From Deltaproteobacteria bacterium (GTDB lineage Bacteria; Desulfobacterota; GWC2-55-46; DRQE01): a DNA stretch of 32,296 nucleotides. The stretch lies in the NCBI GenBank assembly GCA_016219105.1, contig JACRCI010000019.1, positions 1 to 32,296 on the forward strand. The letters run 5' to 3'. The translations under genes and the position numbers were made by a program. Position 1 is the stretch's first letter. Each line of letters begins with the position of its first letter. This document shows positions 1 to 32,296 of this stretch, one piece after another. The notes beneath the pieces are model-generated. The model ran no database searches. It worked only from the letters and a program-made list of their open reading frames with translations, and had not been told where the DNA came from.

Positions 1-1
1 C

Positions 2-160
2 AAGGAGATTTCAACGAGACCTCCCAAGGAGACACCTTCAAAACCCTTTAAGATAAGAAAGAAGCGTATCCCCCCGCCAAAGGACCACCCTTGGAGGAAG
101 TATTCACACGCTGCCAAAAAGAGGACATTTCTATTTTGGCTTGACATTTGCAAGGAATAA
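2..160 (+). CDS. C-terminal fragment of a probable transposase (partial)
   Basis: A frame enters from the left edge and stays open for 52 codons to a TAA at 158-160. It reads as a basic, proline-rich tail with a PPPKDHPWRK segment followed by KRTFLFW. From memory, tails with a P..DHPWR motif close DDE transposases of the IS481/ISNCY-like integrase-core type, and the DNA GGACATTTCTATTTTG at 123-138 resembles the terminal repeat of such elements. No catalytic domain is in the window, so this assignment rests on the tail only. A second frame (1-51) is also open to a stop but is short and shows nothing recognisable. If correct, an insertion sequence ends directly upstream of the pilin promoter. 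Confidence 0.4.
   Translation, partial: KEISTRPPKETPSKPFKIRKKRIPPPKDHPWRKYSHAAKKRTFLFWLDICKE
137..152 (+). promoter_or_regulatory. sigma-54-like -24/-12 element upstream of flp
   Basis: TGGCTTG, four bases, then TTGCA. This matches the -24 (TGGC) and -12 (TTGCA) elements of the RpoN consensus with the correct spacing. Pilin genes are often RpoN-dependent in proteobacteria. Caution: it overlaps the end of the putative transposase frame, and no activator-binding site was identified, so a chance match is possible. Confidence 0.35.
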
Positions 161-162
161 AG

Positions 163-191
163 TTGACACCCGCGCTAAACTAATCTATACT
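163..191 (+). promoter_or_regulatory. sigma-70 promoter of flp
   Basis: TTGACA (163-168), 17-bp spacer, TATACT (186-191): a near-perfect housekeeping promoter. It predicts a transcript starting near 198, about 59 nt before the flp start, with an AAAGGAGG ribosome site just upstream of the ATG. Confidence 0.7.
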
Positions 192-256
192 GTATCCGAA
201 TTCGCGGAAAAAGCGAAAAAAATAGTCGTAAATAATCCAAAAAGGAGGAAAAGAAA

Positions 257-460
257 ATGGATATCCTGAGAGAGCTTTTCGCGAAACTCGCCCTGACGCT
301 GGACAGGGGCCGCGACGAGGAGGGGCAGACGCTCATCGAGTACGTTCTCGTCCTGGTGGTTGTGGTGCTGGCGCTTCTTCTGATCTATAAGAACTCGAAT
401 CTTGAAGACTCCATCAGTAACGCTTTAAGCAAGATCAGCTCGCAGATACAGGGCACATAA
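257..460 (+). CDS. flp: Flp-type pilin
   Basis: A 67-residue prepilin that would form the major subunit of a Tad/Flp type IVb pilus. The sequence shows a charged N-terminal leader of about 22 residues ending EEG, followed by QTLIEYVLVLVV. This is the Flp signature: prepilin peptidase cleaves after Gly, Glu is at +5 with an adjacent Tyr, and a hydrophobic stretch of about 20 residues drives subunit packing. The length is typical of Flp pilins. The start is fixed by a strong AAAGGAGG ribosome site 8-9 nt upstream. It is the first gene of the tad locus and the only one with an obvious strong promoter, consistent with the high expression needed for a pilin. No prepilin peptidase gene (tadV/cpaA) is in the window. 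Confidence 0.93.
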   Translation: MDILRELFAKLALTLDRGRDEEGQTLIEYVLVLVVVVLALLLIYKNSNLEDSISNALSKISSQIQGT

Positions 461-842
461 CAGGCGTCAAAGATAGAAGTTGCTGAAGGGCTGAATTCGT
501 GTCATTGCGAGGCACCCCTGATTAAAACGCTCAGGGGCAGGCTCCGGCGACGAAGCAATCTCCTTACCTTTCTTCCTACCCTCTCCCCTGTGGGGAGAGG
601 GTAGGGTGAGGGGTAACTTGTTTCAGGGCAGCATGACAACTTTATTTGTTCTGTCACCCTGAATTTATTTCAGGGTCTATTTGTAATCCCCGAAACAGGT
701 CCGGGGTAGGCTCTGTCCTCTCCCTGCCTGCGGCAGGCAGGCCGTCACTGCAAGGGTTGGGGTGAGGGGGATAATTTGTCTTCCGCAAAATCCGGTCAGG
801 CCGTGTAATCGTAAATTTTGCCTTTTTCAATATCATTATAAT
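461..842. repeat. Repeat mosaic between flp and tadE
   Basis: No gene is seen here. The spacer is a patchwork of dispersed repeat families that recur through the window. Family B (GTCATTGCGAGG ... GAAGCAATCTC) lies at about 499-563. Family A, a perfect palindrome CCCTCTCCCC-tgt-GGGGAGAGGG, lies at 579-601 with its TAGGGTGAGGGG tail to 613. Family C (CAGCATGACAAC ... GTCACCCTGAATTTATTTCAGGG) is at about 620-692. A degenerate family A copy at 713-772 is interrupted by the palindrome CCTGCCTGCGGCAGGCAGG. Some hairpins could act as terminators, but none is followed by a T-run. Confidence 0.8.
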
Positions 843-1283
843 ATGGACGACAGAGATACGGAACTCGGCCAGACGCTCGTTGAAACCGTTTTTGTGCTCG
901 TGCTCCTGCTTATCCTCATCCTCGGGATCGCGGAGTTCGCGAGGGCCTGGTACGTTAAAAACTCCCTTAACAACGCGGCCCGCTTCGGCGCGAGGGTCGG
1001 GGCTGTCACATCGGGCCTTGTCTCTGAAACAAATACGTTATGCTCTTCGCCTGTAAGCAATGTGGCAAAAGCTGTCTGCCCCCCCCAATCTCCGGGCGTG
1101 CCAGCCGCCGCAAAGGTAACCGTGGTCTGTACAGACCCAAGTAATGTCGTGAAAAATTGCACAACTGCCGCTACCGGCGACACGGTAACGGTTACTGTCT
1201 CGACGGATTTTTCCACATTTAAAATTCTGCCGCTGTTCAGCGTAACGACGCTGTCCTCGCAGGCGTCAATGAGGTATGAATAG
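843..1283 (+). CDS. tadE: TadE-like minor pilin / pseudopilin
   Basis: A 146-residue TadE-family protein. After a short polar leader (MDDRDTELG), QTLVETVFVLVLLLILILGIAEFARAWYVKN follows the TadE-like pattern: Gly, then Glu near +5, then a long hydrophobic helix, with NNAARFGARVGAV downstream. The remaining ~100 residues are Thr/Ser/Val-rich and predicted to be exported, with four cysteines that could pair in the periplasm. TadE proteins are processed by the prepilin peptidase and are needed for Flp pilus assembly. I chose the ATG at 843 because an upstream in-frame start would add 27 non-pilin residues encoded by repeat DNA. There is no clear ribosome site before 843, so expression may be weak or depend on coupling. 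Confidence 0.85.
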   Translation: MDDRDTELGQTLVETVFVLVLLLILILGIAEFARAWYVKNSLNNAARFGARVGAVTSGLVSETNTLCSSPVSNVAKAVCPPQSPGVPAAAKVTVVCTDPSNVVKNCTTAATGDTVTVTVSTDFSTFKILPLFSVTTLSSQASMRYE

Positions 1284-1475
1284 CAGGGTACCCCTCACCT
1301 CAATCCTCTCCCCAAAGGGGAGAGGAGGAAAAGAAGAGCAACAGGCAAGTCAGGTAGGGTGGGCTGTGCCCACCATTAACTAAATACAAGATGCTGAAAT
1401 GAGCCTGAAATAAATTCAGCATGACAATTTCAGCATCAGCATGACAGATTTCCTTCGCAATGACGAATAAAAGGA
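1284..1475. repeat. Repeat-filled tadE-cpaB spacer
   Basis: Contains an inverted family A copy (1291-1328, CCCCTCACC ... CTCTCCCC-aaa-GGGGAGAG), then family C sequence (ATGCTGAAATGAG ... TTCAGCATGACA, 1390-1447) and half of a family B element (CTTCGCAATGACGAA, about 1453-1467) ending just before the cpaB ribosome site AAAGGAGG. Confidence 0.75.
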
Positions 1476-1482
1476 GGCTATT

Positions 1483-2328
1483 ATGGCGGCTAAACCGAGG
1501 GCGGTTCTTGTAATAGGCGTAATCGCCGTGATAATCGCAGGGGTGGCGAGCATCTTTCTCTACAGCTATCTTAAAACACAGGAAGAGAGGGTTGGCAGGG
1601 CCGTGGCGACCCGGCGTATCGTCGCGGCGGCCGTGGAGATACCGGCCGGGGCCGCTATAGGCGCCGGGCACGTCGCCATTGCCGAATGGCCGGAGGCCAG
1701 CGTGCCGCAGGGCGCGTTAGTGTCAACCGGCGAGGCCCTCGGCAGGGTGGCCGTTATCGGGATACAGCGGGGGGATTCGATTACCGAGGCGAAACTCGTT
1801 CCGAAAGGGGGGCCGGCCGGCATCCTGTCTTACAGGATACCCGAAGGGCACAGGGCGATGACCGTGGGCGTTGACAAGGTCTCCGGCGTGGCCGGGTTCA
1901 TCTCTCCGGGCAACATGGTTGACGTCATTGTTACGGCGACCGCCGGGGCGGGCGAACCCATAAGCAAGATATTCCTCCAGAACGTCCCGATACTCGCGAC
2001 CGGCCGCATAATAGAACAGCAGCAGGGCGGTGAGCCGGCGGAGGTGCCGACCGTTACCCTCGACGTCACCCCGCAGGACGCCGAAAGGCTCGCGCTCGCC
2101 TCCAGTCAGGGGAAGCTCCAATTGGTGCTCAGGAGGGCCGGGGATAAGGTCGAGTCGTCCACCGCGGGCGCGACGATCCAGAGGGTCATCTACTACGGCG
2201 GGGCCGTGAAGGCCGCGCCGGGGAAGAAAGCGGAAGCAAAGGCGGAAAGACCCATGCCGCAGAAGTTTTCCGTCGAGGTCCTGCGCAGTTCCACCCGGAG
2301 CGTCGAGAGCTTCGGGGGCAAGGAGTGA
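1483..2328 (+). CDS. cpaB: Flp pilus assembly protein CpaB/RcpC
   Basis: A 281-residue inner-membrane-anchored periplasmic protein of the Tad machinery. One N-terminal membrane helix (residues ~8-29) is followed by a SAF-like domain (about 45-110: VAAAVEIPAGAAIGAGHVAIAEWPEASVPQG with conserved IP.G, then LGR.A...I..GD.I), and by the RcpC/CpaB C-terminal domain (about 117-225: RAMTVGVDKVSGVAGFISPGNMVDVIVT, and VTLDVTPQDAERLALASSQGKLQLVLR). These are the hallmark blocks of CpaB, thought to gate or stabilise the secretin. An AAAGGAGG ribosome site precedes the ATG. The length is normal for the family. The last ~50 residues are Lys/Ala/Glu-rich and not conserved. The order cpaB-cpaC is canonical, although a nuclease gene now separates the two. 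Confidence 0.93.
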   Translation: MAAKPRAVLVIGVIAVIIAGVASIFLYSYLKTQEERVGRAVATRRIVAAAVEIPAGAAIGAGHVAIAEWPEASVPQGALVSTGEALGRVAVIGIQRGDSITEAKLVPKGGPAGILSYRIPEGHRAMTVGVDKVSGVAGFISPGNMVDVIVTATAGAGEPISKIFLQNVPILATGRIIEQQQGGEPAEVPTVTLDVTPQDAERLALASSQGKLQLVLRRAGDKVESSTAGATIQRVIYYGGAVKAAPGKKAEAKAERPMPQKFSVEVLRSSTRSVESFGGKE

Positions 2329-2335
2329 ATACTAT

Positions 2336-2422
2336 ACTGCTCCCTCTCCCTGTGGGGGAGAGGATATAAAATGATATTTACTCCCTCTCCCCATGGGGGA
2401 GAGGGCTGGGGTGAGGGGGAAG
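2336..2422. repeat. Two family A units left of the DUF559 gene
   Basis: TCCCTCTCCC-tg-tGGGGGAGAGG (2341-2363) and CTCCCTCTCCCC-at-GGGGGAGAGG (2381-2404, tail to 2420), joined by ATATAAAATGATATTTA. The ~40-bp unit is the same one that forms the tandem array at 2859-3166 on the other side of the nuclease gene. Confidence 0.8.
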
Positions 2423-2438
2423 TAAGCGTCAAAAGAAA

Positions 2439-2843
2439 ATGAAACGAAGTAATATTGAAATAAGCAGAAAACTTCGGAAGAATCAAACGGATGCTGAAAG
2501 GAAACTCTGGGCTATATTAAGGGATCGTCAGCTTATTGAAGTAAAATTCAGAAGGCAATGTCCGGTTGGAAGATATATATTGGACTTTTATTCTCCGGAA
2601 CATAAACTTGGCATAGAAGCCGATGGAGGACAGCATTACGAAGATGCGAATTGTCTTCGTGATGAAATAAGGACAAAAGAGCTGTCCCGTTCAGGGGTGC
2701 GCATATTGAGGTTCAGCGATTTAGAGATATTGAATAATATCGAGGGGGTCTGTGAAGCAATTCAAGAGGCCATAGAGAACAGGAAAAGCAATCCCCTCAC
2801 CTCAATCCTCTCCCCAAAGGGGAGAGGAGGTAAAAAGGAGTAA
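2439..2843 (+). CDS. DUF559 domain endonuclease-like protein
   Basis: A 134-residue protein of the DUF559 family, whose fold is related to Vsr-type and PD-(D/E)XK nucleases. Visible blocks are RKLRKNQTDAERKLWAILRDRQL (residues ~10-32), F.RQ.P.G.YI.DFYSPE (about 37-54), the catalytic-type segment LGIEADGGQHYED (about 57-69, Glu-x-Asp-Gly...His), and LSRSGVRILRFSD (about 80-92). These match the usual order, and the core length of ~115 residues is normal. The last ~17 residues (NPLTSILSPKGRGG...) are translated from an inverted family A repeat. It lies between cpaB and cpaC with no methylase or Tad function beside it, flanked on both sides by the same 40-bp repeat units. It therefore looks like a selfish or mobile passenger. 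It is AT-richer than its neighbours, and there is no good ribosome site. Confidence 0.85.
   Translation: MKRSNIEISRKLRKNQTDAERKLWAILRDRQLIEVKFRRQCPVGRYILDFYSPEHKLGIEADGGQHYEDANCLRDEIRTKELSRSGVRILRFSDLEILNNIEGVCEAIQEAIENRKSNPLTSILSPKGRGGKKE
2788..2831 (-). repeat. Family A repeat forming the 3' end of the DUF559 gene
   Basis: CCCCTCACCTCAATCCTCTC then CCCaaaGGGGAGAGGAGG, the same inverted copy as at 1291-1328. It lies inside the reading frame and encodes the C-terminal tail of the nuclease. Confidence 0.8.
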
Positions 2844-2858
2844 AGGAGAAGAGATATT

Positions 2859-3166
2859 AAATGACACTTACTCCCTCCCCCAAAGGGGAGAGGATATAAA
2901 AGGACACTTACTCCCTCCCTCTAAGGGGAGAGGATATAAAATGACACTTACTCCCTCCCTCGAAGGGGAGAGGAGGTAAAAAAGAGCAAGAGTAGAGGTA
3001 ATTATTGTCCTCTCTCCCCGAAAGGGATATGAAATGACATTTTTTTCCTCCTCCCAAAGAGAGAGGATATAAAATAGTATCTTTACTCCCTCCCTCGAAG
3101 GGGAGAGGAGACAAAAGGATATTTACCCCCTCTCCCCGTGGGGGAGAGGGCAGGGGTGAGGGGGAT
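2859..3166. repeat. Tandem array of 40-bp family A units
   Basis: This 349-bp spacer (2844-3192) holds no gene. The unit begins AAATGACACTTACTCCCTCC, then CTCGAAGGGGAGAGGATAT, and starts at 2859, 2899 and 2939 (exact 40-bp period). After a longer 93-bp unit the 40-bp period resumes at 3032 and 3072. The array closes with a full family A element (about 3127-3165, CCCCCTCTCCCC-gt-GGGGGAGAGGG plus GGTGAGGGGG). Each unit can form a CCCTCCC/GGGGAGAGG-type hairpin. Confidence 0.85.
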
Positions 3167-3192
3167 TGCCCACCATAACAGGAGGAGGGTTT

Positions 3193-4527
3193 ATGATAAA
3201 TAAAAAATTCGCGTTTTTACTGGCGCTTTTCGCCGTCTTTCTTTTCTGCGCCTCTTCAATGGCCGCCATACCGGTCGAGGTGTCCGTCGGAAAGGGGACG
3301 GTGGTCACGCTCAAGAAAAGGAGCGAAAGGGTCTCCATATCCGAGCCGGCCATAGCCGACCTTATCGTGGTCTCTCCGACGGAACTTCTCATAAACGGCA
3401 AAAAGGTCGGCTCGACGAGCCTGATCGTGTGGGAGAAGGACGGGGGACGCACGTTTTTCGACGTCTACGTCACGGGCAACGTGGGCGAGCTTGGCGAAAA
3501 GATAAAGGCCATCGCCCCGGACGACGACATAACGGCCGAGGTCGCCAACGACACCATTGTTTTGAAGGGGACGGTCAGGAGCGAGGAGACCATAAAAAAG
3601 GCGGCGGCCCTGGCCGGGGCATACGCGCCAAAGGTCGTTAATTTCCTGAGGACCACTGAGCCCCAGCAGGTGATGCTCGAGGTCAAGGTCGCCCAGATTG
3701 ACAAGACCCGGCTCAAGAAATTCGGCATGGGGGTCCTGGCCAAGGGCAATACGGCCGAGGGCTTTACCAGCAGGTTCGCGGTCCCCGGCGGCAACGTCGG
3801 CGGCACGGCCGGCACGGACGTCACGCCCGGGATAGCGGGTTTCACAATCACCGCCCTTTCCCCGGAGATAGGCATCGCCCACTACCCGAGCGGGGTGGCC
3901 GCGGTCCTGAGGGCGTTGAGCGACAAGGGATACGCGAAGATACTCGCCGAGCCGAACGTCGTGGTGAGGAGCGGAGAGAAGGGCTCTTTCCTCGTAGGCT
4001 CGAGGGTCCCGGTCCAGCAGGTGACCGGCATAGGCGGCTCCCAGACCGTGTCCGTGACGTTCGAGGAGGTCGGCGTAAAGGTCAACTTCACCCCGGAGGT
4101 CATGGACACAGGCATGATAAGGCTCAAGATAGACCCGGCCGAGGTCAGCAACATCGCCAAATACGTTAGCTTCGGCGGCGTCATCGCCCCACAGATAGAC
4201 ACGAGGGAGGTAAGGACGAGCGTTGACCTGAAGGACGGCGACAGCCTCGTGCTCGCCGGGCTTCTCTCGGACGAGACAAAGAAGAACATAAGCAAGATAC
4301 CGCTCCTCGGGGACATACCGGTGTTCGGCGCCTTCTTCAGGGCCTCTGAGGAGGAACTGACGAATACCGAGCTCGCGTTCTTCATAACCCCCAAGCTCAT
4401 AAAGGCCGTGCCTGCGGGAACGAAAACCCCGTTGCCGACGGATAAACAGCTTACGCCCCAGGAGGAGAGGGAGTTCAAGTGGATACCTCTGCCCGGCACG
4501 TCCGGCGCGGCGGAGGAGAAGAAGTAG
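3193..4527 (+). CDS. cpaC: Tad pilus outer-membrane secretin CpaC/RcpA
   Basis: A 444-residue secretin that would form the outer-membrane channel of the Flp pilus. It has a Sec signal peptide (residues 1-23, MINKKFAFLLALFAVFLFC then SSMA). An N-terminal pilus-formation domain (about 25-95) contains VSVGKGTVVTLKKRSERVSI and ISEPAIADLIVVSPTELLINGKKVG. A BON-like stretch lies at about 100-150, and the secretin core (about 165-415) contains VLRALSDKGYAKILAEPNVVV, GVKVNFTPEV, LKDGDSLVLAGLL and the secretin signature IPLLGDIPVFGAFF. The ATG at 3193 is preferred over one 27 nt upstream because AGGAGGAGG sits immediately before it and the signal peptide then begins correctly. The length is usual for CpaC, which is shorter than type II secretins. 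Confidence 0.95.
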   Translation: MINKKFAFLLALFAVFLFCASSMAAIPVEVSVGKGTVVTLKKRSERVSISEPAIADLIVVSPTELLINGKKVGSTSLIVWEKDGGRTFFDVYVTGNVGELGEKIKAIAPDDDITAEVANDTIVLKGTVRSEETIKKAAALAGAYAPKVVNFLRTTEPQQVMLEVKVAQIDKTRLKKFGMGVLAKGNTAEGFTSRFAVPGGNVGGTAGTDVTPGIAGFTITALSPEIGIAHYPSGVAAVLRALSDKGYAKILAEPNVVVRSGEKGSFLVGSRVPVQQVTGIGGSQTVSVTFEEVGVKVNFTPEVMDTGMIRLKIDPAEVSNIAKYVSFGGVIAPQIDTREVRTSVDLKDGDSLVLAGLLSDETKKNISKIPLLGDIPVFGAFFRASEEELTNTELAFFITPKLIKAVPAGTKTPLPTDKQLTPQEEREFKWIPLPGTSGAAEEKK

Positions 4528-4543
4528 GGCGGGGTTAGTGTTT

Positions 4544-4690
4544 GTCTGTCATTGCGAGGGCTTTAGCCCGAAGCAATCCCGGGCTTAAAGAATGAGATTG
4601 CTTCGGCACTCCGTGCCTCGCAATGACAAAACAGGGTCATTGCGTGCCGTTCACGTCATTGCGAGGGCTTTAGCCCGAAGCAATCCCGGA
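4544..4690. repeat. Family B inverted-repeat element, one and a half copies
   Basis: TGTCATTGCGAGGGCTTTAG then CCCGAAGCAATCCCGG (about 4547-4583), inverted partner GAGATTGCTTCGG ... CCTCGCAATGACA (about 4592-4628), then another left half at about 4656-4690. The paired halves form a MITE-like ~80-bp palindrome. Families of this CATTGCGAG/GAAGCAATC type are widespread in bacterial genomes. Confidence 0.8.
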
Positions 4691-4710
4691 CCAATGAAGA
4701 TGGCGTCAAA

Positions 4711-5850
4711 ATGAGATTCCTCATTAAACATAAAGGAGGCTCCGGCCTCGGCGAAAGAGGCGTCGCCTTCGTCCTCGTGATAGGCGCCGTGGTTTTTTTC
4801 CTGATCTTCTTCCTCGTCTTTATTGACGTCGCGTATGTCTACTACGTGAGGGGGCAACTCCATAACGCGGCCGACGCGGCGACGCTGGCGGCCGTTGCCA
4901 AAACACAGGAAGGAAGCTGTTCTCTCGACAGGACTCCGGCGACAACGGAAGCTATTCTGTTCGCATCGAAGAATTCCGCGGCCGGAGAACCCGTGGCGAT
5001 CACTTCAGGCGACGTAATCTACGGCAGATGGGACGGGACAACGAGGTTGTTCACATCATGCGCTGAAGACTCCGCGGTTACGGTCAACGCTGTGAAGGTG
5101 ATCGCGCGTAAAACCGTCGGATTGGTCTTCGGCAGGCTCGTAAACGCGCTCAACATGCTCCCCGGGGCCTCGGCCATCGCCACAAGGCCGCCGAGGGCCG
5201 AGGTCCCGTTCGCGATATGCATTGACACCTGCGATATTGTTCCAGGCAAGCTTTACTTCGAGCACGATGTCCCGGCGAACCAGCAAGTCGCGTGGACCCT
5301 GCTTCAAGACAACCCGTCCGTGAACTCGAACGACCTGAGCGATTTCATCTGCAATGGAACCGAGGTCAAGGCCTGCGGCAAAAGCGTGTATGTGAGCGGG
5401 GGCGAGCATGAGTCCGTCTTGAAAGATCTGAGATGCGCCTTCAAAGACCCTCTTTACGACAGCCTTCACAAGGTATGCGCGGTCGGCGCATGCGACACGC
5501 AGGGCGATCACGTCCTGTCATGGACCGTCATAACCGCGGTGCTCCGCAATGATAACCCCGGTCCTGGGAGTTGCGGACATGACGAAAAATGGTTTTGCGG
5601 TAAATGTCTGAAGAAGAATGAAGGCACTCCGAGGCAATACACTGTTGATAGATACGCGGAGATAATCATCACGGACGTTATCCCGGAAAGCGAGGGTGGC
5701 GGCAGTTTCTGCCGCACCTGTCCGGATTACTCCCCCATTCCGGACGAGGGGGAGGAGGAGGAAGAGTTGATTAAAATAAGCGGTAGCATAAGGTGCGAAA
5801 ACTGTCCGAACCCGAATTTCATGGGCCACATTCCGGCGCTGGTCAAGTGA
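4711..5850 (+). CDS. tadG: TadG-like cysteine-rich pilus assembly protein
   Basis: A 379-residue TadG-like protein. The N-terminus (GLGERGVAFVLVIGAVVFFLIFFLVFIDVAYVYYVRGQLHNAADAATLAAVA, residues ~12-66) is the TadG/TadE-type signature: Gly-Glu-Arg-Gly, one membrane helix, then a conserved NAADAAxLAA helix. The rest is predicted to be periplasmic or exposed and has no vWA domain that I can see. It is unusually rich in cysteine (16 in all), including CIDTC and three CxxC pairs near the C-terminus (FCGKC, FCRTC, RCENC), with an acidic GEEEEE linker. Disulfides or metal binding are possible. It lies between cpaC and cpaE, a normal Tad position. The ribosome site before the ATG is weak. Confidence 0.8.
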   Translation: MRFLIKHKGGSGLGERGVAFVLVIGAVVFFLIFFLVFIDVAYVYYVRGQLHNAADAATLAAVAKTQEGSCSLDRTPATTEAILFASKNSAAGEPVAITSGDVIYGRWDGTTRLFTSCAEDSAVTVNAVKVIARKTVGLVFGRLVNALNMLPGASAIATRPPRAEVPFAICIDTCDIVPGKLYFEHDVPANQQVAWTLLQDNPSVNSNDLSDFICNGTEVKACGKSVYVSGGEHESVLKDLRCAFKDPLYDSLHKVCAVGACDTQGDHVLSWTVITAVLRNDNPGPGSCGHDEKWFCGKCLKKNEGTPRQYTVDRYAEIIITDVIPESEGGGSFCRTCPDYSPIPDEGEEEEELIKISGSIRCENCPNPNFMGHIPALVK

Positions 5851-5865
5851 GTTAAGCAGGGTGGG

Positions 5866-5917
5866 CGGTGCCCACCACTAAATACGAGATGCTGAACCGA
5901 GTTCAGCATGACATGAT
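5866..5917. repeat. Family C repeat upstream of cpaE
   Basis: ACTAAATACGAGATGCTGAA then CCGAGTTCAGCATGACA, with inverted GCTGAA/TTCAGC, preceded by GGGTGGGCGGTGCCCACC. The copy runs straight into ATAAAAGGAGTCC, the cpaE ribosome-site region. The same junction precedes cpaF. Confidence 0.7.
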
Positions 5918-5938
5918 AAAAGGAGTCCTGATTAAAAT

Positions 5939-7072
5939 ATGCCCCAGAACATCCCGGTCGTCATAATAGACAGCGACGCCGACATGGCCGGCAGGATGAC
6001 CGGTTATATCAAGCGTCTCGGCGACCATGTCACGGTCGAGGGCGTGGCCGCGACATTTGAAAACGGTTTCGAGCTTATATACAGGAAAAGGCCCATGGTC
6101 GTGATACTGGAGGCCGGGCCCTCGGCCGAGCGTCTCCTTGAGAGGATGGCCGCCATACTCGACCGTTTTCCGCAGATGTCAATATTCGTCACGAGCGCGG
6201 ACAGTTCGGCCGACACCATACTCAAGGTCATGAGGGCCGGGGCCGCCGAATATCTCTTGAGGCCCGTCCTCGAGGTGGACCTCGAGTCGGCCCTCCAGAA
6301 GGTCGGCCGCCTCTATATAACCAAGCCGTCCGTCGAGGCGGCCAGGGGGCGGATATTCACGTTTTTCAGCCCCAAGGGCGGCGTCGGGGTCACCACCGTG
6401 GCGACGAATCTCGCCAGGGACATATCCACGGCCGCTGACAGGCCCACGCTCCTTGTGGACCTCGACCTTAACGCCGGGGACGTCACCACCTTCCTGAACA
6501 TGAAAACGAGCTATACCATAAGCGACGTGACCGCGAACATAAGCAGGCTGGACGAGAGTTTTCTGAAGGGCGTGATAGCGAAGCACGAATCCGGCGTCTA
6601 CGTCCTCTCGGAGCCGCAGAAGGTCGAGGACGCCTTCAACATACCGGGAGGGGACGTAAGGAAGCTTTTGAGGCTCCTCCGGGGCATGTTCGGCAGCATC
6701 GTCATTGACGCCGGGAGCGTCCTTAACGAGAGGTCAATGGCCGCGATAGAGATGGCCGACGTCATAGTCATGGTCTTTGTCATGAGCCTCCCGTGCATAA
6801 GGCACATACAGAGGCACCTTCGCTATTTCGAGGACATGGGGCTGGGAAAGGACAGGATACGGCTCGTGGTCAACAGGTATATAAAAAAAGGGGACATAGG
6901 CATTTCCGACGCCGAAAAGGTCCTTAACCACCCGGTCTTCTGGAGCATACCGAACGATTACGACTCGGCGATGGCCGCGCTCAACAAGGGCGTCCCCATA
7001 GGCATGTACAGGCCCAGGTCGCCTCTCAGCCTGTCCATAGAGGACCTGGCGAAGGAGATAGTAAAACTGTAA
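5939..7072 (+). CDS. cpaE: Tad pilus localisation ATPase CpaE/TadZ
   Basis: A 377-residue two-domain protein. Residues ~1-130 are a receiver-like domain (VVIIDSDADMAGRMTGYI, and SADTILKVMRAGAAEYLLRPV). The usual phospho-acceptor Asp position reads VVILEAG, so phosphorylation is unlikely, as in other TadZ/CpaE proteins. Residues ~137-377 form a ParA/MinD-like ATPase with a deviant Walker A (FFSPKGGVGVTTVATNLA, about 141-158), LLVDLDLNAGD, and IVIDAGSVLNERSMAAIEMAD. TadZ proteins mark the pole and recruit the Tad machine there. An AGGAG lies 13 nt before the ATG, a longer spacing than usual. The gene is followed by repeat-rich DNA before cpaF. Confidence 0.93.
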   Translation: MPQNIPVVIIDSDADMAGRMTGYIKRLGDHVTVEGVAATFENGFELIYRKRPMVVILEAGPSAERLLERMAAILDRFPQMSIFVTSADSSADTILKVMRAGAAEYLLRPVLEVDLESALQKVGRLYITKPSVEAARGRIFTFFSPKGGVGVTTVATNLARDISTAADRPTLLVDLDLNAGDVTTFLNMKTSYTISDVTANISRLDESFLKGVIAKHESGVYVLSEPQKVEDAFNIPGGDVRKLLRLLRGMFGSIVIDAGSVLNERSMAAIEMADVIVMVFVMSLPCIRHIQRHLRYFEDMGLGKDRIRLVVNRYIKKGDIGISDAEKVLNHPVFWSIPNDYDSAMAALNKGVPIGMYRPRSPLSLSIEDLAKEIVKL

Positions 7073-7256
7073 GGGAATTTAATTCCCGTTCGGGGTTTAA
7101 TCACCCGAATAACTAAGGAAGGTCTGATTAATTCCCTGGCCCGTCATTGCGAGCGTAGCGAAGCAATCTCGTCCTTTGGTAAATCAGCAAGTTATGAGAT
7201 TGCTTCGTCGCAACAGCACTCCTCGCAATGACAAAAATAGAATTAATCAGAGGTTC
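7073..7256. repeat. cpaE-cpaF spacer: small palindromes and a family B element
   Basis: The full spacer is 454 bp (7073-7526) with no gene. Directly after the cpaE stop lies GGGAATTTAATTCCC (7073-7087) followed by GTTCGGGGTTTAATC, resembling the sequence after tadC; it is a weak terminator candidate. A complete family B inverted pair follows (GTCATTGCGAGCGTAGCGAA then GCAATCTC at 7142-7169; GAGATTGCTTCG ... CTCGCAATGACA at 7197-7233). Confidence 0.75.
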
Positions 7257-7260
7257 CCTA

Positions 7261-7507
7261 AATACAAGATGCTGAAACGAGTTCAGCATGACAACTTTAC
7301 TTCTGTCACCCTGAACTTGTTTCAGGGTCTGTACTTTAAGGCAGAAATACGGGATGATGAAATGAATTCAGCATGACAACTTTACTTCTGTCACCCTGAA
7401 CTTGTTTCAGGGTCTGTACTTCAAGGCAGAAATACGAGATGCTGAAATAAATTCAGCATGACAACTTTACTTCTGTCACCCTGAACTTGTTTCAGGGCAG
7501 CATGACA
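7261..7507. repeat. 85-bp tandem repeat of family C before cpaF
   Basis: Three head-to-tail units start at 7261, 7346 and 7431 (exact 85-bp period); the third is cut short at about 7507. Each reads AATAC.AGATGCTGAAA ... TTCAGCATGACAACTTTAC then TTCTGTCACCCTGAACTTG and TTTCAGGG. Each unit holds two inverted-repeat hairpins (GCTGAA/TTCAGC and CCCTGAA/TTCAGGG). Units differ by only a few bases, so the duplication is recent or homogenised. Confidence 0.9.
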
Positions 7508-7526
7508 TAATAAAAGGAGTCCAGCC

Positions 7527-8843
7527 ATGGCATACAGAGAGGGAGATATGGCGCAGAGGAGGGCGGTGCCCTCCAGGCTCGACGCATACCAGAGCCTGAA
7601 GGCCCGGATACACCGCAGGCTCATAGAGAGCCTCGACCTGACGAACGCCGGCTTCGCGGAGAAAGACTTCCTCCGCCAGGAGATAGACCGCATAGTGGAG
7701 GGGCTGATTATCGAGGAAGGCGTCCCCATGAGCAAGGTGGAGCGGGAGAGCCTCATAACCGACATAATCCACGAGACCTTCGGCCTCGGGCCCCTCGAGC
7801 CGCTTTTGGCCGACCCGGACATAGCCGACATACTCGTGAACCGCCACGACCAGGTCTACGTGGAGAAGTTCGGCAAACTCTACAAGGCCGACCTCATATT
7901 CCGCGACAACAACCACCTCCTCCAGATAATAGACAGGATAGTGTCCAAGGTGGGCCGCAGGGTGGACGAAAGTTCCCCTTACGTGGACGCGAGGCTCCCG
8001 GACGGCTCGAGGGTCAACGCCATAATACCGCCTCTGGCGCTGGACGGGCCGGTTCTTTCCATAAGGAGGTTCGGCGTAAGCCCTCTGAAGATGAGCGACC
8101 TCTTGAATTTCGGCACCATGAACCACAATATGGCGAAGGTGCTCGAGGGCTGCGTCAAGGCGCGGATGAATATGCTCATATCCGGCGGAAGCGGCACGGG
8201 CAAGACAACGCTGCTGAACATCATGTCGGAGTCCGTGACGAATAACGAAAGGGTAATAAGCATCGAGGACTCGGCCGAGCTTCAACTGAAGCAGGAGCAC
8301 GTCGTGAGGCTCGAGACCCGGCCGCCGAACATAGAGGGCAAGGGCGAGGTCACCCAGAGGGACCTCTTGAGGAACGCCCTCAGGATGAGGCCCGACAGGA
8401 TAATAATCGGAGAGGTAAGGGGCGGGGAGGCCCTCGACATGCTCCAGGCCATGAACACCGGACACGACGGCTCGCTTTCGACCATCCACGCCAATTCCAC
8501 GAGGGACGCGATGATGAGGCTCGAGACCATGGTATTGATGGCCGGGATGGACCTGCCGGAGAGGGCCATAAAGGAGCAGATATCCTCGGCCATAAACGTC
8601 GTGGTGCAGCTCACCAGGCTCTCCGACGGCACGAGGAAGGTGGTCCGCGTGTCCGAGATAACCGGGATGGAGGGGAACACCATCGTGATGCAGGACATAT
8701 TCATATTCGAGAGAAAAGGCGTGGGCCCCAGCGGCGCGGTCCTCGGCGATTTCACGCCAACCGGGGTGAGGCCCAGGTTCCTCGACAAGCTCAATATCAT
8801 GGGCATAGACATCCCCATAAACGTGTTCGAGAAACTCACATGA
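7527..8843 (+). CDS. cpaF: Tad pilus assembly ATPase CpaF/TadA
   Basis: A 438-residue secretion ATPase of the GspE/VirB11 superfamily that powers pilus assembly on the cytoplasmic side of the inner membrane. An N-terminal domain (about 20-200: [33 protein letters not shown]) precedes the nucleotide-binding core. That core has Walker [12 protein letters not shown] (about 218-228), an Asp box [11 protein letters not shown], the Walker B region [20 protein letters not shown], and the His box [17 protein letters not shown] lies 7 nt before the ATG and directly follows repeat DNA. The stop overlaps the tadB start (ATGA), so cpaF and tadB are translationally coupled. The length is normal for the family. 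Confidence 0.96.
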
Positions 8844-9808
8844 CGGCGTTCAACATAGTCCTTTTATTTTTTATCGCGTTCTTCCTGGCGGTGATCGCCG
8901 TGTACCTCTGGTACGCGGCCTACAGGACCTCGCCGCGGTATCTCCTTAAAAAGCGCATGAGGAGCCTCGCGGTGGACACCTCGGACAGGAGGTTCCCGCA
9001 GGAACTCAGGGTGGAGATACTCGGGGATATGAGCCCGCTGGACAAGCTGCTGCTCCGGTTCCCGGCGACGAAGACGCTCGATAAGCTCATAAACACCGCC
9101 GGCGTCAAGGTCGGCGTGAAGACGTTCCTCCTTTTAATCCCGGCCTTTGCCGTTATTTTTTACATGATAGGGCTCCTCTTTGGCATCGGCGCGGCGTTTT
9201 CCCTTTTACTCGCGCCCGTCGGCGCCGCCGCGCCTTTCTATTATCTGTACGTCAAAAAGCAGAAGAGGCTCAAGCGGTTTACCGAGCAGCTGCCCGACGC
9301 CGTGGACATGGTCGCGCGCTCGCTCAAGGCCGGGCATTCGCTCGGCGCGGCGTTGCAGCTCGTGGGCAACGAGCTGCCCGACCCGGCCGGCGGTCTTTTC
9401 AAGACCGCCTACGAGGAGCAGTCCCTCGGGCTTTCCATGAGGGAGGCGCTCGACCATATATCCAGGCTCATGCCGAGCAACGACCTGAGGTTTTTAGTCC
9501 TGGCCACGAACATCCACAGGGAGGTCGGCGGGAACCTCGGGGAGATACTCGAAAGACTCGCGCAGACGATAAGGGAGAGGCTCAGGATACGCAGGCAGGT
9601 CAGGGTCTACACGGCGCAGGCCCGGCTCTCGGGATACGTTCTTTCGGGCACCCCGCTTTTCATGGCGGTTTTATTATATTTCATGTTCCCCGGCTATATA
9701 CAGGAGCTTTTCACGGTGAAGTGGGGCACATACGCCGTATACATAGCCGTGGCCGCGCAGGTCGCGGGCTTTTTAGTGATAAAGAAGATAATAAACATAA
9801 AGATATGA
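8840..9808 (+). CDS. tadB: Tad pilus inner-membrane platform protein TadB
   Basis: A 322-residue integral membrane protein of the GspF family. Membrane segments are visible at about residues 4-26, 93-133 (two helices: [20 protein letters not shown] and [20 protein letters not shown]), 266-285 and 295-315. The cytoplasmic F-domain between them carries [23 protein letters not shown] and [20 protein letters not shown], the family's two conserved motifs. With TadC it forms the platform on which the CpaF ATPase acts. Its ATGA start overlaps the cpaF stop, and tadC follows after 19 nt, so cpaF-tadB-tadC form one compact unit without repeats. Confidence 0.94.
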
Positions 9809-9827
9809 CCTCAGACCGGATGGAGCC

Positions 9828-10748
9828 ATGCCGCTCGTCGCGCCCATAATCCTGATATTCTTAGGAACGGCCGGGATGCTTTTTTCCGCCATATATCTGC
9901 TTTTCCCCGGCAAGACCGTACTCAAGGAGAGGCTTGAGAGCCTTGCCGACGAGGGGAAAGGGGCCGGGAAAACGCCGTTCGCAAGGACTCAGTCCAAGTG
10001 GCGGGGCTTCCTCGAACGTCTCGGGAAAAGGGTCCCCTTGAGGCCGCAGGAGTACGGCAAATACAGGAAGATGCTCGTTGGGGCCGGCATACCCGGGGAG
10101 ATGATGCCGGTGTTGATGGGGTTCAAGCTCGTGTTCGCGGTCGTTGCGCCGTGGGCATACATCGTGTTTTACGGCATACCGGCGAGGCAGGGCATGGTCA
10201 CGATAGCCGCCATTTCGGCGATATGCGCGGTTGTCGGTTTTATCGTCCCGTCCCTGTGGCTTTCGAGGATGGTAAAGAGGAGGCGGCTCAGGATATTCAA
10301 CGACCTCCCGGACATCCTCGACATAATGACGGTCTGCGTGGAGGCGGGCCTCTCGATTGACGCCTCGATGATAAGGATAGCCGAGGACGAGGAGTTCGGG
10401 AAAAGCCCGCTCGCCGGGGAGATGAAGATAGTCATAAGGGAGACGCGGCTCGGCAAGCCCAGGGGCGAGGCGTTACGGGACATGGCGGAGAAGGTCGGCG
10501 TTGACGACCTGAGGTCCTTCGCCGCGATGCTGGTGCAGACCGAGAGGCTCGGCACGAGCCTCGCCGAATCGCTCCGGGTGCATTCGGACTCGCTCAGGGT
10601 CAAAAGGAGGCAGAAGGCCGAGGAAGAGGCGGCAAAGACGACCGTAAAACTCGTCTTCCCGCTCGTGTTCCTCCTTTTCCCGGCCATGTTCGTGGTGATA
10701 CTCATACCCGCGGTAATAAGGATCGCGCGGCTGTTTGCCCAGTTTTAA
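9828..10748 (+). CDS. tadC: Tad pilus inner-membrane platform protein TadC
   Basis: A 306-residue GspF-family paralogue of TadB. Hydrophobic segments lie near residues 3-24, 88-108, 122-144 and 270-295. The soluble F-domain shows DLPDILDIMTVCVEAGLSIDASMIRIAED (about 160-188), the motif that distinguishes the TadB/TadC pair, and DDLRSFAAMLVQTERLGTSLAESLR (about 225-249). It starts at an ATG 19 nt after tadB with GGAG only 2 nt before it, an unusually short spacing, so coupling to tadB is likely. It is the last recognisable Tad gene in this cluster. Confidence 0.94.
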   Translation: MPLVAPIILIFLGTAGMLFSAIYLLFPGKTVLKERLESLADEGKGAGKTPFARTQSKWRGFLERLGKRVPLRPQEYGKYRKMLVGAGIPGEMMPVLMGFKLVFAVVAPWAYIVFYGIPARQGMVTIAAISAICAVVGFIVPSLWLSRMVKRRRLRIFNDLPDILDIMTVCVEAGLSIDASMIRIAEDEEFGKSPLAGEMKIVIRETRLGKPRGEALRDMAEKVGVDDLRSFAAMLVQTERLGTSLAESLRVHSDSLRVKRRQKAEEEAAKTTVKLVFPLVFLLFPAMFVVILIPAVIRIARLFAQF

Positions 10749-10933
10749 TCCCCTTTCGGGGTTTAATTCCCCGCGGCTTGCCGCGCATGTCGTTTCCTCT
10801 CCCCTTAGGGGAGAGGACTGAGGTGAGGGGGAAATGCCCGCAGGCTACGGCGCCCCCTCTAAGATACCCCAAAGTCAAGCTTTGGGGAGGTTCATTGTGC
10901 AGATGGACTTTTTCAGCAGCCTGAGAAAAAACG
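10749..10933. repeat. tadC-DUF192 spacer with hairpins and a family A copy
   Basis: Holds ATCCCCTTTCGGGGTTTAAT at the tadC end (weak terminator-like), a family A palindrome CCTCTCCCC-tta-GGGGAGAGG (about 10796-10816, with GAGGTGAGGGGG tail), a perfect hairpin CCCCAAAG-tcaag-CTTTGGGG (10867-10887) followed by GAGGTTCATT, and TTTTTCAGCAGCCTGAGAAA (about 10911-10930). Related GAACCTCCC and TTTTTTCAGCAGCCTGA sequences recur near 24.2-24.4 kb. Confidence 0.65.
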
Positions 10934-11305
10934 GTGTCATTCAGGGCTTTAAACCTCAGGACGGGCGGAGAGCTTGCCGATAACGTGGCAACGGCCGAGA
11001 GTGTCTTTGGCCGGATGAGGGGCCTTATCGGGAAAAAGGGTTTGAAAAAGGGCGAGGCCCTGCTCATCAGGCCCTGCAGGGGGGTCCACACGCTGGGGAT
11101 GAGGTTCCCGATAGACGTGCTTTTCCTCGATTCAGGGGGAAGGGTCGTCGGGATACGGGAGAACATGCCGCCCATGAGGTTGTCCTGGTTTTTTTTAAAG
11201 GCAGAGGCGGCGCTGGAATTACCCGCCGGGACAGTATCCTCCACCGGGACAATGGTCGGCGATGTGATAGCAATCGGCGCTCCGTCCTTGACGGGCGGCG
11301 CATGA
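10934..11305 (+). CDS. DUF192 family protein
   Basis: A 123-residue DUF192 protein of unknown biochemical role. The family pattern is clear: AESVFGRMRGLIGKKGLKKGEALLI (about 20-44), then the core HTLGMRFPIDVLFLDSGGRVV (about 52-72), and LELPAGTV (about 94-101). DUF192 proteins are small beta-rich domains, often exported; this copy has no signal peptide from the GTG start used here. No good ribosome site precedes the GTG, and the upstream DNA is repeat-derived, so the start is uncertain. It is often found near Tad or type II secretion genes, which fits its place right after tadC. It ends 4 nt before the next gene. Confidence 0.8.
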   Translation: MSFRALNLRTGGELADNVATAESVFGRMRGLIGKKGLKKGEALLIRPCRGVHTLGMRFPIDVLFLDSGGRVVGIRENMPPMRLSWFFLKAEAALELPAGTVSSTGTMVGDVIAIGAPSLTGGA

Positions 11306-11309
11306 AGAG

Positions 11310-12959
11310 ATGGAATACCGGATAAGACCCCGCCTGATATACCTCCTCATACTCAACGCGGTCTTTGTCATCTATTTACAGACGTTTTCCTTCCCCTTCC
11401 ACTTCGACGACGCGAGCGGCATCGTGGATAACGTCAGTATCCGCGCCCTCGCTAATTTCCGGCCGTCGTGGACGGCCGGCGGGCCTCTGCCGGGGCAGAG
11501 ATACGTGGGTATGCTGTCCTTTGCGCTGAACTACCGGCTCGGCGGCCTCAACGTCCTGGGCTATCACATGGTGAATAACGCCGTCCATTTCATAAACGGC
11601 ATCCTCGTCCTGCATCTGGTGCTCCTGACGCTTGATACCCCGGCGATGGAGCGGCCTAACCAGCCGTCCTCGACGGCCAGCCAGCCGTCCTCGACGGTGT
11701 CGGCGCCCGAGCTTGCGGTGAGGTGGTTTATGGCCACGGCCGCAAGCCTTATATTCGTGGCGCACCCGGTACAGACGCAGGCCGTAACCTACATCGTCCA
11801 GCGGTTCACTTCCCTTGCGACCCTTTTTTACCTCCTTTCCATTATTCTTTACGCGAAGGCGAGGCTTGAGTCTCAGCCAACCGGCCCTGCCCTGGGCAAA
11901 AGGACCGCGCTCTTTTACGCCGGGTCGCTGGTGAGCGCGGTCCTGGCCATGAAGACAAAGGAGATAAGCTTCACCCTGCCTTTTGTGATAGCCCTTTACG
12001 AATTCGTCTTTTTCAAGGACGGCTGGAAAAAGAGGTTTCTTTATATCTTCCCCTTCCTCTTGACGCTCGCCATAATACCTCTAAGCGTAATCGGAGCGGG
12101 GGTGGCTGGAGAAAGACCCCTGGCCAATGTATTCAACGACCTGGCGAGGCCCCTGTACGAAAAGGCGGTCATCACCAGGGGCGTCTATCTCCTGACCCAG
12201 ACGAGGGTGATGGTGACCTACGTAAGGCTTCTGTTCCTTCCGGTAAACCAGAACCTCGACTACGACTACCCGCTTTACGGCTCTTTCCTTGAGCCGGGGG
12301 TGTTTTTATCGTTCCTGTTCCTCCTTTCCATTATCGCGGCCGCGCTGTATCTTTTCATGCGTTCGAGGAAGACCGGCAACGGCCACGGCCTTTTGATTTC
12401 TTTCGGGATATTCTGGTTTTTCATAACGCTCTCGGTTGAATCGAGCGTGATACCCATAAAGGACGTGATATTCGAGCACAGGCTGTATCTGCCGGGCATC
12501 GGTGCTATAATAGCTTTTACCTCTTGCGCGTTCTACGCGTTCGAGCGTATGAAAATAAACATGGCCGTCGCGGCAACGGTTTTAATCGCAACCACGGTCC
12601 TGCCGCTGGGAGCGGCCGCTTACATGAGGAACCGTATCTGGAGGGACGGGCTTACCCTCTGGTCGGACGTCGCGGCAAAGAGCCCGGCCAAGGCGAGAGG
12701 GCACATCAACCTCGGCCATTATTACGCCGACGCCGGACGGCTGGACGACGCCGTCCGGGAGATGAAACTCGCCATAAGGCTCAAACCGTCCGATGCCGCG
12801 GCGTATTACAACCTCGGCGTTGTCTACAGGGACAAGGGCATGGTGAACGACGCGATAGGGGAATTTAAAGAGGCGTTGAACATGGAGCCGTCCCATGAAA
12901 AGGCCAAAAAGGCGCTGAAATCCCTTTCCGCATTTCCGGGGCAGGCTGAAGGATCATGA
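11310..12959 (+). CDS. TMTC-like multi-pass membrane protein with C-terminal TPR repeats
   Basis: A 549-residue integral membrane protein. The N-terminus (YLLILNAVFVIYLQTFSFPF then HFDDASGIVDN) carries the acidic Asp-Asp pair after the first helix that is typical of GT-C / O-mannosyltransferase-like folds. HPVQTQAVTYIVQRF (about 150-165) is the hallmark of bacterial TMTC-like TPR proteins. About ten membrane helices run to residue ~435, followed by tandem TPR units (ARGHINLGHYYADAGRLDDAV, and AAYYNLGVVYRDKGMVNDAI, about 460-535). By family analogy it may glycosylate exported proteins, with the pilus a possible substrate; that is inference. Residues 117-130 (NQPSSTASQPSSTV) are two copies of the 21-bp palindromic unit inserted between membrane segments. 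Its stop overlaps the start of the next gene. Confidence 0.75.
   Translation: MEYRIRPRLIYLLILNAVFVIYLQTFSFPFHFDDASGIVDNVSIRALANFRPSWTAGGPLPGQRYVGMLSFALNYRLGGLNVLGYHMVNNAVHFINGILVLHLVLLTLDTPAMERPNQPSSTASQPSSTVSAPELAVRWFMATAASLIFVAHPVQTQAVTYIVQRFTSLATLFYLLSIILYAKARLESQPTGPALGKRTALFYAGSLVSAVLAMKTKEISFTLPFVIALYEFVFFKDGWKKRFLYIFPFLLTLAIIPLSVIGAGVAGERPLANVFNDLARPLYEKAVITRGVYLLTQTRVMVTYVRLLFLPVNQNLDYDYPLYGSFLEPGVFLSFLFLLSIIAAALYLFMRSRKTGNGHGLLISFGIFWFFITLSVESSVIPIKDVIFEHRLYLPGIGAIIAFTSCAFYAFERMKINMAVAATVLIATTVLPLGAAAYMRNRIWRDGLTLWSDVAAKSPAKARGHINLGHYYADAGRLDDAVREMKLAIRLKPSDAAAYYNLGVVYRDKGMVNDAIGEFKEALNMEPSHEKAKKALKSLSAFPGQAEGS
11658..11699 (+). repeat. Two in-frame copies of the 21-bp palindromic unit (family D)
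   Basis: AACCAGCCGTCCTCGACGGC then C, and AGCCAGCCGTCCTCGACGGT then G, directly tandem. The core GCCGTC-CTC-GACGGC is a hairpin. Encodes NQPSSTA-SQPSSTV. Confidence 0.85.
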
Positions 12960-15235
12960 GGATGAACGCGTTCCCATATTTCCTGTATTCACTGACGCTG
13001 CACGCCATTGTGCTGTGGTTTGTCTTCACGCTGTCGGTCTTCAGATTTGGTTTCGGTTCAAAGCCGTTTGAGTTTTATTTCGTTGACCTGACGGCCAACC
13101 AGCCGTCCTCGACGGCCCACCAGCCGTCTTTGACAGGGGGCGAAATGGCCGGGGCCAACGGGTTGGGGGAAAGCGGCGTGAAAGAGACGGTTAACCGGCC
13201 GTCCTCGACGGTCAGCCAACCGTCCTCGACGGTCAAAAAAGCGCGGGGGGTTGAAAAGGCGCAAACCGTCTCGACGGTGAAAGAAAAGGCGCGCACGGAA
13301 ACAACCAACAAGCCGTCCGCGACGGCCGGTGCAAGACCCAAGGAATCTTTCACTGAAACGAAGGTTTCTAAAGGGGCCGGGGGAGCGGCGGTAAGGTCTG
13401 CGGCAAAAAAGAGTTCTGGATCAATGAAAGCCGCCGGGAACGGCCGGATGGCCGGGGCGGGTGAGAGAAAAAATTTAGAGCTTAAAAAGGCCGGGGCCGC
13501 GCAAAAAAGTATGGAAGCAGGGCAGGAAAAGCCTCAGACGGCGCAGAGGCCGTCTGAAACCAAGGGAAAAGGCAAGCCGCCTGAAAGAGTGAAGAAGGCT
13601 CAGGCGCCGAAACCCATATCGTTTGAGGACTCAGACGGCGCTGGAGCTAAGGGCCGCGCCCCAGCTCAACCAACCGACCTTGCCGGCCAATTAGGCGTCC
13701 TCGACAGTGCGCCGCCCGCGCAGGTGACGTCGTTAAAGCCCGACGTGACCGGGGAGGAAGAAACAGAGGAGGCGGTCAAGCTCCGCGCCTCATCTCAACC
13801 AAGCGGCCCTGAGGGCCAATCGGCCGTCCAACCAGCCCAGACGGTAAGCCAGCCGGTTCTGACGGTCAACCAACCGGCCTTGCCGGCCAGCCAGCCGTCC
13901 TCGACGGTTGAGGCTGAAAAAGACCTTCCTGAAGCCGCAACTCAGCAAGCCGGCCCTGCCGATGAAAAACCCGCGGCGGCTGAGGCTGTAAAAAGAAACG
14001 AAATAACCATGCCACCCTCTTCTCCTCTGCCGTCATATCAACAGTCCTCGACGGCCAGCCAGACGACCGCTCCAGTATCTTCAAATGAAGCGGCGGCAAA
14101 GGACGCGGCGCCTCAAATGACCCCTACGCTTGAAGGGCCCTCTCAGGCGGTTCATTCCACCTCTGCCGCAGAAGTAAAAAAGGACGGAGGGATCGCGGAA
14201 TTTTTATCTCCGGCGATTGAAGAAGTTAAGAAAGAGGCCGTTACGGCCAACCAGCCGTCCTCGCCGGAGAAAGGAACGGACAGAAGGGTATCGGCAAAGG
14301 AGGCAAGAGGCAGCGAGGGCATGGGAACCCGTTATCTCAATACCTTGCCGGGAGGGTTCTTTTACAGCCTTCTTGAGGCATGCACAGTGGACGCGGCTGA
14401 TACGGCGTTTTTGAGCTACATGTCCCGCAACACGGCGTTTCCAAATGAAAAGAATTGGCTTACGACACAGGAAATCCTTGAGGCGCAGAAAGGACAGATG
14501 GCTGAGGGCCCGGCCGGGGGCCCGCGTGGCGGGTTGGATGACACGCGGGGCGGTTTTGCAACAGGGGCGACCGGGGACGGCGGAAGTCTTGCCGGCCCGC
14601 AAACCGGCCTCGCCGGTCTGCTCATAGCCGAGGAAGCCATGCCGTTGGCAATCAGGCAGTCCCTTGCCGAGAAAAAGAGGGACGAAGTCGTTTTAAACGA
14701 CATAAAGATGGAGCTTTCTTTAAAGGCCTTTGGGCCGTGGGATGACGTCTCGGCGTATCTCCTTAAAAGGGGCCATCCATTGGACAAAGGAGCGAAGGGG
14801 CAGAGGAAGCAGCAGCAGAGCACGGTGCCGCTTTCCGAAGATGCGGGCAAGGCCGCCGGGAAGAACAAAAGAGTGTTTTCAGTTGCAAGGGCCGAGGCCG
14901 GGGTATATACTTTTGTCATAGAAAACAAGGTGGAGCCGTCAGGGACGGCTGGCACGCCTCGCGGCGACGCGGGTGGGCCGTTGAAGACGGCCGGCGGGAA
15001 GGCATACGCGGGCAAACTCCTCATACGTTTCCGCGAGGGAAGGGCGGGCGCCAGGGTTAAGGAATACGCGGTGGATATACCGGCCGGCGGGGCGGTCAAA
15101 TTCAGGTTCGTATTCCCCGAGGCCGTTTTCTGGGATGATGAGGATTGGTTTTCCGGGGTCATAGAGGACGGGAACTCAATAACAAAATACAATTCCACGA
15201 ACGGGTTTTTCTGGAAGGAAGAGAAGGATTTCTGA
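12956..15235 (+). CDS. TonB-like single-pass protein with long repeat-rich linker; function unknown
   Basis: A 759-residue protein that I cannot assign to a family. The N-terminus is TonB-like: short cytosolic tail, a helix at about 8-33 with LTLHAIVLWFVFTLSVF, then PFEFYFVDL. Residues ~45-440 are low-complexity Ala/Lys/Glu/Pro/Ser sequence that would span the periplasm, peppered with copies of the 21-bp palindromic unit (NQPSSTA, SQPSSTV, NQPALPA). Residues ~450-620 and ~640-759 look folded; the C-terminal domain (YAGKLLIRFREG, YAVDIPAGGAVKFRFVFPEA, WFSGVIEDG) is probably beta-rich. It overlaps the stop of the TMTC-like gene by 4 nt and lies 34 nt before the AAA ATPase gene, so the three form one transcription unit. 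Such a protein could link the inner membrane to the outer membrane or pilus; this is inference. Confidence 0.6.
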   Translation: MRMNAFPYFLYSLTLHAIVLWFVFTLSVFRFGFGSKPFEFYFVDLTANQPSSTAHQPSLTGGEMAGANGLGESGVKETVNRPSSTVSQPSSTVKKARGVEKAQTVSTVKEKARTETTNKPSATAGARPKESFTETKVSKGAGGAAVRSAAKKSSGSMKAAGNGRMAGAGERKNLELKKAGAAQKSMEAGQEKPQTAQRPSETKGKGKPPERVKKAQAPKPISFEDSDGAGAKGRAPAQPTDLAGQLGVLDSAPPAQVTSLKPDVTGEEETEEAVKLRASSQPSGPEGQSAVQPAQTVSQPVLTVNQPALPASQPSSTVEAEKDLPEAATQQAGPADEKPAAAEAVKRNEITMPPSSPLPSYQQSSTASQTTAPVSSNEAAAKDAAPQMTPTLEGPSQAVHSTSAAEVKKDGGIAEFLSPAIEEVKKEAVTANQPSSPEKGTDRRVSAKEARGSEGMGTRYLNTLPGGFFYSLLEACTVDAADTAFLSYMSRNTAFPNEKNWLTTQEILEAQKGQMAEGPAGGPRGGLDDTRGGFATGATGDGGSLAGPQTGLAGLLIAEEAMPLAIRQSLAEKKRDEVVLNDIKMELSLKAFGPWDDVSAYLLKRGHPLDKGAKGQRKQQQSTVPLSEDAGKAAGKNKRVFSVARAEAGVYTFVIENKVEPSGTAGTPRGDAGGPLKTAGGKAYAGKLLIRFREGRAGARVKEYAVDIPAGGAVKFRFVFPEAVFWDDEDWFSGVIEDGNSITKYNSTNGFFWKEEKDF
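13097..13138 (+). repeat. Family D units 1-2 in the TonB-like gene
   Basis: Two adjacent 21-nt units reading NQPSSTA and HQPSLTG. The first has a perfect GCCGTC-CTC-GACGGC core; the second has decayed (GCCGTC-TTT-GACAGG). Confidence 0.8.
13193..13327 (+). repeat. Family D units 3-6 in the TonB-like gene
   Basis: NRPSSTV and SQPSSTV in tandem (13193-13234, the second with an ACCGTC-CTC-GACGGT core), a degenerate QTVSTV (about 13262-13279), and NKPSATA (13307-13327, core GCCGTC-CGC-GACGGC). Confidence 0.75.
13847..13909 (+). repeat. Three tandem family D units in the TonB-like gene
   Basis: SQPVLTV, NQPALPA and SQPSSTV, each exactly 21 nt, preceded by a decayed run (about 13792-13846). Further isolated copies in the same gene are at about 14036-14062, 14249-14269, 14603-14617 (ACCGGC-CTC-GCCGGT, read in a different frame) and 14935-14949 (GCCGTC-AGG-GACGGC). 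Confidence 0.75.
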
Positions 15236-15269
15236 GCTGCTGAAAACACCTGACGCGGAGAGCCGGACC

Positions 15270-16670
15270 ATGGAAAAGCAGATAGGGACGAGGCTTTTAG
15301 AGGAAAAGGTAATAACCGAGGAGCAGCTCACGAAGGCCCTCGAGAGGCAGAGGCTCCACGGCGGGAGGATAGGCCACAACCTCGCGGCGCTGGGGTATCT
15401 TTCGAGCAAGGAACTCGGCGAATTCTTCAGGAGGCACCCGGCGGTCCCTCAGAGCGTTGAGGCGACCGGCCTTGATATCGCTTTTATCTCGGACCTCATA
15501 ATAAAGCACGTCCTTTTCAAGGGCGAATTCACCATCCCGGACATAGCCGACGGCGTAAAACTCCCCATCTCGGTCGTGGACGTCGCGGTCGAAAGGCTCA
15601 GGATGAATAAATTCATAGAGGTCAAGGGCGCGGCCCAGTACGCGAGGGTGACCTACAAATTCAGCATAACGGACCTCGGCAAAAAGAGGGCCTCCGAACT
15701 GCTGGAGATATGCCGGTACGTGGGGCCGGCCCCTGTCCCGCTGGATGACTACAAGACCCTGGCCGAGTTCCAGACCATAAAAAACCTGGTCATAACGGAC
15801 GATGCCGTCAAGAAGGCCTTTGCGCATATCATAATAAAAGAAGAACTCCTGAGAAGGATCGGCCCCGCCATAAGCTCGGGCAAGGCCATCTTCCTCTACG
15901 GCCCGCCCGGGAACGGAAAAACGACAATCGCCGAGATCATGGGCAAGACGCTGCCCGGAAGCGTCTACGTGCCGTACTCGATAATAGTGGGCGGCCAGAT
16001 AATAAGCATATTCGACCCGGTCAGCCACATACCGGTAAAGGCCGAAAAAGACCATGTTGACCAGAGGTGGGTCCTCGTCAGAAGGCCGGTCGTGATGACC
16101 GGAGGGGAGTTGACGCTCAAGATGCTCGACCTGGAGTTCAACCCGGTATCGAACTTCTACGTGGCCCCTCTCCAGATGAAGGCCAACAACGGGCTTTTCA
16201 TCATAGACGACTTCGGCCGCCAGCAGATACCGCCGCAAAACCTGCTGAACCGCTGGATCGTGCCGCTCGAGCGGAGGGTGGACTTCATGACGCTCCATAC
16301 GGGCATGAAGTTCGACATCCCGTTCGACCAGTTGACGATATTCTCGACGAACATCGAGCCGCAGAAACTCGTGGACGAGGCGTTCCTGAGGAGGATCAGG
16401 TATAAGATAATGATAGACCATCCGGCCCCGGAGGAATACGAGGCCATATTCAGGAGGGTGTGCGAATCCAACGGCGTGGAATTCAGAGAGGACATGTTCG
16501 ACTACCTGATGAAAAATTACTACCGCAAGCTCGGGGTCGCCCTGAACGCCTGCCACCCGAGGGACCTCATAGACCACATAATAGACGACGCGCACTACTA
16601 CAACCACTCCCCGCAGCTCACAAAGGAGATAATAGACACGGCGTGGGAGAATTACTTTGTGGAGATGTAG
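15270..16670 (+). CDS. AAA ATPase with MshEN-like N-terminus and winged-helix segment
   Basis: A 466-residue cytosolic ATPase. Residues ~1-58 look like the MshEN/GspE N-terminal fold: two helical repeats, IGTRLLEEKVITEEQLTKAL and IGHNLAALGYLSSKELGEFF. Only part of the known c-di-GMP-binding consensus is kept, so ligand binding is uncertain. Residues ~65-150 resemble a winged helix (FTIPDIADGVKLPISVVDVAVERLRMNKFIEVKG). The AAA core has Walker A YGPPGNGKTT (about 210-219), Walker B LFIIDDFGR (about 308-316), sensor-1 STN (about 358-360) and an arginine motif LRRIRYK (about 371-377). It follows the TonB-like gene by 34 nt in a transcription unit downstream of tadC, so a role in envelope or pilus assembly is plausible but unproven. 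Confidence 0.75.
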   Translation: MEKQIGTRLLEEKVITEEQLTKALERQRLHGGRIGHNLAALGYLSSKELGEFFRRHPAVPQSVEATGLDIAFISDLIIKHVLFKGEFTIPDIADGVKLPISVVDVAVERLRMNKFIEVKGAAQYARVTYKFSITDLGKKRASELLEICRYVGPAPVPLDDYKTLAEFQTIKNLVITDDAVKKAFAHIIIKEELLRRIGPAISSGKAIFLYGPPGNGKTTIAEIMGKTLPGSVYVPYSIIVGGQIISIFDPVSHIPVKAEKDHVDQRWVLVRRPVVMTGGELTLKMLDLEFNPVSNFYVAPLQMKANNGLFIIDDFGRQQIPPQNLLNRWIVPLERRVDFMTLHTGMKFDIPFDQLTIFSTNIEPQKLVDEAFLRRIRYKIMIDHPAPEEYEAIFRRVCESNGVEFREDMFDYLMKNYYRKLGVALNACHPRDLIDHIIDDAHYYNHSPQLTKEIIDTAWENYFVEM

Positions 16671-16693
16671 GGGGTGGACCGTGCAAAAAACAG

Positions 16694-16722
16694 TTAACAC
16701 CACCAGCGGCCTTTGCTAATTT
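16694..16722 (+). promoter_or_regulatory. Possible promoter of the small lipoprotein gene
   Basis: TTAACA (16694-16699), 17-bp spacer, TAATTT (16717-16722). The match is moderate. A GGGG-ataat-CCCC hairpin (16738-16750) lies between it and the ribosome site. Confidence 0.4.
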
Positions 16723-16777
16723 AAGGCCATCATAAAAGGGGATAATCCCCGAAATTTTAGAAGGAGGAAGTAATAAA

Positions 16778-16963
16778 ATGAAGAAACAGCTGTTTTCAGT
16801 ACTTACGGGCGGTATGCTCGCCGTTTCGTTAATCGCGTTTTCCGGCTGCGAGCAGAAAAAGCCCGCCCCGGCGCCGGCGCCGGCCACGCAGCCCGAGCAG
16901 ACCACGACCGGACAGGCGGCTCCAGCGACTCCGGCAGGACAGGCTGCCGCGCCCGCGAAGTAA
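16778..16963 (+). CDS. Small Ala/Pro-rich lipoprotein
   Basis: A 61-residue protein with a classic lipoprotein signal: MKKQLFSVLTGGMLAVSLIA then FSGC, the lipidated Cys at position 24. The mature part is only 38 residues of low complexity (PAPAPAPA, then Gln/Thr/Ala/Pro) and has no recognisable domain. AGAAGGAGGAA gives a strong ribosome site 9-10 nt before the ATG. It has its own possible promoter and is followed about 115 nt later by a strong intrinsic terminator, so it is probably monocistronic. Resembles small envelope spacer lipoproteins in character only; function unknown. Confidence 0.7.
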   Translation: MKKQLFSVLTGGMLAVSLIAFSGCEQKKPAPAPAPATQPEQTTTGQAAPATPAGQAAAPAK

Positions 16964-17077
16964 GCCGGTCCGTAAAGGTATAAAGAAAGACCGGATGTCG
17001 GAAGGCGCGGGGTATACCGCGCAGTCGCTGCAAGAACCGGCGCGATATGTCTTGCGTCAATCACATTACCGATGTAT

Positions 17078-17115
17078 AAAAAAGGGGTTACCGGATTACC
17101 GGTAACCCCTTTTTT
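17078..17115. terminator. Strong intrinsic terminator
   Basis: AAAAAA-GGGGTTACCGG-atta-CCGGTAACCCC-TTTTTT: a perfect 11-bp GC-rich stem extended by an A6/T6 pair, with a 4-nt loop. The symmetry makes it functional on either strand. It closes the lipoprotein transcript. Confidence 0.92.
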
Positions 17116-17175
17116 CAAGGGCGGGCCTTCTTTGATTGAAAACCAGAAATCGGACGGGTAATAGAGACGGCGTCC

Positions 17176-17211
17176 CGTCCAGCCAGCCGTCCTCGACGGC
17201 CAACCGGTTTT
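17176..17211 (+). repeat. Family D palindromic unit upstream of the DedA gene
   Basis: CCAGCCAGCCGTCCTCGACG then GCCAACCGG, with the perfect core GCCGTC-CTC-GACGGC at 17186-17200. It is noncoding here and ends 3 nt before the DedA start codon, where a ribosome site would normally be. Confidence 0.8.
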
Positions 17212-17213
17212 AA

Positions 17214-17810
17214 ATGCCCGACATCTCAGGACTCATAGGCCACTTCCCTTACCTTGGGCTTTTTGGCCTCCTTCTTCTCGGGGGCTTCGGCCTGCCGTTC
17301 CCCGAGGACGCCACCCTTATATTCTGCGGCTTTTTGTTTTCCCGCCACGCGATAAACCCCTTTTACGCGCTGCCGGTGGTATACGCCGGCCTGCTCTCGT
17401 CCGACGTCATGCTGTATTTCTGGGGCAGGAAATACGGCCGCAGGATACTCAGCCACCCGAGATTCCACAGGATCCTTCCGCCGGAAAAACTCTCCGTCCT
17501 CGAGGCGCGGTTCAACAGACACAGCATTTTGTTCATAGTCTTCGGGAGGCATATCGTCGGGCTGAGGGGCCAGGTGTTCCTCGTGGCCGGGATAATGCGG
17601 ATGCCGCTTTTGAAATTCATCGTAACCGACAGCGTCTCGGCCGTTTTTTCCGTGGCCGTGATGGTCGGCGCCGGCTACATGGGGGGGCGCTATCTCGGCA
17701 TGATAAAGGATTATCTGAGGTGGGTCAAATACGCCGGCATAGCCATTATCCCTGTCGCGGTCTATCTAATTTTCAAATACCTTAAATCAAAGAAAAACAG
17801 CCCCCTGTAG
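17214..17810 (+). CDS. DedA-family membrane protein
   Basis: A 198-residue inner-membrane protein of the DedA (SNARE-associated / VTT) family, implicated in lipid-carrier flipping and membrane homeostasis. The family motifs are present: GGFGLPFPEDATLIFCGFLF (about 23-42, with the acidic P.PE motif), DVMLYFWGRKYGRRIL (about 63-78) and FGRHIVGLRGQVFLVAGIMRM (about 103-123, with the conserved Arg/Gly block). It has four to five membrane segments and a lysine-rich C-terminus, and the length is normal. A palindromic repeat sits where a Shine-Dalgarno is expected and none is visible. It is convergent with the Hsp70-like gene, only 19 nt apart. Confidence 0.88.
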   Translation: MPDISGLIGHFPYLGLFGLLLLGGFGLPFPEDATLIFCGFLFSRHAINPFYALPVVYAGLLSSDVMLYFWGRKYGRRILSHPRFHRILPPEKLSVLEARFNRHSILFIVFGRHIVGLRGQVFLVAGIMRMPLLKFIVTDSVSAVFSVAVMVGAGYMGGRYLGMIKDYLRWVKYAGIAIIPVAVYLIFKYLKSKKNSPL

Positions 17811-17829
17811 AACGCCGCCCCCGTCCCTC

Positions 17830-20679
17830 TTACTGCAGCCGTATATCCGTATCAATCTCTTTGGCTTCCCTGCCGTATCTGACCCTGAGGTCTCCGCCCT
17901 CGTTAACGCAGAAGGTCGCCTGAATATCCCCGCCCGCCAGCTGGCCGTCAAGGGCGGAGTGCCGGCCTAACGGCAGGGCCACGACCTTGAAGCCATTCAA
18001 TTCCACGTCTCCGTCAGTCTGCCTCAACACCTGTTTTATGAACTCCATGTCCGCATCTCTCACCCATCTGCGCGTCACCATGCCTTCCGGGACCTCGAAG
18101 AATTCGAGGAATATCTCATCCTGCGCCCCGAGGGTCCTTGCGGGAATAAGCCTGAAGGTCTTCTCGAACGGAAGGCTGTCTCCCTTTTCAAAGACTATCT
18201 CGTATGAATGGTGTTTTACCTTGCCCTTTACCGCGAGGCGGAGCGCGTAGGCCATGCCGAGGTGCCTGTCAATGACGTCCTTTGTCCGGTACATGGCCGC
18301 GCCGCGGGCTACCGCCGTAAGCGGGCTGTGGTCGTAGATTAGATTTTTCTCCCTGAGTTCCGGGAAATTGTCGGCTATCTTCTCCTTGAAAGACGGTATC
18401 TGGGATGAGCCTCCGGTGAGGATAACGGCCTCTATCATGTCCTTGGTGACGCCGAGTTTCCTGCCCTTCTTGAGGATGTAAGACAGTGACCTGTCCACGT
18501 CCGAGTAAAAGTCGTGTTCCGCGAGCACCCCTTCGAGGTCGTCCCTCGAAACCCTGCACCCCTCCCGGCCGTTCCACTCCAGGGGGACTATCCTGTGCTC
18601 CGAGAGCGCGATCTTTACCGCCTCGGCGCGAGAGAGGAGCCTGGGCCGGAGGTCCTCTCCGGTGATGCCGCATTTTTTCGCGAGATAGTCCGCAAGCCAC
18701 GCGTCAATGTCCCTTCCGCCGAGTATCTTGGAGCGGTCGGGCTTTGCCACCACGTGGGTCTCGTTTATATTAAGTCTCAGAAGCATTATGTCCAGCGTGC
18801 ATCCGCCGAAATCCAGCACAAGGACGAGCTTGTCCCTCTCTCCCGCGATCTGATAGCCGATCGCCGCGGCGAGCGGCTCCTCGACGAACTCCACTTCCAT
18901 GCCCTTCGCCACCTTCTTTATGATGGACTGAAGGGCCTTGCGGTAGTCGTGGAACCCGACCGGCACGGTTACGCAGAGCCTGCCCGTCGGCCTGAACGAA
19001 AGGGCCGAAAGCCAGCCTGTCTGAGGCAGGCAATCTTTAATATGCCGGTAGAGGACGCTGAAATACCTCTCCATCAGCTCCCTGCCCGCGGGGTTTCTCT
19101 CAAGGAGCATCTTTTTGATGTTGATGGCGTTGAACGCCTCGGCCTCGGCGCCTATGGAGTCGCTCTCCGGGTCCATGAGCGTCGGGACGATGGATATGTC
19201 GCCGTACCTCCTCGTTATCCCCTCGGGCGATACGAACTCGGGCGGGCCGTCTCCCTTTTTCCTCATTATGACCGTGTTTGTCGCGCCAAGGTCTATGGAA
19301 AGGGTGTCGTCCAAAAGCCCGGCGCCACCCTGCTGCCCGGTGGAATAGGCGTGAGTGCCGAGCCGCGGATGCTCTTCCCTTACAAAAACCGGCCTTTCCA
19401 CTTCCTTTCCGTGATATCTCTCCTTGAGTGCGGTCAGGTGGTCCATGACTTTTTTAACGGCATCCCTCAGCACAACCGGCCTCACCCACACGTGGGCGTA
19501 CGGCCGCAGTATATCAAGAAGGCGTATGTCGTTCAGCTCGGCGCCGAACTTTTCGAGTTCGAGGGAGAATAACTTCGCGTAATTCTCCCTCATGAACCGG
19601 CTCTTTTTGGAATCGTTCATCTTCCGTTCCTCGGCAACCAGGATGTAGTCAACGACGTCTATGACCTCAACGTCCTTCATCCGGCTCCTCACGGAAAAGA
19701 AGGAAAGGCTCTCTTCTATGCTCTTGAAGACGAGCGGAAAAAACTCTTCGTTCTTCGGCAGTTCCCTGAGGAGTTCCAAAAGGGCGTATTGCCTCTGGAA
19801 CGGATCCCGCATGGCCAGCATGGCGTTAAACGCCTCGGTGAGAGTCTCCCTGTAAAGGGGGAGGAATTCGTCGGTCTTCGGAAGCTCGTCCGCTATGAAA
19901 CTCAGGGCGTATTTCCTGTAAAACGGCTCCTCGAGGGTGCGCGAGGCCTTTATGGCCATCCTTATCCCATCCCTGTAAAGATTGAGGAACTCGCCCCTTT
20001 TCGGGAGCCCGATTACGATGCCGAGGAAGGTGTGGTTCCTGTAGAACATGTAATCCGAGGACTTGGGGAGCTCTTTTGCGATGTCCTCGAGCGTGCACTT
20101 CCAGTAGCCCGCCCCCTCGGCGATGCCGAGCGCGACCTTGAACGAATGCAGGGCGAGGCCGTCGAGCGCGGCCCTGCGCGCCATGAGGCGGTTGGCTATG
20201 TCAACGAGCGAATATTTCCTTATGACCCGGTCGTCTATTTTGTCCGAGGCGTCTATCACGGCGGCCATAACCTTCGCGTAAAGGTCGTTCAATTCATGCC
20301 TGTCCGGTATCTCCTCGGAAAGGCGAAGGAGCGCGGATTTCCGGTGTATCGGCGCTTTTACCTCCTCGATGGACTTCAGCGCGGTCTCGCACGCCGAGAT
20401 AAAAAGGGAAAGGAAATCGTCCGCGCGCGGGACCGCCTTTACGAACTCCATGAGGGCGTTTCTGCGCTCCTCGGGGCCGGTGAGGCCGTTTATCATGTCG
20501 AATGCGCGGAACCGTGCCTTGAGGCTTTCCGCCCCGGCGGGGAGGTCCCTTATAAATTGCAGAAGAAGCTCCTTTTTAGCCCTCTCATCCGCGGCGCTCT
20601 TTACAAGGGAGGCGACGTCGTCCAACGTCATGTCCGTCATCCTGTCCGACCGGCTGTCCGGGCGTGATTCGAGTTCCAT
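17830..20679 (-). CDS. Hsp70-like ATPase with N-terminal helical-repeat domain
   Basis: A 949-residue protein. Residues ~455-800 are an actin/Hsp70-type ATPase: phosphate-1 IDLGATNTVI (about 461), connect-1 EEPLAAAIGYQ, phosphate-2 LVLDFGGCTLDIMLL, and adenosine motif EAVILTGGSSQIPSF. The canonical DnaK substrate-binding domain is not visible; ~150 residues of beta-rich tail follow. Residues ~1-430 consist of helical repeats with a recurring IA.ELPK..EF..LYR pattern (for example LSFIADELPKTDEFLPLYRE), spaced about 45-50 residues apart, a likely protein-binding scaffold. I start it at 20679 because AAAGGA lies 6 nt upstream; an earlier in-frame start would overlap the preceding gene. It is the last gene of the five-gene minus-strand operon, 19 nt after the radical SAM gene. 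Confidence 0.85.
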   Translation of the reverse strand: MELESRPDSRSDRMTDMTLDDVASLVKSAADERAKKELLLQFIRDLPAGAESLKARFRAFDMINGLTGPEERRNALMEFVKAVPRADDFLSLFISACETALKSIEEVKAPIHRKSALLRLSEEIPDRHELNDLYAKVMAAVIDASDKIDDRVIRKYSLVDIANRLMARRAALDGLALHSFKVALGIAEGAGYWKCTLEDIAKELPKSSDYMFYRNHTFLGIVIGLPKRGEFLNLYRDGIRMAIKASRTLEEPFYRKYALSFIADELPKTDEFLPLYRETLTEAFNAMLAMRDPFQRQYALLELLRELPKNEEFFPLVFKSIEESLSFFSVRSRMKDVEVIDVVDYILVAEERKMNDSKKSRFMRENYAKLFSLELEKFGAELNDIRLLDILRPYAHVWVRPVVLRDAVKKVMDHLTALKERYHGKEVERPVFVREEHPRLGTHAYSTGQQGGAGLLDDTLSIDLGATNTVIMRKKGDGPPEFVSPEGITRRYGDISIVPTLMDPESDSIGAEAEAFNAINIKKMLLERNPAGRELMERYFSVLYRHIKDCLPQTGWLSALSFRPTGRLCVTVPVGFHDYRKALQSIIKKVAKGMEVEFVEEPLAAAIGYQIAGERDKLVLVLDFGGCTLDIMLLRLNINETHVVAKPDRSKILGGRDIDAWLADYLAKKCGITGEDLRPRLLSRAEAVKIALSEHRIVPLEWNGREGCRVSRDDLEGVLAEHDFYSDVDRSLSYILKKGRKLGVTKDMIEAVILTGGSSQIPSFKEKIADNFPELREKNLIYDHSPLTAVARGAAMYRTKDVIDRHLGMAYALRLAVKGKVKHHSYEIVFEKGDSLPFEKTFRLIPARTLGAQDEIFLEFFEVPEGMVTRRWVRDADMEFIKQVLRQTDGDVELNGFKVVALPLGRHSALDGQLAGGDIQATFCVNEGGDLRVRYGREAKEIDTDIRLQ

Positions 20680-20698
20680 AATATCCTTTACGGCATTT

Positions 20699-21274
20699 TT
20701 ATTGCGGAAGGAGGGTGATCGAACTAAAACCCGTCTCAATGACCCTTCCGTCCGGGCCGATTATGACCTCGACCTTTCCGGGCATGTAAAAATCATTCAT
20801 CGTATACGGGCCGCCGAGGAAATGAAGCCTCTGGTTCGTCGAGCCCCTGGCAAGGAGCGTGGTTTCCATCCTCGTCCGGTCGAACCTGCCGTCAATGAGG
20901 ACGTCCGTGAAGTCAAATATCCGGCTGAGGGCGTTGTCCGCGGCGAGTTCCTCGTAGTCGAATCCGGTGTAAACGACCGTCGTAAGGCCGTGGGTCTTTT
21001 TGGCCGTCTTTAAAAGGCGATAGAGTCCATCCGGCTGCAAAAAAGGCTCTCCGCCGCTTACGGTTACGCCGTCCGTTCCTTTTCTCAGGTATTTTTGAAA
21101 GAGTTCTTCGGGTGTAGAGAGCGTGGCCGGGGTGAGCGGGTGCGTTTCCGGGTTAAAACATCCGGGGCAGTCATTCTCGCATCCCTGAAAAAAAACCACC
21201 AGCCGTCTGCCGGGTCCGTTTACCGTCGAAAGCGGTATCACGGCGTGTATGTTGACGAGCACCTTTCTCTGCAT
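20699..21274 (-). CDS. Small radical SAM protein (4Fe-4S activase type)
   Basis: A 191-residue radical SAM domain. The N-terminus has VVFFQGCENDCPGCFNPET (about 26-44) with the Cx3Cx2C cluster motif in the GC...CPGC form typical of glycyl-radical activases such as NrdG and PflA, then VTVSGGEPFLQPDGLYRLLK (about 74-93), the GGE motif that binds SAM. The length is right for a minimal activase. No ribonucleotide reductase or glycyl-radical enzyme lies nearby. Its partner is therefore more likely a product of this operon, or it modifies a protein handled by the chaperone/protease. It is 14 nt from the DUF2997 gene and 19 nt from the Hsp70-like gene. Confidence 0.88.
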   Translation of the reverse strand: MQRKVLVNIHAVIPLSTVNGPGRRLVVFFQGCENDCPGCFNPETHPLTPATLSTPEELFQKYLRKGTDGVTVSGGEPFLQPDGLYRLLKTAKKTHGLTTVVYTGFDYEELAADNALSRIFDFTDVLIDGRFDRTRMETTLLARGSTNQRLHFLGGPYTMNDFYMPGKVEVIIGPDGRVIETGFSSITLLPQ

Positions 21275-21288
21275 CTCAAGACGCGGCC

Positions 21289-21471
21289 TTAATCCTTTTT
21301 CTTTACCCTTACCTTCTCCTCGACGTCCACCGCTTCCTTTTCCGTAAAAAGCTCGACCTCGCCGAGGAGCCTCGACAGGTGATCGGCCACTTCCTTGCAG
21401 TCTTTAAAGATGGATGAGTCCACCTCGACCTTGCCATCGGGCGTTATCCGTATCTTTATCTCTCTGGCCAT
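21289..21471 (-). CDS. DUF2997-like small protein
   Basis: A 60-residue protein. The pattern IKIRITPDGKVEVDSSIFK then DCKEVADHLSRLLGEVEL agrees with DUF2997: two strands with a DGKVE turn, a Cys-containing helix, and a GEVE close. The C-terminus is charged (EEKVRVKKKD). DUF2997 genes are small and of unknown function, and from memory commonly sit beside DUF1257 genes, as here. The single Cys at about residue 25 is a candidate redox or modification site. It starts 24 nt after the DUF1257 stop and ends 14 nt before the radical SAM start. Confidence 0.65.
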   Translation of the reverse strand: MAREIKIRITPDGKVEVDSSIFKDCKEVADHLSRLLGEVELFTEKEAVDVEEKVRVKKKD

Positions 21472-21495
21472 CTTATGTCTCCCCGGCTGAAAAGC

Positions 21496-21837
21496 CTAAC
21501 CCTTGAGCACGAGCGTTATATCCCCGGCGATATCCCTTTCGTTCGCTATCTCGAAGTCGAACGGAAGGTTCTCCTTTATCGAGGCGTAGGCGTATAGCTG
21601 CTTCAACCTCTTCGTGAAATCCTCCACGACCCTCGCGTCCCCCTCCACGTGGACGTTGCCGGTCTTTATGTCCATGACTATCTCTATCGCGTCGCCGCCG
21701 CGGTTGACCTTTATCCTGTTCTTTTTCAATATCTCCTCATACCGCGATATCTCCCCCCTTGCCTTGAGTTCCTCGAGGGCGGCGATCACGTATTTTTTAT
21801 TTTTGAGTTCCGTCTTTATCACGGTGTAAAATGACAT
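21496..21837 (-). CDS. DUF1257 (Ycf35-like) protein
   Basis: A 113-residue protein. The start MSFYTVIKTELKNKKYVIAA then LEELKARGEI matches the DUF1257/Ycf35 opening (Met-Ser, short strand, then a helix with ALxxL), followed by strands (IKVNRGGDAIEIVMDIKTGN, VHVEGDARVVEDFTKRLKQL). Ycf35 is encoded in cyanobacteria and some plastids and has no established biochemical function. Its position 11 nt after a Ycf46-like gene repeats the association of two otherwise unexplained plastid-type families. The assignment rests on pattern recognition; a profile search would settle it. Confidence 0.6.
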   Translation of the reverse strand: MSFYTVIKTELKNKKYVIAALEELKARGEISRYEEILKKNRIKVNRGGDAIEIVMDIKTGNVHVEGDARVVEDFTKRLKQLYAYASIKENLPFDFEIANERDIAGDITLVLKG

Positions 21838-21848
21838 GGGCCGCCTCC

Positions 21849-23987
21849 TTACTCGAGGGGGTTTTCGTCGAAGAACCTCTTTATCCGTTCTCCGTTAATG
21901 AGCATCTCTCCGGTGAACGTCTCGACGAGTCTTTCGAGCGCTTCCCTGTTTTTGGATACGCATTTTTCGGTCTCTTCCATCGCGTTGGTGAGTATCCTCT
22001 GAACGTCGTCAATGACCTCTTTCCCGGAGGTTATGGCGTAGTCGCGGAGTTCTATGAGGCTCGTGTTCTTCATTATCTCGCCGAAGCCGTACTCGACGAC
22101 CATCTTGCGCGCCTTTACCGTAGCCTCGACGAGGTCGTGGGAGGCGCCGACGGTCTTGAATTCGTTTCCGGAAATCTCGTCCTCGGCCACCCTTCCGCCG
22201 AGTATGACGCCTATCTCCTTTTCGAGGTCCCTCTTGGTAAAGGTGTTTATCATGGCCTCGTCGCGGGGGATGAAGGCGTTATAGTCCTTGTAGTTGTCCA
22301 CGCTGATAAAGACCGGCGTCTTCCCGAAATGGTACCACATCATCAGGACGTGCCCGGCCTCGTGTATGGCGATGATCCTCTTTTCCTGGTCCGTGAGCAT
22401 CTCGGCCCTCTGCATGAACAGGGCCTTTGACGCGGGCCTCGCCCTCTGGTGACTCCAGTTGCGGAGTTCCTCTATCTCCTCTTTTTTAAGGACCGCGAGC
22501 GGGGTTATCTTCCTTACGGAGCTTACGACCGCCTCCTGCGTCAAGTTGATGCTCGAAAGCCTGTCCACTATCTCGTCAACCTCCCTGGCGTCCCTGCCGC
22601 CGTGGAGCGCGTTGAAGGTCGAAACTATCGCGTCCTTCGTGGCCTGCTCTATCTCGGCGCCGGTAAATCCCTGGGAGTTCTGGGCAAGCTCGGTCAGGTT
22701 GAACCTCGATGGGTCCTGCATCCTGCGCTCGAGGTGTATCTGGAATATCTCCTCCCTTTCCTCGGAGCTCGGCAGGTCAACGAAGAAGACCTCGTCGTAC
22801 CGGCCCTTCCTCCATAGCTCGGGCGGGAGGTTTTTCGGCTCGTTGGCCGTGGCAATGACAAATACCGGCTTTTCCTTCTCCTGAAGCCACGTGATGAACG
22901 TGCCGAAGACCCTCAACTGCGTGCCTGAATCCCCCTGATAACCCGTCACCCCCCCGAAGGCCTTGTCTATCTCGTCAATCCACATTATGCACGGGCTTAC
23001 GGCCTCGGCGAGCTGTATGCAGCGGCGAATGTTCTTTTCGGATTCTCCGACGGTTGAGCCGAAAAGCTTGCCCACGTCCATCCTGAGGAGCGGCAGGTTC
23101 CATATGCCGGCAATGGCCTTGCAGCAGAGGCTTTTGCCAGAGCCCGGAACGCCTATGAGCAGCAGCCCCTTGGGTATTTCGAGCCCCAGGGTTTCGGTCC
23201 TTTCCCTGCTCAGGCGGAAGACGTGCTCCCTTTCTATGAACCACTTCTTAAGCTCTTCCAGCCCGCCTATGTGGTCTATGGTCTCCTTGTGAGGGTAGTA
23301 GTCGAGTATCTTCTGTTTCTTTATTATCTGCTGTTTTTCGTCCTGTATGTATTTTATGCAGTTCTCGTTCAAAACCCCGTCATTGAGGCTTATAGCCTTC
23401 CTTACGACCCTCTTTATGTTGTCCATCGAGAGCCCCTGAAGGGACTTGTAGAGGATGCTCTTCGTCGAGGCGTGCCATGTCTTCGGTATCAGATGGCCGT
23501 ATGTGGTCGTGACCATATCCTCTATCTCGTCGTAATCCGGGAGCGAAAGCTCGATGACGACTATGTCCTCTTCGAGTTCCGGGGGTATCTCGCCCAGCGT
23601 GGGGGAGAGTATGCACACCGCGTTGAGCGTGCGCTGTTCGTCTATTATCCCGGGCAGGTCCCTGAACCTCCTCAAAAACTCGTGCGAGGGGAAATAGCCC
23701 GCTATGTCCTTCAAGAGGAAGATGTTATTGGCGTCTTCGCTTTTGACTATCTTCTCTTCTATGGTGGTGAGGATTTTCTCCCTGCCTATCTTCTCCGTCT
23801 TCTTTTTGTCCCCGCCGCCGTAAAGCCCCCTTGAGACGGACCAGCACCAGTAGTTCATGGCGTTTGATTTGCACAGGGTCTCCAGGATCCTTTCGACCCT
23901 CCTCTCCTCAAAGGACACGAGCCAGAGGATAGGATACCTCGCCTCTATGTGGAGCTTTACCTCTTTTTCAAAGTTTTGAGTATTCAT
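21849..23987 (-). CDS. Ycf46-like AAA ATPase fused to an FtsH-type M41 metalloprotease domain
   Basis: A 712-residue protein. Residues ~1-190 form a degenerate first ATPase-like domain typical of Ycf46 (EARYPILWLVSFEERRVERI; FLLKDIAGYF; VVIELSLPDYDEIEDMV). The active AAA module has Walker A LLIGVPGSGKSL (about 275-286), Walker B CIMWIDEIDKAFGG (about 335-348) and sensor FVIATANEP. The C-terminus is an M41 peptidase: HEAGHVLMMW (about 540-549, the zinc HEXXH), LGGRVAEDEISG, and GASHDLVEATVKARKMVVEYGF supplying the Asp ligand. All catalytic residues expected of FtsH are present, but the FtsH N-terminal membrane helices are absent, so this should be a soluble ATP-dependent protease. It is the first gene of the operon, 21-27 nt from a good promoter, with no clear Shine-Dalgarno. 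Confidence 0.85.
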   Translation of the reverse strand: MNTQNFEKEVKLHIEARYPILWLVSFEERRVERILETLCKSNAMNYWCWSVSRGLYGGGDKKKTEKIGREKILTTIEEKIVKSEDANNIFLLKDIAGYFPSHEFLRRFRDLPGIIDEQRTLNAVCILSPTLGEIPPELEEDIVVIELSLPDYDEIEDMVTTTYGHLIPKTWHASTKSILYKSLQGLSMDNIKRVVRKAISLNDGVLNENCIKYIQDEKQQIIKKQKILDYYPHKETIDHIGGLEELKKWFIEREHVFRLSRERTETLGLEIPKGLLLIGVPGSGKSLCCKAIAGIWNLPLLRMDVGKLFGSTVGESEKNIRRCIQLAEAVSPCIMWIDEIDKAFGGVTGYQGDSGTQLRVFGTFITWLQEKEKPVFVIATANEPKNLPPELWRKGRYDEVFFVDLPSSEEREEIFQIHLERRMQDPSRFNLTELAQNSQGFTGAEIEQATKDAIVSTFNALHGGRDAREVDEIVDRLSSINLTQEAVVSSVRKITPLAVLKKEEIEELRNWSHQRARPASKALFMQRAEMLTDQEKRIIAIHEAGHVLMMWYHFGKTPVFISVDNYKDYNAFIPRDEAMINTFTKRDLEKEIGVILGGRVAEDEISGNEFKTVGASHDLVEATVKARKMVVEYGFGEIMKNTSLIELRDYAITSGKEVIDDVQRILTNAMEETEKCVSKNREALERLVETFTGEMLINGERIKRFFDENPLE

Positions 23988-24013
23988 AATGATATGAGAA
24001 TATGATTTTTATT

Positions 24014-24044
24014 ATTATAACACATTTTATCCGGCCGGTGTCAA
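24014..24044 (-). promoter_or_regulatory. Promoter of the AAA-protease/Hsp70-like operon
   Basis: On the minus strand: TTGACA (24044-24039), 19-bp spacer containing the palindrome CCGGCCGG, then TATAAT (24019-24014). Both hexamers are perfect; the spacer is 2 bp longer than optimal. The predicted 5' leader is about 20 nt and lacks an evident ribosome site. Confidence 0.65.
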
Positions 24045-24521
24045 ATCCATTTCGTCACAACTTGAAGAATTTTCTACGTATTTTTAACGGCCATCGGCCA
24101 TATAGCAGGCACTGAAAAACTCGGAATTCACTCAGGCCGACCCATCCTGAAAGAGCCTGCCCTGAACTTGTTTCAGGGATGGGTCGGATGGATTTTTTCA
24201 GCAGCCTGATAGGGGAACATCGGCGGGAGTTTAACAGGAACGGGGGCCAATGTCCATGCAATAAAAAAAGATTTTTGTTGCGCCCTTTCCGGGCGTTCCT
24301 TATTCTTGATCTTGAAAGAGCCGAAAACCCGGATCTCGATCTTCTCGCCCAATGAACCTCCCAAAAGCCAAGCTGCGGAGTATTGAAGACCTAAATGCTT
24401 AAAAAATCAACCAACCGTCTACGACGGTCAACCAACCGGCCTCGCCGGTCTCGAAGCAAGTTTGCCGTAGGAAGGTTCATTTATCAAAGCCTTATCCCGT
24501 CAATTTCCTCTTTTTTTGTTT
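24045..24521. other. Gene-free divergent spacer with repeat fragments
   Basis: No convincing gene is found. It contains an imperfect inverted repeat (CCGACCCATCCTGAAA ... TTTCAGGGATGGGTCGG, about 24138-24187) enclosing a family C core (CCCTGAACTTGTTTCAGGG), then TTTTTTCAGCAGCCTGA as also seen near 10.9 kb, AATGAACCTCCC (about 24352-24363, shared with 27.75 kb and, inverted, with 10.9 kb), two family D palindromes, and AGGTTCATT close to the operator region. Confidence 0.65.
24408..24452 (+). repeat. Two noncoding family D palindromes
   Basis: ACCGTC-TAC-GACGGT (24414-24428) and ACCGGC-CTC-GCCGGT (24435-24449), exactly 21 nt apart. The arms of both are perfectly paired although their sequences differ, consistent with compensatory change. 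Confidence 0.8.
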
Positions 24522-24538
24522 TGTTCAAATAATGAACA
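24522..24538. promoter_or_regulatory. Operator copy 1
   Basis: TGTTCAAATAATGAACA: perfect inverted repeat TGTTCA/TGAACA around AATAA. First of three identical copies upstream of the regulator gene. Confidence 0.8.
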
Positions 24539-24580
24539 GTCTAACTATTTATTCTTACATGTCTTTTGAAAAATCTACCG

Positions 24581-24597
24581 TGTTCAAATAATGAACA
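24581..24597. promoter_or_regulatory. Operator copy 2
   Basis: Identical 17-bp palindrome, 59 bp downstream of copy 1, ending 6 bp before the promoter -35 box. Confidence 0.8.
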
Positions 24598-24603
24598 AAA
24601 TCC

Positions 24604-24632
24604 TTGACTGCGCCTTCCGCGTATGCTATGTT
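24604..24632 (+). promoter_or_regulatory. Promoter of the regulator gene, boxed in by operators
   Basis: TTGACT (24604-24609), 17-bp spacer, TATGTT (24627-24632). Operator 2 abuts the -35 side and operator 3 overlaps the -10 box. Transcription is predicted to start at about 24639, which is the A of the ATG, implying a leaderless mRNA and autorepression by occlusion. Confidence 0.6.
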
Positions 24633-24645
24633 CAAATAATGAACA
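24629..24645. promoter_or_regulatory. Operator copy 3, overlapping -10 box and start codon
   Basis: Third identical TGTTCAAATAATGAACA, 48 bp after copy 2. Its right arm contains the ATG (24639-24641) and second codon of the regulator gene. Confidence 0.8.
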
Positions 24646-25271
24646 ATGATAAAAAAGAGCATGAGTTTGACGGTTACAGGTCTCTCCTCGTTCTCGACGA
24701 AATATCGAGAAACCAGGACCTCACTCAGAGGGACCTGAGCAAAAACCTCGGCATCGCACTCGGTCTTATAAATTCCTACATCAAAAACCTTGTGGGAAAA
24801 GGCTACGTCACCGTATCCTCTATCCCTAAAAAAAGGTACAAATATTACCTTACCCCCCAGGGCTTCAGCGAAAAAACGCGGCTCACCTACGAGCACCTCA
24901 GGAACTTCACGAACCTCTACCGCGTGGCGCGCAAGGACTTCCGCCATCTCTTCAGCGACATGGAAAGATCCGGCATCAGGAAGGTCGCCTTCTGCGGCGT
25001 GGACGAGATAGCCGAGATAGCCTACATGTCTCTCAGGGAAGTGAACATCGAACTTGCCGGCGTGGCGGATGACGCGAAAAAAGACGGGGATTTTTTCGGT
25101 TACAGGGTCCTCCCCGTAAGCGCCGTCCCCTCGCTCGGAACAGAGCTTGTCATAATAACCTCGTTCCAGAGGGGAGAGAAGCTCAGGGCCGCGCTTATGG
25201 GTCAGGGCGTAAAAGAGGAAGAGATATGCGACATAAGCCGCGGCGGCTGGCTTAAAAAAATAGAGGCGTGA
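24639..25271 (+). CDS. MarR-like winged-helix regulator with C-terminal Rossmann-like domain
   Basis: A 210-residue probable transcription factor. Residues ~12-85 are a winged helix (GYRSLLVLDEISRNQDLTQR, DLSKNLGIALGLINSYIKNL, KGYVTV, then KKRYKYYLTPQG), resembling the MarR-type regulators found in exopolysaccharide clusters. Residues ~105-205 add a nucleotide-binding-like alpha/beta domain (IRKVAFCGVDEIAEIAYMSL, then IELAGVADD, YRVLPVSAV, ELVIITS), unusual for that group and possibly a ligand sensor for a sugar nucleotide (inference). I use the ATG inside operator 3; an in-frame ATG 48 nt upstream would need a transcript starting before the visible promoter. No ribosome site exists before either start, which fits leaderless translation. 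It heads the polysaccharide operon and is followed within 15 nt by the dehydrogenase gene. Confidence 0.75.
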   Translation: MNNDKKEHEFDGYRSLLVLDEISRNQDLTQRDLSKNLGIALGLINSYIKNLVGKGYVTVSSIPKKRYKYYLTPQGFSEKTRLTYEHLRNFTNLYRVARKDFRHLFSDMERSGIRKVAFCGVDEIAEIAYMSLREVNIELAGVADDAKKDGDFFGYRVLPVSAVPSLGTELVIITSFQRGEKLRAALMGQGVKEEEICDISRGGWLKKIEA

Positions 25272-25285
25272 AGGAGAAAAACGCG

Positions 25286-26605
25286 GTGGGAAAAAACCTC
25301 GAACGTCTGCTTTCAAAAATCGAAAGCTCCACGGCAAAGGTCGGGATAATCGGCATGGGGTACGTCGGCCTGCCGCTTGTCCTGAGGTTCTGCGAAGAGG
25401 GCTTCAGGGTCACGGGCTTTGACATAGACCCGCGAAAGGTAAAAAACCTCACGCAGGGCAGGTCCTACATAAAGCACATCCCTTCCGAATCCATCAGGCG
25501 GCACAGGAAAACAGGGCTTTTCAACGCCACGGCCGACACCTCGAGGCTTAAGGAAGTTGACGCCGTGATAATCTGCGTGCCGACGCCGCTTACCAAAACG
25601 AGGGAGCCTGACATGAGCTATGTCGCAGGCACGACGGCCGTGGTGGCGAAAACCCTCAGGCCAGGCCAGCTCGTGTCCCTCGAATCAACGACCTACCCCG
25701 GCACGACCACGGAGCTTTTGCTGCCCGCGTTTGAAAAAACCGGGCTTAAGGCGGGCCGCGACTTTTTCCTCGTCTTCTCGCCCGAGAGGGAAGACCCGGG
25801 CCGGATGGATTTCTCGACCAAGACCATCCCCAAGGTCGTCGGAGGCGTGACGCGGGATTGCCTCAGGGCCGGAAGCGCCCTTTACTCAAGGGTCGTTGAC
25901 AGGGTCGTGGAGGTGTCCTCCACGCAGGCGGCCGAGATGACCAAACTGCTTGAAAACATCTACCGGTGCGTCAATATCGCGCTCGTGAACGAATTGAAGC
26001 TGCTCTCTGACAGGATGGGCATAGACATCTGGGAGGTCATAGATGCCTCGAAGACAAAGCCCTTCGGCTTCCAGCCCTTCTATCCGGGGCCGGGCCTCGG
26101 AGGCCACTGCATACCCATAGACCCGTTTTATCTTACGTGGAAGGCCAAGGAGTTTGATTTCTCAACCCGTTTCATAGAGCTTGCGGGCGAGATAAACACG
26201 GCCATGCCCTCTTATGTCGTTGCAAAGACCATAGATGCCATGAACGCCGCCGGCAAAACGCTCAAGGGCTCGAAGATACTCGTCCTCGGCGTCGCCTATA
26301 AAAAAGACGTGGACGACATGAGGGAATCCCCGGCCGTCCACATCATAGAGCTCCTGAAGGGGAAAGGGGCCAGTGTCGCGTATAACGACCCCCACGTGCC
26401 CTCGATATCCGGGCTGAGGGGGCACGGCCTCAGGATGGATTCGGTCAGGCTCGACGCGAAGGCGATGAGAAAATACGACTGCGTGGTCATAGCGACCGAC
26501 CACTCGGATTACGACTACCGCTGGATAGCGAAGAACAGCAGACTCCTCGTTGACACAAGGGGCGCGACGCGCGGGATTAAAAACAAAAAAATCGTGAGGG
26601 CATGA
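25286..26605 (+). CDS. UDP-N-acetyl-hexosamine 6-dehydrogenase (WbpA/WbpO type)
   Basis: A nucleotide-sugar dehydrogenase of the UDP-Glc/GlcNAc family that oxidises C6 of a UDP-sugar with two NAD+. It has an N-terminal NAD domain with [13 protein letters not shown] (about residues 19-31), [15 protein letters not shown] and ESTTYPGTT. The central domain has [20 protein letters not shown], and the catalytic block [18 protein letters not shown] places the nucleophilic Cys at about residue 275. The C-terminal domain has [20 protein letters not shown]. The CIPIDPFYL form favours a UDP-GlcNAc/GalNAc substrate over UDP-Glc. GTG at 25286 has AAGGAG 9 nt upstream; a GTG at 25268 overlapping the regulator stop is the alternative. 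The stop overlaps the gmd start. Confidence 0.9.
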
Positions 26606-27738
26606 TGGCGAAAAAAGCTCTTATAACCGGCATCACGGGACAGGACGGAAGCTACCTCGCCGAACTCCTCCTTTCAAAGGGGTATGAGGTGCACGGGATA
26701 ATACGGCGGGCCTCCACGTTCAACACCCACAGGATTGACCACATCTACACCGACCCGCATATCCCCTCGACACGGATGTTCCTGCACTACGGGGACCTGA
26801 CCGATTCGGGCACCCTCACCAACCTGGTCTACGGCATAAAGCCCGACGAGGTCTACCACCTCGGGGCGCAGAGCCACGTAAGGGTGAGCTTCGACATACC
26901 CGAATACACGGGCGAGGCGACGGCCATCGGGACGGCGCGGATACTCGAGGCGATAAGGAGGAGCGGCGTCAAGACCAGGTTCTATCAGGCCTCCTCGAGC
27001 GAGATGTTCGGGAGCGCGCCGCCGCCGCAGAACGAAAAGACCCCGTTTCGGCCGAGAAGCCCCTATGCCGCGGCCAAGGTCTACGCCTACTGGATGACCG
27101 TGAATTACAGGGACGGGTATGGGATGTTCGCCTCCAACGGCATACTCTTCAACCACGAGTCCCCAAGAAGGGGCGAGACGTTCGTCACGCGGAAGATAAC
27201 CAGGGCGCTCGCGAACATCGTAAAGGGCGGCCAGAAAAAACTCTACCTCGGGAACCTCGACGCCAAAAGGGACTGGGGCTTCGCCCCTGAATACGCCGAG
27301 TGCATGTGGAGGATGCTCCAGCAGGATACGCCGGACGACTACGTCATAGGCACCGGCGAAAGCCGCAGCGTAAGGGATTTCCTCGACGCCGCGGCTGACT
27401 ACGCGGGGATAGAGATAGAGTGGAGGGGCAGGGGACTGAAGGAAAAGGGCGTCGTCAGGTCGGCCTCCAAAGACATCCCGGCCGTAAAAAGCGGGGACGT
27501 GATAGTGGAGCTTGACCCGAAATACCTGAGGCCCACGGAGGTGGACGTCCTGAAGGCGGACATCTCGAAGGCGCGCAAATCGCTCGGCTGGTCGCCGAAG
27601 ATAACGTTCAACGACCTCGTGAAAATAATGGTTGACTGCGATTTCGAATCCCTCGGCGTTCCGGCCAGGGGCGAGGGAAAAAGGGTTCTCGTGAAAAAGG
27701 GCATCGGCTGGACAAGGAATAAACTCACGGTCGGATGA
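26602..27738 (+). CDS. gmd: GDP-mannose 4,6-dehydratase
   Basis: A 378-residue extended SDR enzyme that converts GDP-mannose to GDP-4-keto-6-deoxymannose, the first step to GDP-L-fucose, GDP-rhamnose or related sugars. The NADP motif [16 protein letters not shown] (about 9-24), [18 protein letters not shown], the Ser-Ser-Ser-Glu active-site block (SSSEMFG, about 132-138) and [10 protein letters not shown] (Tyr about 155, Lys about 159) are all in place, as is [17 protein letters not shown]. The length is normal (~370). It starts with tandem ATGs overlapping the dehydrogenase stop (ATGA), so the two are coupled. It is followed by a terminator-like hairpin and a repeat before fcl. Confidence 0.96.
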
Positions 27739-27755
27739 TGATTGCAAATGAACCT

Positions 27756-27780
27756 CCCTGCCGTAAACGGCAGGGTTTTT
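27756..27780 (+). terminator. Terminator-like hairpin between gmd and fcl
   Basis: CCCTGCCG-taaa-CGGCAGGG followed by TTTTT: an 8-bp GC-rich stem with a short U-run, 18 nt after the gmd stop. It is preceded by AATGAACCTC, a sequence shared with spacers at 24.35 and 10.9 kb, so the hairpin may be repeat-derived. Confidence 0.65.
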
Positions 27781-27824
27781 AAACTTCCCCTCCCCAACCT
27801 TTACAGTGACGGGAGGGCTTACTT

Positions 27825-27869
27825 GCTTTTACCCCTCTCCCCCTATGGGGAGAGGGTAGGGTGAGGGGT
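27825..27869 (+). repeat. Family A copy between gmd and fcl
   Basis: CCCCTCTCCCC-ctat-GGGGAGAGGG with TAGGGTGAGGGG tail, nearly identical to the copy at 579-613. Confidence 0.8.
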
Positions 27870-27892
27870 ATAAAGGCGAAGGGTATAAATAA

Positions 27893-28837
<945 letters not shown>

Positions 28838-28839
28838 GC

Positions 28840-29694
28840 GTGGGCTATAAAATCACATATACATCCAGAGGGCCTGTGGTTGAAGATGCGGGCGGGCTGT
28901 TCCTTACTATGCGGCTTATGTGGAGGGAGCTCCTTTCCGCAAGGGAACTCATCTGGAGGCTTTTCCTCAGAGACTTTTTTGCGAGATACCGTCAATCCGC
29001 TATAGGCATCGCATGGGCTGTTCTTATGCCCATCATAACGGTTGGAATGTTTGTGGGGATGAACAGCGCCGGCATACTTTCCATCGGGGATGTCGGCATA
29101 CCTTATCCTCTCTACGCGCTCATAGGGCTTACCGTCTGGAACGTATTCACCGTCGGCGCGACCGCTTCTTCAGGCGCGCTCGTCAATGCCGGGGCAATGG
29201 TCGTAAAGATAAACTTCCCCAAGATTTCTCTCGTATTCGCGGCCATGGGGCAGAGCATCGTGGAGACCATCATCCGCATGGCGTTGATAGCCCTTGTCTT
29301 TGTTTATTACGGGATTGCGCCGAGCTGGGGGGGGCTCGTTATAGGCCTGATATGCATTGTGCCGATGTATCTTCTGACCACGGGGGTAGGGTTTATCCTC
29401 TCGCTCGCGACCGGGGTCTTGAGGGACATACCGAACATCCTGAATGTCGCGCTCATCATGGCGATGATGCTGACCCCTGTTGTATATCCGATAAGGGGGG
29501 ACAGCCTCCTCGCCCGCGTCAATGTCTGGAACCCGTTCAATTATCTGGTGAACGTGCCGAGGGATTTTATCGTCCGCGGGCAGACGGAATCTTTAGGCGG
29601 GTTCGCCGTTATGGCAATATTGTCGCTCGTTGTGTTTTATGCGGGCTGGAGGGTCTTTTACCTCGCGCAGGCAAAGATAGCGGAAAGGATATGA
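28840..29694 (+). CDS. wzm: ABC-2 type polysaccharide export permease
   Basis: A 284-residue inner-membrane protein of the ABC-2 polysaccharide/polyol exporter family. A cytosolic N-terminus carries LMWRELLSARELIWRLFLRD then FFARYRQSAIGIAWAVLMPI, the family's amphipathic segment. About six membrane helices follow (for example TVGMFVGMNSAGIL, YALIGLTVWNVFTVG, IVETIIRMALIALVFVYYG, LTTGVGFILSLATGVLRDIP). The element NPFNYLVNVPRDFIVRGQ near the C-terminus is characteristic. I place the start at the GTG at 28840, with GAGGGG a few bases upstream; a GTG at 28813 would overlap fcl. Its stop overlaps the ATPase start. With the ATPase it would export a lipid-linked polysaccharide to the periplasm. Confidence 0.9.
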   Translation: MGYKITYTSRGPVVEDAGGLFLTMRLMWRELLSARELIWRLFLRDFFARYRQSAIGIAWAVLMPIITVGMFVGMNSAGILSIGDVGIPYPLYALIGLTVWNVFTVGATASSGALVNAGAMVVKINFPKISLVFAAMGQSIVETIIRMALIALVFVYYGIAPSWGGLVIGLICIVPMYLLTTGVGFILSLATGVLRDIPNILNVALIMAMMLTPVVYPIRGDSLLARVNVWNPFNYLVNVPRDFIVRGQTESLGGFAVMAILSLVVFYAGWRVFYLAQAKIAERI

Positions 29695-30971
29695 GTGATA
29701 CGGTCATAAAGGTAGAAGGTGTTTCAAAGAAATACTGCCGGAGCCTCAGGCACACGATGCTCTACGGCATGGCCGACCTTACGAGAAGTTTTGTCGGGAT
29801 TGGCCAGCGGGGCGAAAGACTGCGCGACGGGGAGTTCTGGGCGCTCGATAACGTAAGTTTTGAACTGAAACGCGGCGAATGCCTGGGGCTTATAGGTCTA
29901 AACGGCTCCGGCAAATCAACGCTTTTGAAACTCCTCAACGGGATCTTCATGCCCGACAGGGGGCGAATAGAAATAAATGGCCGCATGGGCGCGCTGATAG
30001 AGGTAGGCGCCGGGTTCCACCCCATGCTCACCGGGCGCGAGAATATATACGTCAACGGCGCCATTCTCGGGATGACGAAAAAGGAGATAGATAAAAAATT
30101 CGACGAGATAGTGGACTTCGCCGGAATAGGGGAGTTTATAGATTCTCCGGTGAAGCACTACTCAAGCGGGATGTATGTGCGGCTGGGTTTTTCGGTCGCC
30201 GTCCACTGCGAGCCGGACATACTCCTTGTGGACGAGGTGCTGAGTGTGGGGGATATGGATTTCCAGTATAAATGTTTTAAAAAAATAGACGAGTTTAAAC
30301 GCAACGGGAAAAGCCTTGCCTTGGTTTCGCACGATATCATGATTATAAACAAGCTGTGCGGCAAGGTTATTTTCCTGGATCAAGGTACCGTCAAATACGA
30401 CTCCAATACAGGCGACGCTATAGATCAATATCTTGCCGACACAACGGAAAAAGAAGTAAAAAGGGTAAGTAAAAAATTCGGACATATTAACGAAATTGAC
30501 AAGAAAAAGTCAAAAAAGATATTTTTTAGCAATGTGAGATTATGCGATTCCGAAGGGAAAGAGACAAACGTTTTCAATGTAGGACAACCGATTATCGTTA
30601 AGGCGACATTGGATGCTGATATAAAGGTAGATACCCCCGTTTTTGGAGGGATAATTTACAGTGAGGATGGAATCTATCTGGGAGGGTTTAACTCCCTTTC
30701 CGCGGCTGATTCCATTATGAGGAGTCTTGAAGGTTCATATGAAATTGAATATCACATCGGCGGGCTCTTTCTGTCCGGGGTATATCATCTGAGTCTGGTG
30801 ATCCACGATGCGACTGGTAAGATCATCTATGACGTGCACGATAAAAGCTTTTCGTTCGTCATAAAGGGAAATGCCATGTCCCTGCCGTATACTGGCTACG
30901 TCAGAGTACCATGCGAGTGGAAATACAAAAAACTATCCGTCAATGAGGTAAAATATGGTTTTGCTGATTAA
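29691..30971 (+). CDS. wzt: ABC polysaccharide export ATPase with C-terminal carbohydrate-binding-type domain
   Basis: A 426-residue Wzt-type ATPase. The nucleotide-binding domain has Walker A GLIGLNGSGKSTLLKLL (about 66-82), signature YSSGMYVRLGFSVAV (about 157-171), Walker B ILLVDEVLSVGD (about 178-189) and the switch ALVSHD (about 209-214). The RMGALIEVGAGFHPMLTGREN block is specific to polysaccharide exporters. Residues ~265-426 are an immunoglobulin-like Wzt C-terminal domain, which in studied systems recognises the capped O-polysaccharide chain. That part is visibly AT-richer than the ATPase half and than the upstream genes, consistent with exchange of the specificity domain. The ATG overlaps the permease stop (ATGA), and the 3' end overlaps the next gene by 17 nt. 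Confidence 0.93.
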   Translation: MSDTVIKVEGVSKKYCRSLRHTMLYGMADLTRSFVGIGQRGERLRDGEFWALDNVSFELKRGECLGLIGLNGSGKSTLLKLLNGIFMPDRGRIEINGRMGALIEVGAGFHPMLTGRENIYVNGAILGMTKKEIDKKFDEIVDFAGIGEFIDSPVKHYSSGMYVRLGFSVAVHCEPDILLVDEVLSVGDMDFQYKCFKKIDEFKRNGKSLALVSHDIMIINKLCGKVIFLDQGTVKYDSNTGDAIDQYLADTTEKEVKRVSKKFGHINEIDKKKSKKIFFSNVRLCDSEGKETNVFNVGQPIIVKATLDADIKVDTPVFGGIIYSEDGIYLGGFNSLSAADSIMRSLEGSYEIEYHIGGLFLSGVYHLSLVIHDATGKIIYDVHDKSFSFVIKGNAMSLPYTGYVRVPCEWKYKKLSVNEVKYGFAD

Positions 30972-32296
30972 CCCGCCCAACCCGCCCAATAGAGTTTCAA
31001 ACAAGGATATGATGGGCGGTTTCGGGCAGTGCTACCCGCCTGAGTGCAACGTAAAAGTCCCACCCATTGATATTCCGTATACCGCCGCCGTACTCCGTGA
31101 AAGCAAAATTGACGTTAAGGTAATAGACTGCCTTGGTCTATCTTTTTCTTTAGAATACCTTATTCCAGAGTTAAAAAAATATCCGGCAAGGTTGATTTTC
31201 CTCAGAACCTCAACTTCAACGTTCCTTTGGGATACCGAGGTGTCCCGAAGGATAAAGGAGGAACTGAACGCTACCGTCGTTTTTTTCGGGCCGCATATAA
31301 ATGTCGCTCCGGAGGATATTATGCGTCATCCCTGTGTGGATGCCATAGTCTTCGATGAGCCGGAATATACCGTCAGAGACATCGCCCTTCGCGGATTCAG
31401 AGACACACCGGGCGTCTGGTATAAGGAGGAGGGGAAGATAATCAAAAACATGAGGAGGGAACTCATCCGGGATCTCGATGAACTGCCTTTCCCTGCATGG
31501 GATATGTTGCCTTATATGGAATATACCATCGGAAACCTGATGCCGGACGCACGCCCAACGTTGTTCATGCAGACAAGCAGGGGTTGTCCGTACGGATGCG
31601 GCTATTGTCCCTATCCTCTCGCGCAGGGCACAAGATACAGGAAAAGGTCCCCCCGCAACGTCCTCGCCGAGTTTGAATATCTGGTTAAGAAGTTCAACGT
31701 CAAAAATATTATAGTTCGCGATGCGGAATACACCCTCGACAGGCAGCGGGTGGTTGAGATCTGTGAGGGGCTGATTAAAGCCGGCTTCAAGATAGCATGG
31801 AGATGCGAGACAAGGGTGGACACATTGGATGAGGCATTGATTGAACTGATGCATAAAGCCGGCTGTATCGGTATAAACATGGGGATAGAAAGCAAGAGCG
31901 AAGAGGTATGTAAAAAAATAGGCAGGAAGCCGCTCGATGAAGAACATACAAGGAATATCATACGCAAGTGTAAGGAGTTGGGCGTACATACATTCTGTTT
32001 CTTCATAATAGGCCTGCCCGGAGACGATTTGTCTACGGTAATAGAGACCCTGAAGTACGCTATTGCGCTTGACGCCGACACATCCCAATTTACCGTCGCC
32101 ACTCCATATCTCGGGACGGATTTATATAGATGGGCGTCTGAAAATAACTATATGGAATCATTTGACCTTAGCAAGACTACCGGATACGAAGCCATGATGC
32201 GAAACGAACAGTTGACTTCAGAACAGATTATGTCATTGAGGAACGAGGTGCAGAGGATAGTTGACATGATTAAGAGTAGAGGAATTACCTGGGCAG
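30955..32296 (+). CDS. B12-binding-type radical SAM protein (3' end outside window)
   Basis: At least 447 residues; the frame is open to the right edge. The N-terminus opens VLLINPPNPPNRVS and runs to a cobalamin-binding-like fold (about 1-165: PPIDIPYTAAVLRES, VVFFGPHINVAPEDIMRHPC, VDAIVFDEPE), as in BchE/Mag-type enzymes, though the classical DxHxxG B12 motif is not visible. The radical SAM core starts at TSRGCPYGCGYCPYP with Cys at about 212, 216 and 219 (Cx3Cx2C), followed by RDAEYTLDRQRVVEICEGLI and GINMGIESKSEEVCKKIGRK. It overlaps wzt by 17 nt with GAGG before the ATG, so it belongs to the polysaccharide operon. In such loci these enzymes may methylate or rearrange sugars or lipids; the substrate is unknown. 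Confidence 0.88.
   Translation, partial: MVLLINPPNPPNRVSNKDMMGGFGQCYPPECNVKVPPIDIPYTAAVLRESKIDVKVIDCLGLSFSLEYLIPELKKYPARLIFLRTSTSTFLWDTEVSRRIKEELNATVVFFGPHINVAPEDIMRHPCVDAIVFDEPEYTVRDIALRGFRDTPGVWYKEEGKIIKNMRRELIRDLDELPFPAWDMLPYMEYTIGNLMPDARPTLFMQTSRGCPYGCGYCPYPLAQGTRYRKRSPRNVLAEFEYLVKKFNVKNIIVRDAEYTLDRQRVVEICEGLIKAGFKIAWRCETRVDTLDEALIELMHKAGCIGINMGIESKSEEVCKKIGRKPLDEEHTRNIIRKCKELGVHTFCFFIIGLPGDDLSTVIETLKYAIALDADTSQFTVATPYLGTDLYRWASENNYMESFDLSKTTGYEAMMRNEQLTSEQIMSLRNEVQRIVDMIKSRGITWA

Follow-up and report, generated by a model that had tools for sequence, protein, structure and literature searches.

The small dispersed repeats SDR1-8 of Nostoc and its relatives, attributed to Elhai et al. in 2008, are reportedly 21-27 nt long and present in high copy number. 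They are also said to fold into hairpins with compensatory changes, to be restricted to a lineage, and to insert in a nested or self-targeting manner, and their mover is reportedly unknown. The element described here is a 21-bp unit that recurs in the window (the whole 32,296-bp stretch of DNA analyzed). By description, it most resembles the Nostoc repeats, being likewise a dispersed element in the range of 21-27 nt with compensatory changes in its stem. Judged by the same description, it appears to differ from them in sequence and belongs to another bacterial lineage, and 202 of its 294 placed copies lie inside protein genes. A passage in one article puts SDR5 precisely inside the octamer HIP1 (PMC4390886), and the Nostoc repeats are also cited in a passage of another (PMC3116915).

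The initial annotation had likened the unit, in principle, to the Rickettsia palindromic elements. The likeness holds at the functional level: similar to RPE-1, -4, and -6, the unit is a palindrome lying in frame in unrelated protein genes whose function is apparently kept. It does not extend to size and host, as RPE-1, at about 100-150 bp, greatly exceeds the unit in length and the host of the RPEs is an obligate intracellular alphaproteobacterium. RPE-4 and -6 have been classed as CGTC REPs (PMC3733652). GTAG- and CGTC-tagged REPs are palindromes of 20-40 bp with a short unpaired tag, which are mainly intergenic and form head-to-head dimers, although some are found within genes for repair and tRNA modification and, as palindromic insertions kept in frame, resemble the unit in how they work; the CGTC REPs are without a dedicated transposase and have a stem of 8-9 bp and a loop of 4-5 nt (PMC3733652). 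In the 21-bp unit, the foot of the hairpin reads CCAG, CCAA, or CACT instead of the 5' GTAG (GT[AG]G) of REPs and REPINs, and the Y1 HUH transposase of RAYT-moved REPs and REPINs was not found. The unit also has no terminal CGTC, and its stem of 5-6 bp and loop of 3 nt are arranged head-to-tail at 21 bp.

PARCELs are palindromic repeats that encode protein segments and show evidence of mobility; they are 25-residue amphipathic repeats, tandem in particular ORFs, and are read as one protein motif (PMC2996958), whereas the peptide encoded by the 21-bp unit is arbitrary. MITEs possess terminal inverted repeats, a target-site duplication, and a known transposase, whereas the unit inserts flush, with an ambiguity of at most 2 bp at one site. 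Because the unit shows the defining features of neither GTAG REPs nor CGTC REPs, we treat it as a new family of dispersed, very small palindromic elements, set apart from the SDRs and RPEs by their descriptions. It would rank with the smallest mobile elements on record, and it is mostly intragenic, which most REPs and MITEs are not.

Sequence, hairpin, and distribution of the 21-bp unit

The unit has a length of exactly 21 bp (YCNNCCARCCGKC-CTC-GMCGG), with the consensus YCNNCCAR-CCGKC-CTC-GMCGG. All copies that had been noted in two adjacent genes of the window (genes A and B; 11658-14949) were found in place, and the two intergenic sites that close Table 1 are additions to them. The unit is not confined to these genes but dispersed throughout the genome, which was searched as 1.87 Mb in 137 contigs (95% complete). 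The 13-bp core CCGTCCTCGACGG has 135 exact matches genome-wide, compared with 0 for the reversed pattern used as a control, and the stricter 21-mer CCNNCCAGCCGKCCTYGMCGG has 168. A profile scan of 850 kb, partly picked for containing matches, gave 352 copies at a score of at least 18 versus 4 in the reversed control, which corresponds to ∼470 genomic copies when scaled by 168/124 strict matches. In 186 kb of contigs picked regardless of matches, 67 low-threshold copies were found where ∼22 are expected from the control, giving an estimate of ∼450 copies in the genome. Overall, we estimate about 450-500 copies per genome. An Rfam search of the unit returned no family at the gathering score.

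Table 1. Positions of genes A and B and of the 21-bp units in the window
Feature	Position	Strand	Remarks
Gene A, membrane protein with C-terminal TPR, 549 aa	11310-12959	+	Two insertion sites
Gene A, single unit, opposite to gene orientation	11463-11483	-	Profile score 19.7
Gene A, two tandem units	11656-11697	+	NQPSSTA-SQPSSTV
Gene B, 759 aa, long low-complexity linker	12956-15235	+	∼12 units
Gene B, two tandem units	13095-13136	+	NQPSSTA and HQPSLTG; starts 13095, 13116
Gene B, two tandem units	13191-13232	+	NRPSSTV and SQPSSTV; starts 13191, 13212
Gene B, single unit	13305-13325	+	
Gene B, weak antisense-oriented unit	13431-13451	-	Score 16.6
Gene B, unit followed by degenerate unit	13666-13707	+	Unit 13666-13686; degenerate unit CCAATTAGGCGTCCTCGACAG 13687-13707 in another frame
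Gene B, two tandem units	13866-13907	+	Stems CCGGC/GCCGG, then CCGTC/GACGG; starts 13866, 13887
Gene B, single unit	14247-14267	+	Stem with T-C mismatch
Gene B, unit with re-paired stem	14521-14541	-	CCCGC/GCGGG
Gene B, unit CCCGCAAACCGGCCTCGCCGG	14596-14616	+	Read in Q-T-G-L-A-G frame
Gene B, degenerate copies	∼14936, ∼14978	-	
Intergenic unit upstream of gene at 17214	17179-17199	+	
Two intergenic units within copy of ∼100-bp repeat	24407-24448	+	Three paralogous copies represent the empty site

The stem of 5-6 bp and the 3-nt loop are kept through paired substitutions. A stem of 5 with a loop of 3 is found in 251 of the ∼275 perfect hairpins that follow the prefix; partial units are rare, and the unpaired 5' part CCNNCCAG is strongly conserved. 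Stem variants include CCGTC/GACGG, CCGGC/GCCGG, CCCGC/GCGGG, CCAGC/GCTGG, and CCATC/GATGG. When only the 5' part and the outer CC/GG were used to select copies, disregarding inner pairing, 105 of 139 distinct sequences had a perfectly paired inner stem, compared with a mean of 39 and a maximum of 53 in 1000 shuffles. An ungapped alignment of 104 of these copies, thinned by hand, features double changes in 64 cells (shuffle mean 26) and a covariation score of 0.310 (0.136 in shuffles and no more than 0.142 in slid alignments); the 139-sequence test is the cleaner of the two, because the rows omitted from the alignment include poorly paired copies. Covariation far exceeds both the shuffles and the slid controls. 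The pairing scheme of the initial annotation stands for the inner pairs, with columns 11-19 and 12-18 strong, whereas its outermost A-T/G-C pair is weak and unpaired in 25 of the 104 copies. Covariation alone is no proof of selection, however, because quasipalindrome correction can also produce it, one arm serving as the template for the other.

Two variants of the hairpin were observed. A subfamily in which CACT replaces CCAG before the stem (CCNNCACTCCGTC...) has lost the outer pair and occurs genome-wide, for example at L034:4662-4682 and L041:8840-8880. A hairpin with a longer stem, CCTGCCTG-CAG/CTG-CAGGCAGG, carries the same kind of prefix or abuts units (L035 near 5790 and L047 near 13730) and is possibly a sister family of 27 nt.

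No member of the family was found in 62 other genomes of the class, with the exception of two contigs (C41 and C60) of the 6%-contaminated assembly G018. The 140-bp repeats on these contigs are 99-100% identical to those of the genome studied, and the C41 genes are present in G018 a second time, in a copy of its own; the copies of the unit therefore probably represent contamination from this or a sister organism. The 140-bp repeat is found at window positions 1-140, at the contig ends L031, L039, L064, and L201, and also in L184 and L185 (G018, an order-level relative). The few isolated weak matches found elsewhere lie near chance level, and two matches to the 13-mer core in the related genome G008 were rejected as family members, as they are without the 5' part and resemble ordinary coding sequence. 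Across 84,980 species genomes, a set that may leave out records of the genome studied itself, the two-unit pattern gave seven single matches, six in actinobacteria and one in Duganella, and the tandem pattern had no match in any cyanobacterium. Neither the single matches in Streptomyces, Brevibacterium, and Duganella nor plasmid matches (E ≥ 0.1) were accepted as true copies, because they resemble chance occurrences in GC-rich sequence. Viral contigs contained 22 single matches.

Insertion sites, arrays, and host proteins

Filled and empty sites can be compared in an intergenic repeat of ∼100 bp (AATGAACCTCCCC...GAGGAATYAAACCC...) that is found in 19 places of the scanned sequence, some copies of which carry the unit at one internal site. 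Copies lie at window positions 10744-10896 (minus strand) and 24351-24463, at L186:11145-11244, at L189:3469-3591 and 6829-6929, and elsewhere; the copy at window position 10744 has a different insert at the internal site of the unit. In a first subfamily, the empty site CCAAACAAC^TTAAAGC corresponds to the filled site CCAAACAAC-CYAACCAGCCGTCCTCGACGG-TTAAAGC. In a second, the empty site AAAAAG^TCTCGAAG is occupied by one unit in L189 and by two units in L184 and in the window copy listed in Table 1. Insertion is flush and comprises whole units of exactly 21n bp (21, 42, 63 bp, and so on). There is no clear target duplication: none is seen in the first filled/empty case, and at most a 2-bp TC ambiguity in the second. 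The flanks of isolated copies likewise exhibit no identity diagonal and no duplication signal, which rules out a strict target-site duplication.

Isolated copies tend to follow (A/C)CGG or to precede YC, that is, to occupy a site that shares the ends of the element. In 39 of 81 isolated copies, at least 4 nt of the left flank agree with the (A/C)CGG end of the element itself (background ∼1%), and in 34 of 81 the right flank is YC (background ∼8%). This preference is not strict, because 14 of the 81 copies have neither end homology and the two best-resolved empty sites are without CGG on the left.

Arrays are head-to-tail with a spacing of exactly 21 bp. Array neighbors are identical at 17.0 of 21 positions, compared with 16.4 for shuffled partners, and only 6% of neighbors are identical throughout. 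Because neighbors are barely more alike than random copies, the arrays do not stem mainly from slippage. They are better explained by repeated insertion at a self-recreated target; old slippage followed by divergence retains a small residual probability.

A simple coding-potential gene caller (88% coding) was used to place the 294 copies. The 88 copies between genes correspond to an approximately threefold higher density than inside genes. Within genes, copies occupy all six frames (6, 30, 53, 38, 61, and 14 copies) in both orientations; the consensus unit is stop-free in each of them, and every unit adds exactly seven amino acids. The frames are used very unevenly (chi-square 68), in proportions close to those expected from the codon phase of (A/C)CGG sites (10.3, 5 df), so that no special peptide need be favored. 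A scrambled tetramer fits almost equally (12.9), and the frame bias therefore does not prove an (A/C)CGG target. Because six frames are used and copies also occur between genes, it is the DNA or RNA palindrome that spreads and not the peptide, as the initial annotation had proposed.

We compared the host proteins with ∼834 kb of G008. At 45-73% identity, inserts of 7 or 14 residues, corresponding to single or paired units, were found in TrpE, TilS, homoserine dehydrogenase, GlnE, MnmE, a MiaB-like protein, a sugar epimerase, and others, with some alignments off by a residue or two from 7 or 14. GltX has a 14-residue insert relative to its counterpart and a similarly placed gap in the alignment with a solved glutamyl-tRNA synthetase. 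For TopA, a solved topoisomerase shows a short gap around the unit, and TrpE aligned with its closest solved structure shows no clean gap at the unit. In the window, an orthologue of gene A (L204, 45% identical) has a 13-residue gap (TPALKSYNM-------------RPEV) where the two tandem units sit; gene B has no Pfam match. Orthologues without the unit and with gaps of 7 or 14 amino acids thus exist, that of gene A included. GltX, TopA, MnmE, TrpE, GlnE, and others provide a dense natural record of tolerated seven-residue insertions in essential enzymes, and the unit illustrates the lengthening of proteins by selfish DNA.

Possible routes of spread

The genome scan, the orthologue comparison, and the covariation analysis, all proposed in the initial annotation, turned out in favor of its interpretation as a whole. 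We are highly confident that the unit is a dispersed, structure-conserved insertion element, and it is probably a mobile palindromic element. It is best read as what appears to be a recently mobile, hairpin-dependent miniature element; we infer recent movement rather than observe it, because the nearest relatives are other genera.

We tentatively suggest that the hairpin is joined as a single strand in a site-directed manner. It would form from single-stranded DNA (RNA being less likely), and a cellular or other enzyme would then attach it 3' of a GG-type site. The element's own (A/C)CGG end would recreate the target at each insertion, and new copies would therefore stack head-to-tail behind old ones. 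Host selection would merely filter the outcome, and insertions in permissive protein loops would survive, because 21 bp is a multiple of three and the unit is stop-free in six frames. That the 21-bp hairpin is the complete transposing unit, which an enzyme joins 3' of the self-recreated (A/C)CGG so that copies pile up head-to-tail and proteins of every functional class grow by seven-residue steps, is conceivable but somewhat more doubtful.

In the 95%-complete assembly, neither PF01797 (Y1_Tnp, RAYT/IS200 type), for which a control search was positive in 5 of 14 genomes, nor a reverse transcriptase had a match. PF04986 (Y2 transposase) had no match here, and its control was likewise without a match anywhere. 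The absence of Y1_Tnp/RAYT and of reverse transcriptase counts against the reading as a mobile element, and a mover encoded in the 5% of the genome that the assembly lacks, or supplied by the host's own enzymes, is possible. The unit is thus a test case for the movement of tiny repeats without an evident transposase or reverse transcriptase.

The absence of RAYT and reverse transcriptase would be expected if no dedicated enzyme were involved and the unit spread through template switching during replication or through non-allelic conversion, an alternative that we regard as unlikely yet deserving serious attention. A nascent 3' end in (A/C)CGG would jump to a unit boundary, copy one or more units, and return via short homology. 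Of the 81 isolated copies, 67 indeed have short homology at one junction, multiples of the whole unit would follow automatically, and stem covariation could stem from quasipalindrome correction, one arm being copied from the other. However, partial units would not be expected to be as rare as they are, nor the standard stem and loop as prevalent; the 14 copies without junction homology, as well as the filled/empty pair CAAC^TTAAAG, do not fit, and an unusual replication habit would be needed in one genome of the class.

A functional hairpin or recognition sequence kept by selection, such as a protein-binding site, an uptake-like sequence, or an RNA element, could account for the strong conservation of the 5' part and the structure, but it is highly improbable in view of copies that are net 21-bp insertions and not mutated resident sequence, that vary in orientation and gene position, and that relatives do without. 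Less probable again is a RAYT-moved REP family whose transposase lies outside the assembled sequence or has already been lost. In its favor, the assembly is only 95% complete, and the single hairpin, the conserved unpaired 5' tag, the flush insertion, and the tetranucleotide-like site resemble the geometry of IS200/IS605 and REPs (PMC6006769), whereas the PF01797 result, the lack of a GTAG tag, and the head-to-tail arrays in place of head-to-head dimers argue against it. That linker proteins contain a peptide-coding repeat (NQPSSTA) shaped by slippage or selection, the case that the initial annotation had set against its own reading and that the tandem copies in the window's linkers might suggest, has practically no probability, as copies occur in six frames, between genes, and outside genes A and B and their frames, housekeeping enzymes are hit, and array neighbors are nearly as different as random units.

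The window also contains other repeats. An 85-bp tandem repeat with palindromes (CCTGAACTTGTTTCAGG) is located at 7260-7497; this palindrome has 17 strand-summed matches in 566 kb of the genome studied and none in the 834 kb of G008. Tandem repeats of 40-41 bp, based on CTCCCTC...GGGGAGAG, are located at 2853-2981 and 3061-3149.
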